A stretch of DNA of 64,000 nucleotides from Exiguobacterium acetylicum DSM 20416 (GTDB lineage Bacteria > Bacillota > Bacilli > Exiguobacteriales > Exiguobacteriaceae): assembly GCF_000702605.1 (NCBI RefSeq), contig NZ_JNIR01000001.1, positions 2,408,501 through 2,472,500 on the forward strand. Direction: 5' to 3'. Made by a program: the position numbers and the translations under genes. Shown here in pieces: positions 1 to 64,000 of this stretch (positions are counted from its first letter, which is position 1; every line of letters starts with the position of its first letter). The notes under the pieces are model-generated. The model had not been told where the DNA came from, made no database searches, and saw only the letters and a program-made list of their open reading frames with translations.

Positions 1-816
1 GCCTGTCGCAGCAAAGATACAGTCATCTCCGGCAACGAGGTCGTCCATCATGAGGATCTTCGATGGATCTTCAATGCCCATCTTCTTGCACCGCTCGACT
101 TCTGCCTCGTCTGCTGGTAACAAGCGTCCTTGGAGCTCACCACCGAGACATTTCAAGGCAACGGCAGCAAGAACGCCTTCCGGTGCACCACCTGAACCGA
201 GTAAGATATCGATCCCTGTGTGCGGGAATGCCGTATTGATCGCAGCAGCGACGTCACCGTCACCAATCAAGCGAATCCGCGCCCCTGTTGCCCGAATTCG
301 TTGAATGATCTCTTCATGACGTTCACGATCAAGGATCGAGACGACGACGTCTTCGATTTCCTTGTTCTTCGCCTTCGCGACTGCCGCGATGTTTTCTTCG
401 ATCGTCGCATCCAGACTGATATGCCCTGCCGCTTCCGGACCGACTGCGATCTTATCCATGTACATATCCGGTGCGTGAAGCAAATCGCCTGCATCCGCGA
501 CAGCGAGGACAGCAAGTGCGCCCCATGTTCCTTTTGCGACGATGTTCGTTCCTTCAAGCGGATCGACAGCGACGTCGAGTCGTGGTCCATACCCATTTCC
601 TAGCTTTTCTCCAATGTAAAGCATTGGTGCTTCATCCATCTCGCCTTCCCCGATAACGACGGTTCCTTTCATCGGAATCGTATCGAAGACGTCACGCATT
701 GCGCTTGTTGCCGCGTCATCCGCTTCATTCTTCAATCCTTTTCCCATCCAACGCGCAGAGGCAAGCGCTGCTGCCTCCGTGACGCGTACAAGTTCCATTG
801 ATAGACTTCTCTCCAT
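1..816 (-). CDS. glpX: Fructose-1,6-bisphosphatase class II (GlpX), C-terminus outside window
   Basis: Hydrolyses fructose-1,6-bisphosphate to fructose-6-phosphate in gluconeogenesis, in the cytoplasm. The protein starts [20 protein letters not shown], the usual GlpX N-terminus, and the last visible residues contain [15 protein letters not shown], a conserved metal/substrate loop. The ATG is at 814-816. 272 codons are visible and the family is about 320 residues, so the gene continues past position 1. It is the last visible gene of a run fsa-murA2-glpX with gaps of about 30 bp, the same order as in Bacillus subtilis. No internal stop was seen. Family call is firm. Confidence 0.95.
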
Positions 817-848
817 GTGTATGTCCCCTCTCCCTTGTTACAAATCGG

Positions 849-2096
849 TCAAATCGTTTCACGCCATACGAGGGCGCCTAGTTCCTTCAACTTCTGATCA
901 AATCGTTCGTAACTCTGGTCAAGCACTTCTGCGTGGTGCAACGTCGTCTCCCCTGAAGCGAGAAGTCCCGCCAAGACAAGTGCTGCGCCACCGCGTGGGT
1001 CCGGTGCCTCGATTTCCGTACCAAGTAAGGTTTCTCCACCACGAATGATGATTGAGGCGTCTTCATGCGTGATCCGAGCGTTCAAGCGCCGTAGCTCCTG
1101 TACATGTCGGAAACGTTGCGGATACAATTTATCGACGACGATACTCGCTCCTTTTGCTTGCAACAATGCTGCCGAGATGACAGGTTGTAGATCGCTTGGG
1201 AATCCACCGTAGTGGAAGACACGAATATCGACCGGCTTCGCCTCCTGAAACGTCGCCGTGACGGAATCATCCGTTGCTTCGATCAACGCACCGTACCGCT
1301 CGAGTTTTTGGATGACGCTCTCGAGATGAAGCGGAATGACGTTGTCGACGGTGACGCGTCCAAGTGCCGCCCCCATCGTCAAGAATGTCCCTGCTTCCAT
1401 CCGGTCCGGAATCAAGGTATGCCGGCAACCACTTAGTTGCGATACGCCCTTGATTCGAATCTCGTCCGTTCCTGCCCCTTTGACGCTTGCCCCCATGTTC
1501 GTCAACATCGTACTGACGTCGATGACTTCTGGGTCATAGGCAGCATTTTCGATGACAGTGGTTCCTTCAGCGAAGACAGCGACGAGTAACGCACTGATCG
1601 TCGCTCCGAAAGACGGGAGATCGAGGTAAATCCGGTTGCCGACGAGACGATCGACGCGCATGTAATGGACGCCTTGCTCGTTACGTACAGAAACACCGAG
1701 ACGCTCTAGTGCTTTGATGTGTAAATCAATCGGTCGTGGTCCGATGGCATAACCTCCAGGCAGACCGACGACTCCTTGTTTGAATCTGGCTGCCAGAACG
1801 CTCATGAGGTAGATCGATCCGCGTAACTTGCGCGTCTCCGCACCCGTCAACGGCATCGATTCGACCCGACTTGGATCAATCGTCACCATATCGCCTTGAC
1901 GTGTCACGACCGCGCCGAGCGTCTCCAAAATCTCGATCATCGTCGCGACGTCGCCAATCTCCGGCATGCCTTCAAGAACGACCGTCTGATCCGTCAGGAG
2001 GGCTGCAGCAAGACACGGGATGGCGCTTTGCTTCGAACCACTGATTGATACGGTTCCTTCTAGGCGTTGTTGCCCTACGATATGCAAAATGTCCAC
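849..2096 (-). CDS. murZ: UDP-N-acetylglucosamine 1-carboxyvinyltransferase paralogue (MurA2/MurZ position) with substituted active site
   Basis: By homology an EPSP-synthase-fold enzyme of peptidoglycan synthesis (enolpyruvyl transfer from PEP to UDP-GlcNAc). 415 residues, normal length. The GTG start at 2094-2096 follows an AAAGG box; an ATG 7 bases upstream is out of frame. The gene sits between fsa and glpX, exactly where B. subtilis carries the non-essential second MurA. Conserved residues present: Lys22, the RPIDLH Arg, the FPSDLQ Asp and DPRGGAALV Arg. Odd: the loop that normally reads GGC(A/H)xGxRP reads GGYAIGPRP, so the PEP-reactive Cys is Tyr116, and the usual Lys-Asn pair is Lys22-Gln23. 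Natural Cys-to-Asp variants are known; Tyr is not one I know. Activity is therefore uncertain and a canonical MurA must exist elsewhere in the genome. Confidence 0.9.
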   Translation of the reverse strand: MDILHIVGQQRLEGTVSISGSKQSAIPCLAAALLTDQTVVLEGMPEIGDVATMIEILETLGAVVTRQGDMVTIDPSRVESMPLTGAETRKLRGSIYLMSVLAARFKQGVVGLPGGYAIGPRPIDLHIKALERLGVSVRNEQGVHYMRVDRLVGNRIYLDLPSFGATISALLVAVFAEGTTVIENAAYDPEVIDVSTMLTNMGASVKGAGTDEIRIKGVSQLSGCRHTLIPDRMEAGTFLTMGAALGRVTVDNVIPLHLESVIQKLERYGALIEATDDSVTATFQEAKPVDIRVFHYGGFPSDLQPVISAALLQAKGASIVVDKLYPQRFRHVQELRRLNARITHEDASIIIRGGETLLGTEIEAPDPRGGAALVLAGLLASGETTLHHAEVLDQSYERFDQKLKELGALVWRETI

Positions 2097-2124
2097 GTTC
2101 CATCAACCTTTCTCTTCGCTACGA

Positions 2125-2772
2125 TTATTGCTGCGTTTTTTCCCAGTCTGCGAGGAATTTTTCGATTCCTTGCGTCGTGAGTGGGTGGTGTGTGAGTGAC
2201 TCGATGACCGAGAATGGAATCGTCGCGATGTCTGCGCCCGCAAGAGCAGCGTTCGTCACGTGTACCGGATTCCGGACCGATGCCGCGATAATTTGTGTCG
2301 GAATATCATGGACGACGAAAATTTGAGCAATCGTCTCGACGAGTCCCATTCCATCTTGTCCGATATCGTCTAGACGACCGAGGAATGGTGATACATATGT
2401 CGCACCAGCACGTGCTGCGAGTAATGCTTGGTTCGGGTTGAAGATCAATGTGACGTTTGTCGTGATCTTTTCTTTTGAAAGTGCTGCGACCGCTTCGAGT
2501 CCGGCCGGAGTCATTGGCACCTTAACCGTAATGTTCGGTGCGATCTGGGCAAGTTCCTTCCCTTCACGAATCATTCCTTCTGCATCAAGCGCGATGACTT
2601 CGGCGCTGACAGAGACGTCCCCGACGATTTCACAAATCTCACGAAGTCGTGTATGGAAATCGACGCCTTCCTTAGCGACGAGTGACGGATTCGTCGTGAC
2701 ACCATCTAAAATCCCCATTTTATGTGCTTTCTTGATGTCCTCTACGTTTGCTGTGTCAATGAAAAATCTCAT
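2125..2772 (-). CDS. fsa: Transaldolase / fructose-6-phosphate aldolase family (TalC-type)
   Basis: A 215-residue short transaldolase of the TalC/MipB/FSA group, a (beta/alpha)8 enzyme that forms a Schiff base with a lysine. The start [16 protein letters not shown] and the segment [14 protein letters not shown] are diagnostic, and the Schiff-base Lys lies in [12 protein letters not shown] near residue 84. The length is that of the small family rather than the 320-residue TalB type. It is first in the fsa-murA2-glpX run and lies downstream of fbaA, which ends with its own terminator. Whether the activity is transaldolase or F6P aldolase cannot be told from sequence. Confidence 0.93.
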
Positions 2773-2876
2773 CTTTCTCGTTCCCCTTTCATCCCTTGAA
2801 ATCGCTTACGACTCTATTATAGGTTTTTTTCACGAGAAGTCCTACTGTTTTCCATTGAATACACGTTCACATGATA

Positions 2877-2915
2877 TGAAAAAAGCACGGTAGACCGAAG
2901 TCTACCGCACTTTAA
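2877..2915 (-). terminator. Intrinsic terminator of fbaA
   Basis: On the minus strand a stem GCGGTAGAC / GTCTACCG(T)GC closed by a TTCG tetraloop is followed by a run of T. It lies directly after the fbaA stop codon and separates fbaA from the fsa-murA2-glpX group. Confidence 0.85.
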
Positions 2916-2926
2916 AGAGGAGTCGA

Positions 2927-3781
2927 TTAAGCTTTGTTGCTTGAACCGAACTCACGCATCTTACCGATGACAGTTTGTTTGATTGCTTCACGACCTGGTG
3001 CGATGAATACGCGTGGGTCATATGCTTCTGGTTTCTCAGCTAACACTTCACGAACGACTTTCGCGAATGAGATTTGGTTCTCTGTGTTAACGTTGATTTT
3101 TGAAGTTCCGAGTGAGATCGCTTTTTCGATATCGTGTGTCGGAATTCCAGTTCCACCGTGAAGAACGAGTGGAAGGTTTGTAGCGTCACGGATTTCTTCC
3201 ATCTCTTTGAATCCGAGGTTTGGTTCACCTTTGTATGGTCCGTGAACAGAACCGAGTGCAGGAGCAAGCGTGTCGATTCCAGTTTCTTTGACGATGCGTA
3301 CACACTCGTCAAGTTTCGCGTACATGACATCACCGATGACGTCGTCTTCTTGTCCGCCAACTGTACCAACTTCCGCTTCTACTGAAACGCCTTTAGAATG
3401 AGCGTATTCAACGACTGCTTTAGTTGTTTCGATGTTTGTGTCGATCGGGCTGTGCGAATCATCGATCATGACAGATGTAAATCCAGCGTCGATCGCTTCT
3501 TTACATTTTTCAACGCTCGAACCGTGGTCGAGGTGGATTGCAACTGGAACTGTGATTTTCATGTCGTGTACGAGACCTTCAACCATTTTCACGACAGTGT
3601 AGAATCCGCCCATGTGGCGTGCTGCACCTTCAGATACTCCAAGGATGACTGGTGACTGCTCTTCTTGAGCCGCACCGAGAATCGCTTGTGTCCACTCGAG
3701 GTTGTTGATGTTGAATTGACCTACTGCATACTTACCTTCGAGAGCTTTGTTTAACATGTCTGTCATAGATACTAATGGCAT
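2927..3781 (-). CDS. fbaA: Fructose-bisphosphate aldolase class II
   Basis: Zinc-dependent aldolase of glycolysis and gluconeogenesis (fructose-1,6-bisphosphate to DHAP plus glyceraldehyde-3-phosphate). 284 residues, full length. Zinc ligands are visible in AIHLDHGSS (residues about 81-89), in [11 protein letters not shown] and in VLHGGTGIP, the last also binding the substrate phosphate. The start [13 protein letters not shown] follows a GGAGGA box. It is monocistronic, with a terminator immediately downstream. Its sequence is less GC-rich at third codon positions than its neighbours, which fits a highly expressed glycolytic gene. Confidence 0.97.
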
Positions 3782-3913
3782 AATGACATCCTCCTCTGTT
3801 TTGATCGCTGTTTACACGAACTCGTGCAATTTCAGACTGATTATAACATACTGATTCATCGGAACGTACAGCATTTCGCTCGGTTTTTTGGTTTGTGACG
3901 GCGACGTGAAAGA

Positions 3914-4288
3914 TTAACCGCTTACATCGTGAGAAATTTGCACAGTCACTTCTTTTTTTAATTCAAAGATGTCAAATGGCTTCCCGAAGAAGGCAACGAC
4001 CCCTAATCGTTTCGCTTCTTCCATCGCTTCTTTTTCACCGAGTGCCGTCATTAGGATCGTCCGGACACGTCGTCCGATTCGGTCCTGATGACGCAAGACC
4101 TCAATCCCGGTCCGTCCCGGCATGTTGACATCCATCAACAATAAATCGTATGCCGCTTCTTGTAAGTAGACGATCGCTTCCTCTCCATCGACGGCGACGT
4201 CCGTTTCATACCCTTCTGCCCGGAACAATTGTGCAAGTAAGTTCCGGATTCCCGGCTCATCCTCGACGATCAACAATCTGCCTTTCAT
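3914..4288 (-). CDS. spo0F: Spo0F-like single-domain response regulator
   Basis: A stand-alone receiver domain of 124 residues, the length of Spo0F. I chose the ATG at 4286-4288 (MKGRLLIVEDEPGIR) because GGGGGAG stands 8 bases upstream; an in-frame start 30 bases further has no such box. The acidic pocket (VEDE), phosphoacceptor Asp in LLMDVNMPG, Thr in LMTALG and Lys in FGKPFD are all intact, so phosphotransfer is likely. There is no output domain. It lies divergent from the DUF2529 gene and next to fbaA as in Bacillus. No kinase or Spo0B is adjacent; in a non-sporulating host its job would be something other than sporulation (inference). Confidence 0.85.
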   Translation of the reverse strand: MKGRLLIVEDEPGIRNLLAQLFRAEGYETDVAVDGEEAIVYLQEAAYDLLLMDVNMPGRTGIEVLRHQDRIGRRVRTILMTALGEKEAMEEAKRLGVVAFFGKPFDIFELKKEVTVQISHDVSG

Positions 4289-4382
4289 CTCTGCCACTCC
4301 CCCTCTAGTTATTTCCATTCTACACTAAAGCAAAACTTGCTTTATACTGTCCTTGAGAGAAACATAGAAAGGATGAAGAAAA

Positions 4383-4892
4383 ATGATGAAAATCTTAGCT
4401 ACACAATTCAACGGAAAATTGCAAACGCTCGCAAAACAGGAAGAAGAACTATTCGATGTCGTCCGCTTACTTGCACAGGCGCTTGTCGGGGAAGGTACGG
4501 TCTACGTCGACGCCTATGGTGAATGTGAAGGACTCTATCCGATGCTATCAGAAGGACCGGACCAGATGAAACGCGTTACGAAGATCAAGGATCGAAAGAC
4601 CTTGCACGCTGTCGATCGTGTCTTGATCTTCACGCCGGATACGGAACGCTCGGATCTCCTCGCTTCTCTTGCCCGTTACGACGCATGGCATACACCTTAT
4701 GCGATCGTCACACTCAGTGACGTGACGGAAACGCTCGAGCGTTCGATTGCTCCGCTCGCATTGAAGTTCAATAAAGGACTGCTTCCCGCAGAGGACGGTT
4801 CACGCCACGGACTGCCGAGTCTTGCCCTTTGCGCGTTTCTCCTGACGCATATCTTGACGCAACTACAAGAGATGACGGAAGAGTGGGATTGA
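4383..4892 (+). CDS. ywjG: DUF2529 family protein (YwjG-like)
   Basis: A 169-residue protein of unknown function with the SIS-like pattern of the DUF2529 family: alternating strands such as GTVYVDAYGE and AVDRVLIFTPDTE. Its place between spo0F and pyrG, divergent from spo0F, matches B. subtilis ywjG and supports the assignment. Two ATGs (4383 and 4386) follow an AAAGGATG box; I kept the first. It is followed by an intrinsic terminator near 5005-5033. No catalytic residues are recognisable. Confidence 0.75.
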   Translation: MMKILATQFNGKLQTLAKQEEELFDVVRLLAQALVGEGTVYVDAYGECEGLYPMLSEGPDQMKRVTKIKDRKTLHAVDRVLIFTPDTERSDLLASLARYDAWHTPYAIVTLSDVTETLERSIAPLALKFNKGLLPAEDGSRHGLPSLALCAFLLTHILTQLQEMTEEWD

Positions 4893-5000
4893 CGTTTTTC
4901 TTCTATAATATAAATATAAGTTCACTAGATACGTGTTCGCGTCTGACTAAGCTTACGATCTTCATTGAATCAAAGCGAAACCGTTAATGACCGTTATACA

Positions 5001-5034
5001 AAAAGGAAGCGCCATTCGCGCTTCCTTTTTTTTG
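5001..5034. terminator. Bidirectional intrinsic terminator
   Basis: Stem GGAAGCG / CGCTTCC with A-run before and T-run after, placed between the convergent DUF2529 gene and the EIIC gene. It can serve both strands. Confidence 0.8.
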
Positions 5035-5035
5035 A

Positions 5036-6358
5036 TCATGCCGAAGCATGTTCTTCTTGTGCTTTTAGTTCTTCACCGTAAGACAGCTGATCCTGCATGC
5101 GGACGAACGGTAGATAGATCGCGACCGACATCGCAATCGTCGCCAGCTGGAGCAAGGCGCCCTGCCAGCCGCTGATCAAGAAACCAGAGATGACGGGTGG
5201 TGTCGTCCATGGTACTTGAAGCGCATTAAATGGTTCGACCCAACCCCAGAGGATCGAGAAGTAGACCATGAAGGATGCAATCGCTGGTACGATGACGAAC
5301 GGAACGAACATGATCGGGTTGAAGACGATCGGCATCCCGAAGATGACCGGTTCGTTGATGTTGAACAAACTTGGCGCAAGTGACAGCTTCCCGAGCTGCT
5401 TCAAGTGAGCCGAGCGGGCGACGATCAACGTCGCGATGATGAAGCCGACCGTAATTCCTGTTCCGCCGAGTTTCGTAAAGACATCTAGGAACTGAATCGT
5501 AACGACCTTCGCGTTGTCACCGACGACAAGTTCTTTCCCGGAGTCGATGATCGCTTGGTTTTGCAAAGCATTTGCTGTCAGCAACGGTCCCATGATTCCC
5601 ATGATGATCGCTGCACCGTGAATCCCGCACCACCACATGACCGACATCAAGATCATGATCAAGACCGCTCCTGCGAGCGTATCCGTCAAGTTTTGAATCG
5701 GTGCTTGCAAGACGTCGTAGACAACTTCCGTGAACGTCCGGTCAGCGAACGCTTGGAAGACGGCAAACGTGACGACAGACAACGTGATGATCGCAAGTCC
5801 CGGAATGAGGGCCGAGAACGAATTCGAAACGCCCGGTGGTACACCGTCTGGCATCTTGATCCGGATGCCCCGCTTGATAAATTGCGAGTAGATGAAACCG
5901 ACGACGAGTCCGACGACGATCGAGGCAAGGACCCCTTGTCCGCCCGTCCATACTTTCGGTACGACACCCGTGACGACTTCCCCTGACTTCGACAGAACGG
6001 ATGATTGTGTGATGATCAAGAAGGCGATGATTCCGAGAATCCCGGCTGGAACCCCTTCGATCTTCTCGTTTTTAACGTACGAGTAGGCAATACCGAAGAC
6101 ACCAATCAATGCGAGAATATCAAACGTCGCACCGACGACCTGTGTCAACGGTAATGTCCAGTCGGCACCGAATAGGCCCGTCATGAACTTCTCCCAGCCT
6201 GGGATTGGTAACGCGAGAATCAGTAGGAATAACGAGCCGATGATCGTCATCGGCATCGTTAAGATGAAGCCGTCCTTAATCGCAAGGACAGGCTTGGCGT
6301 TCGCGAATCTTGCGAAGGCAGGAGTGACTTTTTCAAATACGGTTTCTAATCGGTTCAT
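5036..6358 (-). CDS. celB: PTS EIIC, cellobiose/chitobiose (Lac) family
   Basis: Membrane channel subunit of a PEP-dependent sugar phosphotransferase system. 440 residues, normal for the cellobiose EIIC group, with about ten hydrophobic segments (for example residues 30-52, 65-90, 175-200) and the family segments NEPVIFGMPIVFNP and GTGITVGFIIATL. The ATG follows GGAGGAG. It is the last gene of the operon EIIA-EIIB-GH1-EIIC, 12 bp after the glycosidase stop. The substrate is a beta-glucoside by context (inference). Confidence 0.93.
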   Translation of the reverse strand: MNRLETVFEKVTPAFARFANAKPVLAIKDGFILTMPMTIIGSLFLLILALPIPGWEKFMTGLFGADWTLPLTQVVGATFDILALIGVFGIAYSYVKNEKIEGVPAGILGIIAFLIITQSSVLSKSGEVVTGVVPKVWTGGQGVLASIVVGLVVGFIYSQFIKRGIRIKMPDGVPPGVSNSFSALIPGLAIITLSVVTFAVFQAFADRTFTEVVYDVLQAPIQNLTDTLAGAVLIMILMSVMWWCGIHGAAIIMGIMGPLLTANALQNQAIIDSGKELVVGDNAKVVTIQFLDVFTKLGGTGITVGFIIATLIVARSAHLKQLGKLSLAPSLFNINEPVIFGMPIVFNPIMFVPFVIVPAIASFMVYFSILWGWVEPFNALQVPWTTPPVISGFLISGWQGALLQLATIAMSVAIYLPFVRMQDQLSYGEELKAQEEHASA

Positions 6359-6370
6359 TCCGACTCCTCC

Positions 6371-7777
6371 TTATAGTTCAGCAGCACGTGTCGCGATGAT
6401 TTCCTGGTACCAATGGAACGACTGTTTCTTCTTCCGTGCCAGATCATTCGCATGATCGACATAGATGAATCCGTACTGCTTTTTATATCCGTTCAACCAG
6501 CTGAGTAGATCGATGACGGACCATGCATAATAACCAGAGACATTGATGCCCTCTTCGACAGCACGCTTGACGGCGCGAAGGTGACTTTCGATGTACTCGA
6601 TTCGTGGTGTATCCATGATTTCTTCGCCGACGATCGGATCCTCGTCACCGAGACCGTTCTCTGTGATGTAGATTTTGATATCGCCGTATCGTGCTTGGAG
6701 CATCCGCATTCCTTCAAGGAAGGCATCCGGTGCGATTTCCCAGCCCCACTTCGTGTAGACTTTATCGTCCATCAAGACTGTCTTATAGACGCCATCGAAC
6801 GATGGGTTCCCAGGACGTCCGGTTGAGTTTTCGCGACCACCTGCCATGACGAGCGCCGAATCATTCTTCATGACACGTTGTGGACAATAGTAGTTCAGTC
6901 CGATGAAGTCGTTCAGCGGTGCTGTCCGTTTCAAGAGATCGAGCTCTTCTTCTGTCCATTCCGGTAACAAGCCCTGCTTTTCTAAATCCTTCACGACATA
7001 CGCTGGGTATTCACCTTTTAAAATCGGATCATAGAACCAGTGTGTCGCGTATTCATTCGCATGGACTTCAGCTTGTTTGTTCTCTGGCGCTTCATCGATG
7101 CTGAACGCTGGGTTGAAGACGTGCGTGATGCCGATTTCTCCTTCATATCCCGCTTCCTTGAACGCTTCGACGGCGCGAGCGTGAGCGACGAAAACGTTGT
7201 GTGTCGTTTGGAAGTACGCTTTTGCATCGCCTGTGATGCCGGGTGGGTGTGCGCCCGTCAAGTAGCCGAGCGAACAGAAGATGACCGTCTCGTTGAAGGT
7301 GATCCAGTTGCGGACACGATCGCCGAACGCTTCGAAACAGGTCTTCGCAAAACGCACGAAGGCGTCTGCTGTTTCAGGACTTCGCCAGCCGCCCTGTTCT
7401 TCAAGGACTTGTGGTAAATCCCAGTGATAGAGTGTCACGAACGGGACGATCCCATGCTTAAGGCACTCATCGATCACGTTGTTATAGAACTCAAGTCCTT
7501 TTTCATTCACTTCACCTGTGCCGTTCGGGAAGATGCGTGGCCATGAGATCGAGAAGCGATACGATTCAAGACCCATCTCTGCCATCAGACCGATATCTTC
7601 TTTGTAACGGTGGTAATGATCGATTGCGACATCCCCGTTCGTCGCTTCAAACGTCTTTCCAGGAATCTTCGAGAAGACATCCCAGTTCGAGAAGCCTTTT
7701 CCGTCTACGTTCCAAGCACCCTCTACTTGATAAGAAGCAGAAGCAGCGCCGAATAGAAAATCTTTTGGCATTTTCAT
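6371..7777 (-). CDS. Glycoside hydrolase family 1, 6-phospho-beta-glucosidase type
   Basis: Hydrolyses the phosphorylated beta-glucoside delivered by the adjacent PTS. 468 residues from the ATG at 7775-7777, which has GAGG 8 bases upstream; an upstream in-frame GTG overlaps that box. GH1 hallmarks: FLFGAASASYQVEGAW at the start, acid/base Glu in WITFNE (about residue 163) and nucleophile Glu in IYITENG (about residue 372). The C-terminal SWLNGYKKQYGFIYVD carries the Lys and Tyr typical of enzymes that bind a 6-phosphate, so phospho-beta-glucosidase is favoured over plain beta-glucosidase. Operon position between EIIB and EIIC agrees. Confidence 0.93.
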   Translation of the reverse strand: MKMPKDFLFGAASASYQVEGAWNVDGKGFSNWDVFSKIPGKTFEATNGDVAIDHYHRYKEDIGLMAEMGLESYRFSISWPRIFPNGTGEVNEKGLEFYNNVIDECLKHGIVPFVTLYHWDLPQVLEEQGGWRSPETADAFVRFAKTCFEAFGDRVRNWITFNETVIFCSLGYLTGAHPPGITGDAKAYFQTTHNVFVAHARAVEAFKEAGYEGEIGITHVFNPAFSIDEAPENKQAEVHANEYATHWFYDPILKGEYPAYVVKDLEKQGLLPEWTEEELDLLKRTAPLNDFIGLNYYCPQRVMKNDSALVMAGGRENSTGRPGNPSFDGVYKTVLMDDKVYTKWGWEIAPDAFLEGMRMLQARYGDIKIYITENGLGDEDPIVGEEIMDTPRIEYIESHLRAVKRAVEEGINVSGYYAWSVIDLLSWLNGYKKQYGFIYVDHANDLARKKKQSFHWYQEIIATRAAEL

Positions 7778-7789
7778 CGTCTTCACCTC

Positions 7790-8098
7790 TTATTTGTTTG
7801 CGAGTTTGATTGCTTGGTCGAGTACTTTCGTTCCGTTCATCATGCCGTAATCGATCGTGTTGATGACATCGATCGGTACACCTTTTGGTTCACAGATCTG
7901 TTTTCCTTTTGCGAGAAGGTATTTCACCTGTGGTCCGAGGAGAGCGACGTCGAGTTCGTTGACGTATGTTTCCATCTCTGATTCCGGGTATGCTGCGATG
8001 TCTGCTTCTAAGCCGCGCTCCAAGGCAACCGCTTTCATTTTTTCTACTAACATACTCGTCGACATACCTGCCGCACAAAAGAGTCCGATTTTCATCAT
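7790..8098 (-). CDS. celA: PTS EIIB, lactose/cellobiose family
   Basis: Cytoplasmic phosphocarrier of 102 residues. The phosphorylated Cys is in IGLFCAAGMSTSML (residue 8) at the end of the first strand, as in CelA. Its start overlaps the EIIA stop by four bases (ATGA), pointing to translational coupling. Two consecutive ATG codons exist (8096-8098 and 8093-8095). Confidence 0.95.
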   Translation of the reverse strand: MMKIGLFCAAGMSTSMLVEKMKAVALERGLEADIAAYPESEMETYVNELDVALLGPQVKYLLAKGKQICEPKGVPIDVINTIDYGMMNGTKVLDQAIKLANK

Positions 8099-8442
8099 TT
8101 TTGATCCATTCCCTTCAATTGGTTGATTTCGTTTTGCATGTTCATCATATATCCGAGCATTTCCTTGACGAGGATCGTGTTCATGAGGTGATCCTGCGCG
8201 TGTACCATCAGGACGCCGACGGTTGCTGTCTTGCCTTGTGCTTCGAGTGTGACGAATTTCGTCTGAATGCTATGGGCATCCTTGAGTGTCGCGTCACCTT
8301 CTGTAACGGCAGCTTGTGCCTCTTCAACTTTGCCTTCTTGCATCAGTAACATTGCTTGGTGGTAGCTTGCTTTGGCGTCGCCCGACAAGGCAATCAATCC
8401 AAAAATATCTTCCGGGGTAATTTCAATTGTTTCAGAAGTCAT
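8095..8442 (-). CDS. celC: PTS EIIA, lactose/cellobiose family
   Basis: Trimeric helical EIIA that takes phosphate from HPr. 115 residues from the ATG at 8440-8442, which follows AAAGGAGAG; the longer open frame upstream lacks a box. The phosphorylatable His is in LMVHAQDHLMN near residue 80, and the helical bundle segment EDIFGLIALSGDAKASYHQAMLLMQEGK is typical. First gene of the operon, preceded by a promoter that overlaps a cre-like site. Confidence 0.95.
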   Translation of the reverse strand: MTSETIEITPEDIFGLIALSGDAKASYHQAMLLMQEGKVEEAQAAVTEGDATLKDAHSIQTKFVTLEAQGKTATVGVLMVHAQDHLMNTILVKEMLGYMMNMQNEINQLKGMDQK

Positions 8443-8482
8443 GCTGTCTCTCCTTTGTTGTATGGATAACTTAAATTCATAG

Positions 8483-8495
8483 GTACAAATTATAC
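8483..8495. promoter_or_regulatory. Candidate GntR-family operator at the cel operon start site
   Basis: Imperfect palindrome GTATAATTTGTAC (minus strand), arms matching at five of six positions, at the predicted transcription start just after the -10. HutC-type GntR regulators use GT-rich/AC-rich palindromes of this size, and such a regulator is encoded next door. Function is inferred. Confidence 0.4.
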
Positions 8496-8501
8496 AGTTC
8501 G

Positions 8502-8531
8502 ATAATAGCATGCGCTTTCATAACGTGTAAA
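8502..8531 (-). promoter_or_regulatory. cel operon promoter with overlapping cre-like site
   Basis: Minus strand: -35 TTTACA (8526-8531), 18-bp spacer, -10 TATTAT (8502-8507). The spacer holds ATGAAAGCGCATGCT (8507-8521), one mismatch from the CcpA cre consensus, so glucose repression by promoter occlusion is likely. Predicted start lies about 55 bases before the EIIA ATG. Confidence 0.65.
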
Positions 8532-8556
8532 CCCTTTCTTTTTAAAAAAATTAAAT

Positions 8557-8597
8557 AAAAAAAAACACACGAAATTCGCTTCGTGTGTTTCCTTTTT
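8557..8597 (-). terminator. Terminator of the GntR gene
   Basis: Perfect stem AAACACACGAA / TTCGTGTGTTT with a six-base loop, T-run on the minus strand, immediately after the regulator stop codon. Confidence 0.85.
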
Positions 8598-9303
8598 ATT
8601 TAATATTCGAGACCTTCAGCATCTTCACGTGGCGGAAATGATGCGTCGCTCGCGAGACGTCGAAGATTTTCCCATTCGTCAAATAGACCGTATTGTCGAC
8701 GAGTAAGGATGGATCGTTCTCTTTTAATCCAAGCAACTCGGCGTCACTGCTATTCAAGTAATCGGCATAGATGACGCGATCCGCAAATCCAATCGACAGA
8801 TTTTGATCGTTGCGTAAATACGTATAGATCGATTTTTGAATGATGTTCTCATCGAGATACATGACGAGATTTTTCCGGAAATAGGACGCTTCGATCGAAA
8901 ACGGATGATCATCGACGAGACGTAGTCGTTTGACGTAATAGACCGGTGTACCGACCGGACATTTCATGCGTTCCGCGACTTCTTCGTCTGCTTTCGTCTG
9001 TTCGAAGGCAAGGACGCGTGTCTCGACCTTCCGTCCACTGAAGTCACTCGTCAATCCTTGTAGTTTTTCAAGATTGACGTAATCACTCTTATAATGATCG
9101 CGGACGAAGACGCCACTCCCTTGTACTTGGTAAACGTACCCTTTATTGACGAGAATCTCAATCGCCTTCCGGATCGTGTTCCGGCTGACATCGAATTTTT
9201 GGGCGTATTCGTCTTCCGTCAACAGTTTATTCGTATGTTGATAGACGTGCTCATTGATCTCGATCTCGATTTGTTCAGCGACATGTTTATACTTCGGAAT
9301 CAA
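8596..9303 (-). CDS. GntR family transcriptional regulator (HutC/TreR subfamily)
   Basis: 235-residue regulator with an N-terminal winged helix (EDEYAQKFDVSRNTIRKAIEILVNKGYVYQVQGSGVFV, residues about 29-67) and a C-terminal UTRA ligand-binding domain (GTPVYYVKRLRLVDDHPFSIEASYF onward). The start codon is TTG at 9301-9303 with a GGGGGGA box seven bases upstream. It is transcribed towards the cel operon on the same strand but has its own terminator. By position it probably controls the cel operon in response to a phosphorylated beta-glucoside (inference). Confidence 0.88.
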   Translation of the reverse strand: MIPKYKHVAEQIEIEINEHVYQHTNKLLTEDEYAQKFDVSRNTIRKAIEILVNKGYVYQVQGSGVFVRDHYKSDYVNLEKLQGLTSDFSGRKVETRVLAFEQTKADEEVAERMKCPVGTPVYYVKRLRLVDDHPFSIEASYFRKNLVMYLDENIIQKSIYTYLRNDQNLSIGFADRVIYADYLNSSDAELLGLKENDPSLLVDNTVYLTNGKIFDVSRATHHFRHVKMLKVSNIK

Positions 9304-9385
9304 TGATATTCCCCCCTCTATCTAAAATTCGTAGGAATGAATCCGCTACCATTATAGCAGATATGGTTTTTTTCGATAGGGATAA

Positions 9386-9428
9386 ATGAAAATAAACCCG
9401 TCTCCTTGAAGAAGACAGGTTTATTGGA
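9386..9428 (-). terminator. Terminator of pyrG
   Basis: Stem AATAAACC(C/T)GTCTTC-type, closed by a short AAGGA/TTGAA loop, with AT-rich tail on the minus strand directly after the pyrG stop. Confidence 0.75.
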
Positions 9429-9435
9429 ACACGAC

Positions 9436-11160
<1,725 letters not shown>

Positions 11161-11245
11161 ATGACTAACTTACGTCATTCGGAAAACTTCGTCAAGCCTA
11201 ATTTTTCAAAGAAAAATTTCCGTGCTCGTTCGTCAGCCGTCAACG

Positions 11246-11278
11246 AAAAAACTGCCATTTCTATAGGGAAATAGCAGC
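11246..11278 (-). terminator. Terminator of rpoE
   Basis: Minus strand CTGCTATTTC / GAAATGGCAG stem followed by TTTTTT, just after the delta subunit stop codon. Confidence 0.85.
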
Positions 11279-11301
11279 TGTACAGTTGTGGTTGATCGTG
11301 C

Positions 11302-11826
11302 TTAGACTTCTTCTTCTTCTTCGAAGTCTTCTAAGTCTTCTTCGTCGAGATCGTCATCGAGATCATCGATGGCTGCGACTTTTTTGAACGTATCATCGTC
11401 TTCGCTGTCGTCAGCTGAATCATAGTCCGCTGTCTTCGCGAATGTATCGAGATCATCTTCAATCGTCTCGAACTCATCTTCTTCTGCATCATAGTTGAAC
11501 TCTTCTTCAAACTCATCGAGTTCTCCACGTTGACGCGCTTCGATGACGAGATCCTCATCCGACTTATCGAACGGATACCAAGCGCGGAGTGACCAACGGT
11601 TTGCTCCGACGTTGACGAAGTTTCCGTCGATGTTCATGTCTGTATAGAGTTGAGCAAGTTTCTCGAACTTGTCTTCTTCATCTGTAAACGTATGATACTT
11701 TTCGATTTCTGACGTGATGTCATCGAAGGTGATTGGCTGTTCGCCAGCTTCTTGCAACATTTCGTTGACGAATTCGATCAGCGAAAGATCAGTAATCTCT
11801 TCTTTACTTAAACGGCTGAGGCTCAT
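11302..11826 (-). CDS. rpoE: DNA-directed RNA polymerase delta subunit
   Basis: Gram-positive RNA polymerase auxiliary subunit. 174 residues from the ATG at 11824-11826; an in-frame GTG 12 bases upstream abuts the GGAAG box and is less likely. Residues 1-90 form the HARE-HTH domain (SLSRLSKEEITDLSLIEFVNEML to ANRWSLRAWYPFD); the rest is an unstructured acidic tail of Asp and Glu ending EEEEEV. Position upstream of pyrG is the conserved Bacillales arrangement. It has its own terminator. Confidence 0.93.
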   Translation of the reverse strand: MSLSRLSKEEITDLSLIEFVNEMLQEAGEQPITFDDITSEIEKYHTFTDEEDKFEKLAQLYTDMNIDGNFVNVGANRWSLRAWYPFDKSDEDLVIEARQRGELDEFEEEFNYDAEEDEFETIEDDLDTFAKTADYDSADDSEDDDTFKKVAAIDDLDDDLDEEDLEDFEEEEEV

Positions 11827-11996
11827 TGTGACGGCCACTTCCTTTCATTTGCGTTCAATCCATTACTTCTCATTATACGCAAAACGTCTTTTAAAAATCC
11901 AGTCTCTATTTAAAAAAAGCTCGAATTGATTCTCGATTCGTGTTTTTCCCACTCCCGAAAAAGGAATATCCAAGGGAGAAGAAGGAGGAATGACAG

Positions 11997-12440
11997 ATGG
12001 AGATGACAATCGAACGGGTCAACGATTTTGATGACTTCAACTGGTTACCGATCTTATCAAAGAGTACACAAGAAGGCTATCCCTTCATTGAACGGATGCT
12101 GCGTGAACGACGGGACGAGACGTTCCAAGAGGACGGCGAAGCATTGTTCGTCGCCCTATCCCTTTCCGGACACGTCATCGCCTGCGGTGGTTATATGAAA
12201 CAAACCGGTACAGATGATGTCGGTCGCATCCGTCATGTCTATGTCTTACCGGAAATGCGACATCACGGCGTCGGCACACAACTGCTTGAAAAAATCGTAC
12301 CGGAAGCGCTGTTGACGTATTCCGAGCTTTGGCTTTACACGGATGACGCCGGTATCTTTTATGAACGATTCGGCTTTGAGCCTTATACGGCAACCAAAGT
12401 GACACATCGTCTTCTCAAGCATGCCTTTGTTCAACCATAA
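11997..12440 (+). CDS. GNAT family N-acetyltransferase
   Basis: 147-residue acetyltransferase. The acetyl-CoA loop is in VYVLPEMRHHGVGTQLLEKI (Q/RxxGxG pattern, residues about 82-101), followed by the C-terminal strand and IFYERFGFEPY. The ATG follows a GAAGGAGGAATGACAG box. The substrate cannot be inferred. It is the first of a run of plus-strand genes but has a gap and a separate promoter before arsR. Confidence 0.85.
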   Translation: MEMTIERVNDFDDFNWLPILSKSTQEGYPFIERMLRERRDETFQEDGEALFVALSLSGHVIACGGYMKQTGTDDVGRIRHVYVLPEMRHHGVGTQLLEKIVPEALLTYSELWLYTDDAGIFYERFGFEPYTATKVTHRLLKHAFVQP

Positions 12441-12450
12441 GTGCCTTGAA

Positions 12451-12479
12451 TTGACATATCGGGAATTATCGATTAGTTT
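12451..12479 (+). promoter_or_regulatory. arsR-type gene promoter with operator in the spacer; leaderless start
   Basis: -35 TTGACA (12451-12456), 17-bp spacer, -10 TAGTTT (12474-12479). The spacer contains ATATCGGGAATTATCGAT, an inverted repeat related to the perfect one at 12823-12842. The ATG lies only seven bases after the -10 and no ribosome binding site is visible, so the mRNA is probably leaderless. Confidence 0.5.
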
Positions 12480-12485
12480 AAGCAT

Positions 12486-12803
12486 ATGACAAATCAAGTG
12501 GATCTATTCAAGGCATTATCGAACGAGGTACGTCTTGATATCTTACGCTGGCTCAAGGATCCCGAGACTCATTTCAATAAGCCGTCGGCCCATCTCGCGA
12601 CGAATCTGTCGGACAAGGGAGGCATTTGCGTCGGAGATATCCAAGAGAAGGCGAACTTATCTCAATCGACCGTCTCCCAATATCTTGCGATGTTGCAAAA
12701 AGTCGGATTGCTCGAATCCGAACGTCACGGCAAATGGACGTATTACCGGCGAAATGAAGAAAAAATCCAAGAGCTCGCAACGTACCTCAAAGGAGAACTT
12801 TGA
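12486..12803 (+). CDS. ArsR/SmtB-family winged-helix regulator without metal Cys motif
   Basis: 105-residue HTH protein: LFKALSNEVRLDILRWL (helices 1-2) and ICVGDIQEKANLSQSTVSQYLAMLQKVGLLESERHGKWTYYRR (recognition helix and wing). The ELCVC-type metal-binding motif is absent; the only Cys is in ICVGD. This subgroup usually represses nearby efflux or transport genes, which fits the DMT pair downstream. Predicted leaderless and autoregulated through the spacer operator. The inducer is unknown. Confidence 0.85.
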   Translation: MTNQVDLFKALSNEVRLDILRWLKDPETHFNKPSAHLATNLSDKGGICVGDIQEKANLSQSTVSQYLAMLQKVGLLESERHGKWTYYRRNEEKIQELATYLKGEL

Positions 12804-12822
12804 TCCGTTCTCCTCGCCTTAC

Positions 12823-12842
12823 ATATCGACATTTCTCGATAT
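12823..12842. promoter_or_regulatory. Perfect inverted repeat upstream of the DMT pair, candidate ArsR-family operator
   Basis: ATATCGA-N6-TCGATAT, 26 bases before the TTG start of the first DMT gene. A related ATATCG-N8-CGAT sequence lies in the promoter of the regulator gene itself, so both are likely bound by that regulator (inference). Confidence 0.5.
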
Positions 12843-12868
12843 TTAGATTCGTGAAAGGATGAATTCTG

Positions 12869-13297
12869 TTGAAAATCGTGTATTACGTACTCGCGTTACT
12901 TGCGGGTATCGCTTTAAGTGTCGAAGGAGCCATCTATGGTGAGCTCGGGAACTTCGTCGGAAAACTCGAAAGTAGCTTTTATAATTTCTTCGCCGGTACG
13001 ATCATCATCGGACTGATCGTCCTCTTCTTCGGAAAAGGCTCACTCGGCTATACATTCCGCGCACCGAAATGGACCTTGCTCGGTGGTCTGCTCGGTAGCA
13101 TCTACTTAACGATCTTGATCATCAGCATCCCGCTCGTCGGTGTCGGTCTCGCGATGATCAGTGTCATCATCGGACAGATGATTGCCAGCATGGTCATCGA
13201 ACATTACGGCTGGCTCGGTAGTCCGAAACGTCCAATCAATCGTGACAAGCTGACGGCTTCAGCTTTGATGCTCGTCGCTCTATTTCTCATCTTTTAA
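12869..13297 (+). CDS. DMT-superfamily membrane protein, YdcZ/DUF606 family (first of pair)
   Basis: 142-residue membrane protein with five hydrophobic segments (about residues 3-20, 30-50, 65-85, 88-108, 122-140), the EamA-like half-transporter size. The start is TTG at 12869 with an AAAGGA box; the nearby ATG at 12859 is out of frame. The next gene, 12 bp downstream, is a paralogue of the same family, and such small DMT proteins commonly work as a heterodimer. Substrate unknown; probably under the upstream ArsR-type regulator. Confidence 0.82.
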   Translation: MKIVYYVLALLAGIALSVEGAIYGELGNFVGKLESSFYNFFAGTIIIGLIVLFFGKGSLGYTFRAPKWTLLGGLLGSIYLTILIISIPLVGVGLAMISVIIGQMIASMVIEHYGWLGSPKRPINRDKLTASALMLVALFLIF

Positions 13298-13309
13298 GGA
13301 GGTTCGCTC

Positions 13310-13789
13310 ATGAATATTCTATTACTCGGTTTTACATTACTTAGCGGTGTGATGCTGAGCGCGCAGTCATCGATCAACGGTGCCTTCAGTCAAAAGGCAG
13401 GGGCTCTGGAAAGTACGTTCCTGACATTCTTCACCGGAATGCTGATTCTCGCACTCGCCATTTTGTTCTTTGGTCAAGGAAACGTCTTACTCTTGCTCGA
13501 AGCACCACGTTGGCAACTCAGTGCCGTCCTATTCGGTGTCAGTTATCTATTCCTAACGATTCTTGCTGTCCCGCAAATCGGTGTCACGGCAGCTAGTATC
13601 GCGACCGTCATCGGTCAACTCGCAGCAGGTATGGTCATTGACCACATCGGCGCGTTCGGTGGCGTCGTCGTCCCGCTCGACGGAAAACGTATGCTCGGTC
13701 TGCTTGCGATGCTTGCTGCGCTTTACTTCGTCTATCGCGGCAACACACGCAAAGATATGTCGGCTTCATCTGATTCGATGGCATCATGA
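13310..13789 (+). CDS. DMT-superfamily membrane protein, YdcZ/DUF606 family (second of pair)
   Basis: 159 residues, five hydrophobic segments, with the same layout as the preceding gene (GxxLSxxSSINGAFSQKAGALESTFLTFFTGML resembles EGAIYGELGNFVGKLESSFYNFFAGT). AAGGAGG stands before the ATG. The two probably form one transporter. A short hydrophilic tail (RGNTRKDMSASSDS) distinguishes it. A structured repeat begins within 6 bp of its stop codon. Confidence 0.82.
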   Translation: MNILLLGFTLLSGVMLSAQSSINGAFSQKAGALESTFLTFFTGMLILALAILFFGQGNVLLLLEAPRWQLSAVLFGVSYLFLTILAVPQIGVTAASIATVIGQLAAGMVIDHIGAFGGVVVPLDGKRMLGLLAMLAALYFVYRGNTRKDMSASSDSMAS

Positions 13790-13794
13790 CGATT

Positions 13795-13928
13795 GTCCTC
13801 ACGATTCGTTCACGCGCTTTTCTCAGGCGAGACACAAGCCAGTCTCGACTGTCATGGACAGTCGATTCGGGTCTTGTTTGTCTCTGACAGCTCAAGATCG
13901 TGCGCTTTTTCCTGTAGAAGTCGCGTGA
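13795..13928 (+). repeat. Structured intergenic repeat, copy 1
   Basis: About 130 bp, repeated in inverse orientation at 14427-14555. Shared cores include CAGGCGAGACACAAGCCAGT and GGGTCTTGTTTGTCTCTGAC. It can fold into a closed multi-stem structure: outer stem GTTCACGCG / CGCGTGAAC, middle stem GAGACA-CAAG / CTTG-TT-TGTCTC, inner hairpin GACTGTC-ATG-GACAGTC. It lies 3' of the DMT gene, in the sense direction. Confidence 0.7.
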
Positions 13929-13974
13929 ACAACGTGAGTCCGACTGTTTCTCATGGTCCATCAAAATAGAACAA

Positions 13975-14026
13975 AAAAAATCCGAAATGCCGAAGTGATG
14001 CTACTTCAGTGTTTCGGATTTTTTAA
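13975..14026. terminator. Bidirectional intrinsic terminator
   Basis: AATCCGAAA...TTTCGGATT stem with an inner GAAGT/ACTTC stem, A-run before and T-run after. On the minus strand it directly follows the stop of the 32-residue ORF at 14028-14126. Confidence 0.85.
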
Positions 14027-14027
14027 A

Positions 14028-14126
14028 TCAGTTGATGAACGTGAAAAGTGAAATAGCTAAGACCCCTTGAGCGAGTACTTGTAACAGGAATACGATTCGG
14101 GACAAATAAATGCACTTTTTCTTCAA
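14028..14126 (-). CDS. Putative 32-residue hydrophobic membrane peptide
   Basis: A short open frame starting TTG at 14124-14126, overlapping the stop of the DUF6440 gene as TTGA. It would read MKKKCIYLSRIVFLLQVLAQ and on to AISLFTFIN: a basic N-terminus followed by one hydrophobic helix of about 22 residues. No clear ribosome binding site is seen, so translation would rely on coupling. Its stop lies two bases before a strong terminator, which supports a real transcript end here. No family recognised; it could be chance. Confidence 0.4.
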   Translation of the reverse strand: MKKKCIYLSRIVFLLQVLAQGVLAISLFTFIN

Positions 14127-14299
14127 TTGATCGGCTTATCGATAACGACTTTACCTTCTTTGTCTAATAGCGGTGTCATTCCGTTCAAACCAAGTCCACT
14201 TGTCATTAAATAATTTACACCTGTTTCAGTGTCTACGACAATTTTGATAATACCACCACTTAGGTGTTGTTTTGATTTAAGTATGAATCGTTTACTCAT
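14123..14299 (-). CDS. DUF6440 family small protein
   Basis: 58 residues from the ATG at 14297-14299 (MSKRFILKSKQHL), with GAGAGGT 11 bases upstream; a GTG 36 bases further is in frame but lacks a box. The pattern KRF...GGIIKIVVDTETGVNYL...PLLDKEGKVVI is that of the DUF6440 family, small soluble beta-rich proteins of unknown role. It stands alone on the minus strand between two inverted copies of the structured repeat. Confidence 0.75.
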   Translation of the reverse strand: MSKRFILKSKQHLSGGIIKIVVDTETGVNYLMTSGLGLNGMTPLLDKEGKVVIDKPIN

Positions 14300-14426
14300 T
14301 ATTTTGTATGACCTCTCGTTCTTTCCGATTTCCACGTAAAATCATAACTTACTGTGTGAGGATAGGTTTAACGCTTTTTTACCAAGGTGTTGCCTATCTA
14401 CTTAGAACAGTCCTCACATTCCCACA

Positions 14427-14555
14427 CGACTCCTACAGGAAAAAGCACGATTCATCGTGCTGTCAGAGACAAACAAGACCCGATTCGGCTGTCTGTGACA
14501 GCCGGCACTGGCTTGTGTCTCGCCTGAGGAAAGCGGGTAGGAAATCGTGAGGACG
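14427..14555 (-). repeat. Structured intergenic repeat, copy 2 (inverted)
   Basis: Minus-strand copy of the element at 13795-13928. The inner hairpin reads GGCTGTC-ACA-GACAGCC here against GACTGTC-ATG-GACAGTC in copy 1, a paired A-T to G-C change that keeps the stem. The closing stem also keeps pairing with different bases (TTCCTAC / GTAGGA). The end carries GCACGAT-GA-ATCGTGC followed by TTTTT, a possible terminator for the UPF0303 gene upstream. Confidence 0.7.
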
Positions 14556-14574
14556 TCTTATCAAGTCCAGTACT

Positions 14575-15045
14575 TCACTGCCCCAGCTGTTGCCTCTTAA
14601 GTAAGCGCAACGCTTCCGTCGCGAGATGATGATCCGCTTCCTGAGATAGACCGGAAACGGTGATCGTACCAACGACACCGACTCCTTCAATCCGAATCGG
14701 GAACGACCCACCTGCATCCGCATAATCGGCTGGAGAAACAGCATACATCGTATGATACGAGCGATGCTTACTTTCATTATAACGACGCATGTAGAGCGAA
14801 CTGTAGCCATGCCGTAAGACGACGTTCGATTTCCGGCGAATCCATTCTTCCTGATCCGGTGCCGTACCATCGAGCGCCGCGTAATATAAGCGTTGTCCGT
14901 TTCGTTTGATCTCAACGGCAATCGAAAGATTCTCTTTCATCGCCCGACCGATCAATTCATGCCCCATTCCAATCGCTTCCGTATTCGTCAGTGACGTCAA
15001 GACGAGTTCTTCCTCTTCAGCCAGCAATACCTTCAATTCTTCCAT
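14575..15045 (-). CDS. UPF0303 / heme-degrading-domain (HbpS/GlcG-like) protein
   Basis: 156 residues from the ATG at 15043-15045, which has GAAAGGA nine bases upstream; an ATG three codons earlier overlaps that box. The sequence (EAIGMGHELIGRAMKENLSIAVEIKRNGQRLYYAALDGT, and GGSFPIRIEGVGVVGTITVSGLSQEADHHLATEAL) matches the UPF0303 branch of the HbpS/GlcG fold. Biochemical role unknown. It is the third gene of the DeoR-oxidoreductase-UPF0303 operon and overlaps the oxidoreductase end by 13 bases. Confidence 0.83.
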   Translation of the reverse strand: MEELKVLLAEEEELVLTSLTNTEAIGMGHELIGRAMKENLSIAVEIKRNGQRLYYAALDGTAPDQEEWIRRKSNVVLRHGYSSLYMRRYNESKHRSYHTMYAVSPADYADAGGSFPIRIEGVGVVGTITVSGLSQEADHHLATEALRLLKRQQLGQ

Positions 15046-16082
15046 TCGTCCCATTCCTTTCGCACGAGGCGTCGTCCTTCATCACTACTGACGCGTACCG
15101 CTTCAATCAAGCGCATCGTTTTTTCAGCATCGCGTAAATTGACAGGCACTTGTCCTCCGCGAAGTCCTTCCGCCAATTGTTCGTAAAACGTGGCATAACT
15201 GCCCGGAAGTGTCGCGAGACGTTCGACGGGCTGATCCGCGATCTGGAGGTAGCCATAGGAATCCACTTCATCTTCTCCGAGTTGTGGATCAACAGGATAT
15301 CCTTTCGTAAGCCGTCCTTCCTGCGGATCCATTCCGTATTTGATGTAACTGCCACGCGTTGCATGGAACTCGAAGCGTGGTGTTGGTCCTTGAATGAAGG
15401 ACGTCGAACGGAGAATGACACGACGCGTTCCGTAGTGCAACGTGACGTGGAATCCGTCATCGACGATCGCTCCGTCGCGTTGTAGATAGACATCTCCTAC
15501 CAACGCATCCGGTTCTCCGAACAAGGCAAGTGCTTGATCGAGTAAGTGTGAGCCGAGATCAAACAGGATGCCAGCTCCATCACCCGCTTGTTCCCGCCAA
15601 CGTTCGCGAACGACCGGACGATAGCGATCGAAGCGCGACTCGATGACTTGCCAGTCACCAATCTCGTTCATCTCCATCAGCTGTTCGAGTGTCAGGAAGT
15701 CACCGTCAAAGCGACGATTTTGATAGACTGCGACTTGAACGCCATGCTGCTTCGCTAAATCTTGTAGCGCGAACGCTTCTGCAATCGTCACGACTGCTGG
15801 CTTTTCGAGTAAGACGTGTTTCTTTGCTTCAATCGCTTGTTTCGCCATTTCGAAATGCAGTGCCGTTGGTGTCGTGATGATGACGAGTTCCGTGCTGTCG
15901 TCCTGCAACGCCTCAGCAAGTGTTGCGATGACCTTCGCTTCACTGAAATGTTGCGCTACTTGGTTCGGTCGACTTGAGACGACTTGTGTCACTTCAAATG
16001 CCGATAACGCTTGTAAGAACGGGACGTGGAACGTCACCGCTGAAAAGCCGAATCCGACGAGCGTCGTTTGAATCGGGTTCAT
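15033..16082 (-). CDS. Gfo/Idh/MocA family NAD(P)-dependent oxidoreductase
   Basis: 349 residues from the ATG at 16080-16082, with GAGGAAAC upstream. N-terminal Rossmann fold (TTLVGFGFSAVTFHVPFLQAL), the conserved EKP motif (KHVLLEKPAVVTIAEA, about residue 95) and a C-terminal alpha/beta domain with DLGSHLLDQALALFGEPD. Likely acts on a sugar or polyol. Its start overlaps the DeoR-type regulator stop by four bases (ATGA), so the three genes are one operon. Confidence 0.9.
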   Translation of the reverse strand: MNPIQTTLVGFGFSAVTFHVPFLQALSAFEVTQVVSSRPNQVAQHFSEAKVIATLAEALQDDSTELVIITTPTALHFEMAKQAIEAKKHVLLEKPAVVTIAEAFALQDLAKQHGVQVAVYQNRRFDGDFLTLEQLMEMNEIGDWQVIESRFDRYRPVVRERWREQAGDGAGILFDLGSHLLDQALALFGEPDALVGDVYLQRDGAIVDDGFHVTLHYGTRRVILRSTSFIQGPTPRFEFHATRGSYIKYGMDPQEGRLTKGYPVDPQLGEDEVDSYGYLQIADQPVERLATLPGSYATFYEQLAEGLRGGQVPVNLRDAEKTMRLIEAVRVSSDEGRRLVRKEWDEWKN

Positions 16083-16834
16083 GTTGTTTCCTCCTCTGTC
16101 ACGTCGAGATCGACATGATAATGATCTAGTCGTTCTTGCCACGAGGCGTCTGGTGCTTGATCCGTGACGAGGACATCGATGTGTTCCCAGTCACAGACCT
16201 TATGCAAAAAGCGTTTATTGAATTTCGTATGATCTGCGAGGACGATGACACGGGTCGCACTTCGAATCATCGCCTTCTTTACGACCGCTTCTTCGAGTTG
16301 TTCCGCAAAAAGTCCTTCTTCCGTTAATCCACACGCTCCGAGAAAGACACTGTCGACTTGATAATTCAAGATGTCGTCCGCCGTCTTGATCCCGCTCAGA
16401 CTCCGTGCGTGTCGATCAAAACGACCACCTGTAACGTACAGTTCAATATCCGTTCGAGCTCCGACATAGTCTGCGATATCGAGTGAGTTCGTGATGACTT
16501 GTAGCGGATACGGCGGAAGTGCGCGCGCCATCTCAGATACCGTCGTTGCAGCGTCAAGCAACAATCGATCGTTTGTTTGGACGTGACGTGCCGCGCGTTG
16601 TCCAATCCGTCGTTTTTCCGGTTTTTCTGTCCGCTGTTCGTAGGCGAGCGTTCCACCAGCACGGACCAATCCGTTTTTGACACGGATGATTTCCCCTTCT
16701 TGTTCGAGCAGAATGACATCACGCCGTGCAGTATCTCGTGAAATCTGATATTCCTGCATCAGCTGATCGAGCGAAATTTCCGGACTCGTCTTGATCCATT
16801 CCCGCATCTGTTGCAATCGTTCCATTTGCCCCAT
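16079..16834 (-). CDS. DeoR family transcriptional regulator
   Basis: 251 residues: N-terminal HTH (SLDQLMQEYQISRDTARRDVILLEQEGEIIRVKNG, about 20-56) and a DeoR sugar-sensor domain with NSLDIADYVG, LYVTGGRFDRHARSL, GACGLTEEGLF and VIVLADHTKFN. The ATG follows GGAGG at nine bases. It probably represses its own operon in response to a phosphorylated sugar (family knowledge). The AT-rich region upstream, shared with the divergent SDR gene, has a repeated TGCGT(T/A)(A/T)AAA pattern that could be its operator. Confidence 0.9.
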   Translation of the reverse strand: MGQMERLQQMREWIKTSPEISLDQLMQEYQISRDTARRDVILLEQEGEIIRVKNGLVRAGGTLAYEQRTEKPEKRRIGQRAARHVQTNDRLLLDAATTVSEMARALPPYPLQVITNSLDIADYVGARTDIELYVTGGRFDRHARSLSGIKTADDILNYQVDSVFLGACGLTEEGLFAEQLEEAVVKKAMIRSATRVIVLADHTKFNKRFLHKVCDWEHIDVLVTDQAPDASWQERLDHYHVDLDVTEEETT

Positions 16835-16960
16835 CGATCCATGCCTCCTTTTTTCTTTATTTTAAGTTTTTTCATTAAAATACGCAATTTTAACGCAAAT
16901 AGTTCTACTGAATTCGGGTAAATAATAGAGACAACTACTTTTTAGAACGGAGGAATCTGT

Positions 16961-17794
16961 ATGCAAACGATGTTGATCACGGGCGCCTCTTCCGGTATCG
17001 GTCTTGCGACGGCGCGTCGGTTTGCAGAAGCCGGCTGGTTCGTCTACGCGGGTGTCAGGAGTCCGGAAGAGATGACTGTATCGTTACCGACACTCACCTT
17101 CTTACCGCTCGATGTGACCGATGAAACAAGCGTTAAAGCAGCAGTCCGGCAGATTGAACAGGAAGTCAATCATCTTGACGTCGTGTTCTGTAATGCCGGT
17201 CATGGTTTATTGCGTGCACTGGGACAAGCGACGAGTTATGAAATCAAGCAACTCTTCGAAACGAATGTCTTCGGTGTCATCCGGACGATTGAAGCCTGCC
17301 TCCCTTTACTCAAACAAGCACCGGGTGGTAGTCACTTACTGGCGACATCAAGCGTCAGTGGACTCGTCGGTCAACCGATGAACGAACTGTATTGTGCCAG
17401 TAAGTTTGCGATTGAAGGGCTGTTTGAAAGTCTTGCCACTTACTATAAACCGTACTTCAATATCGACGTCACCTTGATTGAACCAGCGGCTGTCGAAACG
17501 AACTTTACAGCGAATGTTCTCGATCAACTCGAACAGACAGGTGGCTTACACGAAGATGACTTCAAACCGATCATTACGGCTTATTTGCAGACGTACCGGA
17601 CGCGACATGCCAATCGCCAATCGGCAGAAACTCTGGCTGAGGTGATCTTCGAGGTTGTCCATCGCGACGAACGTCCGTTACGGATCCGGACGACGGAAGC
17701 CGATGAACATTTCGTCGCCCATAAGACGCATCATGATCCGTCAGGTCTCGAAGGGATCGCCAAAATACGACGGCTGACATTAAATCTCGACTGA
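16961..17794 (+). CDS. Short-chain dehydrogenase/reductase (classical SDR)
   Basis: 277 residues. The cofactor motif TGASSGIG is at residues 7-14, NAG in VVFCNAGHG, the catalytic Ser in TSSVSGLVG and Tyr-Lys in LYCASKFAIEG. An Asp/Arg preference cannot be fixed, though VRSPEE after strand 2 hints at NADP. Length and the long C-terminal part resemble oxidoreductases acting on retinol- or steroid-like or small carbonyl substrates. GGAGG box upstream. Divergent from the DeoR-type gene; no operon partner. Confidence 0.9.
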   Translation: MQTMLITGASSGIGLATARRFAEAGWFVYAGVRSPEEMTVSLPTLTFLPLDVTDETSVKAAVRQIEQEVNHLDVVFCNAGHGLLRALGQATSYEIKQLFETNVFGVIRTIEACLPLLKQAPGGSHLLATSSVSGLVGQPMNELYCASKFAIEGLFESLATYYKPYFNIDVTLIEPAAVETNFTANVLDQLEQTGGLHEDDFKPIITAYLQTYRTRHANRQSAETLAEVIFEVVHRDERPLRIRTTEADEHFVAHKTHHDPSGLEGIAKIRRLTLNLD

Positions 17795-17887
17795 TTCCCC
17801 TTCTTTTAAAAATTCATTCCGCCTTGTGAATGCGCGCCTACTATACTGAGACTATCTACCTAAAATCATCTAGAAGGGCGGAACGCC

Positions 17888-19453
17888 ATGCCATCCTTAT
17901 TTCTGTTTACGATTGTTTACTTGATTCCGACCTTCATCATGTTCTATATGGCGGTCGATATTTTCTTACGCAATCCATCACGTCCACAACACCGGCTGCT
18001 CAGCTTATTCACGTTCGCTTACGGGATGTTGTTCCTCGGTGAATTTTTCCGGAACGCTTCTCCGATCGAGTCGAGTCCGGCGTTCGTGACCTACTGGTTT
18101 GGGAATGCCGGTCTAATCGTTTTCAGTACATCGCTCCATTTCATCTTTCGCGTCTCGAATTTATGGAAACGGATGCCACGACTGCTCTATCCGTGGATTT
18201 TCTATCTGCCGATGGGCGTCGTGCTGACGACATACGTATTCCAGACGAACGTCATCAACAGTCAGCAATTCACGCAGGTCGGACAGTTCATCTATCCTGA
18301 ATTCAACACACAATACCTAGTGACGATGACGGTCGGAAACGTCTTCCATCTTCTCGTCATCGGTCTGCTCGTGTACGCTCGGACACAGTTGAACGATGCC
18401 CGTCGCGGCATCATCAACGTCTTGCTGAGTGTCGCCGTTCTCGTTCTCGCGTGGGATATCGTCTTCGGCTACTGGTCGTTCTACGGTATCATGCCACCGT
18501 ATGCTTATATGTATGGCGGTCTATTCTGGGCAGGAGCTCTTGCGATCGCGATGCGTCGGTTTGATTATCTCGCGTCCTACCAGAAGCGCTTCGCGACGCT
18601 TTATAACTTGAATCCATCTGCCATCCTCTTACTCGACCGGGAAGGACGAATCGAGAGTGCTAATCCTGCTGCTCATCAGCTATTCGAAACAGATGAGCTG
18701 ACGGCGTGCACGTTTTCGACTTACTTACCGGAGAAAAAACAAGCGGATTGGATGTTACACTACATGACGCATTTTTTATCGCAACGTAAGTTCAACGAAT
18801 TCGAGACGAAGATTTTAACAGCACAACAGCAAGAACGCTACGTCGTCATGGACGCTGATTTCGTCTTCATCGAACAGGAACTGCACGGGATGCTGTTGAT
18901 CCGCGATATTCAGTCCTTCAAGGAAGCAGAACAGACGATTCGTTTCTTCGCCTATCATGATCCGTTGACGAAAATCGCCAATCGCCGGAGCTTTTACGAA
19001 CGAGCGGCGCAAGAGTTGCTCGAGCATGATCACGTGGCGATCACCGTCGTCGATCTCGATGGATTCAAAGCAATCAACGATACGTACGGTCATCAGATCG
19101 GTGATGCTTTTTTGATCCATATCGCTCGCCTTCTTGAAAAACATGCGGAACAATATGGTTTTGCTGCCCGTGTCGGTGGAGATGAGTTTTTCTTACTCTA
19201 TCGTCAACCGACCGTTGCTACGCTACATGCATATGCGACAGACCTCTTAATCTACTTGCACGACAATCCTTATCGATTTGCTGAAGAAGTCATTGAAATC
19301 CGAACGAGCATCGGACTCAGTTACTCACCGGATCATGGTGTTGACCTCGATACGTTGATTCAACATGCTGACCAAGCGATGTACCGCGTCAAACATGACG
19401 GAAAGAACGATTATTTCATTCATGATACGATAGACTCGACGCAACGATCCTAA
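17888..19453 (+). CDS. Membrane diguanylate cyclase: 7TM sensor, PAS, GGDEF
   Basis: 521 residues. Seven hydrophobic segments in residues 1-225 form a histidine-kinase-type 7TM N-terminal sensor. A PAS domain follows (about 237-345, NLNPSAILLLDREGRIESANPAAHQLFET), then a GGDEF domain (about 350-515) with DPLTKIANRR, DLDGFKAINDTYGH and an intact VGGDEFFLLY signature, so cyclic-di-GMP synthesis is expected. The residues before GGDEF are EQYGFAAR rather than the RxxD inhibitory site, so product inhibition may be missing. Start ATG has an AGAAGGGCGG box. 12 bp before the channel gene. Confidence 0.92.
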   Translation: MPSLFLFTIVYLIPTFIMFYMAVDIFLRNPSRPQHRLLSLFTFAYGMLFLGEFFRNASPIESSPAFVTYWFGNAGLIVFSTSLHFIFRVSNLWKRMPRLLYPWIFYLPMGVVLTTYVFQTNVINSQQFTQVGQFIYPEFNTQYLVTMTVGNVFHLLVIGLLVYARTQLNDARRGIINVLLSVAVLVLAWDIVFGYWSFYGIMPPYAYMYGGLFWAGALAIAMRRFDYLASYQKRFATLYNLNPSAILLLDREGRIESANPAAHQLFETDELTACTFSTYLPEKKQADWMLHYMTHFLSQRKFNEFETKILTAQQQERYVVMDADFVFIEQELHGMLLIRDIQSFKEAEQTIRFFAYHDPLTKIANRRSFYERAAQELLEHDHVAITVVDLDGFKAINDTYGHQIGDAFLIHIARLLEKHAEQYGFAARVGGDEFFLLYRQPTVATLHAYATDLLIYLHDNPYRFAEEVIEIRTSIGLSYSPDHGVDLDTLIQHADQAMYRVKHDGKNDYFIHDTIDSTQRS

Positions 19454-19465
19454 AGGAGAGATTCC

Positions 19466-19795
19466 ATGATTTCTGTACTGACGATTTTTTCACGCTTATT
19501 CAAGGGATTGCGCCGCGCCTTTCATCTGTCTTATTTCCGGGGACTATTGATTCTCTGCTTGTTAACGCTCGTCTCCGGTACAATCTTCTACAGCACCGAA
19601 GAAAATCTTTCAATCGTTGATGCACTTTACGTTTGTATCACGACACTAAGTACCGTCGGGCATCCGACGTTCGTTCCGACGACGACGCTCGGTAAGGTCT
19701 TTACGATGGCGTACATCACGATTGGCTGTGGGCTATTTTTAACACTGATCGCCACGTTATCTTACGTTCTGATTAAACAACCGGACGATGAATAG
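19466..19795 (+). CDS. Two-TM ion-channel family protein with non-canonical filter
   Basis: 109 residues: basic amphipathic N-terminus, TM1 (GLLILCLLTLVSGTIFY, about 25-42), a pore helix and TM2 (VFTMAYITIGCGLFLTLIATLSYVL, about 80-103). This is the layout of small K+-channel-like proteins. The filter region reads TLSTVGHPTFVP, where K+ channels have TVGYGD, so selectivity is uncertain. It lacks a cytoplasmic RCK domain. AAGGAGAG box before the ATG. It sits between the diguanylate cyclase and an unknown gene with 12-bp gaps, probably one transcript. Confidence 0.8.
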   Translation: MISVLTIFSRLFKGLRRAFHLSYFRGLLILCLLTLVSGTIFYSTEENLSIVDALYVCITTLSTVGHPTFVPTTTLGKVFTMAYITIGCGLFLTLIATLSYVLIKQPDDE

Positions 19796-19807
19796 GGGGA
19801 ACGACTT

Positions 19808-20458
19808 ATGCGCCAAGCTGCCATCCAAAATAATTTTGATTGGTGTCGCCTCGTCTGTGAGTTAGCGGGCTGTCAGGTGACGGAAACCGAGGCGACCTGG
19901 CTTGCTCAAGGCATCGTACCAAGCTATTATCCAGAACTGATGGTCCGACTGCCTCATCAGCGAATTGGAGCTACAGATATTTACAGCATCAAGGACTGCA
20001 CGGCGAGCTATGATTTCTCGAGTGCCGGCCTCAGTCATCTGTTTACAGCGGAATGGATGACACGACCTGCCATACTTGATCGTCGTGCCCTTCCTGTTGA
20101 TTGGTCCGTCGTGACGGATCCGGTTCAGTTCGCCCGCTTCCAAGCCATCCAAGCGACAGCGGAATTACCAGATACCCTCTGGCAACACCCCGACGTCCGG
20201 TTCTTCTATTCCGAAGCCCAACAAGCGAGTTGCATCGCCTATTCGAACCAGATGACGACTGGTTTAACATACGTCAGTTCTGATTATCTTGACGAACGAT
20301 TGTGGGATGACGTTGCGCGCTTGAGTTCAGCACACTTCCCCGGTCAACCGCTTGTCGGGTATGAATATGGTGATCATTTGATCACGGCGCTCGAAGCTGG
20401 CTTTGACGACGTTGGTCCACTCGCCGTTTGGATTCGCACGACAGATGATCACGCATGA
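19808..20458 (+). CDS. Unknown protein, weakly GNAT-like C-terminus
   Basis: 216 residues, soluble, no signal peptide or membrane segment. I do not recognise a family with confidence. The C-terminal part (PLVGYEYGDHLITALEAGFDDVGPLAVWIR) resembles the last strands of GNAT folds, where a Phe-rich xGFxxxGPLxVW segment is common, but no acetyl-CoA loop is visible. N-terminal half is Cys- and Trp-containing (FDWCRLVCELAGCQV). GGGGAACG box before the ATG. Probably co-transcribed with the cyclase and channel; followed by a bidirectional terminator shared with mgtE. Confidence 0.6.
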   Translation: MRQAAIQNNFDWCRLVCELAGCQVTETEATWLAQGIVPSYYPELMVRLPHQRIGATDIYSIKDCTASYDFSSAGLSHLFTAEWMTRPAILDRRALPVDWSVVTDPVQFARFQAIQATAELPDTLWQHPDVRFFYSEAQQASCIAYSNQMTTGLTYVSSDYLDERLWDDVARLSSAHFPGQPLVGYEYGDHLITALEAGFDDVGPLAVWIRTTDDHA

Positions 20459-20515
20459 AAAAAACCGAACTGATTCGCCTTCGCCAAGAAGAAGGAAATC
20501 GGTTCGGTTTTTTTA
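20459..20515. terminator. Bidirectional intrinsic terminator between the unknown gene and mgtE
   Basis: Long stem AAAAAACCGAACTGATT / AAATCGGTTCGGTTTTTT with a loop of about 20 bases; serves the convergent genes on both strands. Confidence 0.88.
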
Positions 20516-21874
20516 CATCAAGCGACTAATGAATGCGGTCGCGATTCCGAAGTAGACAAGGAGTGATAAGATATCGTTTAAGGTCGTGATCAGTGGTCCG
20601 GATGCAATCGCCGGGTCAATCTTTAAGCGATGTAAGATGAGCGGAATGATCGTTCCAGCTAACGTTCCGAAAATCAACGTAATGACGAGCGAACTTCCGA
20701 CGACAAGACCTAAGACGGCACTACCTTGCCAGACGTAGGCAATGATCGCGATTAAGATACCACAAATGACACCAATGATTAGACCGACCCAAAGTTCTCT
20801 CAGAATCAACCGAGTCGCGACCCGCTTATCGACTTCACGAGTGATCAATCCCCGAACGACGACCGCCAGTGATTGGGTGCCGGTGTTTCCGGTCATTCCA
20901 GCGATCATCGGCATGAAGAAGGCGAGCGCGACGACTTTTGAGAGCGTCTCTTCGAACTGACTGATGATTGATCCGGAGACGAGCCCGATGAACAGTAGCA
21001 AGACGAGCCACGGTAAACGACGGGTCGCAGCAATCCACGGCTTCGTCTCGAAATCAATTGATTTACCGGACGCCGAGAGTTTCTCGATGTCTTCGTTCGC
21101 TTCTTCCCGTAAGACGTCAAGCGCATCATCGACCGTGATCAGTCCGACGAGAATGTCGCCCTCGACGACGGGTAACGAGACAAGATCATAGCGTTCGAAC
21201 AGTTGCGCGACTTCTTCCTGATCGGTCTCCGCCGCGACCCGAATCACCTTCGTCTCCATGACGTCACTGATCCGTTCCGTATTTTCAGCTAAGATGACAT
21301 CCCGGTATGAGATGACACCAACGAGTTCACTGAGTTGATTGACGACGTAGACGTAGTTGATCGTCTCCGAGTATTCGATGTAGTCGCGCATCTTCTCGAC
21401 CGTCTCACCGACCGTGAAATCTTCTCCGACCCAGATGAACCGGTTCGTCATCAAGCGCCCTGCCGTTTCCGGTGGATACGTCAAGAGATTGCGGACGATC
21501 AGAGCCTCGTCCGTCCGCATGCTGCCAAGCAAGCGGTCGGTCTCTTCCGGTCCCAGTTCCTCAAGTACATCCGCGACATCATCGTTCTCCATTAAATCGA
21601 GGACGTGCCCGGCACGCTCGACGTCTAAACGACGTAAGACGGCGAGACGTTGCTCCCCTTCGAGCTCCTCAAGTACATCCGCCAATCGCTCGTGATCCAG
21701 ATAGTCGAGGAGTCGTGCCTGATCGTCTTCGCCCAACTCTTCATACACTTGCGCGATATCATACGGATAGACCTCTTCGATGATTTGCTGTGCTTGCTCC
21801 CGTTTTTCTTTCGCGAGAGCATCGAGCAATAGCCACTTCCATTGTTGTTCTGCTGTCTGACGCAATCTCCTCAC
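20513..21874 (-). CDS. mgtE: Magnesium transporter MgtE
   Basis: 453 residues, full length. N-terminal superhelical MgtE_N domain (about 20-125, repeated VYEELGEDDQARLLDYLDHERLADVLEEL), a CBS pair (about 130-250, RFIWVGEDFTVGETVEKM and SLPVVEGDILVGLITVDDALD) that senses Mg2+, and five TM helices (about 280-453) with FMPMIAGMTGNTGTQSLAVVVRGL, which lines the pore. The start is a GTG at 21872-21874 with only a G-rich stretch upstream, so the exact start is uncertain. No M-box riboswitch was seen upstream. Confidence 0.93.
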   Translation of the reverse strand: MRRLRQTAEQQWKWLLLDALAKEKREQAQQIIEEVYPYDIAQVYEELGEDDQARLLDYLDHERLADVLEELEGEQRLAVLRRLDVERAGHVLDLMENDDVADVLEELGPEETDRLLGSMRTDEALIVRNLLTYPPETAGRLMTNRFIWVGEDFTVGETVEKMRDYIEYSETINYVYVVNQLSELVGVISYRDVILAENTERISDVMETKVIRVAAETDQEEVAQLFERYDLVSLPVVEGDILVGLITVDDALDVLREEANEDIEKLSASGKSIDFETKPWIAATRRLPWLVLLLFIGLVSGSIISQFEETLSKVVALAFFMPMIAGMTGNTGTQSLAVVVRGLITREVDKRVATRLILRELWVGLIIGVICGILIAIIAYVWQGSAVLGLVVGSSLVITLIFGTLAGTIIPLILHRLKIDPAIASGPLITTLNDILSLLVYFGIATAFISRLM

Positions 21875-21935
21875 CCCCTGTATTCTGCCTTTTCATCTTA
21901 GCACGAGTTGATTCGCGATCGATATCGAAAAACAG

Positions 21936-21979
21936 TTGACATCTGTTTCCTATGGCTTTAAAGTTTGCCTTAAGGAAAC
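21936..21979 (+). promoter_or_regulatory. Distal promoter with MntR-like box
   Basis: -35 TTGACA (21936-21941), 17-bp spacer, -10 TAAAGT (21959-21964). GTTTGCCTTAAGGAAAC (21963-21979), an almost perfect palindrome of the MntR/DtxR type, covers the -10 edge and the start site, so Mn-loaded MntR would block initiation (inference). Confidence 0.65.
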
Positions 21980-22034
21980 ATTATTTGTAGACCGAATCTT
22001 TTCCAGTGATTGGAGTTAAAATTTTTATCTTATT

Positions 22035-22065
22035 TTTTGCCCTAAGGAAACTTTCCTTCTATATA
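22035..22065 (+). promoter_or_regulatory. Proximal promoter with second MntR-like box
   Basis: TTTTGCCCTAAGGAAAC (22035-22051) overlaps a TTGCCC -35 (22037-22042) that is 17 bp from TATATA (22060-22065). This second box and promoter lie 72 bp after the first, 27 bp before the transporter ATG. Confidence 0.65.
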
Positions 22066-22091
22066 CCACAAAATCAAAGGAGTGATTATTC

Positions 22092-22829
22092 ATGTACGCC
22101 CTTGACGTTGATCGTCTCACTGTCTCTTATTTTGATACCCATGCACTCGACGGAGTGTCCGTTCGTCTCCCGGTCGCTTCGTTGATTGGCATCATCGGAC
22201 CGAACGGCGCTGGTAAATCCACATTCTTAAAAGCCGTCCTCGGTTTGATCCCGGCTCGCATCGAGCAGTTACGCGTGCTTGACCAATCACTCGAAGACGT
22301 TCGGTCACGCGTCGCTTACGTACCGCAACGAAGTGCAATTGATTGGGACTTCCCGGTTCGTGTGCAGGACGTCGTGCTGATGGGCTGTTATCCGAAGCTC
22401 AGCTTATTCAAACGACCATCGAAAGCACAAAAAGTGTTCGCCATGGAGTGTCTCGAGCGCGTCGGTATGTCTGATCATGCCGAACGCCAAATCGGTGAAC
22501 TGTCAGGCGGACAGCAACAACGGGTCTTTCTGGCGCGTGCCCTTGCCCAAGAAGCAGAGCTACTATTGCTGGACGAACCGTTCGTCGGCATCGATGTTGC
22601 GAGTGAGCAGATGATCATCGAACTCTTACGGACCCTCCGAGCCGAAGGACGGACGATCGTCGTCGTCCACCATGATTTGCATAAAGCAGAGGACTACTTC
22701 GACACATTGATGCTGTTGAACAAACAATTGATCGCTGTCGGTCCACCGGCTGATATCTTGACGCCGGAATGGCTCGAACCAGCGTATGGCTTACCCCTAT
22801 TCGAACGACGCAAGGAGGGACAAGGATGA
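22092..22829 (+). CDS. mntB: Manganese/zinc ABC transporter ATP-binding protein
   Basis: 245-residue ATPase: Walker A GPNGAGKST (about 37), Q-loop AYVPQRSAIDWDFPV, signature LSGGQQQRVFLARAL, Walker B LLLLDEPF and switch VVHHD. The QRSxIDWDFP segment is typical of the MntB/ZnuC/ScaC group. It is the first gene of an ATPase-permease-binding protein operon preceded by two MntR-like boxes, so Mn2+ is the more likely substrate. AAAGGAG before the ATG. Symbol is by family; specificity is inferred. Confidence 0.88.
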   Translation: MYALDVDRLTVSYFDTHALDGVSVRLPVASLIGIIGPNGAGKSTFLKAVLGLIPARIEQLRVLDQSLEDVRSRVAYVPQRSAIDWDFPVRVQDVVLMGCYPKLSLFKRPSKAQKVFAMECLERVGMSDHAERQIGELSGGQQQRVFLARALAQEAELLLLDEPFVGIDVASEQMIIELLRTLRAEGRTIVVVHHDLHKAEDYFDTLMLLNKQLIAVGPPADILTPEWLEPAYGLPLFERRKEGQG

Positions 22830-23671
22830 CGTTCATCGAGGCATTACTTCAGTATGAGTTCTTACAAAAAGCGATGATCACCGCCATCATGGTCGGCATC
22901 ATCTGTGGTGTGATCGGCTGTTTCATCATCCTTCGCGGGATGTCGTTGATGGGGGATGCAATCTCGCACGCCGTTTTACCCGGTGTTGCGATTTCCTACC
23001 TACTCGGGATCAACTTCCTGATCGGTGCTGTCGTGACGGGTCTCGTGACAGCGCTCGGAATCGGTTTCGTTAGCCAGAACAGTCGCATCAAGAACGATAC
23101 GGCAATCGGAATCATGTTCACATCCGCCTTCGCCCTCGGGATCATCCTGATCTCGTTCTTGCGTAGCAGTAGTGATCTCTATCACATTCTGTTTGGTAAC
23201 GTCCTCGCGGTCCGTCCGAGCGACATGTGGATGACCGTCATCATCGGATTGATCGTCCTCGGTGGAATCTTCTTGTTCTACAAAGAGTTGCTGATCAGCT
23301 CGTTTGATCCGACGATGGCGCAAGCCTATGGACTATCGACGCGTTGGATTCATTACGGACTGATGACGTTACTAACACTCGTCACCGTCGCTTCACTTCA
23401 GACCGTCGGCATCATCCTCGTCGTCGCGATGCTGATCACACCAGCAGCGACCGCGTATTTACTGACGAACCGCCTCTCACGGATGCTGTTCCTAGCGGCA
23501 GGATTCGGTACGCTGTCCGCCATCGTCGGACTGTATTTCAGCTTCACCTATAATCTATCTTCCGGTGCGTCGATCGTCCTCGTCGCGACGACGTTGTTCG
23601 CACTCGTCTTCGTCTTCTCACCACGTCACGGTCTGATGCGTCACCGGAAACGAAAGGAGTCTACTGTATGA
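22826..23671 (+). CDS. mntC: Manganese/zinc ABC transporter permease
   Basis: 281 residues from the ATG at 22826, overlapping the ATPase stop by four bases (ATGA) with AGGAGG before it; the in-frame extension into the ATPase gene is rejected. Eight to nine TM helices, with the ABC-3 family segments RGMSLMGDAISHAVLPGVAISYLLG and TVGIILVVAMLITPAATAYLL. Dimeric membrane channel. Coupled at its end to the binding protein gene by another ATGA overlap. Confidence 0.9.
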   Translation: MTFIEALLQYEFLQKAMITAIMVGIICGVIGCFIILRGMSLMGDAISHAVLPGVAISYLLGINFLIGAVVTGLVTALGIGFVSQNSRIKNDTAIGIMFTSAFALGIILISFLRSSSDLYHILFGNVLAVRPSDMWMTVIIGLIVLGGIFLFYKELLISSFDPTMAQAYGLSTRWIHYGLMTLLTLVTVASLQTVGIILVVAMLITPAATAYLLTNRLSRMLFLAAGFGTLSAIVGLYFSFTYNLSSGASIVLVATTLFALVFVFSPRHGLMRHRKRKESTV

Positions 23672-24585
23672 AAGTAAAACTTTTTCTGTTCGTCCTCCTC
23701 AGCACGGTCTTACTTGCTGCTTGTTCGACACCAGCAGAAGATAACGGGAAGCTGAAGGTCGTTGCGACGTATTCGATTCTCGCTGACCTCGCACGTGAGG
23801 TCGGTGGTGAACATGTCGATGTCCACAGCATGGTCAAGATCGGGGCAAACCCGCACGAGTATGATCCACTTCCGGCAGACGTACAAGCGATGGCAGATGC
23901 TGACGTCGTCTTCTACAACGGGTTGAACCTGGAAGCCGGCGGTGCGTGGTTCGATAAACTCCGGGCAACGACTGGCAAAGACGCGTCTGACGCGCCAGTC
24001 TATCGTTTAAGCAAAGGCGTCGAACCGAAATACCTGACGACGAAGGGCAAAGAATCGGAGACTGATCCGCATGCGTGGCTCGATATAAGCAATGGGATTC
24101 GCTACGTCGAAAACGTCAAGCAGGCATTAATCAAGGAAGATCCGAAGCACAAAGCCGACTACGAAAAAAATGCCGATGCCTATATCAAAAAATTGCAGAC
24201 GCTTGATCAGGAAGCGAAAAAGCAGTTTGCCGCTATTCCGAAAGCAGAACGTCATCTCGTCACGAGCGAAGGAGCCTTCAAATACTTCGGAACTGCCTAT
24301 GACGTCAAAGCGGATTATATTTGGGAGATCAACTCAGATAATCAAGGGACTCCGGCTCAAGTCCGCCGGATCGTCGATACGATCAAGGAGCAAGATATCC
24401 CTGTCCTGTTCGTCGAAACGAGCGTCGATCGGCGGAGCATGGAAACCGTCTCAAGGGAGACTGGTGTTCCGATCGGTGGTACTCTCTTCACTGACTCACT
24501 CGGTGCACCGGGTAAGGATGGCGACACCTACTACAGCATGATGCAAGCAAACATCGAGACGATCACGGAAGCACTCGCCAAGTAA
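23668..24585 (+). CDS. mntA: Manganese/zinc-binding lipoprotein of ABC transporter
   Basis: 305 residues, cluster A-I metal-binding protein. Signal peptide with lipobox LLAAC (Cys20). Metal ligands expected at His in NPHEYDP, His in DPHAWLD, Glu in VTSEGAFKYFG and Asp in LFTDSLG, the two-His, Glu, Asp set seen in Mn-type proteins. There is no His-rich loop as found in ZnuA, which favours Mn. Anchored outside the membrane, third gene of the operon. Confidence 0.92.
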   Translation: MKVKLFLFVLLSTVLLAACSTPAEDNGKLKVVATYSILADLAREVGGEHVDVHSMVKIGANPHEYDPLPADVQAMADADVVFYNGLNLEAGGAWFDKLRATTGKDASDAPVYRLSKGVEPKYLTTKGKESETDPHAWLDISNGIRYVENVKQALIKEDPKHKADYEKNADAYIKKLQTLDQEAKKQFAAIPKAERHLVTSEGAFKYFGTAYDVKADYIWEINSDNQGTPAQVRRIVDTIKEQDIPVLFVETSVDRRSMETVSRETGVPIGGTLFTDSLGAPGKDGDTYYSMMQANIETITEALAK

Positions 24586-24661
24586 GCGTCAACAAATCGT
24601 CACGCCTTCTGGATACGTCTTTCCTTATAATGAAGGCAAGACGATGAAAGAGAGGCACATT

Positions 24662-25174
24662 ATGCAAACACGACTATATCGTTACGCCTTTCCCCTCAGT
24701 ATCAGCCTGTTGCTCGCTGCATGCGGAACAGCTGATCAAACGGGTGCTCCGAAGACAGAACAAACGAATCACGGAGATCATGCTGACCATGCCAGCCACG
24801 GTGTTGGTGATCAACTCGAGAAGACCGCGGGACCAGACACGTTACCCGCTTTTCTGAACGAACAGGATGAGTCGATCCAGACGATTTACCGCTCCGTCGC
24901 TAAACATCCTGATCTCTTGAAGAAGATGCCTTGTTATTGTGGTTGCGGTGAATCTGCTGGTCATACAAGCAACTATGACTGCTTCATCGAAGAGCAGACT
25001 GCTAGTTCCACGACCTGGACGACGCACGGCATCACGTGCGGCACGTGTCTCGATATCGCAGCACAGTCAATTGTCGCTTATCAAAAAGGTAGCTCCGTCA
25101 AGAAAATCCGGACTGCCATCGATCAAGCTTATAAAAAGACCGGTGTCACACCGACGCCAACGCCAGCACTTTAA
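24662..25174 (+). CDS. PCYCGC-motif lipoprotein with His-rich segment
   Basis: 170 residues from the ATG at 24662, with GAGAGG seven bases upstream (an in-frame ATG at 24644 lacks a box). Lipobox LLAACG, then a His-rich stretch NHGDHADHASHGVGD that looks metal-binding. The C-terminal domain has PCYCGCGESAGHTSNYDCF and HGITCGTCLDIAAQS, the pattern of the PCYCGC domain family of unknown function, with Cys placed as for metal or cluster binding. Lies 76 bp after the Mn-binding protein gene and ends with a terminator; a link to metal handling is inference. Confidence 0.83.
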   Translation: MQTRLYRYAFPLSISLLLAACGTADQTGAPKTEQTNHGDHADHASHGVGDQLEKTAGPDTLPAFLNEQDESIQTIYRSVAKHPDLLKKMPCYCGCGESAGHTSNYDCFIEEQTASSTTWTTHGITCGTCLDIAAQSIVAYQKGSSVKKIRTAIDQAYKKTGVTPTPTPAL

Positions 25175-25179
25175 TAAAC

Positions 25180-25232
25180 AGTCCGCCCTCCTCGCGATGA
25201 ACGTAAGGAAAGGCGGACTGCTTTTTCATGTT
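25180..25232 (+). terminator. Terminator after the PCYCGC lipoprotein gene
   Basis: Stem CAGTCCGCC / GGCGGACTG followed by CTTTTTC; loop of about 27 bases with a weak inner stem. Confidence 0.75.
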
Positions 25233-25245
25233 CCGTTTTTCTGTC

Positions 25246-25686
25246 TCATGTGGAGCGCTCTTGACTTCTAGCACGCAAAACGAGCGGTCGACCCGACAAC
25301 AGCTCATCCAGTTGATAGTACGTATGCGCCCGAATCGGTCGATCCGTTCGTGGCAGATGACGGAGCTCGTATGCCACTTCGAGTAAGTAAAATTTGTATT
25401 CCTCCCCTTCATCAAAACCGAAGCTCGCGCGACGTTCTTCGATATACGCTAGGACACGCTCCTGTTGCGAGAACGAGAGCCGCTGGACTTGTGGGGCGAG
25501 TGCCTCGTGCGGAGAGAGCACGATTTCCCGCTCCGTGCGATACAGTCGATGCATGACGCCACCACTTTGACGTAAGGCAATCAAACGCGCGGGTCTATAC
25601 GGACGGGGGTGCGGGTGGGCATGGACGAGGTAACGTTCAATCGTGACTTGAGTCGGTCCTGCCGGTAGAGAGATGACGTCATACAT
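25246..25686 (-). CDS. Unknown protein, 146 residues
   Basis: Start at the ATG 25684-25686 (MYDVISLPAGPTQ) with GAAGGAGCG upstream; the longer frame has no box. Soluble, basic, no signal or membrane segment. Contains a short HAHPHPRPYRPARL stretch and RLSFSQQERVLAYIEERRASFGFDEGEEYKFYLLEVAYELRHLPR, which suggests a helical domain. I do not recognise the family. It is a single gene, convergent with the metal transporter operon and divergent from the oxidoreductase gene. Confidence 0.7.
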   Translation of the reverse strand: MYDVISLPAGPTQVTIERYLVHAHPHPRPYRPARLIALRQSGGVMHRLYRTEREIVLSPHEALAPQVQRLSFSQQERVLAYIEERRASFGFDEGEEYKFYLLEVAYELRHLPRTDRPIRAHTYYQLDELLSGRPLVLRARSQERST

Positions 25687-25865
25687 ACAAAATCGCTCCT
25701 TCTCGAAATTGATAGCTACTCTCATATGCTACCATATCTATCCAGCATTCTTTCGTTGACGACAGAAGGGGAATCCGTTTTCAAAGTTTCGCAACTGGTT
25801 TTAAGACGAAGCGAGCGTGGAACAGATGGAGAGAAACGATTCCTATCTGGAAAGGATGATTGTCG

Positions 25866-26888
25866 ATGTCGAATATGTCCGCCGTCGGTTTCCACCGACA
25901 CTTACCACTGACGGAACACGAAAGTCTGATTGACCTGGAACTACCACGCCCGGAAGCAACGGGACACGATCTCTTAGTTGAGATCAAAGCTGTCTCCGTC
26001 AACCCGGTCGATACGAAAGTCCGTGCTCACGGGAAAGACGAAGACGCCCCGAAGGTTATCGGTTACGATGCAGCCGGAGTCGTCGTTGAAGTCGGCGATG
26101 ATGCCTCCCTCTTCCAAGTCGGTGATGAAGTTTATTACGCCGGTGCAATCCAGCGCCCCGGTTCAAACAGTGACTTCCAACTCGTCGATGAACGCATCGT
26201 CGCTAAAAAACCGGAACGGTTGACCTTTAGCGAAGCAGCTGCTCTGCCATTAACGACGCTGACTGCCTATGAAGCATTGACTGATCGTCTCGGATTGACG
26301 TTTGATGCTAAGTCGAACCTCGAGAAGACGATCCTCATTATCGGAGCCGCTGGGGGTGTCGGTTCAATCGCGACGCAACTCGCGAATCATGCTGGATTGA
26401 CCGTCATCGGAACGGCGTCACGCGACGAGACGATTGATTGGGCGAAAGAACACGGTGCACATCATACGATCAATCACCATGAGGCATTCCGTCCACAGCT
26501 CGAAGCACTCGGTTATCAGTACGTCGACTACATTTTCTGCTTGAATGCGACAGACCAACATTTCGAGACGATGGTCGATGTGATTGCACCGCAAGGGAAA
26601 ATCTGCAGCATCGTCGAGACAGACCAAAAACTCGATTTGAGTGCACTTCAACAAAAGAGTGCAACGTTCGTCTGGGAGTTCATGTTCACCCGTCCGCTGT
26701 TTAAGACAGAGGACATGATTCGTCAACATGAAATCCTAACACAAGTCGCAGCTTGGATTGAAGAGCATACGCTCGAGACGACTGTGACACAGACATTGAT
26801 CGGCATGAACGCCGAAAATCTAAAAGAAGCACATCGTCTCGTCGAGAGCGGAAAAACGATTGGGAAAATCGTCGTCGAACATCATTAA
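25866..26888 (+). CDS. MDR-superfamily zinc-type alcohol dehydrogenase-like (quinone oxidoreductase) protein
   Basis: 340 residues from the ATG at 25866, nine bases after AAGGA; a TTG two codons earlier is too close to that box. GroES-like domain (DLLVEIKAVSVNPVDTKVRAHG, KVIGYDAAGVVVEVG) and nucleotide-binding domain with IIGAAGGVGSIATQLA (AxxGGVG, NADPH type). Structural and catalytic zinc Cys ligands are absent, so quinone- or enone-reductase activity is more likely than alcohol oxidation. Monocistronic, with its own terminator. Confidence 0.88.
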   Translation: MSNMSAVGFHRHLPLTEHESLIDLELPRPEATGHDLLVEIKAVSVNPVDTKVRAHGKDEDAPKVIGYDAAGVVVEVGDDASLFQVGDEVYYAGAIQRPGSNSDFQLVDERIVAKKPERLTFSEAAALPLTTLTAYEALTDRLGLTFDAKSNLEKTILIIGAAGGVGSIATQLANHAGLTVIGTASRDETIDWAKEHGAHHTINHHEAFRPQLEALGYQYVDYIFCLNATDQHFETMVDVIAPQGKICSIVETDQKLDLSALQQKSATFVWEFMFTRPLFKTEDMIRQHEILTQVAAWIEEHTLETTVTQTLIGMNAENLKEAHRLVESGKTIGKIVVEHH

Positions 26889-26893
26889 ATGAA

Positions 26894-26931
26894 TTAAAAC
26901 AGGACGGGACTAGACTCCCATCCTGTTTTTT
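26894..26931 (+). terminator. Terminator of the MDR oxidoreductase gene
   Basis: AAAACAGGACGGGA / TCCCATCCTGTTTT stem with CTAGAC loop and T-run. Confidence 0.87.
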
Positions 26932-27092
26932 GTCGTTCTTTGTGAACATGAATCTCTTACTTTGAAGATATTTTAAGCATTATGACTATATTTATCCGTC
27001 TAAAAAATGTACGATTACGGTAACAAATATTCCAACGTAATACATCTAATCGACGCTTTCCACACATACACAAAGGAGCATCCATAATCCAT

Positions 27093-29525
27093 ATGCGAAA
27101 ATGGTTCAATCAAAAGATCAGCCGACAGATCATGTCTTCGTTTTACCTGATTCTCATTGCCCTATCCATCTCATCCATCACCGCCTATTTTTATACGAAT
27201 CATCAGGTCGCACAGGCGAAACAAGAACTCGATGCGATTAGTGTGCGCGAAGACCGGGCGACAAAACTTTGGGATGATTGGCAGTCCCTCCAGTACGAAA
27301 TGCGCGGTTATATCGTCTTCGGAGATGACGCGGTACTTGACGTCATCGATGAGAAAAAAGCGTCACTTGAACAACAGACCGCTTGGTTCGAGAAAAATCG
27401 TCTGTACAAAGCCGATGAAGTCTATGCGTCGGATATTCGGTCGCTCTATAATTCCTACGCGAACTTCGTGATGCCAAGCTTGATTAAATACGTCCAAGCG
27501 AAACAAGCTGGGACGATCGACGAAACGTTTTTGCAGATGCCGAGTCTGAAGGCGATGATGCCTGAAGCACCACGCGATCCCAATCGGAAATTCAAGATGA
27601 ATGCCTCGAACAGTGAGACGATGCGTAAAAGCGTCAACACGATGGAGAGTACATTCACAAGCTACCGAAGTAGTCTCCGCGCGAAAGAACTCGGTGCGAA
27701 AGAGCAACTCGTCACGCAGACGAAGTATGCGGAGTGGATCTGGCTCGTCAATCTACTCGTTCTGTTCCTTGTCATCTTGTTGATCGTCCGCCCGTTCATC
27801 GAACGGACGACGCGACAAATTCATCTCCTCAGCAAGGAAAGTAAACTGCTTGCGAGTGGTGAACATACGTTACCATTGATTCCACTCAACCGTGCCGATG
27901 AAATTGGAGAACTGAGTAAATCATTCCATCAAATGGCGACCGCGTTGATCGAAAACAAACACCAATTGATGTCAACGAACGTCAATTTGGAAGATGCCTT
28001 GAAATTGACGCAACGGAACGAATCCCACTTGCGTCTACGGAACCAATTGACGGAAACACTCGCATCACGTGATAGCATCAGCGCTTACCCTGCGGTCATC
28101 CAAAAGATGGTCGAGATTACGAATGCGACGCAAGGTGCCTTGATTTTCAAGGATGGTACGAAAGTGATCGACATCGTCTTTTATCCAAAGACGAATCTCG
28201 CGACCGAAGACTGGATGCCGACGATCGAACCTTTACTACGTGAAGCACGACAGGATAAACGACCGCATACACAATTCGAACACGAAGTCGCACGCGCCGT
28301 CACACCGGTTCTGGATCCGAGTCAAAACGAGATCATCGCCTATATTTTCTTATCTCGTGATCAAGCTCCGTTTGATCGTTACGAGCAGGAAGAATTAGCT
28401 GCCTTTGCGCGACAACTGGCATTGTCGCTCCTACGGATGCGGACGTTTGATGAGATTGAACGCGAACGAGAGAAAACGGCGCGACTGCTGAACTCGATTC
28501 GTGAATCGATCGTGTATATCGAACCAGACGGTGACATTCAGTTGATCAACCGACCGCTCCTCGATCTGTTTGATCATCCAATTGATGAGAGCATCGATGA
28601 GAACGGACTGATGAACATCACACCGTCTGTCGTTCAACTCAAACATCGCGTGGATCAACTACCGGAATTCGAACGTTACTTGAAAAAGACATTCGTTCAG
28701 CGGGAAATCGGCGAAGGGATCACCTTCTCGATTGATCACGAGCGCCGCTTCATCAAGACATACTCAGAGAGTATCCATTATGGCGGACAGTTCCGCGGCA
28801 TTCTGCTCGTTTTACGTGACGTGACGAACGAAGTCGAAATTGACCGGATCAAAAACGAACTCGTCTCGACGATTTCTCATGAACTCCGGACACCGCTCTC
28901 GTCGATCTATGGCTTTACTGAACTGATGATCCAACGAGATTTACCTCCGAAACGCCAGAAGAAGTATTTAGAGGCTGTCCACTCGGAAACAGAACGTTTA
29001 TCGCTGTTGATCAACGACTTCCTCGACTTGCAACGAATGGAAGCGAACCGTCAGGAATACGAGATGGCGCCATTCGATATCGTTGCGATGATTCGCGATT
29101 TGAAACAGTTGCACAGCCTGTCGTCGTCATCACACGCGATTCAGATTTCACGAAACGTCGAACCGTTGATCGTCGAAGGAGATGCGAAGAAGATTCGCCA
29201 ACTGTTCAGTAACTTGATCAACAATGCAATCAAATACTCACCGGCTGGTGGGACGATCCAGATTCAGCTGACGCGACAAGAGACACGCGTCACGGTTGCG
29301 ATTCAAGATAACGGAATCGGGATCCCTGCTTCCGCAATGAGTAATCTATTCCAAAAATTCTATCGCGTCGACAACTCGGATACCCGCCAAATCGGTGGTA
29401 CCGGACTTGGACTCTCGATCTGTCGCGAAATTGCCCGAGGACACGACGGAGAGATTCACGTCGAATCGATTGAAGGACAAGGATCGACATTCACGGTCGA
29501 ACTACCGCTTACGCAAACGACATGA
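27093..29525 (+). CDS. Orphan sensor histidine kinase (CHASE3-HAMP-GAF-PAS-HisKA-HATPase)
   Basis: 810 residues. TM1 about 14-34, extracytoplasmic CHASE3-like helical domain about 38-205, TM2 about 212-230, HAMP (RPFIERTTRQIHLLS...NRADEIGELSKSFHQM), GAF about 325-460, PAS about 475-585, HisKA with phosphorylated His in TISHELRTPLSSIYGF (about 597), HATPase with NNAIKYSPAGG, DNGIGIP and GGTGLGLSI boxes. All catalytic boxes intact. The ATG is 14 bases after AAAGGAG, rather far. No response regulator is adjacent on either side, so the partner is elsewhere. The 160-bp AT-rich region upstream shows nothing else. Confidence 0.92.
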   Translation: MRKWFNQKISRQIMSSFYLILIALSISSITAYFYTNHQVAQAKQELDAISVREDRATKLWDDWQSLQYEMRGYIVFGDDAVLDVIDEKKASLEQQTAWFEKNRLYKADEVYASDIRSLYNSYANFVMPSLIKYVQAKQAGTIDETFLQMPSLKAMMPEAPRDPNRKFKMNASNSETMRKSVNTMESTFTSYRSSLRAKELGAKEQLVTQTKYAEWIWLVNLLVLFLVILLIVRPFIERTTRQIHLLSKESKLLASGEHTLPLIPLNRADEIGELSKSFHQMATALIENKHQLMSTNVNLEDALKLTQRNESHLRLRNQLTETLASRDSISAYPAVIQKMVEITNATQGALIFKDGTKVIDIVFYPKTNLATEDWMPTIEPLLREARQDKRPHTQFEHEVARAVTPVLDPSQNEIIAYIFLSRDQAPFDRYEQEELAAFARQLALSLLRMRTFDEIEREREKTARLLNSIRESIVYIEPDGDIQLINRPLLDLFDHPIDESIDENGLMNITPSVVQLKHRVDQLPEFERYLKKTFVQREIGEGITFSIDHERRFIKTYSESIHYGGQFRGILLVLRDVTNEVEIDRIKNELVSTISHELRTPLSSIYGFTELMIQRDLPPKRQKKYLEAVHSETERLSLLINDFLDLQRMEANRQEYEMAPFDIVAMIRDLKQLHSLSSSSHAIQISRNVEPLIVEGDAKKIRQLFSNLINNAIKYSPAGGTIQIQLTRQETRVTVAIQDNGIGIPASAMSNLFQKFYRVDNSDTRQIGGTGLGLSICREIARGHDGEIHVESIEGQGSTFTVELPLTQTT

Positions 29526-29533
29526 TGCATACG

Positions 29534-29574
29534 AAAAAGCGCCGGAATGCGAATCAGCATTCCGGCGCTTTTTG
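29534..29574. terminator. Bidirectional terminator between kinase gene and wrbA
   Basis: AAAAAGCGCCGGAATGC / GCATTCCGGCGCTTTTT, a long perfect stem with GAATCA loop; serves both convergent genes. Confidence 0.92.
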
Positions 29575-29586
29575 AGTTAGGTAATG

Positions 29587-30189
29587 TTATGAGTTGAGAC
29601 GGCTTGCCACTTCAACCGTCCGTTTCGCTTGATGGCGTACAGCCGGTTCGACCGATTCGACCATGTTGCCGTCTTGGTCGACAGTGACTGATGTACCATA
29701 TGGATTTCCGCCGGCTGCGAACAAGACAGGATCCGAATAACCTGGTGCCGCAACGATCGCACCCCAGTGGAACATCGTCGTATAGACTGCGAGAACAGTC
29801 GCTTCCTGACCGCCATGCGGATTCTGTGCCGACGACATCGCACTGACGACTTTATTGACGAGTTTGCCTTGTGCCCACAGTCCGCCTGTCGTGTCGAGGA
29901 ACTGTTGGAATTGACCCGGAACATGACCGTAACGTGTTGGGACACTGAAGATGATTGCATCTGCCCAGTCGAGTAGATCTGGTGTCGCTTCTTCAATATC
30001 ACGTGTGGCATCCGCATGCTTTTGCCACAACGGGTTCGAAGCGATCGCTTCTGCTGGTGCTGTCTCCTTAATTTTCGCAAGGCGGACTTCTGCTCCTGCT
30101 GCTTCTCCCGCTTCTTTTGCCCATGAGGCAAGTTGATGGTTCGTTCCGGTTGCGCTGTAATAGATGACCGCTAGTTTCACGTTTGACAT
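29587..30189 (-). CDS. wrbA: NAD(P)H:quinone oxidoreductase type IV (WrbA)
   Basis: 200-residue flavodoxin-like FMN protein that reduces quinones by two electrons. FMN-binding segments IYYSATGTNHQLASWA (N-terminal loop), FSVPTRYGHVPGQFQQFLD and AAPGYSDPVLFAAGGNPYGTS match WrbA. Normal length. AAGGAGCG before the ATG. Single gene, ending at the shared terminator. Confidence 0.93.
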   Translation of the reverse strand: MSNVKLAVIYYSATGTNHQLASWAKEAGEAAGAEVRLAKIKETAPAEAIASNPLWQKHADATRDIEEATPDLLDWADAIIFSVPTRYGHVPGQFQQFLDTTGGLWAQGKLVNKVVSAMSSAQNPHGGQEATVLAVYTTMFHWGAIVAAPGYSDPVLFAAGGNPYGTSVTVDQDGNMVESVEPAVRHQAKRTVEVASRLNS

Positions 30190-30414
30190 GACTTCGCTCC
30201 TTTTTTAAAAGACAGTGACGGACAATGAACGTACACGCTTTCTATTCCCGCTTTCCAAGCAAATTAACGTCAATTGTTTGAATTCAAGAGAAAATATAGA
30301 CCTATTTTCGACTACATCATGGAACGAGCTCACATGGCTGTCCACATCTGAGCGTTCCACCATCAAATGTTTAGGGTAAAGACTGTGTGACGACACACGT
30401 AAGGAGTACTGACC

Positions 30415-32205
30415 ATGGCAATTCGCTACACCCTTTATCTGTTACTCGGCATGCTGAAGTTCATGCTGTTTAGTTATTTTACAAAAACTGACCTTTCGCT
30501 CCATTTAACACTGATGAACCTTGCCGGTATGCTGATCCTGTCGAGCTGGACGTTACTGATCCCGTGGAATAAACGCCGCTGGGTCTGGCTCGGTCTACTG
30601 CTGGCGCACAGTTTTCTACTTGCTTCCGACATGTGGTACTACCGTTACTTCGAGGACTTCCTCTCTGTCTCGCTCCTCTCACAGATGACGCAGATGAGTG
30701 ACGTCAGTAGCGGCTTCACCGCTTTGATCGTACCGCAAGACTTCCTTTTGTTCGCCGATAGTTTGATTTTCGTCCTACTGCTCTTTATTTTCCGCAAACG
30801 ACCGGAAGTGACGACGGCAAAAGCACGCCGCCGGACGTCTGGAATCCTTGCAGTCAGTGGCATCATTTTGTCTGCCTCACTGCTGACCTACCGGACGCTA
30901 ACGGAAGATCGTCAACCGACGGCAACGATCTCCGATATGCGTGACTATTACCTATTCGGCTTTTGGGGTTATCACGGGTGGGATGTGTTCAAAGGCGTGA
31001 CCGGACGACCGAGTGACGGACTGACGGCACAGGAGCAACAGCGCATCAATCAAAAGGAACAGACGAATCCGACGGGTCCGAAGCAAACACCGAATATCAT
31101 TCTGGTGCAGCTCGAGTCGTTCCAAGCTTCAGTCATCGACCAAACCATCAACGGCGAAGAAGTGACGCCGAACCTGAATCAGTTGAAAAAGGAATCGCTC
31201 TACTTCTCGTCGCTCTACCACCAGACGCATGAAGGACGAACTTCGGACGCCGAGTTCATTACGAACACCTCACTTTATCCATTAAAATCAGGCTCCGTCT
31301 ATACGCAATACCCGACGAATGAATTCGAGCCGCTCCCTGCATTACTTGAGAAAAACGGATACGATACGGCAGCGATGCATGCCTACGAAAAAGGTTTTTG
31401 GAATCGTGACGATGTCTACAAGAACATCGGTTTTAAGCACTTCTTCAGCCAAAAGGATTATTCAAAAGAGAAGAAAATCGGAATGGCGCTGAACGATCAG
31501 CAGTTCTTCCTCGAATCGATTGATCACATGGAGACGCTGCAAGAACCGTTCTTCTCGTTTTTAGTTGCGTTGACGAGTCATACTCCGTATGAGATCGACA
31601 AGGAAGACCAGACGCTTGATCTGTCCGGTTATGAGGATCCAATGCTGAAACGATATTATCAGACTGTCCATTACGTCGATACCGGTATCGGGAAGATGAT
31701 TGACGAATTGAAACAACGGGATCTTTGGGATCAATCCCTCGTCATCTTTTATGGCGATCACGATAGCGGACTCGTCAATGAAGACAGTGAGATGCGCAAA
31801 AAAGCGGATGTCTCGTCTCCGGTTGCTGCCTTTGAACTCGAGCGCCGCATCCCGCTCTTCATCAAAAAACCCGACCAGCAAACCGGTCGGATCATGAAAG
31901 AGAATGGCGGACAAATTGATATCGCACCAACGATCATTGACTTATTGAATCTCAAGACGTCCTATATGATGGGACAATCCCTCGTCGACGACAAACCGAA
32001 TCTGACGGGCTTCCGCGATGGTTCGTTCCGCTACAAGGACTATTACTATGAAGCGGATTTGACGAAAGCCTCCGGTGAAGGCACCTGTTATGACGTGTCG
32101 ACTGAGAAAAAAACCGAGATGAAGCTCTGTCGCAATCAGGTGAAAGATGTGAGCGAACAATTAAAGATATCGGATAAGATTATTGAAGAGAATGAGCTGA
32201 AGTAA
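30415..32205 (+). CDS. LtaS-type sulfatase: lipoteichoic acid synthase family
   Basis: 596 residues. Five TM helices within residues 1-165 precede an extracellular sulfatase-fold domain. The Thr nucleophile is in HEGRTSDAEF (about 282), metal ligands in NIILVQLESFQ, FYGDHDSGL and IAPTIIDLL. This is the layout of LtaS/YfnI, glycerol-phosphate polymerising enzymes, though the length is a little short and the C-terminus diverges. Polymerase, primase or phosphoglycerol-transferase role cannot be separated. AAGGAG before the ATG; own terminator. Several LtaS paralogues per genome are usual in Bacillales. Confidence 0.88.
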   Translation: MAIRYTLYLLLGMLKFMLFSYFTKTDLSLHLTLMNLAGMLILSSWTLLIPWNKRRWVWLGLLLAHSFLLASDMWYYRYFEDFLSVSLLSQMTQMSDVSSGFTALIVPQDFLLFADSLIFVLLLFIFRKRPEVTTAKARRRTSGILAVSGIILSASLLTYRTLTEDRQPTATISDMRDYYLFGFWGYHGWDVFKGVTGRPSDGLTAQEQQRINQKEQTNPTGPKQTPNIILVQLESFQASVIDQTINGEEVTPNLNQLKKESLYFSSLYHQTHEGRTSDAEFITNTSLYPLKSGSVYTQYPTNEFEPLPALLEKNGYDTAAMHAYEKGFWNRDDVYKNIGFKHFFSQKDYSKEKKIGMALNDQQFFLESIDHMETLQEPFFSFLVALTSHTPYEIDKEDQTLDLSGYEDPMLKRYYQTVHYVDTGIGKMIDELKQRDLWDQSLVIFYGDHDSGLVNEDSEMRKKADVSSPVAAFELERRIPLFIKKPDQQTGRIMKENGGQIDIAPTIIDLLNLKTSYMMGQSLVDDKPNLTGFRDGSFRYKDYYYEADLTKASGEGTCYDVSTEKKTEMKLCRNQVKDVSEQLKISDKIIEENELK

Positions 32206-32230
32206 TCGCATCGTGTCTAATTTTCTAAAA

Positions 32231-32285
32231 AGCCAACAAGCCTGACTTTTTTCACGTCTCTTGAGGAGTCAAGCTTGTTGGTCTA
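32231..32285 (+). terminator. Terminator of the LtaS-type gene
   Basis: CCAACAAGCCTGACT / AGTCAAGCTTGTTGG stem with one mismatch and a loop of about 19 bases, followed by TCTATTTG. Confidence 0.7.
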
Positions 32286-32316
32286 TTTGTGTTTCATTAT
32301 TAATCTTCAAGTCTTT

Positions 32317-32937
32317 TTAAATTGCTTCTAGTGCAAACTGAATCAATTGATACGAGAGCCAAAACATCAAACAACCGATTCCAAAATCTAATACTTTCCA
32401 AGCCATCGGTTTTTTAAATACAGGCATTAACCATCTCGCCCCGTATCCTAAACCAAAAAACCAGACAAAGGAGGCAATCAAAGCTCCGATCAAGAAATTG
32501 ACTTTTTGATCAAATGTCAAAGTCCCAGCTATACCACCGATGATGACGACCGTATCTAAATACACATGTGGATTTAAAAGTGTAATCGCTAATGTGAGTA
32601 AGATTGTTTTGGGAATGGTCATGACTTTAGGAGCTGTTGAAACATCCATTGTGTGTGATGACGAAAATGCACTACGAAAAGATTTGAATCCGTATAGGAG
32701 TAGAAATAGTCCTCCAACACTCGCAAGACCAACATTTGCAAACGTATTATTCTTAATGACGGTACCAATCCCTAGTACGCCCATGCACATCAACAACACA
32801 TCGCATAAAAAACAAACTAGCGCTACCCAGAAAATATTATTCCTTAATAAGCCTTGTTTAAGGACAAAAGCGTTTTGAGCACCGATTGCGACGATAAGCG
32901 TACCTGATGTTACTATGCCTTTTAAAATTTCATTCAC
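32317..32937 (-). CDS. LysE/ArgO family amino-acid exporter
   Basis: 206 residues, six hydrophobic segments. The N-terminal SGTLIVAIGAQNAFVLKQGLLRNN is the LysE/ArgO signature, and ITLLNPHVYLDTVVIIGG is the second conserved loop, so export of lysine or arginine is likely. Base use is clearly more AT-rich than the flanking genes, with many AAA, TTA and ATT codons, which suggests acquisition by transfer. No LysG/ArgP-type regulator is adjacent. AAAGAGGAG box before the ATG. Confidence 0.9.
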   Translation of the reverse strand: MNEILKGIVTSGTLIVAIGAQNAFVLKQGLLRNNIFWVALVCFLCDVLLMCMGVLGIGTVIKNNTFANVGLASVGGLFLLLYGFKSFRSAFSSSHTMDVSTAPKVMTIPKTILLTLAITLLNPHVYLDTVVIIGGIAGTLTFDQKVNFLIGALIASFVWFFGLGYGARWLMPVFKKPMAWKVLDFGIGCLMFWLSYQLIQFALEAI

Positions 32938-33025
32938 TTGACGTCTCCTCTTTCATTATCTTTATTTCTAAACTGATGAGTGGTGCTTATGTAATTCTTT
33001 CAACTATTAAGTATACTATCGTAAA

Positions 33026-33064
33026 TAAAAAGTACCGAACCCTATTTATTAGGATTCGGTACTT
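33026..33064 (-). terminator. Terminator of groESL
   Basis: Minus strand AAGTACCGAATCCT / AGGGTTCGGTACTT stem followed by TTTATTT, after the groEL stop. Confidence 0.87.
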
Positions 33065-33078
33065 ACAGATGAAATAGC

Positions 33079-34752
<1,674 letters not shown>

Positions 34753-35037
34753 TTACTCGGCTACTGCCAAAATATCGCTTTCGCGTAAAATTAAGTATTC
34801 ATTGCCGTCGACTTTGACTTCCGAACCGGCATATTGTGCATAGATGACGTGATCTCCGACACTCACTTCAAGTGGTACACGTACGCCTTGCTCTGTCACA
34901 CGGCCTGTACCGACAGCGACGACTTTACCCTCTTGTGGTTTTTCTTTCGCTGACCCAGGAAGAACGATTCCTCCGAGTGTTGTTTCTTCTTTTTTAACGA
35001 CTTCGATCACGATGCGATCACCAAGTGGTTTTAACAT
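34753..35037 (-). CDS. groS: Co-chaperonin GroES
   Basis: 94 residues from the ATG at 35035-35037 ([18 protein letters not shown]) with AAGGAGG upstream; longer in-frame starts run into that box. The mobile loop ([19 protein letters not shown]) and roof ([20 protein letters not shown]) are intact. First gene of the operon, directly after CIRCE. Confidence 0.97.
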
Positions 35038-35068
35038 GCGAAACATCCTCCTTGAAAATGACTGTTTT

Positions 35069-35095
35069 TTAGCACTCACTTTAGTTGAGTGCTAA
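35069..35095. promoter_or_regulatory. CIRCE operator (HrcA)
   Basis: Perfect TTAGCACTC-N9-GAGTGCTAA, 31 bases upstream of the groES ATG. HrcA repression of groESL, relieved on heat shock, is well established for this element. hrcA itself is not in the window. Confidence 0.97.
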
Positions 35096-35257
35096 CATAT
35101 TTTTATCTTATACGCTTTCTCTTCTGAATTCAAGCCTGAACCTTTATCCGTTTTCCCGAAATCGACACCTTTGAATCATCGTCAATCGTGCGCCAAGACC
35201 GTTTGTTTGTTACAATCGGGACAGTACCTTCATTACAAAGGAGTTGTGTCCTGTACG

Positions 35258-35950
35258 ATGAAAAATCCAATCAGTCTGCCTTTCCTGATGGCGGAGAAGT
35301 GGCAAAAGCGTCATGTCATCCCGATCATCATCTATCTGATCGTCCAATTGGTTCCGGGTTCGTTCCAGTATTTCCTTCCGAAGAACGTCATTGCTGACGT
35401 CGCCGGTTGGTGGCTTGCGATCGGCTTTACGGTCGCCGTCATCGTCTCCTACTACTGTCTGCGTCCCGATTGGCAGAAGTGGAAGGCAGAGGGACGTCAA
35501 ACCGATCCGATGGATACGTTGAAATGGATCGGAATCGGGATCGTGCTCTTGTATGCGCTCTTGATCAGCGTCAATTTGATTGATGCCTGGATGGCAGGCG
35601 GGATCGAAAATGTCGCGAAATCGCAAAATACGGATCAGATCATCCAAGCGATCCAAGTCATCCCACTCCTGCAAGTCATGGTCGTCTTGCTTGGACCGAT
35701 CATGGAAGAGTTCTTGTTCCGGCATATCCTGTTCGGCAATCTCTCATCGAAGCTCGGTTTCTTCTTCAGCTTCATCTTGACGGGTGCCTTGTTCGGACTG
35801 ATTCACCAAGACAACAAATTTTTAATCTATGTCGCGATGAGTTTCGTCTTCTCGCTCGTCTTCGTCAAGACGCGCCGGATCATTGCTCCGATCGCCATCC
35901 ATGTCTTTAACAACGGAATCGTCGTACTCGCCATCTACGCGATGTCTTAA
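35258..35950 (+). CDS. CPBP family intramembrane glutamic endopeptidase (YdiL-like)
   Basis: 230 residues from the ATG at 35258 (MKNPISLPFLMAEK). Six or so hydrophobic segments. Abi/CPBP motifs: MEEFLFRH (EExxxR, about residue 148), FGLIHQ and HVFNNG. These form the membrane protease active site. AAAGGAG lies 15 bases upstream, so a GTG at 35246 is a possible alternative start. Next to groESL and the YdiK-like gene, the same grouping as B. subtilis ydiK-ydiL-groES; processing target unknown. Confidence 0.88.
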   Translation: MKNPISLPFLMAEKWQKRHVIPIIIYLIVQLVPGSFQYFLPKNVIADVAGWWLAIGFTVAVIVSYYCLRPDWQKWKAEGRQTDPMDTLKWIGIGIVLLYALLISVNLIDAWMAGGIENVAKSQNTDQIIQAIQVIPLLQVMVVLLGPIMEEFLFRHILFGNLSSKLGFFFSFILTGALFGLIHQDNKFLIYVAMSFVFSLVFVKTRRIIAPIAIHVFNNGIVVLAIYAMS

Positions 35951-35971
35951 TTTACGAAAGGTCGTGTTTTC

Positions 35972-36205
35972 ATGCGTCAAAGCTCGAACTTCATGGCAGT
36001 GTTCTATGCCATATTCGGTATTCTCTTCATGTTCCTTGCTTACAACAATTCAGTCGAGGCAGGAACGGTCTTTAACTTCTGGACGATCCTGTTGACGTTG
36101 TTCGCTGCGATCGACTTCTACCGTCTCTACTTGATCTTCCGCTTCCGCGCAGCAGCAAAGAAGATGATCAAGAAGGAACAGGACAAAAAGAACGACAAGC
36201 AATAA
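35972..36205 (+). CDS. ydiK: Small membrane protein, YdiK/DUF4305 family
   Basis: 77 residues with two hydrophobic segments (about 7-25 and 32-52) and a basic, hydrophilic tail (RFRAAAKKMIKKEQDKKNDKQ). The pattern FYAIFGILFMFLAYNNSVEAGTVFNFWTILLTLFAAIDFYRLY and the location beside the CPBP gene match YdiK. GAAAGG box upstream. Function unknown. Followed by a strong terminator. Confidence 0.8.
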   Translation: MRQSSNFMAVFYAIFGILFMFLAYNNSVEAGTVFNFWTILLTLFAAIDFYRLYLIFRFRAAAKKMIKKEQDKKNDKQ

Positions 36206-36243
36206 AAAAACGAGATTTCCGTCAGGCGGAAATCTCGTTTTTT
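36205..36243. terminator. Bidirectional terminator between ydiK-like and DUF2089 genes
   Basis: AAAAAACGAGATTTCCG / CGGAAATCTCGTTTTTT stem with TCAGG loop, serving both convergent genes. Confidence 0.92.
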
Positions 36244-36246
36244 GGT

Positions 36247-36543
36247 TTATTCTTTCGCTTGACCCTTGCGGTAGGAATCGATGATCGTCTTCGCCACATC
36301 GAGACTCAACCGTTCATCTAAGACCAAGTTCTTGATCATATTGACGAATTCGACATCTTCCTGCTGCACCGAATCAATCCGCTCGATCAACTGGTTCAAC
36401 TTCGCCCGGACGGTCGGGTAGGATACTTGATAGGCAGTTGCCATATCCTTCAACGAACCAGAGCTCAAGACGAACTTCCGGATGAACTCGAGATGTTCCT
36501 GTTCGAGTGCCAGTACCCAAGCGGGCACGTCTTGTCGTTCCAT
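36247..36543 (-). CDS. DUF2089 family protein
   Basis: 98 residues, soluble and helical. PAWVLALEQEHLEFIRKFVLSSGSLKDMATAYQVSYPTVRAKLNQLIERI is the DUF2089 pattern, which contains a helix-turn-helix (SLKDMATAYQVSYPTVRAKL), so DNA binding is plausible. The zinc-ribbon part found in longer family members is absent. Box GTGAGGGAAC before the ATG. The IS605-type remnant begins about 30 bp upstream of its start and may have displaced its native promoter. Confidence 0.8.
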   Translation of the reverse strand: MERQDVPAWVLALEQEHLEFIRKFVLSSGSLKDMATAYQVSYPTVRAKLNQLIERIDSVQQEDVEFVNMIKNLVLDERLSLDVAKTIIDSYRKGQAKE

Positions 36544-36571
36544 CGTGTTCCCTCACTTCTCTTACAGATTT

Positions 36572-36980
36572 TACAAACGGGAAAGCCCATATCGGGCATA
36601 GCCAGCCTTTAGGCATGGGATGAAAGTGAGTTCGGATGTTTTTCCATCCGACGTTCGGGTATATCTATCCCATAGACAAGTACAAGTCTCTAAAACACCT
36701 GCGTCCATCGCCCCTTGAAAATCGTATACGGTTCGGTCATGAAAACATGTGACCGGTAAAACGATGCCTGTCGTCATGCAAAAGACGCTAAAACATCAGA
36801 TGGACACACCTGCAACGACCTGTGGTGGATGGTAACAGTCCACCAGCCTGAGAACCTATACGGTCTGTCTCAGGAGGGGTGATGGCACACCCTTATCTGA
36901 AGGCTTGAGCAAAACAGAAATGGACTGCGCTCACATAAGCACTTCAGAATCCCACGGTTTTAATCGTGGGAGTGTCAAAA
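36572..36980 (+). mobile_element. Coding-free IS200/IS605-type element remnant (PATE-like)
   Basis: About 410 bp without any credible gene. Left part carries the hairpin AAAGCCC-ATATC-GGGC followed by CCTTTAGGCATGGG; right part ends with CCCACGGTTTTAATCGTGGG and GTGTCAA. A terminal hairpin followed by TCAA-like bases is the standard right end of IS605/IS1341 elements, and the left hairpin fits too. tnpA and tnpB are both missing, so it is a non-autonomous derivative or decay product. The left neighbour reads GATTTTAC, which could be the target motif. Exact ends are uncertain. Confidence 0.6.
36780..36980 (+). ncRNA. Probable omega-RNA-like (TnpB guide RNA) remnant
   Basis: The right half folds into successive hairpins: TGGTGGA / TCCACCA, CCTGAGA / TCTCAGG, GGGTG / CACACCC, and the terminal CCCACG / CGTGGG. 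This order and position are those of the omega RNA that overlaps the right end of IS605-type elements, where the bases after the element act as guide. Without a nearby TnpB it would need one in trans. Expression is not shown. Confidence 0.45.
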
Positions 36981-37262
36981 ATCTTGAATCTCCATTCGTT
37001 CTTTTTCACGCTTTAGTTGCTTGCGGCGCGAGTCGACGCCCATCTCAGCCATTGAGATCATCATGGACAACCCCACACACGTACCGATTCGGATCACTGA
37101 CTCCCGATCCGATGTGTGTGGTCCTGTTCCGTAATACCAGTAAATTCCGAGGCCGATAATGATGGCTGGAATGATGAGACTCCAGACTCTCCCACGCCTT
37201 GCTAAGTAAAATTGTAAGATACAGACTGCGACAATACCAATGACGATTCCTACCGTTTCCAT
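36975..37262 (-). CDS. Small membrane protein, 3' end fused to the IS605-type element
   Basis: 95 residues, with hydrophobic segments about 4-20 and 27-43 and possibly 57-72, then a charged tail (SRRKQLKREKERMEIQDF). GGAGAGG before the ATG. I do not recognise the family. The stop codon TGA lies in the last bases of the mobile element's right end (TCAA on the plus strand), so the native C-terminus may have been replaced. The 130 bp upstream are very AT-rich (repeated TAATATT) and hold nothing else recognisable. Confidence 0.6.
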   Translation of the reverse strand: METVGIVIGIVAVCILQFYLARRGRVWSLIIPAIIIGLGIYWYYGTGPHTSDRESVIRIGTCVGLSMMISMAEMGVDSRRKQLKREKERMEIQDF

Positions 37263-37394
37263 CCTATCGCCTCTCCCCTATGATTATATAAATAATATTA
37301 ACTTTATAATTAATAATATTCAACATTATTTTAACTATAATCAAAAATTAGAAGTCTTCTTTAAAAACAATCGACTTTAATCTATTTTCAAGGA

Positions 37395-37436
37395 CGAAAA
37401 AAAGGAAGGACTGACGATTCAGTCCTTCCTTATATT
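37395..37436 (-). terminator. Terminator of the dicarboxylate symporter gene
   Basis: AAGGAAGGACTGA / TCAGTCCTTCCTT perfect stem, four-base loop, T-run on the minus strand. Confidence 0.9.
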
Positions 37437-37444
37437 TACGACAA

Positions 37445-38739
37445 TCATGCACTGCGGACGTCGTCTTTTTTACCTTCGGTCGACATGAATGTCTCGAGTT
37501 GGTCTTCGTCCAGAACACCTTCCCACTTCGCGATGACGAGTGAAGCGAGCGTGTTTCCTGTGACGTTGACGACCGAGCGCATCATATCCATGATTCGGTC
37601 AATCCCCGCGATGAAGGCAAGTCCTTCTGCCGGGATACCGACCGTACCGAGTGTTGCGAGTAAAACGACGAAGGAGACGCCAGGAACGGCAGCCATCCCT
37701 TTTGATGTCAGCATTAAGAGAAGACAAGCGTCAGCTGTGTTCCGATCGAGAGATCAATCCCGTACATCTGTGCGATGAACAAGGCTGCGAGCGCTTGATA
37801 AAGCGCAGATCCATCAAGGTTAAACGAATAACCCGTCGGTACGACGAAGCTAACGATTGATTTCGGAACACCCATCTTCTCGAGTTTTTCCATGATCCGT
37901 GGCAGTACCGTCTCAGACGACGCCGTCGAATACGTCAGCAATAACTCGTCCTTGAAGATACGCGTGAAATCAGAAACACGAATGCCGACCCACTTCACGA
38001 TGGCACCGAAGACGATGACCATGAAAAGAAGCGCTGTGACGTATAATGTCGCAATCAGTTTAAACAATGAACCGAGCGATTCAATCCCGAACGTCGAGAC
38101 CGTTACACCGATCAAGGCGAAGACACCAATCGGCGCGAATTTCATGACGATATTGACGAGATTGAACATCGCTGCTGCGACGCCTTCAAAGAAACGAACG
38201 ACCGGTTGGCCCTTCTCTCCTGCAAAACCGACACCGAGTCCGAATAAGACCGAGAAGAAAATGATTGCAAGCATGTCACCGCGGACCATCGCGTCCAAGA
38301 TATTCGTCGGGACGATGTTGACGATCTTGTCGACGAGTCCTGCGTCTTGTGTCGTCTCTTCCGTTTCGACATACGTCGAGATGTCCGTTTTATCGAGTGT
38401 CGACATGTTAATACCAGCACCCGGTTCAACGAGATTGGCTGCGAACAGCCCCGTGAAAATCGCGATCATCGTCACGATCGTGAAGTAACCGAGTGTCTTG
38501 ACGCCAAGACGTCCGAGACTTTTCGGACTACCGACTGATGAGACACCGAGAACGATCGTCGTGAAGACGATCGGAACGACGATCATTTTCATCATTCGGA
38601 TAAAGATGTCACCGATTGGCTTAAGCCACTCCGCGACATGGGGATTCCCATAAAATACACCACCGACTGTGATCCCGAGAATCAAGCCGATTAAAATTTG
38701 CCAGGCAAGGCCAATTGGCTTACGTTTCGTAGTTGTCAT
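37445..38739 (-). pseudogene. gltP: Dicarboxylate/amino acid:cation symporter (DAACS/GltP), frameshifted
   Basis: Two adjoining frames together make a normal DAACS protein of about 430 residues. The first (37714-38739, 341 aa) starts MTTTKRKPIGLAWQILIGLILG after AGGAGGAAG and includes SSETVLPRIMEKLEKMGVP and FNLDGSALYQALAALF. It goes out of frame at GTQLTLVFS-stop; the second frame (37445-37714) continues LTSKGMAAVPGVSFVVLLATLG and NVTGNTLASLVI. One extra base near 37720-37726 would give TLVLLLMLTSKG. The break removes TM8 and the Na+/substrate sites from the first product. Stop and new ATG overlap as TAATG. Either a true mutation or a sequencing error. Confidence 0.85.
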
Positions 38740-38862
38740 ACCCTTCCTCCTTATACATCCGTCTTACTTGTATCCTACATGTAGTGGAACATAAGTAGAA
38801 TTTTATCCTAAATACAGTACGTTGTCAAATCGTTCTGTTATAGTACAAAAATGAAATTCATA

Positions 38863-38910
38863 CAAAAAAACGTCCAAAATCCGCTTGTTTCCAAGCATTT
38901 TGGACGTTTA
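38863..38910 (-). terminator. Terminator of the ferredoxin-NADP reductase gene
   Basis: Minus strand ACGTCCAAAATGCTTG / CAAGCGGATTTTGGACGT with T7 tail, after the reductase stop. Confidence 0.88.
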
Positions 38911-38918
38911 AACATTAT

Positions 38919-39977
38919 TCAAGATTGTTGATTAACGCGTTCCTCAATCAACGCCCGATTGCGTTTTTTGAAGACTTCGTTGTGTGACGAGACCATCGCC
39001 ACTTTTGGCGCTTCCGGCTCGATGAAGCGTTTCGCCCGGTTGACGGCGTTCGCCGCATCTTGGAAGGCACCTGAGATCAAGTGGACCTTCCCGTCGTGCG
39101 AAAGAATATCTCCGGCAGCATATAGACCCGGTACACTCGATTCGCTCGCCGCGTTACCCGCGATATAGAAGTCATCGACCCGTGCGATATCGAGATCACA
39201 CGCGTCAAGCAGTGCCGCATCCTGTTCATACCCATGATTGATAATGACTTCATCAATTGGAATCTCGACGATTTCGTCTGTTTGACAGTCGATCAATTCG
39301 ACCGATGCAATCCGCTGGTGATCGGGACTTGCAATCAGCTTGTGAATCGTCGTATTAAGGAGACAGACAGCAGAACTTTTGACGAGCTGGTCGACTTGCG
39401 CCTCGTGCCCCGAGAAACAATCCCGGCGATACGTGACGTAGACTTTTTTTGCGACCGGTTCGAGCTCGTTCGCCCAGTCGATCGCAGAGTTTCCACCACC
39501 TGAGACGATGACGGTCTTTCCTTTAAAGCGTTCAATCGATTTGACCGTATAGTTCAAGTTCGACACTTCAAAGCGTTCCGCACCTTCGACTTTTAATTTT
39601 TGTGGATTGAGGATGCCGCCGCCTACCGCGACGATGACCGTCTTCGAATAATGGATCCGACCCGATTCTGCTTCTAAGACGAAGTTGCCGAAGACGTCTT
39701 TTGCGATCGAGATGATCTTTTCATTCAATTGAACAGTCGGTTGGAACGTCAGTCCTTGTTCGACGAGTTGAGCCATGAGTTTTTCACCAGTGATCGGTGG
39801 CTGTCCGCCGACGTCCCAGATCATCTTTTCCGGATAGACGTGCAATTTTCCTCCGAGTTCTGCTTGATACTCGATCAATTTCGTCTTCATGCCCCGAAGA
39901 CCACTATAGAACGTCGAATATAACCCTGCAGGTCCTCCGCCGATGATCGTTACGTCGAACAACTCCTGTTCCCTCAT
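38919..39977 (-). CDS. Ferredoxin--NADP(+) reductase, thioredoxin-reductase-like (YumC/YcgT type)
   Basis: 352 residues from the ATG at 39975-39977 (MREQELFDVTIIGGGPAG) with GAGGAGTGAG upstream. FAD motif GGGPAGLYS, NADP motif VSGGGNSAIDWANEL and the C-terminal GLYAAGDILSHDGKVHLISGAFQDAANAVN. The CxxC of true thioredoxin reductases is absent, which defines this FNR group. A Fur-like box lies about 30 bp upstream, and the gene is divergent from the siderophore operon, so a role in reductive iron release or iron-linked electron supply is likely (inference). Confidence 0.92.
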   Translation of the reverse strand: MREQELFDVTIIGGGPAGLYSTFYSGLRGMKTKLIEYQAELGGKLHVYPEKMIWDVGGQPPITGEKLMAQLVEQGLTFQPTVQLNEKIISIAKDVFGNFVLEAESGRIHYSKTVIVAVGGGILNPQKLKVEGAERFEVSNLNYTVKSIERFKGKTVIVSGGGNSAIDWANELEPVAKKVYVTYRRDCFSGHEAQVDQLVKSSAVCLLNTTIHKLIASPDHQRIASVELIDCQTDEIVEIPIDEVIINHGYEQDAALLDACDLDIARVDDFYIAGNAASESSVPGLYAAGDILSHDGKVHLISGAFQDAANAVNRAKRFIEPEAPKVAMVSSHNEVFKKRNRALIEERVNQQS

Positions 39978-40006
39978 CTCACTCACTCCTCGTCTTTGAT
40001 TACGAT

Positions 40007-40021
40007 TGATTATCATTCTCA
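40007..40021. promoter_or_regulatory. Fur box upstream of the ferredoxin-NADP reductase
   Basis: TGATTATCATTCTCA, 13 of 15 matches to the 7-1-7 Fur consensus, 29 bases before the reductase ATG. Confidence 0.75.
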
Positions 40022-40066
40022 CTCCCTCATGATAACGTGAACATCTCTTGAACACAAGAAAAAATG

Positions 40067-40125
40067 TTGACAGCGTTTTTATAGGACTGGTATGGTTAAT
40101 GAGACGATAGTGATAATCATTATCA
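40067..40125 (+). promoter_or_regulatory. Siderophore operon promoter with perfect Fur box
   Basis: -35 TTGACA (40067-40072), 18-bp spacer, -10 TATGGT (40091-40096). TGATAATCATTATCA (40111-40125), a perfect 7-1-7 Fur box, lies just after the start site, so iron-loaded Fur would block transcription. Confidence 0.88.
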
Positions 40126-40160
40126 TTGAAACGGAGAGAACAACGAAGGAGTCGTCGCGT

Positions 40161-40952
40161 ATGGTACGTCTAGCAACAGAAGAAATCAATATCGGCTACG
40201 GTGATCGTCCCATCGTCAAAGATTTGTCCGTCCAAATTCCCGATCGACAAATCACGACGATCATTGGGGCGAACGGATGTGGCAAATCGACTTTATTGAA
40301 AGCGATGACACGGATCATTCCTCATCAATCAGGACGTGCATTGCTCGATGGTCTCGATATCGCCAAGGAAAGCACGAAGCTACTTGCCCGGAAAATGGCT
40401 ATTCTGCCACAAACTCCAGAGAGCGCAAGTGGTCTGACGGTCGCAGAGCTCGTCTCATACGGTCGTTTCCCGTACCAAAAAGGATTCGGACGCTTGACGA
40501 AACACGATTACGAGATCATCGATTGGGCACTCGAAGCAACGGATACGATGGCATTCAAACACCGTCCGGTCGATGCGCTGTCGGGTGGTCAACGTCAACG
40601 GGTCTGGATTGCAATGGCACTCGCCCAAGAGACGGATATCATCTTCCTCGATGAACCGACGACTTATCTTGATCTCGCCCACCAACTCGAGGTGCTCGAA
40701 CTGCTCGAGCATCTCAACCGGACCGAAGGACGGACGATCGTCATGGTCCTGCATGATTTGAATCAAGCGGCACGGTTCGCCGACTATATCATCGCCATGA
40801 AAAACGGCGAAGTCGTCAAAGCCGGGACGTGTGAGGAAGTCATCGCAAAAAACGTCTTACAAGAAGTATTCCATATCGATGCTGAAATCGGACGCGATCC
40901 GCGTACGAACAAGCCGATGTGTATCACCTACAACTTAATTAAGGGAGATTAA
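40161..40952 (+). CDS. Iron-siderophore ABC transporter ATP-binding protein
   Basis: 263 residues from the ATG at 40161, nine bases after AAGGAG; the upstream in-frame ATG at 40092 overlaps the -10 and the Fur box. FecE/FhuC type: Walker A GANGCGKST, signature LSGGQRQRVWIAMALAQ, Walker B IIFLDEPTTYLDLAHQ, and switch VLHDLNQA. First gene of the operon ATPase - binding protein - two permeases. Confidence 0.93.
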   Translation: MVRLATEEINIGYGDRPIVKDLSVQIPDRQITTIIGANGCGKSTLLKAMTRIIPHQSGRALLDGLDIAKESTKLLARKMAILPQTPESASGLTVAELVSYGRFPYQKGFGRLTKHDYEIIDWALEATDTMAFKHRPVDALSGGQRQRVWIAMALAQETDIIFLDEPTTYLDLAHQLEVLELLEHLNRTEGRTIVMVLHDLNQAARFADYIIAMKNGEVVKAGTCEEVIAKNVLQEVFHIDAEIGRDPRTNKPMCITYNLIKGD

Positions 40953-40955
40953 ATC

Positions 40956-41867
40956 ATGAAGAAACTACTTTTACCGGTTTTACTCATTCTCACGCTCGTC
41001 ATCGCAGCGTGTGGCAATACAGAGAAGAAGGACGATGCAGCATCTGGGTCGAAAAACGAGACGATCACGTATAAATCGGAGAATGGCGACGTCAAAGTTC
41101 CGGCTAATCCAAAACGTGTCGTCGTCCTCGCTGGGTTCGCTGGTAACGTCATGGCACTCGACGTTCCTGTCGTTGGTGTCGATTCGTGGTCAAAAGCGAA
41201 TCCGAAGTTCGACAAACTCAAAGATGTCACGGAAGTATCGGAAGAGAACGTTGAAAAAATCATCGAACTCGAACCCGATTTGATCATCGGCTACTCAACA
41301 ACGAAAAACCTCGATAAAATTAAAAAGATTGCTCCGACGGTCACGTACACATACGGAAAAGTCGACTACTTGACGCAACATATCGAAATCGGTAAATTGC
41401 TCAACAAAGAGCAAGAAGCACGCGACTGGGTCAAAGACTTCAAAACACGCGCTGCTGCTGCCGGTAAAGACATCAAAGCAAAAATCGGTGAAGATGCTAC
41501 TGTTTCTGTCATCGAAAGCTTCGATAAACAACTCTACGTCTTCGGCGATAACTGGGGTCGTGGAACAGAGATTCTCTATCAGGAAATGAAATTGAAAATG
41601 CCGGATAAAGTCACGAAGATGGCATTAAAAGACGGATACTACGCGTTGTCACCAGAAGTCCTTCCTGAATACGCAGGCGACTACCTCGTCTTCAGTAAGA
41701 GTGCGGAAGCGGACAACTCATTCACGAAAACGGATACGTTCAAAAACATTCCAGCCGTCAAAAACGATCGTGTCTTCGAAGTCGATTCGAAGGAGTTCTA
41801 CTTCAACGATCCGCTCACACTCGAACGTCAACTCGAGTTCTTCAAGAAAAGTTTCCTTGGCGCATAA
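40956..41867 (+). CDS. Iron-siderophore-binding lipoprotein
   Basis: 303 residues, cluster A-II (TroA/BtuF-like) binding protein. Signal peptide with lipobox VIAAC (Cys19), then NPKRVVVLAGFAGNVMALDVPVVGVDSW and ELEPDLIIGYS, the typical N-lobe. Related to the hydroxamate-binding FhuD/YxeB/YfiY group; the actual siderophore cannot be read. GGAG box 10 bases after the ATPase stop. An intrinsic terminator follows, before the permease genes. Confidence 0.92.
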   Translation: MKKLLLPVLLILTLVIAACGNTEKKDDAASGSKNETITYKSENGDVKVPANPKRVVVLAGFAGNVMALDVPVVGVDSWSKANPKFDKLKDVTEVSEENVEKIIELEPDLIIGYSTTKNLDKIKKIAPTVTYTYGKVDYLTQHIEIGKLLNKEQEARDWVKDFKTRAAAAGKDIKAKIGEDATVSVIESFDKQLYVFGDNWGRGTEILYQEMKLKMPDKVTKMALKDGYYALSPEVLPEYAGDYLVFSKSAEADNSFTKTDTFKNIPAVKNDRVFEVDSKEFYFNDPLTLERQLEFFKKSFLGA

Positions 41868-41871
41868 TGAA

Positions 41872-41908
41872 TAAGGGAGGGAACCTGCGGGATCCCTTCC
41901 TTTTTTTG
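41872..41908 (+). terminator. Internal terminator between binding-protein and permease genes
   Basis: AGGGAGGGA / TCCCTTCCT stem with CCTGCGG loop and T7 run. It would let most transcripts end after the binding protein, giving more of it than of the permeases. Confidence 0.8.
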
Positions 41909-41945
41909 TGGCTCACTCACTGAATCAGAAATGGAGGCGACATTC

Positions 41946-42947
41946 ATGTCAGCTGGTCGAATTCCGTTCGGCATTAAAATCACACTCGGTCTCGTCCTCT
42001 TTTTCGGGATGTTCTGGATCGCGATGACGTTCGGTGCCGCCGATACGACGACGCGCGAAGTCTGGAACGCTTTGACGTTCGGACCGTTGAATGAAAAAGC
42101 AAAAATCGTCCAGGAAATCCGCTTGCCACGGGAACTGGCAGCGATCCTCGTCGGAGCGGCACTCGGTGTCTCGGGTGCCATCATGCAGGCGATGACACGC
42201 AATCCCCTCGCCGATCCCGGTCTGCTTGGTCTGACGGCAGGGGCGAATGCGGCACTTGCGCTCGTCATCGTCCTGTTCCCGAAAGTTGACTACTTCGGAA
42301 TCATGATCGCGTGTTTCGTCGGAGCAGCACTCGGGGCAGCACTTGTCTTTGGAATCGGGGCTTCGAAAAAAGGCGGCTTCTCACCGCTCCGGATCGTCCT
42401 TGCCGGTTCCGCGATCTCAGCTTTTCTATACGCGATTGCGGAAGGGATCGGTATCTACTTCAAGATTGCCCAAGATGTCTCACAGTGGACGTCTGGGGGA
42501 CTCGTCGGGTCGACATGGGGACAACTGCAAGTCATCGCGCCAGTCATCGCAATTGGAATCGTGATTGCGTTCATTTTCTCACGACAATTGACGATTCTCA
42601 GTCTATCGGAAGAAGTCGCACTCGGTCTCGGACAGAACATCCAGCGGATCAAAGCGGTCCTCTACGTCGTCGTCATCCTGCTTGCTGGCGCTGCCGTAGC
42701 ACTCGTCGGTAACATGGCATTCATCGGGCTGATGATTCCGCATATCGTCCGTGCGATCGTCGGGACGGACTATCGGTTCATCCTGCCGATGACCGCAATC
42801 TTCGGTGCGACGTTCATGTTGCTTGCCGATACGATCGGACGGACGCTGTACGCACCCTATGAGACTCCGGTCATCGCAATCGTCTCGATGCTCGGGCTAC
42901 CATTCTTCCTCTTAATCGTTCGAAAAGGAGGGCGTGCTTTCTCATGA
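41946..42947 (+). CDS. Iron-siderophore ABC permease (FecCD family), first
   Basis: 333 residues from the ATG at 41946; the ATG at 41931 overlaps the GGAGG box that serves it. About nine to ten TM helices and FecCD motifs: LPRELAAILVGAALGVSGAIMQAMTRNPLADPGLLGLTAGA and GNMAFIGLMIPHIVRAIVG. Coupled to the next permease by overlapping ATG and TGA. Confidence 0.93.
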   Translation: MSAGRIPFGIKITLGLVLFFGMFWIAMTFGAADTTTREVWNALTFGPLNEKAKIVQEIRLPRELAAILVGAALGVSGAIMQAMTRNPLADPGLLGLTAGANAALALVIVLFPKVDYFGIMIACFVGAALGAALVFGIGASKKGGFSPLRIVLAGSAISAFLYAIAEGIGIYFKIAQDVSQWTSGGLVGSTWGQLQVIAPVIAIGIVIAFIFSRQLTILSLSEEVALGLGQNIQRIKAVLYVVVILLAGAAVALVGNMAFIGLMIPHIVRAIVGTDYRFILPMTAIFGATFMLLADTIGRTLYAPYETPVIAIVSMLGLPFFLLIVRKGGRAFS

Positions 42948-43951
42948 TGGAATCTCGTTTACGCCGTCGCCAGCAACTGACGTTTTGGACGTTACTGGCA
43001 CTATTGATCGCAACACTCGTCGTCAGCATCGGTCTTGGACCTGCTTCCCTGTCGTATGATCGTCTATTGCCGACGTTACTTGGAAACGGATCGTTCAAAG
43101 AGGAATTCGTCCTCTATTCGCTCCGCTTGCCCCGACTGCTCATCACCGTCATGGCAGGAATGGCGCTCGCCCTATCCGGCGCCATCTTACAAGGAATCAC
43201 ACGCAATGAACTCGCTGACCCTGGTATCATCGGCATCAACACGGGAGCTGGCGTCGCTGTCGCCTTGTTCTTCCTGTACTTCCCGACTGATGTCGGATCA
43301 TTCATCTATCTGTTACCAATCGCTGCTTTCCTCGGTGCACTCGTCACTGCGACAGCGATCTACCTGTTCTCATACGACCGTGTGCAAGGACTTCAACCGA
43401 TTCGCTTGATTTTAACCGGCGTCGGCTTCTCGATGGCGCTGTCTGGAATCATGGTCATCCTGATTTCATCGACGCGTCGTGAAAAGGTCGACTTCATTGC
43501 CAAATGGCTCGCCGGTAACATCTGGGGAACAGACTGGATCTTCGTCTACTCGCTCTTGCCGTGGTTGCTCGTCTTGATTCCGCTGACGTTCTATAAAGCG
43601 AATAAGCTCAATCTGCTTGCCTTGAATGAACCTGTCGCGATTGGTGTTGGCGTCGCGATTGAAAAAGAACGGATCCAACTCTTGTTGACAGCCGTCGCGC
43701 TCGCTGCTGCTGCCGTCTCTGTCACCGGTGGAATTTCCTTCATCGGTCTGATGGCGCCGCATATCGCCCGCGCGCTCGTCGGACCACGGCATCAATTCTT
43801 CCTGCCAATTGCCCTCTTGCTCGGTGGCTGGTTGCTTGCGTTCGCTGATACGATCGGGCGCAACATCGCGGGACCAGACGGTGTACCGGCTGGAATCGTC
43901 GTCGCCTTGATTGGAGCACCGTACTTCATCTATCTACTGTTGAAGAAATAA
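42944..43951 (+). CDS. Iron-siderophore ABC permease (FecCD family), second
   Basis: 335 residues; ATGATG start overlaps the previous stop, with AAAGGAGGG before it. Motifs LPRLLITVMAGMALALSGAILQGITRNELADPGIIGINTGAG and GGISFIGLMAPHIARALVGPRH. Forms the heterodimeric channel with the preceding protein. An IS3-family element begins 9 bp after the stop codon, so any native terminator is lost or lay inside the element's site. Confidence 0.93.
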   Translation: MMESRLRRRQQLTFWTLLALLIATLVVSIGLGPASLSYDRLLPTLLGNGSFKEEFVLYSLRLPRLLITVMAGMALALSGAILQGITRNELADPGIIGINTGAGVAVALFFLYFPTDVGSFIYLLPIAAFLGALVTATAIYLFSYDRVQGLQPIRLILTGVGFSMALSGIMVILISSTRREKVDFIAKWLAGNIWGTDWIFVYSLLPWLLVLIPLTFYKANKLNLLALNEPVAIGVGVAIEKERIQLLLTAVALAAAAVSVTGGISFIGLMAPHIARALVGPRHQFFLPIALLLGGWLLAFADTIGRNIAGPDGVPAGIVVALIGAPYFIYLLLKK

Positions 43952-43973
43952 TCAAAAATCTGATATGCTCCCC

Positions 43974-44017
43974 AAAAAGTAGACAGTTGAAATAACAAAA
44001 ACTGTCTACTTTTTTTT
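43974..44017 (+). other. Hairpin at the IS left end, upstream of orfA
   Basis: AAAAAGTAGACAGT / ACTGTCTACTTTTT with a 13-base loop and T-run, ending before the orfA ribosome binding site. It acts like a terminator against read-through from the iron operon into the transposase. It also serves as terminator for that operon. Confidence 0.65.
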
Positions 44018-44033
44018 GAAGGGAGCTTTTTCT

Positions 44034-44711
44034 ATGACTAAATCTAAGTTTTCGTCAGATGAAAAACTACGAATCATTAAGATGTGTGAGGATGGAATCG
44101 ACTCAATCAAATCGATTGCCTCGCTCTTCGAGCTTTCAGTCAGCACCTTAAATAGATGGAGGACAAAATATCGTACGGGCGGCTCCATGGCACTTCGTAA
44201 TCGAACAGAGTGGACGCGTTATCCGGAAGAACTGAAAATGAAGGCTATACGTGCAGTACTCGACCAAAAGGAATCGCTTATTAGCGCTACGGCACGGTTT
44301 GATATCTCGGATAAAAGCCTACTTGCGAAGTGGATAGAGAAGTATACTAGTCATAGTACTCAAGGGAAACCATTGAAGGAGCGATCCACTATGACTAAAG
44401 GTAGAACCACTACATTCGAAGAGCGTGTCCAGGCAGTCATGGACTGTATACAGAACAGAAAAGACTATCAAAGCATCATGAAGACCCATCGGATCTCGTA
44501 CCAACAAATTTATAGCTGGGTAAGAAAGTTCGAGAAGGACGGAATCGACGCACTGATGGACCGCCGCGGACGTCAGAAGCCAGTAGAAGAATTGACGGAT
44601 ACAGACCGTTTGGCGTTGGATCTGAAACGACTCGAGAAAGAAAATGAGCGTCTACGCATGGAGAACGATTTCTTAAAAAAGTTAGAGGAGATCGAGAGGA
44701 GGTCACGTTAA
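44034..44711 (+). CDS. IS3-family transposase OrfA (two HTH domains)
   Basis: 225 residues from the ATG at 44034, eight bases after GGGAG. Two helix-turn-helix modules (about 1-90: DSIKSIASLFELSVSTLNRWRTKY; about 120-175: DYQSIMKTHRISYQQIYSWVRKF) followed by a C-terminal coiled coil (LKRLEKENERLRMENDFLKKLEEIE). The slippery heptamer A AAA AAG is at 44675-44681 near the end; a -1 slip joins it to OrfB. Confidence 0.92.
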   Translation: MTKSKFSSDEKLRIIKMCEDGIDSIKSIASLFELSVSTLNRWRTKYRTGGSMALRNRTEWTRYPEELKMKAIRAVLDQKESLISATARFDISDKSLLAKWIEKYTSHSTQGKPLKERSTMTKGRTTTFEERVQAVMDCIQNRKDYQSIMKTHRISYQQIYSWVRKFEKDGIDALMDRRGRQKPVEELTDTDRLALDLKRLEKENERLRMENDFLKKLEEIERRSR

Positions 44712-45595
44712 GTCAAATTCGTCTTCAAGATAAATATGAAGCCATCCAATCATCGGTCGAGCAATTCGGTTATCCAATCATCGTCCTATGTCACCTCGCA
44801 AGTGTCTCGCGCGCTGCCTATTACAAGTGGTTACGTCGGATTGGTATACCGCAGAAACGTGAGACTGAGAATATGAAAATCATCGAAGAGATGAACGAGA
44901 TCCACCTTTCGGTGAAAGGAATCTATGGCTATCGCCGAATGACATTGAACCTGAAACGTCGTTTCGGAAGAAACGTTAACGCAAAGCGTGTCCGTCGCCT
45001 GATGCATGTCGCTGGTATTCACTGTGTCATACGTCGGAAACGTCCTTTGTATATTCGTAATCGTCCTCAACAGACCGCAGAGAACATTCTGAACCGTGAT
45101 TTCAACGCAGCAGAGCTGAATCAAAAATGGGTGACGGATGTCACGGAATTGAAGTACGGCGCCTCTCAGAAGGCATATTTGAGCGCTATTCTGGACCTAT
45201 ATGATGGATCCATCCGCGCCTTCGTTCTTAGGCACTCAAACAATAATCAACTCGTATTCGATACACTCGAACTCGCCCTTCAAGGTGCACCCGAAAGTCG
45301 TCCCTTGCTTCATAGTGATCGAGGATTCCAATATACGTCGCATACGTTTCGTCACATGACACGCGTGGCAGGCATCACACAAAGTATGTCTCGGGTTGGT
45401 AAATGTATTGATAACGGTCCGATGGAGTCTTTTGGGGGAGCGTTGAAGTGCGAAAGTTATTATCTACATAAGTTTGTGGAGTTCGACGAACTCCGACTCG
45501 CGATTCAGAAATATATTTACTTCTACAATGAAGAACGATATCAACAACGATTAAACGGCTTGGCTCCATTAGAATACAGAGCGCAAGCCGTTTGA
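44681..45595 (+). CDS. IS3-family transposase OrfB (DDE integrase domain), -1 frame
   Basis: 304 residues counted from the frameshift point. HTH_21-like segment SVKGIYGYRRMTLNLKRRFG, then the rve domain with DDE residues in KWVTDVTEL, LLHSDRGFQYTS and ESFGGALKCE. No good independent start codon is seen; the first ATG in frame is at 44873, inside the protein, so the OrfAB fusion is the likely transposase. Intact, hence the element may be active. Confidence 0.9.
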   Translation, partial: VRGDREEVTLSQIRLQDKYEAIQSSVEQFGYPIIVLCHLASVSRAAYYKWLRRIGIPQKRETENMKIIEEMNEIHLSVKGIYGYRRMTLNLKRRFGRNVNAKRVRRLMHVAGIHCVIRRKRPLYIRNRPQQTAENILNRDFNAAELNQKWVTDVTELKYGASQKAYLSAILDLYDGSIRAFVLRHSNNNQLVFDTLELALQGAPESRPLLHSDRGFQYTSHTFRHMTRVAGITQSMSRVGKCIDNGPMESFGGALKCESYYLHKFVEFDELRLAIQKYIYFYNEERYQQRLNGLAPLEYRAQAV

Positions 45596-45668
45596 AGGAT
45601 TTTTATTATTTGTCCTGTCTACTTGACAGGGAGCAGTTCACTTTCACTGATTGATGCGGATTTTTGTT

Positions 45669-46136
45669 TTACCGTTTCCACCATGCACGTTCGATTTCCC
45701 CCATCGTCACGTACGCTGGATCGATTTGTTTGGCCAACCGGTTCATTCGAGTGACGCCAAGACCGACTCCGCCGTTCCAGACAAGTAAGAGAACGAATAA
45801 ATAACCGGGAACATTTGGAATCGACAGCATGACGAAGGCGATGAGCCACGCCACGACATAACCGATGATCGTCAGACGAGCGACCTTCCGAACAGTCTGT
45901 TGATAGATACTTTGCGTTAAATAGGACTTCATGAGTCGTAGCCGAACGATTTCCCGAACGACTCCAATCCCGCAAAGACAGAAAAACAAGGTTTGTCCAA
46001 AAACGGATTCAACCGCTGGTAAAAACCAAGCAAGTACAGCGACAATCAATCCAGGGATTAAAAAGACATAGGTGACGATACGCACCGGTCGTTTCATTAC
46101 ATTCAGACGTGCTTGTCGCTCGAATAGGTGTTCCAC
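45669..46136 (-). CDS. Four-helix membrane protein, paralogue cluster member 3
   Basis: 155 residues, GTG start at 46134-46136 with GAAAGGA eight bases upstream. Four hydrophobic segments (about 22-42, 46-64, 90-110, 112-130). The C-terminus KQIDPAYVTMGEIERAWW matches RKIDPTYITEKEIHKAR and RDPDYISDVEVARF in the two genes upstream, showing common ancestry. Family not recognised. Overlaps the frameshifted gene upstream by 34 bases. The IS element lies 28 bp after its stop, so its terminator may have been displaced. Confidence 0.7.
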   Translation of the reverse strand: MEHLFERQARLNVMKRPVRIVTYVFLIPGLIVAVLAWFLPAVESVFGQTLFFCLCGIGVVREIVRLRLMKSYLTQSIYQQTVRKVARLTIIGYVVAWLIAFVMLSIPNVPGYLFVLLLVWNGGVGLGVTRMNRLAKQIDPAYVTMGEIERAWWKR

Positions 46137-46611
46137 TTCGATGTTCCTTTCTGTCTGACGAAGCGGGCTACCTCAACGTCACTGATATAATCCGGGTCAC
46201 GCGCCCCGTCGCGTCGGATGATCCATTCGCTGATGAAGTAAAGCGGTGTTAAAATCGCAAAAATTGCCACAAGCATCTGCCAGAACGGTTCCTCGATCGT
46301 CTGGATGATGACGATCGTCAAGATCGCGTACAGCAGGACGTGACTACCGATGCGTAGTAAAAATTGTCGACGGATCTGAGCTTTTGAGATATAGCCGTCT
46401 AAAATTTTTCGTTTTTTAGTTGATAGCGAAAATCGGAGCCGAGAAAAAGGGCTGGAATCGTCAAAATCAACAAGGGGATATCGGTCCACTCGATCAAGAT
46501 ACCAACTGTTATGAATAGAAGCACGTTCCAGTACCAGCGTGTGCCGAGCCACTCGACATCCCGGTACGCGAGCGCAAGTTTTTGTAGACGTTCTTCACGA
46601 GCCGTTTGCAT
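46103..46611 (-). pseudogene. Four-helix membrane protein, paralogue cluster member 2, frameshifted
   Basis: Two frames join to one protein of about 169 residues. The first begins MQTAREERLQKLALAYRD at 46609-46611 after AAAGGAGAAGG and stops as RYQLKNEKF; the second continues KKRKILDGYISKAQIRRQF to DPDYISDVEVARF. The break is at a run of six A (plus strand T6, 46412-46417); seven A would restore CTA AAA AAA CGA. The joined product has the same four-helix layout and C-terminal DPxYI motif as its neighbours. Phase variation, true decay and a homopolymer sequencing error are all possible. Confidence 0.75.
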
Positions 46612-46624
46612 AGTACCTTCTCCT

Positions 46625-47077
46625 TTAGCGGGCTTTGTGAATTTCTTTTTCCGTGATATACGTTGGATCAATCTTTCGTGAGACGAACTCTAACGTTTTT
46701 CGGCAGATCCAGTAGAACGGAATGACGACGATGACGAGACCGATCAAGAAAGATGTATTCGGGCGATCGACTGCCCAAACGATCAGACCAGCGAGTGCTC
46801 CGTATTGTAAGATACCGATCAACACATGCACGTGATAAAGCCGTCTTGCAGAAGTCTCTGATGTATATTCCGCAACAAGCGCGAACCGCTTGCGTTGTAC
46901 GAACATGTCGTAGCCAAAATACAATAACGGGACGATCATCGCGTAGATCGGTTTCTCGAGTGTGTTACTGAGCGCTAAGAATGCCGCAAGCATGACCCAC
47001 ATGCCGGTCTGTGTCTTTTGGTGCATCTCTTCGTATAGCGTCGCTAAGGCATCCGTTTGTGTATGTACGTGTTCCAT
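46625..47077 (-). CDS. Four-helix membrane protein, paralogue cluster member 1
   Basis: 150 residues from the ATG at 47075-47077, nine bases after GAGAGG; an ATG two codons earlier is also possible. Four hydrophobic segments (about 28-44, 46-60, 85-105, 112-130) and the C-terminal RKIDPTYITEKEIHKAR. First gene of the three-gene cluster, 13 bp before member 2. No family recognised; no catalytic motif seen. The shared cytoplasmic tail suggests a common partner or ligand. Confidence 0.7.
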   Translation of the reverse strand: MEHVHTQTDALATLYEEMHQKTQTGMWVMLAAFLALSNTLEKPIYAMIVPLLYFGYDMFVQRKRFALVAEYTSETSARRLYHVHVLIGILQYGALAGLIVWAVDRPNTSFLIGLVIVVIPFYWICRKTLEFVSRKIDPTYITEKEIHKAR

Positions 47078-47149
47078 GGTCATCCACCTCTCTATACTGT
47101 TATATACTTACATTTTACTGGATCGGTTTCATCTGTAGTACGAATTTCA

Positions 47150-47187
47150 AAAAAAAGGTGTCCTACCGCTTAGGGTAAGACATCTTC
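47150..47187 (-). terminator. Terminator of the 52-residue membrane protein gene
   Basis: Minus strand AGATGTCTTACC / GGTAGGACACCT stem with T7 tail, 9 bp after the stop at 47196. Confidence 0.75.
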
Positions 47188-47195
47188 CATGAAGA

Positions 47196-47354
47196 CTACG
47201 CACTGACCTGGATGATCAGATAGATGACGCTATAGGCAACAATCGCGAGCGGTATCATCGCGACACCGATCAGCCAGCCGTTTTTGTCACGGATACCAAG
47301 ATATAAGACGAGACACCCTACGATGAAGGCGATTAAGGTCGTGAACGGATTCAT
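47196..47354 (-). CDS. Small membrane protein, 52 residues
   Basis: ATG at 47352-47354 with AGGGGGAAC six bases upstream. The product begins MNPFTTLIAFIVGCLVLYLG, then a polar turn IRDKNGW and a second helix LIGVAMIPLAIVAYSVIYLI. Two membrane segments, no recognised family. Good start signal, hydrophobic content and own terminator make it a real gene more likely than not. It precedes the four-helix cluster on the same strand but is separated by the terminator. Confidence 0.65.
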   Translation of the reverse strand: MNPFTTLIAFIVGCLVLYLGIRDKNGWLIGVAMIPLAIVAYSVIYLIIQVSA

Positions 47355-47440
47355 GGTTGTTCCCCCTCTGACTTGTTTCTGTTCTTAAATTTCCCCCTCT
47401 TCTCGTCTCATAAACCCTTCAAGGCGCTTCGGCACGCAAG

Positions 47441-47471
47441 AAAAGCCAGACGGATACCCGCCTGACTTTAG
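47441..47471 (-). terminator. Terminator of the subtilase gene
   Basis: Minus strand AGTCAGGCGG / CCGTCTGGCT stem followed by TTTTCTT. Confidence 0.8.
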
Positions 47472-47482
47472 TCTATAGTTAC

Positions 47483-50400
47483 TTATTTTTTCGTGATGAC
47501 GACTGTTTTCGTAACAACGTGTCCACCGAGGTCCTTCAGTTTCAAGTTGTACGTGTTTTTCCCCTTCTTGAGCGTCACTTTTTTCGTGATTGTCTTTTTG
47601 AAGGCTTTCATCTCGTACGGCTCTTTGAACGTCCGGCGGTATTCCGCGCTACCATTGAAGTCAAAGCGTAATTCGCTGTAGTTATCGCGAAGAACGATCT
47701 TCATCTCGGCTGTTTTTGTTTTGCTTGAAACGGTTTTTGGTGCAGTGACGCGAATCGTCGGTAATTCTGTGTCGATGATGACTTGGCGACTGAACGCCAC
47801 ACGGTTTCCTTTACCATCGTACGCCTCGACTTTGAATGACTTGACGCCATCCGTCGTGTACGTCACGTCGTGGCTGAAGGCATAGTTTTGCTGGGCTGCA
47901 TCGAAACTTAATTTAACGGATTTTCCGTTGATCTTGAACGATTTGATGCCTGATTCATCAGAGACATGACCCGCGATGTTGATGACTTTTGATGTCGCAA
48001 GACCAAGTGCAACTGGTGTATCGATTTGAACGTTCGGTACCGCTTTATCGACACCTGTCGTGTTGACGTCTTTTTTCACACTGTTTCCAGCATAATCCTT
48101 CACAACAAAGGCAATCTTCGCGCGCTCTGGAAGATCCGTCAACGTGTACGCTTTTTCTGTTGCTGCAAGTGGTTGTTTCAAGACACTCTTACCATTGACG
48201 AGGATATCGTATGACGCGACACCTGTTCCTTGGTCACCTGCTGTCCACGAGAGCGTTGATTTCGACGCATCCCACTTCACAGTTGCAGCTGGTTTTTTCG
48301 TATCGATATAGACTGGGAAGAGATTCGACTGCCATTTTGCATTCGGATAATCGATCACGGATTTGACTTTGTAGTAGTAAAGACCATCCTTGACCGGTTT
48401 CCCGTTGATCGTTCCGTCCCAAGCAGCGCTTGTGACTGGTGTGTATCCGTCCTCTGAACCGCTATCGTAGTAGTTCTTGACGACGTCCGTTTGCGTATCG
48501 AGCTTCTGAAGCGTTGCTTTGTTACGGTCAAGAATCGAGTACTCGACTTTTTTCGCATTACGGAGGAACGAGATGATCGGGAATGCTTCATCTGCGCTAC
48601 CATCGTTGTTTGGTGAGAACGATACTTTGTTCGCGACGACATCGCCAGCAGCGTTTGCGCCGAGGAATTCGAAGTTATCCTTCACTTCTGTCGCTAGACC
48701 TGTCAAACCATAGAACGTGTTGTCTTCATCGTACAATGGTGCGTCTAGAATCGGCGCTTGATCCCATTTCCCTTTGAAGCCAACGTAAGGAACCGTCAAT
48801 TCTGGATTCTTACTCTTCGTATCGATCAAACGGACGAATCCTTCGACGAAGTAGCCGTTCTCAAAGACTTGTTCGAGCGGAAGTTCGTTTGCCCAGTCCG
48901 TTGTATCCTTTAGATCGACCGATACACTGACTTTCGTTGAACTCTTCGGATTAATCGAGACCGAGCTTGCTTTCTTCGAGCCAACTGCGAATGAGATCGG
49001 ATATGTGCCCTTGTTCGCGTCCACCGTACCGATCGTTCCCTTTTTAAAGATTCCGTTTGCTTCGAGGAAGTTCGATCCTTCTGCGCCGAGATCCGATTGA
49101 ACCGTTCCGGCTAACTTATACGTCACTTTTTCACTGCTGTAGTTTTTCAAATCAAGTGTGAACGTGAACTTCTCGCCGACTTCCTTCAAGGATGCCTTAC
49201 CTTCACCCGACTTCGTCTCTGTGACGACGACTGGCGTCTTCATGGCAGCACGAAGATCCATCAGTCCAGCTCCCTCACGACGTGGGGAGTAGAAGTTGCC
49301 TGTTTTTAGCTGCGCATTGTATTTTCCTTGATCGAGTTGTGGACGCGACGTGTTCATCAAGATGTTCTTCGCGAGTTTGACGCGTGTCGCACCGTCGACT
49401 TTGAAGTCCTTCGCGATCCGTTGCATGACGAGTGCCGTTCCACCAGCGACGTGTGGTGCCGCCATCGATGTCCCACTCATGACGCCATACTCGTTATCGT
49501 TGAGCGTCGAGTAGATTTTTCCACCTGGTGCCGTGATTTCTGGCTTGAAGTCAAGACTTGGTGTGACACCCCATGACGTGAAGTCAGACATTTGTCCTGC
49601 GACCGGGTTATCGGCTGAGACTGCTTTTCCGTCGAACGTGACAGCGATTGCTTTGCCTTCTTTTGCTTTTGCTTCGAGGTTGTTTCCGTCTTCGATGCTG
49701 AGTGTGACGAGTGGAATCGTTGGGTTATTGAGCGCCATGCTGACGTAATCCCCGTGATCGACTTTACCACGGACGATGACACCTGCTGCGCCTTGTTTTT
49801 GAGCTTCTGCTTGAATCATGCCATAGTTAAAATCACCCGTCCGAACGACGAAAACGACTTTCCCTTTGACATCTTTGCCTTCGTAGTTCGAAGCTTGACC
49901 GTCACCGACATAGACGACATCCTTCTTCTCTTTATCGAAGACGGCAATCGGATTCGGTGAATCTTGTTTTTGGTATGCCAAATAACCAGCATCCTGACCG
50001 TCGATCGTCAGTGCCATGCCTTCGAGTGTCAATTTCGTATTTTCGAGTGATGCGACTTGGAGTGCTTGGCTTGTTAAACCTGGGGCACCGACGACACCGA
50101 TATCCGGGTTCGCTGTGTACGGGTTACCTGCACCATGACCTGCGAATGCCGAGTTACCAGCAGAAATCGCACACAAGATGCCGTTGTTCATCGCGTTGAC
50201 GATTGCGCGTTGTTCTGGATCATCTGCATTGACGAACGATGCCGTCGAACCGAGACTCATGTTGATGACATCGGCTCCGAGTGCAATCGCATCATCGATC
50301 GCTTTAATGTAGATATCGCTGAATGTCGATGGCATTCCTGGATCGTTTCCGAAGACTTTCATCGCGAGGAGCTGTGTTTCCGGCGCGACCCCTTTGATGC

Positions 50401-51229
50401 CACCGTTTGCTTCATCGCCGTTTGCTCCGACCGTACCCGCGACGTGCATACCGTGCATCGATGCGCCCGCACCTAAATCACGGATTTCGCTATCGTGATC
50501 GGCATAGTTATAGCCATACGGTACTTTTTCCGTGAAGTACTTTCCTTTTAAGCCTTTTGTTTCTTTCGCACTATCGACTTTTGAAGAAGTCAAATCGATC
50601 TTCGTCTCTGGGCTCAAGACCATGTCCTTATGCGACGGATCGATTCCTGTATCGATGACGGCAACGATCGTTCCTTCCCCTTTAAAACCATAGTCTTGCC
50701 ATGTTTCCTTCGCATTGACCATGTCCTTGCTGTACAGCATGTCTGGCTTTGCACCTTTAGCAACTTCCGGACGCGCGTATTCATGGGCGATATGTACGCT
50801 CTTGACGCCGTTAAGTTGTTTTATGTCTTCGATATCGCCGAACTTGACTTCACCACTGAATCCGTTGATGACGGTCGTGAAGCTCTCCTTATATGTAACG
50901 GGAATCGATTTTTTAGCGATGGCTGACTTGACTGATTTTTGAACGCTGACGAGGCGATCTTTAATCGACTCTTTTTCGGCATTGCTCAATGTGCTATACC
51001 GCTTGTTTTGAGCCTGGGCGATTTGAATCGCCGGCTTCTCTTCCATCTCGATGACGACACGGACTTTATCCGATTGTTTGTAGTTCTTCTCTTGCCCCGA
51101 TTTCTTCAGTGAGAGCGCTTGCGGTTTTTGACCCGTTGCTTTGTCTTGCGACGACAGTGCACCTTGCGCACTGACTAGATTGGAAGACGTCATTAAGACG
51201 GCTGCCATAAGTGCAATCTTCTTCTTCAT
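47483..51229 (-). CDS. vpr: Secreted S8 subtilisin-like protease, Vpr-like
   Basis: 1248 residues from the ATG at 51227-51229 (MKKKIALMAAVLMTSSNLVSAQG), after a GGGGA box. Signal peptide about 1-21; I9 propeptide about 55-152; S8 domain about 178-600 with Asp193 (VIDTGID), His259 (MHGMHVAG) and Ser588 (SGTSMAAPH). A PA domain is inserted at about 420-530. Then an Fn3-like domain about 665-800, and Ig-like/FnIII segments to the end (DRNKATLQKLDTQ, NGKPVKDGLYYYKV, and two similar blocks KVINIAGHVSDESGIKSF and TAEMKIVLRDNYSELRF). No LPXTG motif, so released or loosely wall-bound. The usual HGTH is HGMH here. Single gene. Confidence 0.9.
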   Translation of the reverse strand: MKKKIALMAAVLMTSSNLVSAQGALSSQDKATGQKPQALSLKKSGQEKNYKQSDKVRVVIEMEEKPAIQIAQAQNKRYSTLSNAEKESIKDRLVSVQKSVKSAIAKKSIPVTYKESFTTVINGFSGEVKFGDIEDIKQLNGVKSVHIAHEYARPEVAKGAKPDMLYSKDMVNAKETWQDYGFKGEGTIVAVIDTGIDPSHKDMVLSPETKIDLTSSKVDSAKETKGLKGKYFTEKVPYGYNYADHDSEIRDLGAGASMHGMHVAGTVGANGDEANGGIKGVAPETQLLAMKVFGNDPGMPSTFSDIYIKAIDDAIALGADVINMSLGSTASFVNADDPEQRAIVNAMNNGILCAISAGNSAFAGHGAGNPYTANPDIGVVGAPGLTSQALQVASLENTKLTLEGMALTIDGQDAGYLAYQKQDSPNPIAVFDKEKKDVVYVGDGQASNYEGKDVKGKVVFVVRTGDFNYGMIQAEAQKQGAAGVIVRGKVDHGDYVSMALNNPTIPLVTLSIEDGNNLEAKAKEGKAIAVTFDGKAVSADNPVAGQMSDFTSWGVTPSLDFKPEITAPGGKIYSTLNDNEYGVMSGTSMAAPHVAGGTALVMQRIAKDFKVDGATRVKLAKNILMNTSRPQLDQGKYNAQLKTGNFYSPRREGAGLMDLRAAMKTPVVVTETKSGEGKASLKEVGEKFTFTLDLKNYSSEKVTYKLAGTVQSDLGAEGSNFLEANGIFKKGTIGTVDANKGTYPISFAVGSKKASSVSINPKSSTKVSVSVDLKDTTDWANELPLEQVFENGYFVEGFVRLIDTKSKNPELTVPYVGFKGKWDQAPILDAPLYDEDNTFYGLTGLATEVKDNFEFLGANAAGDVVANKVSFSPNNDGSADEAFPIISFLRNAKKVEYSILDRNKATLQKLDTQTDVVKNYYDSGSEDGYTPVTSAAWDGTINGKPVKDGLYYYKVKSVIDYPNAKWQSNLFPVYIDTKKPAATVKWDASKSTLSWTAGDQGTGVASYDILVNGKSVLKQPLAATEKAYTLTDLPERAKIAFVVKDYAGNSVKKDVNTTGVDKAVPNVQIDTPVALGLATSKVINIAGHVSDESGIKSFKINGKSVKLSFDAAQQNYAFSHDVTYTTDGVKSFKVEAYDGKGNRVAFSRQVIIDTELPTIRVTAPKTVSSKTKTAEMKIVLRDNYSELRFDFNGSAEYRRTFKEPYEMKAFKKTITKKVTLKKGKNTYNLKLKDLGGHVVTKTVVITKK

Positions 51230-51411
51230 GCGTTCGTTTTCCCCTTTTCTGTAAAACCATAGTAGTACTACTGATAAAACAGTTAAACGAAAATTCTGTA
51301 TATTTAGTTTAATGAATTTAATGGAAATAAACAATTTATATTTGTCTATTTTTTTAATTTATTTGTTTTACATGACATTTTATATTTGTAAGGAATTTAA
51401 CTGGGAGTAAA

Positions 51412-51442
51412 ATAAAAACTCCTCGACGCTTCGAGGAGTTAG
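51412..51442 (-). terminator. Terminator of the tRNA-Ala transcript
   Basis: Minus strand AACTCCTCGA / TCGAGGAGTT with AGCG loop and T-run, just after the tRNA 3' end. Confidence 0.87.
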
Positions 51443-51453
51443 ATATTTGGTAT

Positions 51454-51529
51454 TGGTGGAGACTATCGGGATCGAACCGACGACCTTTTGGCTGCCAGCC
51501 AAACGCTCTCCCAGCTGAGCTAAGCCCCC
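51454..51529 (-). tRNA. tRNA-Ala (GGC anticodon)
   Basis: 76 nt with encoded CCA. Cloverleaf on the minus strand: acceptor GGGGGCT / AGTCTCC (with G-T pairs), D stem GCTC/GAGC, anticodon stem TTTGG/CCAAA around CTGGCAG (anticodon GGC), T arm GTCGG-TTCGATC-CCGAT. Reads codon GCC. Confidence 0.95.
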
Positions 51530-51633
51530 ATGAATTATCTTTAGTATACGCATCACTAACTGCTTTATCAATATAAAAAGAACGCTTTCCTAAAAAAGAA
51601 TCCCTTCCAAAATCGTCGGAAGGAATTCACGAT

Positions 51634-52413
51634 TCATTTATTCAATTCACGCATCAAGTCCGCCTGTCGTTCAAGCTCTGCCTGTTGCTCGAGGATCAAG
51701 ACCTTTTTGTACGTCCGCGCAGAAATCAAGATGCTGATTTCATAGAGAACGAACAATGGAACCGAGATCATCAAGTGTGACGTCACGTCCGGCGGTGCGA
51801 TCAATGCCGCAACGACGAACAGCGCAAAGTACGCATATTTCCGATTCTTTCGCATGAAATATGGCGTCACGAGACCAAGACGTGTCAGGAACATCGTCAC
51901 GACCGGCAATTGGAACAGAAGACCGAACGGCATCGTCAACCGGATTAAGAAACTGAAGTAGTTCTCGACTCCGATGACTTGTTCGATTCCGAGCTCTTTC
52001 CCGAGATCCGTTGAGACTTCAAGCAAGAAGGGAAGCAACCAGAAATACGAGAAGGCTACGCCAGCCAAAAACAGAAAGAAGATGACCGGAATATACGTCA
52101 ATGTCGCTTTTTGCTCCTTGTCATAAAGTCCTGGTCGGACGAATGCCCAGAGTTGATACATCCAGAACGGTGACGCTAAAATCAGCGCAATGATGAACGC
52201 AAGATTCAAATACAACATTAAAGGATCGGCGACGTTGAAGGCATTCAAACCGATGCCGAGCTCTTTTAAGTCCGCTTGCAAGAAGCGAACGAGCGGTCGG
52301 ACGAGCGGAAATGCGACAGCGAACAGGACGACGACGATGATAAGCGACCAGACGATCCGCTTGCGCAGTTCGTCAAGGTGCGACGTCATGCTTTGCTCTT
52401 GATCAACCGTCAT
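51634..52413 (-). CDS. tatC: Twin-arginine translocase subunit TatC
   Basis: 259 residues, six TM helices. Signature MTSHLDELRKRIVWSLI at the N-terminus with the signal-binding Glu, and FRFxxP-like PFGLLFQLPVVTMFLTRLGLVT. Recognises folded proteins with a twin-Arg signal. Starts seven bases after the tatA stop; box AGAAGTGA. The order rex-tatA-tatC matches B. subtilis rex-tatAy-tatCy. Confidence 0.95.
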   Translation of the reverse strand: MTVDQEQSMTSHLDELRKRIVWSLIIVVVLFAVAFPLVRPLVRFLQADLKELGIGLNAFNVADPLMLYLNLAFIIALILASPFWMYQLWAFVRPGLYDKEQKATLTYIPVIFFLFLAGVAFSYFWLLPFLLEVSTDLGKELGIEQVIGVENYFSFLIRLTMPFGLLFQLPVVTMFLTRLGLVTPYFMRKNRKYAYFALFVVAALIAPPDVTSHLMISVPLFVLYEISILISARTYKKVLILEQQAELERQADLMRELNK

Positions 52414-52420
52414 GATTCAA

Positions 52421-52618
52421 TCACTTCTCTTTCGGTTCGTCCTTTTTATCGTCGTCCATGATGCCGTTCGTAGCATTCTTGAACTCTTTCAATGTCTGAC
52501 CCGCAGCGCGTCCGAATTCTGGTAACTTCTTCGGTCCGAAGATGATCAACGCGACGACCGCGATTAATCCGATGCTCGCTGGTCCGATACCTAGTGTGAG
52601 CGGGATAAGGTTTTCCAT
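52421..52618 (-). CDS. tatA: Twin-arginine translocase subunit TatA
   Basis: 65 residues: one N-terminal TM helix ([17 protein letters not shown]), hinge [13 protein letters not shown], amphipathic helix [10 protein letters not shown] and an acidic-basic tail ([11 protein letters not shown]). Its ATG overlaps the rex stop by one base (TAATG). GAAGGAGTG box. Forms the minimal TatA-TatC pore with the next gene. Confidence 0.95.
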
Positions 52619-53277
52619 TATGATTTCACTCCTTCAGCTGATTGCGAATAATGCTTCATGAAATAAACTAACGACTGCAACTCGATCGATAAATCGATGT
52701 GATGGACCCGGACGCTCGCTGGCACGTTCAACCGCGCTGGCGTAAAGTTCAGGATGCCTGTCACACCATACTCGACTAACTCATCCGCTACTGACTGTGC
52801 GAACTGCGATGGAACCGTCAAGATGGCAACATCGACCTGATTCGCTTCGATTTGTTCTTTCATGTCCGAAACATGATAGATTGGAACGTCATGCGTCGTT
52901 GTTCCGACCTTCTCTTCGTCCGCATCAAACGCAACGACTATCCGAGTACTATTATTCTTTAAAAAGTTATAATTTGCAAACGCTGTTCCGAGATGACCGA
53001 CCCCGATTAAGGCAACATTCGTCACCTCATCTTGATTCAAGGTTTTGCGGAAAAACGTTAAGAGATGTTGAACGTTATATCCATACCCCTTCTTCCCTAA
53101 TGCCCCAAAGTAGGAAAAATCGCGACGAATCGTTGCTGAATCAACCTTCACCGCCTCGCTTAACTCAGCAGAAGAGACGCGGAGCTTGCCTGAATTGTAT
53201 AAACTTTGGATGAAGCGATAATATAGCGGCAACCGTTTTGCTGTCGCTTGTGGAATTTTTGTGTCTGGTCCATTCAT
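52618..53277 (-). CDS. rex: Redox-sensing transcriptional repressor Rex
   Basis: 219 residues from the ATG at 53275-53277, eight bases after GGGGGA. N-terminal winged helix ([51 protein letters not shown]) and a Rossmann NADH/NAD+ sensor ([16 protein letters not shown]). Represses fermentation and respiration genes when NADH is low. First gene of rex-tatA-tatC. A loose TTGTAAA...TTCACAT sequence lies upstream but does not fit the Rex operator spacing. Confidence 0.96.
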
Positions 53278-53444
53278 CCTGCAGTTCCCCCTTCGGCCAC
53301 ATCCATCGTGGCACCCAAATCTTTGCAAAAAGCTTTCTACTCTCCTTGATTGTAAACCACTTCACATAGAGTCACAAATAATATATTCCGCAGGACCTCG
53401 CGCTTTTGTTCGTGATAGACTAAAGGGTGGAAGGATGGATGGAA

Positions 53445-55346
53445 ATGATACTCTTACAAGTCAATCAACTCTCGAAATCATTCGGCGTCGAGCCGATTTT
53501 AGAAAATATCAAACTGGAAGTACAAGAGCGAGATCGGATTGCGCTCGTCGGACGAAACGGTGCCGGTAAATCGACCTTGCTCAAAATCATCGCTGGTGAA
53601 CTCAGTCATGACTCGGGTGACATCATGAAAGGCAAGGATGTCAAAATCGGTTATCTCGCACAAGACAGTGGTCTCGAATCGAATGAGACGATCTGGAACG
53701 AGATGCTGACCGTCTTCGAACATCTCCAGGAACAAGAACGGACACTGCGCCGGATGGAAATCGAAATGGGCATGGAGCATATCTTGAACGACCCGGTCGC
53801 TTACGATCGTCTCTTGAAGACGTACGATCAAGCGCAACACGACTTCTCAGAAGCCGGTGGTTATCAGTTCGAAGCGAATATCCGCTCCGTTTTGCACGGC
53901 ATGCGCTTTTATCCGGATGATTACTCGCGCCGGATTCAGACATTATCCGGTGGTCAACGAACACGACTCGCCTTAGCGAAGATGCTTCTGCAAGCACCAG
54001 AGCTCCTCATTCTTGATGAGCCGACCAACCACCTTGATATCGATACACTCGCTTGGCTCGAAAGTTACCTCGGCGGTTATCGTGGCGCCGTCCTGATCGT
54101 CTCACACGACCGGTACTTCCTCGACCAAGTCGTCAATGTCGTCTATGAGCTGTCGCGCAATGTCTGTCGTAAGTTCACCGGGAACTACACGAAGTACTTG
54201 GAACAAAAAGCGGCCTTGTACGATCAAGAAATGAAACAGTTCGAACAGCAACAAGAAGAAATCGCAAAGATGCAGGACTTCATTCAACGCAACATCGCCC
54301 GGGCGACGACGACAAAACGTGCCCAAAGTGTCCGGAAACGGCTCGAGAAGGTCGACCGACTCGACCGACCAGATGGGGATGAACGTAGCACGGTCCTGTC
54401 CTTCCCAATTGAAAAACAGAGCGGGAACGATGTTCTTCAAGTCAATCAACTGGCGATCGGTTACGAAGAAGCTGTCTCAAAAGACATCACGTTCCGCTTG
54501 CAACGCGGCGAATCACTGGCACTCGTCGGACCAAACGGAATCGGAAAGTCGACGCTCTTGAAAGTTCTCGTCGGTCGCTTACGCCCCCTATTCGGTGATT
54601 TCCGGTTCGGTACCGGCGTCTCGATCGGATATTACGATCAAGAGCAGGCGGAACTCAATGACCGGAACCGTGTCATCGATGAGATTTGGAACGAATGGCC
54701 ACTAATGCGTGAACAAGAAGTCCGTTCTGTCCTCGGGCAATTCTTGTTTAGCGGTGACGATGTCTTCAAGATCGTCCATGAGTTATCCGGTGGCGAACGC
54801 GGACGTCTCGCACTCGCAAAACTGAAACTCCGGAAGACGAACGTCCTCGTCCTCGATGAGCCGACGAACCACTTGGATTTGGATTCGAAGATGGTCCTCG
54901 AAAACGCCCTCGTCGACTACGAAGGAACGCTGTTATTTGTCTCTCACGACCGTTACTTCATCGACCGGATCGCGACACGCGTTATTGAGATGAGTGAAGC
55001 GGGCGTGACGGAATACCTCGGTGATTATTCGTACTACACGGAGAAGAAGGCGGAGCAAGAAGAGATTGCGCGTCTTGAAGCGGAGGAAGCAAAAGCCGCA
55101 AAAGTCACGGCGTCGAAGACGATCGACAAGGAAGCACAGAAAGAAGAACGCAAGCGCCGTCAGCAAATCGAACAGCTCGAACAAGACATCGAGCGGCTCG
55201 AACAGCGTTCGGCAGAAATTGAACAGTTGCTTTGTGAACCGGAAGTCTTCAATGATATTCCGAAAGCGACAGCTCTTTCAGCAGAACGTGATCAGATTGA
55301 TGTCGATCTGCTCGAATTGATGGAACGATGGGAGAACCAACACTGA
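53445..55346 (+). CDS. ydiF: ABC-F family ATP-binding protein (YdiF-like)
   Basis: 633 residues from the ATG at 53445 (MILLQVNQLSKSFG), nine bases after AAGGA; two upstream in-frame ATGs are too close to that box. Two ABC domains (Walker A GRNGAGKST and GPNGIGKST; signatures LSGGQRTRLALAK and LSGGERGRLALAK), the charged linker between them, and a C-terminal coiled coil (about 545-633, KEERKRRQQIEQLEQDIERLEQRSAEIEQL). No membrane segment. Acts on the ribosome; the specific duty of this subfamily is not settled. Divergent from rex, as in B. subtilis. Confidence 0.92.
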   Translation: MILLQVNQLSKSFGVEPILENIKLEVQERDRIALVGRNGAGKSTLLKIIAGELSHDSGDIMKGKDVKIGYLAQDSGLESNETIWNEMLTVFEHLQEQERTLRRMEIEMGMEHILNDPVAYDRLLKTYDQAQHDFSEAGGYQFEANIRSVLHGMRFYPDDYSRRIQTLSGGQRTRLALAKMLLQAPELLILDEPTNHLDIDTLAWLESYLGGYRGAVLIVSHDRYFLDQVVNVVYELSRNVCRKFTGNYTKYLEQKAALYDQEMKQFEQQQEEIAKMQDFIQRNIARATTTKRAQSVRKRLEKVDRLDRPDGDERSTVLSFPIEKQSGNDVLQVNQLAIGYEEAVSKDITFRLQRGESLALVGPNGIGKSTLLKVLVGRLRPLFGDFRFGTGVSIGYYDQEQAELNDRNRVIDEIWNEWPLMREQEVRSVLGQFLFSGDDVFKIVHELSGGERGRLALAKLKLRKTNVLVLDEPTNHLDLDSKMVLENALVDYEGTLLFVSHDRYFIDRIATRVIEMSEAGVTEYLGDYSYYTEKKAEQEEIARLEAEEAKAAKVTASKTIDKEAQKEERKRRQQIEQLEQDIERLEQRSAEIEQLLCEPEVFNDIPKATALSAERDQIDVDLLELMERWENQH

Positions 55347-55768
55347 TGCGGACGAAAAGTTTTTTCATTAACTTGATTCAAGGACTGCTATCCGGCATCC
55401 TTTATTTCGTACCGATGTATGCAGACTACGTGTCCACCTTCATCCGACCGGATGCTTTTAATGCCGCGCTTCCTTTGTTCCTCCTGATTTCTTGTATGAT
55501 CGGTCTCGTCATCCAAACATGGAGCGGTCTTTTCGTCAGTTTACTTTCGGGATTATGCTGTACGCTCCTGACGACACAGCTATTCGTCGAACTCACTGAC
55601 CCGTTGATCTTATCGTATTACGGTAGTGTCTCACCGCTCACCGCTTTCTTGATCAGCTGTGTCGGCATTTGGGCACTCGCGATCGTCTTTTATTTGCTCG
55701 ATGGCTATCAGTACAGTAAACGTCATGGTCTTGAAGCCTCTTCAAACGAAATTGATCCACAACCTTGA
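55346..55768 (+). CDS. Four-helix membrane protein of unknown function
   Basis: 140 residues from the ATG at 55346, overlapping the ABC-F stop as TGATG, with GGGAGAAC upstream. Four hydrophobic segments (about 7-27, 44-62, 65-83, 100-122) and a polar C-terminal tail. Family not recognised. Translational coupling with the ABC-F gene makes them one transcript, ended by a terminator. Confidence 0.72.
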   Translation: MRTKSFFINLIQGLLSGILYFVPMYADYVSTFIRPDAFNAALPLFLLISCMIGLVIQTWSGLFVSLLSGLCCTLLTTQLFVELTDPLILSYYGSVSPLTAFLISCVGIWALAIVFYLLDGYQYSKRHGLEASSNEIDPQP

Positions 55769-55805
55769 AGTCCGATCGATTAATCATATGAACAACATGA
55801 AAAAT

Positions 55806-55852
55806 GGAGTGGAGATTCCGGTAGCTAGTCCGGTCTCTCCACTCCTTTTTGT
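55806..55852 (+). terminator. Terminator after the ABC-F / membrane protein operon
   Basis: AGTGGAGATTCCGG / CCGGTCTCTCCACT stem with TAGCTAGT loop, then CCTTTTTG. Confidence 0.87.
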
Positions 55853-55913
55853 TTGAGTCGAAACGTTCGTCGTTAATATGGATCGTATAATGAATCAAAC
55901 ATTCACGCCTGTA

Positions 55914-56507
55914 TCATTTGGTAGGTCGGGCAATCGTAAACGTCTTCCCGATCGTCGCATAATCATTCCCCGCTAAACGAGCGACAGCCTTCAAACCTGC
56001 CGCATCAATCCGGAACGACTCGACGAGTTCATCCGCAACGTGGTAACGCAGTACTTCTCCGATCAAAAGATCGGCACCTTCCAGCTCAACGTGTTGCGTC
56101 AAGCGCATCTCGAACCGGATTTTCGCTTCCGCGATTCCGGGTACATCAATCGCGTCGCTATCGACAAGTGTTAAATCCGTCCGTTCGAGCTCACTTTCAC
56201 CATACGCAAGTGGCGCAGCTGTTTCATTCACAGCCTCGACGATTTCTTCGCTGACGATATGGATGACATAACTTTGTTTCGCAAGGATGTTGCGTGCCGT
56301 ATCCTTTTGTCCCTTGTCCGTCCGTTGTACGGCAATCACCAGTTGTGGTGGACTGCTCGACGCGACCGTAAAGAACGAAAATGGTGCGGCGTTGACCGTC
56401 CCGTCTTCTCCTTGCGTCGTCACGAAAGCAATCGGACGCGGAATGATGCTTCCGATCAGTAATTTGTAATTATCTTTTGCACTAAGCGTTGATGCCTCGA
56501 ACTTCAT
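55914..56507 (-). CDS. Flavin reductase family protein (FMN-binding split barrel)
   Basis: 197 residues from the ATG at 56505-56507, with AAAGGTGG upstream; the open frame extends into the doxX intergenic region without a box. Segments LLIGSIIPRPIAFVTTQGEDGTVNAAPFSFFTVASSSPPQLVIAVQR and ELEGADLLIGEVLRYHV define the flavin-reductase-like split barrel. Probably reduces or binds FMN. Second gene after doxX, with 19 bp between; both would be controlled by the divergent HxlR-type regulator, a common arrangement for quinone or electrophile response. Confidence 0.9.
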   Translation of the reverse strand: MKFEASTLSAKDNYKLLIGSIIPRPIAFVTTQGEDGTVNAAPFSFFTVASSSPPQLVIAVQRTDKGQKDTARNILAKQSYVIHIVSEEIVEAVNETAAPLAYGESELERTDLTLVDSDAIDVPGIAEAKIRFEMRLTQHVELEGADLLIGEVLRYHVADELVESFRIDAAGLKAVARLAGNDYATIGKTFTIARPTK

Positions 56508-56526
56508 GAATGACCCACCTTTTTCT

Positions 56527-56925
56527 TCACCCGATGAGTGCAGCGAGTGAATAGTCTCCAGCACCGATCATCGCTACACCAAGGGCGATGACGATCAATG
56601 CCATGTTGTATTCGTACCCGTTCTGCGTCACCCAGTAACCATTCGCACCGTGTACTTTAACGATCGCGACAAGCATTGATCCGATGATGAGGAGCGCGGC
56701 AATCCAGAGGAATACGCCTCCTGCGAACAATAAGCCGCCGATCAATTCAGCAAGACCTGCCGTAATCGCGAGTGCCTTCCCTGGTTTCATGCCGATTGAT
56801 TCGAACCAACCGCCTGTTCCAGCGATTCCGTGTCCACCGAACCAACCAAATAATTTTTGTGTCCCGTGTGCAGCGAACGTTAAGCCGATGATTAAACGAA
56901 TAATTAAAAGTCCTGTATCCATCAT
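56527..56925 (-). CDS. DoxX family membrane protein
   Basis: 132 residues, four hydrophobic segments. LLIIRLIIGLTFAAHGTQKLFGWFGGHGIAGTGGWFESIGMKPGK and AGLAELIGGLLFAGG are typical of the DoxX/MhqP/YfiD group. In Bacillus such genes accompany quinone- and aldehyde-responsive dioxygenases and reductases. GAGAAGAGAG before ATGATG. First gene of the doxX-flavin reductase operon, divergent from the HxlR gene. Confidence 0.9.
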   Translation of the reverse strand: MMDTGLLIIRLIIGLTFAAHGTQKLFGWFGGHGIAGTGGWFESIGMKPGKALAITAGLAELIGGLLFAGGVFLWIAALLIIGSMLVAIVKVHGANGYWVTQNGYEYNMALIVIALGVAMIGAGDYSLAALIG

Positions 56926-56956
56926 TTCTCTCTTCTCCTTTTACCTAATGTTTTTT

Positions 56957-57048
56957 AGTTACTTTAAGTAACTCAATAAACAGACTATATCTTATCACTT
57001 ACTAAAAGTAAATAGATTTGTTTTAGTTCTTTTTGTTACATTAAGTAA
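56957..57048. promoter_or_regulatory. Three HxlR-type operator repeats
   Basis: TTACTTTAAGTAA (56959-56971), TTACTAAAAGTAA (56999-57011) and TTACATTAAGTAA (57036-57048) share the palindrome TTAC(T)nnnAGTAA, spaced 40 and 37 bp (about four helical turns) in the divergent region between doxX and the regulator gene. YodB/CatR-type HxlR proteins bind related sequences. Confidence 0.65.
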
Positions 57049-57108
57049 AATGATTCGATTTTTTTAGCAGAAGCGGGTATACTACAACTATAGAAAGGAT
57101 GAGTGCTG

Positions 57109-57429
57109 ATGGAAGAAGTCGCAATCCAACCGGCTCTTTGTCCCAAAGTCGAACATGCCTTTGAAATCTTAGGTAAGAAATGGACAGGTCTGATTTTACG
57201 TCACTTGTTGACGAAGACATGTCGTTTCAATGAGATTCAAGATGCCATTCCCGAATTATCAGGTCGTATGCTCACGGAACGTATGAAGGAGCTCGAAGCG
57301 GAAGGCATCGTCATCCGGACTGTCATTCCCGATCGTCCGATTAAGATTCAATACAGTTTGACCGACAAAGGGCGTCAACTCGAACCGGTCATTCGTTCCA
57401 TTGAGGAATGGGCCGAACTACAAGACTAA
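57109..57429 (+). CDS. HxlR family transcriptional regulator
   Basis: 106 residues from the ATG at 57109, nine bases after AAGGA. CPKVEHAFEILGKKWTGLILRHLLTKTCRFNEIQDAIPELSGRMLTERMKELEAEGIVIR is the HxlR winged helix, with the conserved N-terminal Cys (Cys11, LCPKVE) that in YodB and CatR senses quinones and diamide. Cys11 and a second Cys (KTCRF) are present. Likely represses the divergent doxX-flavin reductase operon through the three repeats. Confidence 0.9.
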   Translation: MEEVAIQPALCPKVEHAFEILGKKWTGLILRHLLTKTCRFNEIQDAIPELSGRMLTERMKELEAEGIVIRTVIPDRPIKIQYSLTDKGRQLEPVIRSIEEWAELQD

Positions 57430-57432
57430 TAT

Positions 57433-57472
57433 ATAAAAAAGCATCTTCTTCGGAAGGTGCTTTTTTATATGC
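57433..57472 (+). terminator. Terminator of the HxlR gene
   Basis: AAAAAAGCATCTTC / GAAGGTGCTTTTTT with TTCG tetraloop. Confidence 0.9.
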
Positions 57473-57482
57473 TCTTTGACAT

Positions 57483-57497
57483 TGATAATCATTATCA
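57483..57497. promoter_or_regulatory. Fur box upstream of flavodoxin
   Basis: Perfect TGATAATCATTATCA (palindrome extends to 57481-57499), 37 bases before the flavodoxin ATG. Confidence 0.9.
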
Positions 57498-57534
57498 ATT
57501 AAAGTAGAGAAGTACACCGAAAGGAGGAAGATGC

Positions 57535-57990
57535 ATGCATATCGCGATTGGATTCGTCAGCATGTCCGGTAATACGGAAGATATCGTCTCGCTCATTCAA
57601 CGTGAGCTCGAGCAACACGATGTCAACGTGACGATCACGGAACTAGATCAATTCGTCGGGGAGGACTTATCACGTTTTGATGGTCTATTACTCGGCTCAT
57701 ATACATGGGGAGACGGTGATTTACCGTATGAAGCAGAAGATTTCGTTGAGGAGCTCCGGGAACAATCCTTACAGGGAATACCGGCGGCTGCTTTTGGTTC
57801 GGGGGATCTTGATTATCCGAAGTACTGCGCAGCCGTTGATTTGATCGAAGACGCATTAAAAGAAGCTGGGGCGACGATCGTCACGGATGGCTTGAAGATC
57901 GAGTTTGATCCGAATACCCCGGAGAAACAGGCCGCTTGTCGTGCATTCGCACAGACATTTCATCGCTTTTTACAACAGGTCCGTTCCTAA
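57535..57990 (+). CDS. Flavodoxin, Fur-regulated
   Basis: 151 residues. FMN phosphate loop FVSMSGNTEDIVSLI (SxTGNTE-type, residues about 6-20), aromatic loops LLLGSYTWGDGDLPYEAEDF and FGSGDLDYPKYCAAVD. Replaces ferredoxin when iron is short, in line with the Fur box. Similar to B. subtilis YkuN/YkuP, which are also Fur-controlled. GAAAGGAGG before the ATG. Confidence 0.93.
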   Translation: MHIAIGFVSMSGNTEDIVSLIQRELEQHDVNVTITELDQFVGEDLSRFDGLLLGSYTWGDGDLPYEAEDFVEELREQSLQGIPAAAFGSGDLDYPKYCAAVDLIEDALKEAGATIVTDGLKIEFDPNTPEKQAACRAFAQTFHRFLQQVRS

Positions 57991-58058
57991 GGTTCGTTTG
58001 TATCCTTACTGTAAGGGAATCGTTAAAACAGACTCTATGAAAGTGAGATGAATGTTTT

Positions 58059-58718
58059 ATGACGATTCAAGCACTCGTCTTTGACGTCTACGGTACATTA
58101 TTCGATGTCCATTCCGTCAAAGAACAAGCCGAAGCGCTTTATCCGGGGCACGGAGAGGCAATCAGTAAACGCTGGCGGGAGAAACAACTGGAGTACTCTT
58201 TCCTCCGGCAATTGAACGGACAATATGTGCCGTTCAGCCAAGTGACACAAGATGCGCTCCGCTACACGTTACTCGAACTGAAGCTCCATGTGACCGAGGA
58301 ACAAATCACGACCTTAATGGAGACGTACCTGACACTTGATGTATATCCCGAAGTCAGCTCCGTTCTCGAGACGATGGCAGATAAGCGCCTCGTCGTCTTC
58401 TCGAATGGTTCCCATGATATGCTCGATCCACTGATTGAGCAGTCAGGCTTAGCCGATCGGTTCGAACATCTCGTCAGTGTCGATGACATCAAACAATATA
58501 AACCAGCTCCTGCATCCTACATGCACGCCTTAAACACGCTCGGTCTAAAACGCGAGGAGATTTTATTCATGTCCTCGAACGGTTGGGACATCACCGGGGC
58601 GAAGAGTTTCGGCTTCAAAACGGCATGGATCAATCGAAATGGACTTCCGGTCGAGGAATTGAATCTCGATCCCGATCGCATCTATGATGACTTGACGGGT
58701 ATCACTGAATGGCAATGA
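58059..58718 (+). CDS. HAD superfamily, haloacid dehalogenase type II
   Basis: 219 residues. Nucleophile Asp in LVFDVYGTLFD (residue 9), SNGS (motif II), Lys in QYKPAPASYMHAL and MSSNGWDITGAKSFGFKTAWINRNG, all matching the (S)-2-haloacid dehalogenase type II family. The native substrate could be another small phosphate or haloacid. AAAGTGAGATG box. Single gene with its own terminator. Confidence 0.9.
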   Translation: MTIQALVFDVYGTLFDVHSVKEQAEALYPGHGEAISKRWREKQLEYSFLRQLNGQYVPFSQVTQDALRYTLLELKLHVTEEQITTLMETYLTLDVYPEVSSVLETMADKRLVVFSNGSHDMLDPLIEQSGLADRFEHLVSVDDIKQYKPAPASYMHALNTLGLKREEILFMSSNGWDITGAKSFGFKTAWINRNGLPVEELNLDPDRIYDDLTGITEWQ

Positions 58719-58725
58719 ACGAACA

Positions 58726-58759
58726 ACAGCGGACTCCTATTTAGGAATCCGCTGTTTTC
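58726..58759. terminator. Bidirectional terminator after the HAD gene
   Basis: AACAGCGGACTCC / GGAATCCGCTGTT stem with TATTTA loop; convergent genes on both sides. Confidence 0.85.
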
Positions 58760-58765
58760 ATGGAT

Positions 58766-59335
58766 TTAGTAATTAGACAAACGTGAGTAACCCTTCTTGA
58801 ATAGATCGAGTTTCAGACCGCCTTCTTTTTCGATGAAGAAGAGGTATTCGTTTTGATCCGTATCCTTATAGAAGACCTTAAATAACGTCAACGTCCGTTT
58901 TTTATTGTTCTCGACAGCCGTCACCTCATGCTTTGAGATCACCTCGGCTTGGACTTGTTCTGCATCCATCTTTTGAATCATTGGTTCGAACGATTTCTTT
59001 TCTTGATCCGTCACCGGTGTTCCGGAAGCAATCATGAAATAATCATCACTCGCCTTGTTCGTTAAACCATACTTCCGATCGACGATGACGACGTTACTGA
59101 GCTTACCATTGACTGTCTGATCAAAAGCATATAACTTTTGAATCCGGGTCTTTTCCCCTTCTGCTCGTCCGATTTCGTAAAGTGGACGTTGTTTCGTATT
59201 CGTCTCGACCGCTTTTTTATCGGGTACGAGTTCTTCCTTATAGGCGACTTGGTATGCGTTGACGATTTCTCGGACCTGAAGTCCGATCGCGACGATGACC
59301 AGTACCGCTAACAATGCGATGATGACTTTTTTCAT
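58766..59335 (-). CDS. Membrane-anchored or secreted protein of unknown function
   Basis: 189 residues. One N-terminal hydrophobic segment (KKVIIALLAVLVIVAIGLQV) without a clear cleavage site or lipobox, then a soluble basic domain of about 165 residues. Family not recognised; the pattern of strands (YLFFIEKEGGLKLDLFKKGYSR at the end) suggests a small beta-rich extracellular domain. It follows tsaD on the same strand with a 28-bp gap, so it may be part of that transcript. ATG follows GGGGGAAATG. Confidence 0.7.
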   Translation of the reverse strand: MKKVIIALLAVLVIVAIGLQVREIVNAYQVAYKEELVPDKKAVETNTKQRPLYEIGRAEGEKTRIQKLYAFDQTVNGKLSNVVIVDRKYGLTNKASDDYFMIASGTPVTDQEKKSFEPMIQKMDAEQVQAEVISKHEVTAVENNKKRTLTLFKVFYKDTDQNEYLFFIEKEGGLKLDLFKKGYSRLSNY

Positions 59336-59363
59336 TCCATTTCCCCCAAGTTGTTCGGATTCC

Positions 59364-60371
59364 TTACTTTAAATCTAGCCCAGGTTCTGCATTCATGGCA
59401 AGTGTCGAATGGCGTAACGCGCGATATGGATGAATCGCAGCCGCTCCGATCATCGCCGCATTGTCTCCACACAGGTGCATCGGCGGAATGACGAGATCAA
59501 TACCTTCTTTCGCACACGCCGCTTCGAGACCTTGGCGTAATCCTTTGTTGGCAGCGACGCCACCAGCAAGCAGTAATTGACGTCCCCCTTTATCCTTCAC
59601 GGCACGGACCGCCTTCGTCACGAGTACCTCGACGACGCTCGCTTGGAAACTCGCAGCTAAATCTTCCGGGATAATCGTTTCTCCCCGTTGTTCGGCGTTA
59701 TGCACGGCATTGATGACTGCTGACTTCAAACCGCTGAAGCTAAAGTCATACGAATCCTTTTCGAGCCAGACACGTGGAAAATGGAACGTATCCTGACCGG
59801 TCTGTGCCAATTGGTCGATTCGTGGACCACCTGGATACGGTAACTTCAACGTCCGAGCAACTTTATCATATGCTTCCCCCGCGGCATCATCCCGTGTTTC
59901 ACCGATGACTTCGTATACACCGTCTTCTGGCATGTAGATCAGTTCCGTGTGCCCACCTGATGCAATCAAACAGACGAGCGGGAACTCAAGCTCTTGCACG
60001 AGACGATTCGCATAGATATGACCTGCGATATGATGAACACCGATTAATGGTTTGTTGTGCGCAAAGGCGAGTGCCTTCGCTGCGCTGACACCAACGAGCA
60101 GTGCTCCAACGAGTCCAGGTCCTTCCGTGACGGCGATCGCATCGATATCGTCGATCGTGACGTTCGCTTCCGTCAAGGCATCATCGATGACGTATGTGAT
60201 CCGTTCAACGTGATGCCGTGAAGCCACTTCAGGCACGACGCCACCGAATCGTTTATGACTTTCGATTTGAGACGAGACGACGTTCGATAAGACGTCGGTT
60301 CCTCCACGGACGACGGCAGCCGCCGTTTCGTCGCAACTCGATTCAATTGCTAGAATCAATGGTTGTGTCAT
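59364..60371 (-). CDS. tsaD: tRNA N6-adenosine threonylcarbamoyltransferase TsaD
   Basis: 335 residues. ASKHA-fold enzyme that puts threonylcarbamoyl on A37 of ANN-reading tRNAs. [21 protein letters not shown], metal His pair in [13 protein letters not shown], phosphate loops SGGHTEL and [11 protein letters not shown], and [12 protein letters not shown]. Start overlaps the rimI stop by four bases. Last t6A gene of tsaE-tsaB-rimI-tsaD. Confidence 0.97.
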
Positions 60372-60823
60372 AGGTCTTCTTCCTCCAGTTCCAGCCAGTA
60401 GATGGCAGCATCTTCGTTGTTATCTTGATAATATCGTTTTCGAACACCGACATACTGGAATCCAAGTTTTTCGTATAAAGTCCGCGCCGGTGTGTTCGAG
60501 ACACGTACTTCGAGTGTCATTGCCCGCAAACCAAGCGCACGACCGACGGCGATCAATGCCGTTAGCAAATCTTCACCAAGTCCTTGTCCGCGGTGTGACT
60601 GCTTGACGGCAATATTCGTAATATGTCCTTCATCCGCAATATGCCACAGACCAGCAAACCCAACGATACCATCTTGATCGGCAACGACATAATAGGCATT
60701 CGGATTTTGTGTCATTTCCGCTTCGAAGGCATCTAGCGTCCACGGTGTCGCAAATGATTCGAGTTCAACCGCATGAACACCTGCAGCATCCTGTACGGTC
60801 ATGCGACGAATGCCCTTACTCAT
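60368..60823 (-). CDS. rimI: Ribosomal-protein-alanine N-acetyltransferase RimI
   Basis: 151 residues from the ATG at 60821-60823, which has GAGG nine bases upstream and overlaps the tsaB stop by eight bases; the longer open frame runs through tsaB and is rejected. GNAT fold: [20 protein letters not shown] (acetyl-CoA loop), [28 protein letters not shown] (RimI motif). Acetylates the N-terminus of ribosomal protein S18 by family knowledge. Confidence 0.93.
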
Positions 60824-61469
60824 GACGCTGTGCCTCGATCCATTTCGCTTCTGCTTCAGCCAAGCGCAGGTAACGTGGCTCAAACGCATGCGCTTCGACC
60901 GTCTGACGCGTTGCACCGAGTAAAGCGAGTACGCCGGCACGTGGCGTCTGAAAAGCAGGAGCCGCCTTTTCGAAGGGCTGAAGAATCTCTTCGAACGCAT
61001 CAACGTCTCCTGTGACGAGCGTATCTGCCGGTAACGTCTTCACAAAAGAAGCGATCTCGACATGTTGCTCTTCACCAATTCGTTTCCCGGCGTCGTACAC
61101 TCCGACAAACCCTGCTCCACGCCGCGCATCTTGAATCGCTGCGACACGTCCCGTATGACCTGTCGAAGCTGCCATCAGTTCAAGTGTCGAGATGGCAACG
61201 AGCTCGATGCCGAGTGTATACGCGAGCGTCTTTGCTGTCGTCGCTCCAATCCGTAAACCCGTATAAGAACCAGGACCGTCAGCAACGACGACGCGTGTCA
61301 GTTGAGCCGGTGTCCATTTTGCTTCCGCCATCAAGCGCTCAAGTAACGGCATGAGTTTCGTCGCATGATTCAAAGACGTGACGTAAGATGCTTCTGCTAC
61401 GATCTGTTTCCCGTCTGAAAGAGCGACCGATAATTGTTTCGTCGATGTATCAATAGCTACGATTTTCAT
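60816..61469 (-). CDS. tsaB: t6A biosynthesis protein TsaB
   Basis: 217 residues; ASKHA-like, inactive partner that binds TsaD. MKIVAIDTSTKQLSVALSDG, VVVADGPGSYTGLRIGATTAKTLAYTLGIELVAISTLE are the family segments. Starts overlapping tsaE stop by four bases (ATGA). Confidence 0.95.
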   Translation of the reverse strand: MKIVAIDTSTKQLSVALSDGKQIVAEASYVTSLNHATKLMPLLERLMAEAKWTPAQLTRVVVADGPGSYTGLRIGATTAKTLAYTLGIELVAISTLELMAASTGHTGRVAAIQDARRGAGFVGVYDAGKRIGEEQHVEIASFVKTLPADTLVTGDVDAFEEILQPFEKAAPAFQTPRAGVLALLGATRQTVEAHAFEPRYLRLAEAEAKWIEAQRHE

Positions 61470-61915
61470 GATTTCAATCCCTCACATAATGTAATGTATC
61501 GTTCTCCGATCGGCTTCAGCTCAAAACGTCGGCTATCGTCACCTGTTCGTGTAATCGTGATTGCCAATCGATCAGGTGGAAGGCTGTCCGCAATCAATTC
61601 AGACCACTCGACGACAGCAACGCCTTCACCATTCAAATATTCTTCAAGTCCAATATCATCACCGGAACCTTCCAGGCGATAGACATCCATATGATAAAGA
61701 GGAAGACGCCCCGTATAGACTTTCATGATCGTAAAGGTTGGACTGTTGACGTGACGCGTCACACCCAATCCTTTCGCAAAGCTTTGGGTGAAAGTCGTTT
61801 TCCCAGCACCTAAGTCTCCGTCAAGCGTAATGACCATCCCCGCTTCAGCACGTCGTCCGAGTTCAAGGGCTAAAGCAGTCGTTTCTTCCAAGCTGTTCAT
61901 TTCCAGTTCTATCAT
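61466..61915 (-). CDS. tsaE: t6A biosynthesis ATPase TsaE
   Basis: 149 residues. Walker A in TLDGDLGAGKTTFTQSFAKGLG, switch region VNSPTFTIMKVY, and HMDVYRLEGSGDDIGLEEYL with VVEWSELI. ATPase that resets the TsaB-TsaD complex. AGGAGGAG before the ATG. First gene of the operon. Confidence 0.96.
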   Translation of the reverse strand: MIELEMNSLEETTALALELGRRAEAGMVITLDGDLGAGKTTFTQSFAKGLGVTRHVNSPTFTIMKVYTGRLPLYHMDVYRLEGSGDDIGLEEYLNGEGVAVVEWSELIADSLPPDRLAITITRTGDDSRRFELKPIGERYITLCEGLKS

Positions 61916-61978
61916 ACGATGTCTCCTCCTTTAATACGTACTGTTCGTCCTTCTCTATTGTACCGGACGAAAAAGGCA

Positions 61979-62012
61979 AAAAAAAATACGAAACGCTGAA
62001 CGTTTCGTAGTA
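61979..62012 (-). terminator. Terminator of the initiator tRNA transcript
   Basis: Minus strand TACGAAACG / CGTTTCGTA stem with TTCAG loop and T8 tail, downstream of the second tRNA. Confidence 0.9.
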
Positions 62013-62034
62013 AAGTTGAAGTTAAGTTTAAAAT

Positions 62035-62111
<77 letters not shown>

Positions 62112-62145
62112 ACGATAAACGTTTCGGATTTGATTATTTAAAAAT

Positions 62146-62222
<77 letters not shown>

Positions 62223-62351
62223 ATGATATAACGTTTCGACAGATATTAATATAACATGTGTCTTTTAAATTGGCAAGTCTTTTTGCCTTATTTCTTTTTA
62301 CTAACTGTCATAATGAATATTCTTCTATACTGATACGAAAGGAGTGAGCAG

Positions 62352-62816
62352 ATGGGATACTTATTAGATTTACGAAAATTCGTAGGGAACCGACCGTTAA
62401 TCAGCGTGGGTGCGACCGTACTCGTCCTGAATCCACAGCATGAACTGCTATTTCAATATCGTTCGGATACACACAGTTGGGGACTTCCCGGTGGGTCGAT
62501 GGAACCAGGTGAGACACTTGAAGAAGTCGCGATGCGTGAATTAGAGGAAGAAACCGGCCTTCAAGCACGCAGCGTTCAACTACTAGACGTCTTCTCGGGT
62601 CCTGATTACTTCTTCCGTTATCCAAATGGCGATCAAACATATAGTGTGATTCATCTCTTTCAAGCAAAAGGAATATCGGGTACATTACAGATGACGGACG
62701 GAGAGAGCCTCGATCTTCGTTATTTTCCACTTGATCAACTACCAGACCCACTTGAAGCACGAGCCGCTGCGCTTTTGAAACAAGTCATCTCTCGTCTTGT
62801 CGAAACAACACCTTGA
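62352..62816 (+). CDS. NUDIX hydrolase
   Basis: 154 residues. Complete Nudix box GGSMEPGETLEEVAMRELEEETGL (about 47-70), with substrate-side VFSGPDYFFRYPNGDQTYSVIHLFQAKG. Likely hydrolyses a nucleoside diphosphate derivative; the substrate is not readable. GAAAGGAGTG box before the ATG. The IS3-family element starts about 20-30 bp after its stop. Confidence 0.92.
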   Translation: MGYLLDLRKFVGNRPLISVGATVLVLNPQHELLFQYRSDTHSWGLPGGSMEPGETLEEVAMRELEEETGLQARSVQLLDVFSGPDYFFRYPNGDQTYSVIHLFQAKGISGTLQMTDGESLDLRYFPLDQLPDPLEARAAALLKQVISRLVETTP

Positions 62817-62866
62817 ATTTTAAAACTGGCTGTCATGGGCTAACCTAAAATTTTGAGACAATATAA

Positions 62867-62918
62867 AACACCTTCGGAGTGGTACACTTTTAAAAAGTAC
62901 TAACATCGGAGGTGTTTT
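62867..62918 (+). other. Hairpin upstream of the second IS orfA
   Basis: AAACACCTTCGG / CGGAGGTGTTTTT, stem around a loop of about 30 bases that has its own GTAC-containing pairing; ends just before orfA and holds its GGAGG box. It could block read-through or hide the ribosome binding site. Confidence 0.5.
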
Positions 62919-62921
62919 TGC

Positions 62922-63239
62922 ATGGGCAAAAACGTATATTCAAGTGAAGTAAAATGGGCAGTAGTCAAAGATAAGCTGAGTGGTAAGTTAACGACGAGAG
63001 AAATCATGGAGAAGTACGGAATCAAAAATGAATCTCAAATCAAAACATGGATGAGATGGTATCGCTCTAACGAACATTATCGATTTGATCAGCCAATCGG
63101 TAAACAATATACCTATGGACATGGTCCAGATTCTGCGAGTGAGGATGACAAGAGAGAACGACAAATGTCACATCTGAAGATGGAAAATGAGATCTTAAAA
63201 AAGTACATGGAAATCGAAAGAGAGTTGAGAAAGAAGTAG
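62922..63239 (+). CDS. IS3-family transposase OrfA
   Basis: 105 residues: N-terminal HTH (KLTTREIMEKYGIKNESQIKTWMRWY) and a C-terminal coiled coil (RERQMSHLKMENEILKKYMEIERELRKK). The slippery A AAA AAG at 63197-63203 permits a -1 slip into OrfB. ATG five bases or so after GGAGG. Confidence 0.9.
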   Translation: MGKNVYSSEVKWAVVKDKLSGKLTTREIMEKYGIKNESQIKTWMRWYRSNEHYRFDQPIGKQYTYGHGPDSASEDDKRERQMSHLKMENEILKKYMEIERELRKK

Positions 63240-64000
63240 TCATAAAAATTGTAGAGTTTCTTCGGAGAAAGTATACAATCACCGCCATTCTTAGCGCTTT
63301 GAATGTACCAAGAGCAAGCTATTACCGTTGGATTAAGGAATCTGTGAAAGCACCTTCGGTGCTCGAAAAAACCGTCATTGAACTAAGTAAACAGACGAAG
63401 TATCGGAATGGACATCGAAAAATAAAGGCATTATTACAGCAAATCTATCAGTTAAAAGCCAATCGGAATACCGTACAGAAAATCAGGCAAAAACACCATC
63501 TCCAATGTCGGATCAAGCCGAAGCGAAGATGGAAGTCTCAAGGTGAGCGCATCATAACGGCACCGGATCTCATCAAGCGCGATTTCACAGCAAGTAAACC
63601 GAATCAAAAGTGGGTGACGGATATCACCTATATCCAATACGGCAGCACGACGAAATATCTTTCCACCATCATGGATCTTTTTAATAACGAAATCGTCGCA
63701 TACAAGTTATACGAGCATCAACAAACGTCTCTTGTGATTGATACGTTGAAGATAGCGCTTGAGAATCGAAACTATCCCGAAGGGGTCATCCTTCATTCGG
63801 ACCAAGGAAGTGTCTATACGTCATACGCCTTTCAAGAATTCGTTAAAAGGAATCACCTAACAAGCAGCATGTCTCGTAGAGGAAACTGTTGGGACAACGC
63901 AGTTATCGAATCGTTCCACTCTAATTTAAAGTCCGAGGAATTCCAGTACGTCAAATTTAATTCACTAAGAGACCATGAGGTCTCTGAACGCGTTACTAAT
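63203..64000 (+). CDS. IS3-family transposase OrfB, C-terminus outside window
   Basis: 266 codons visible in the -1 frame with no stop. HTH_21 segment (YTITAILSALNVPRASYYRWIKE, YRNGHRKIKALLQQI), then rve domain with all three catalytic acids: KWVTDITYI, LHSDQGSVYTS and WDNAVIESFHSNLKSE. Only the last tens of residues are missing. No evident independent start. Confidence 0.88.

What the first reader, a model, noticed from the sequence alone, without database searches (positions are those of the whole stretch)
13795..14555. Two inverted copies of a structured intergenic repeat with covarying stems
About 130-bp elements at 13795-13928 (+) and 14427-14555 (-). They share cores but differ in stems in a compensating way: inner hairpin GACTGTC/GACAGTC against GGCTGTC/GACAGCC, and different closing stems that both pair. 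Each copy directly follows the gene upstream in sense orientation (DMT transporter; UPF0303). This looks like a conserved RNA structure in 3' UTRs, or a mobile palindromic repeat of the bcr/BIME kind.
Basis: seen in the sequence. Interest (0 to 1): 0.66.

Follow-up and report, generated by a model that had tools for sequence, protein, structure and literature searches.

The report
Mobile hairpin repeat at gene ends
The two matching sequences are copies of a hairpin-forming DNA repeat that is scattered, often in dozens of copies, through many bacteria related to Bacillus, here mostly where genes end, and it behaves like a small mobile element rather than a regulatory RNA.

Summary
In detail: two inverted copies of a ~105-nt core with pairing arms (a: 13795-13943 +; b: 14411-14554 -). 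They are two of 24 near-complete copies in their genome, of a family present in 19 of 19 genomes of the genus. A broader model finds it in 110 of 398 genomes of the class and, at a stricter cut, in 3 of 299 of a phylum sample, all of the own class and one the own genome. Rfam has no matching family.

Stems covary far beyond controls, but from Watson-Crick to Watson-Crick: G-U pairs are no commoner than A-C mismatches (29 v 34; 55 v 94), so selection for a sense RNA is not supported. Orientation to genes is not fixed (14 sense, 24 antisense in tandem gaps). Orthologous gaps may be empty, filled, reversed or hold another member. At three sites the element stands where a relative has a terminator-like hairpin.

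Best reading: a non-autonomous mobile palindromic DNA repeat that settles at gene ends; its mover is unknown. New member of a known kind; no description found in the literature searched.

The parts
13795..13943 (+). Copy a: palindromic repeat, core plus outer arms (arm ends by eye)
   Evidence: R1 126 bits, R2 72.5 bits
13817..13921 (+). Conserved core of copy a, CTTTTCTCAGG...CCTGTAGAAGT, with the small hairpin plus T-run of the Exiguobacterium subfamily
14411..14554 (-). Copy b: palindromic repeat, core plus outer arms (GTCCTCAC/GTGAGGAC, ends by eye)
   Evidence: R1 123.9 bits, R2 78.9 bits
14429..14533 (-). Conserved core of copy b; its small hairpin followed by a T-run is terminator-like (14461-14444)
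13975..14024 (.). Ordinary two-way terminator-like hairpin of the same gap, 3' of copy a
   Evidence: inverted repeat I2 with A and T runs
13310..13789 (+). YdcZ-type DMT transporter gene that precedes copy a
   Evidence: PF04657
14123..14299 (-). Small DUF6440 gene lying between the two copies
   Evidence: PF20037
14575..15045 (-).
   Evidence: PF03928

Best explanation
The two copies belong to a Bacilli-wide family of non-autonomous mobile palindromic DNA repeats. Each copy is one long imperfect hairpin: a core with the consensus UUCC-n-GGC...GCC...GGUC...UCC-n-GGAGU, a fixed T.G mismatch, a bulge and mismatched internal loops, ringed by variable arms that still pair. I infer that the hairpin is recognised and moved as DNA (single-stranded or cruciform) by an unidentified enzyme or recombination process. 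In Exiguobacterium new copies settle at gene ends, some in the place of a terminator-like hairpin; this type brings its own hairpin plus T-run and often a further hairpin in its 3' arm, so insertion may leave termination roughly intact. Shown by sequence: copy number, subfamilies, Watson-Crick covariation, polymorphic sites, replacement and reversal, gene-end preference in Exiguobacterium. Inferred: DNA-level mobility, terminator replacement as a rule, preserved termination. Not shown: the mover, current activity.
For: Copies: 24 near-complete in the own genome, 13 of them closely similar and in one larger unit; 19 of 19 genus genomes; 18 of 19 sister-genus genomes and 73 of the 360 other class genomes sampled; 4 to 127 matches in 25 genomes of 23 genera picked from those hits; 14 of 72,556 plasmid records. 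Structure: 94.3% of 2020 cells paired against 73.3% in shuffles, 425 double-change cells against 142.9, slid controls 37-57% paired. DNA-like covariation: outside the invariant T.G pair, 1808 Watson-Crick, 29 G-U, 34 A-C, 83 other cells; in 100 Exiguobacterium copies 3512, 55, 94, 110. Polymorphism: in 17 genomes the DMT gap is empty in 3 and otherwise holds sense, reversed, deleted or other-subfamily copies; a second gap holds different members in opposite orientations. Terminators: 7 of 7 empty sites hold a hairpin, 6 with an A/T run beside it; at L184/L074, L181/L095 and L139/L053 the element occupies the hairpin's place between conserved flanks. Y1 transposases do not track it: G015, with the most matches, has none.
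Against: No target-site duplication was identified in five filled/empty comparisons. No mover was linked; only Y1 transposases were sought. Many sites are shared by several species, so many copies are old. Retention of the T.G mismatch and bulge shows constraint that could also reflect RNA or protein-binding function. Gene ends hold terminators anyway, so the 7 empty sites alone say little, and the L074 hairpin has no clear T-run. Copy a stands beside, not in place of, a terminator-like hairpin. Outside Exiguobacterium the gene-end preference was not seen. Window copy b itself has no match in plasmids, and no relative of a Bacilli copy was found in phages.
Confidence: 0.75

Rival explanations
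1. A structured RNA element of 3' UTRs: the transcript folds into the conserved hairpin and stabilises, terminates or regulates the upstream mRNA.
For: Strong conserved pairing; both window copies and most Exiguobacterium copies lie just 3' of genes; the internal hairpin with a T-run looks like a terminator on the sense strand.
Against: 14 sense against 24 antisense in tandem gaps; opposite orientations at orthologous gaps; no G-U excess over A-C; the T-run hairpin is missing in the sister-genus and other Bacilli copies printed; no Rfam family.
Confidence: 0.12
2. Two-way terminator modules kept by selection on both strands, moving only by recombination: convergent genes need a hairpin that works in both directions, which would also disfavour G-U pairs.
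For: Preference for tail-to-tail gaps, 86 of 125; 6 of 7 empty sites carry ordinary terminator-like hairpins with an A/T run.
Against: An ordinary short hairpin does this without a ~105-nt class-wide conserved core, a fixed T.G mismatch and a bulge; copies in other Bacilli sit mostly in tandem gaps, some in divergent ones; copy a adjoins a separate terminator-like hairpin.
Confidence: 0.1
3. Covariation produced by palindrome correction (template switching between arms) rather than by any selection on structure.
For: Double changes with few single-sided intermediates.
Against: Correction alone should erase the T.G mismatch, which stays in 87 of 88 distinct copies and 99 of 100 Exiguobacterium copies, and the bulge; cores are conserved across the class.
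Confidence: 0.03

Closest known systems
REP/BIME and REPIN repeats with RAYT transposases (Enterobacteria, Pseudomonas)
   Same: Multi-copy extragenic imperfect palindromes, often in inverted pairs; structure probably relevant as DNA
   Different: REPs are 20-40 bp and GTAG/CGTC-tagged (title and abstract start of PMC3733652, search listing); this core is about 105 nt with other conserved ends, and no Y1 transposase is in the own genome
bcr1 of the Bacillus cereus group
   Same: Intergenic repeat of similar size (table passage of PMC2267715: 147 and 167 bp) with predicted structure
   Different: The title of the bcr1 paper (reference list seen) calls it specific to the B. cereus group; sequences not compared here
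YPAL/ERIC type 100-170 bp palindromic repeats (recalled)
   Same: Long palindromic, non-coding, mobile-like intergenic repeats; YPAL recalled as lying near gene ends
   Different: Proteobacterial; sequences not compared here
MRSC-65-2 motif (PMC11109978, passages)
   Same: Single long stem with strong covariation, dozens of copies per genome; the authors suggest a selfish element that may act as DNA
   Different: Described with a UYCCGG repeat and in diverse phyla; this family has UUCC..GGAGU ends and was found only in Bacilli in our samples; alignments not compared

Membership tests
Mobile palindromic intergenic repeat (kind) | Many dispersed copies, intergenic, folding as one hairpin | tested here: met
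Mobile palindromic intergenic repeat (kind) | Presence/absence at orthologous sites | tested here: met
REP/BIME | 20-40 bp unit with GTAG or CGTC tag | tested here: not met
   core about 105 nt; class-wide ends UUCC/GGAGU
REP/BIME | RAYT (Y1) transposase in the genome | tested here: not met
   none in the own genome; present in 9 of 19 genus genomes
MITE | Terminal inverted repeats | tested here: met
   arms pair; the 13-copy unit has GGCTGACTC..GAGTCAGCC-like ends in most of its copies
MITE | Target-site duplication and a parent transposon | tested here: inconclusive
   no duplication apparent in five filled/empty comparisons; no parent sought beyond Y1
Rfam RNA families | Reaches a family's gathering score | tested here: not met
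   relaxed search
bcr1 | Sequence match to bcr1 | not tested
   no bcr1 sequence was fetched
MRSC-65-2 | UYCCGG repeat in a long stem | not tested
   its alignment was not available; passages only
Sense-strand structured RNA | G-U pairs well above A-C mismatches | tested here: not met
   29 v 34; 55 v 94; no usable control set

The most novel reading that the evidence does not exclude
A class-wide mobile DNA hairpin that transposes into the hairpins of intrinsic terminators, swapping the tip of the host terminator for itself, driven by an enzyme that reads an imperfect hairpin (T.G mismatch, bulge) as DNA. This would be a mobile element specialised on terminator cruciforms and a source of terminator turnover across Bacilli.
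Probability: 0.2. Interest if true: 0.75.

Novelty: new member of a known kind. Interest (0 to 1): 0.5.

Why it matters
In 25 Bacilli genomes picked among the hits the family has 4 to 127 matches, 24 or more in 15 of them, yet no Rfam model matches it and the paper searches listed gave no description. Its near lack of G-U intermediates shows how strong covariation can come from DNA palindromes, which matters for automated RNA discovery. The filled/empty pairs make terminator turnover by mobile hairpins directly testable.

Tried and rejected
Sense 3'-UTR RNA: rejected as a rule by orientation, reversal at orthologous gaps and the G-U/A-C counts. Riboswitch or leader: the downstream gene is sense in only 16 of 137 copies and Rfam is silent. 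RAYT-driven REP: no Y1 transposase in 10 of 19 genus genomes, the own among them. Two exact 18-mer hits outside Exiguobacterium, of the 80 titled in the listing (L057, L071), are chance: no model match. Phages: no match; viral contigs: no exact core; window copy b in plasmids: no match. A third copy in the window: next match E 0.82. A tRNA control for the G-U count had only 2 tRNAs (4 G-U and 1 A-C of 24 pairs), too few to use. Paper searches gave no description of this family; the library lacks most subscription journals, and I recall having seen such sequences in Bacillus genomes.

Full report
What is there. The two copies lie at about 13795-13943 (+) and 14411-14554 (-), in the gap between a YdcZ-type DMT gene and an HbpS-like gene. 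Their 116-nt arms are 83% complementary. Both strands of both copies fold better than all 200 shuffles, z -3.98 to -5.02. The core is CTTTcCTCAGGCGAGACACAAGCC - variable tip - cGGGTCTTGTTTGTCTCTGACAGC - small hairpin - TTTTTCCTGTAGgAGT, ringed by variable arms that pair. The genus is inferred to be Exiguobacterium: of the 80 stretches titled all but two carry that name, and the E. sibiricum locus L037 has flanks identical to those of G004 of the same genus.

Copies in the genus. BLAST with copy a gives 23 places in the own genome. Model R1, built from 20 of them, gives 38 matches at E 0.1 or better: 24 near-complete copies (53 bits or more), three partial ones, ten opposite-strand shadows and one unclear (my sorting). 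Thirteen closely similar copies sit in a larger unit, most with GGCTGACTC..GAGTCAGCC-like ends and often a second hairpin in the 3' arm. Seven, the window pair among them, share the core but have other stems. Four more are a diverged subfamily in which AGACAC/GUUUGUCU becomes GGAGGU/ACCUUACC. R1 hits 19 of 19 genus genomes, 12 to 126 matches each, shadows included, and at E 0.05 15 of 19 genomes of the sister genus, weakly. The 23 sister-genus copies printed lack the small hairpin.

Reach. Model R2, from 23 sequences of several subfamilies, hits 110 of 398 genomes of the class at E 0.001, in 32 of 145 genera: 19 of 19 in the genus, 18 of 19 in the sister genus, 73 of the other 360. In a phylum sample, at E 0.0001, it hits 3 of 299: the own genome and two more of the own class, which serves as a check on false matches. 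In 25 genomes of 23 genera picked because they hit, it finds 4 to 127 matches each (at most 134 candidates scored per genome). One Bacilli copy (L309) has relatives on 14 of 72,556 plasmid records, of Priestia, Peribacillus, Bacillus, Paenibacillus and Niallia, and none in phages; window copy b has none on plasmids. Rfam shows no family at the element in the window or in 20 of 30 Bacilli loci, and no plausible one at a relaxed score.

Covariation, and of what kind. On 89 aligned copies (88 distinct, 23 pairs) 94.3% of 2020 cells pair against 73.3% in shuffles, 425 cells carry a double change against 142.9, and slid structures fall to 37-57%. The number of pair types is only slightly raised (54 against 49.2; 11 of 500 shuffles reach it). 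The alignment was fitted to the model, which leans towards the structure, and the rows are related. One pair is T.G in 87 of 88. Without it, 1808 cells are Watson-Crick, 29 G-U, 34 A-C and 83 other. In 100 Exiguobacterium copies with the R1 structure the counts are 3512, 55, 94 and 110; the A-C surplus would be wobble on the other strand, if anything. A sense RNA should favour G-U; here it does not, so the pairing is best read as a property of DNA or of both strands. My tRNA control was too small to use.

Place and orientation. Of 227 matches from two searches 155 near-complete ones were kept and 137 were distinct; orthologous copies were not collapsed. For the 125 with a called gene on both sides there are 86 convergent, 38 tandem and 1 divergent gaps. 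Other gaps of at least 30 bp in the window and 98 loci of up to 8 kb are 61 convergent, 273 tandem and 105 divergent (odds ratio 13.7, rows not independent, genes from my own simple caller). In tandem gaps 32 of 38 copies are nearer the stop than the start codon, but 14 are sense and 24 antisense. In convergent gaps orientation cannot tell. For other Bacilli I gave 34 of the 38 matches to a cruder caller; 32 had genes on both sides: 21 tandem, 7 convergent, 4 divergent; in the tandem ones 9 sense and 12 antisense, 10 nearer the stop and 11 nearer the start. So gene-end placement is a feature of Exiguobacterium, and sense orientation is not a rule.

Turnover. Seventeen genomes have both genes of the window gap. 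G008, G014 and G015 have only an ordinary terminator-like hairpin. G004, G013 and G018 have a copy in one orientation, G012 the core reversed inside similar arms, G003 an internally deleted core. G010, G011 and G017 hold another subfamily at the place of copy a. G001 and G006 keep copy a and hold that subfamily, reversed, on the other side. G000, G002, G009 and G016 have a and b (b internally deleted in G009). A second gap holds one member in L149, L035, L298 and L302 (L035 and L298 look identical) and a different, reversed one in L097 and L110. Many other sites are shared between species. Filled against empty: 20 comparisons, 7 distinct sites by my reading; each empty site holds a hairpin, 6 of 7 with an A/T run beside it, L094 a weaker one and L074 without a clear run. 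Gene ends usually do. More telling, at L184/L074, L181/L095 and L139/L053 the element stands between the same flanks where the relative has that hairpin; L063/L094 is less clear and L133/L053 is an internal deletion.

Mechanism. I infer a mobile palindromic DNA repeat whose imperfect hairpin is the recognition signal. The retained mismatch and bulge argue against mere palindrome correction, though correction may sharpen the stems. Y1 transposases, which move REP repeats (established knowledge), are missing in 10 of 19 genus genomes, the own and the match-richest G015 among them, so the mover is unknown. The small hairpin with T-run of the Exiguobacterium type could let a copy stand in for a terminator; this is inference.

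Known work. Seen: PMC3733652 (search listing), PMC2267715 (passages), PMC11109978 (passages), PMC8632094 (passages), PMC12306157 (one passage), PMC4666352 (outline and abstract). None of what I saw describes this family. Paper searches.

Noticed in passing
window 14036-14110: Between the two copies lies a stretch with faint likeness to another repeat of the genome (82% over 33 bases, E 0.009); in G001 and G006 an intact other-subfamily member stands near this place. It may be a decayed third copy, but the model does not support it.
   Followed up: partly
L012:1680-1860, L130:1682-1775 and relatives: A second repeat (AGCAAGAGCGACCCTGCAGCGAAGCG...) sits 3' of some copies in several loci, in convergent order; its reverse complement resembles the family core and R2 matches it weakly in L130 (E 3.6e-5), so it may be a far subfamily.
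   Followed up: partly
window 14123-14299: A DUF6440 gene lies between the inverted copies in G000 and, by the printed sequence, in G002, G009 and G016; the gap is shorter without it in other close relatives.
   Followed up: no
L039, L062, L067, L085, L087, L119 and window: Paired copies in one gap stand tail to tail in these Exiguobacterium loci; but in other Bacilli L309 has three and L318 two copies in the same orientation.
   Followed up: partly
L318:1285-1352: A Bacillaceae-1 RNA (RF01690) lies between two family copies of one Bacilli genome.
   Followed up: no
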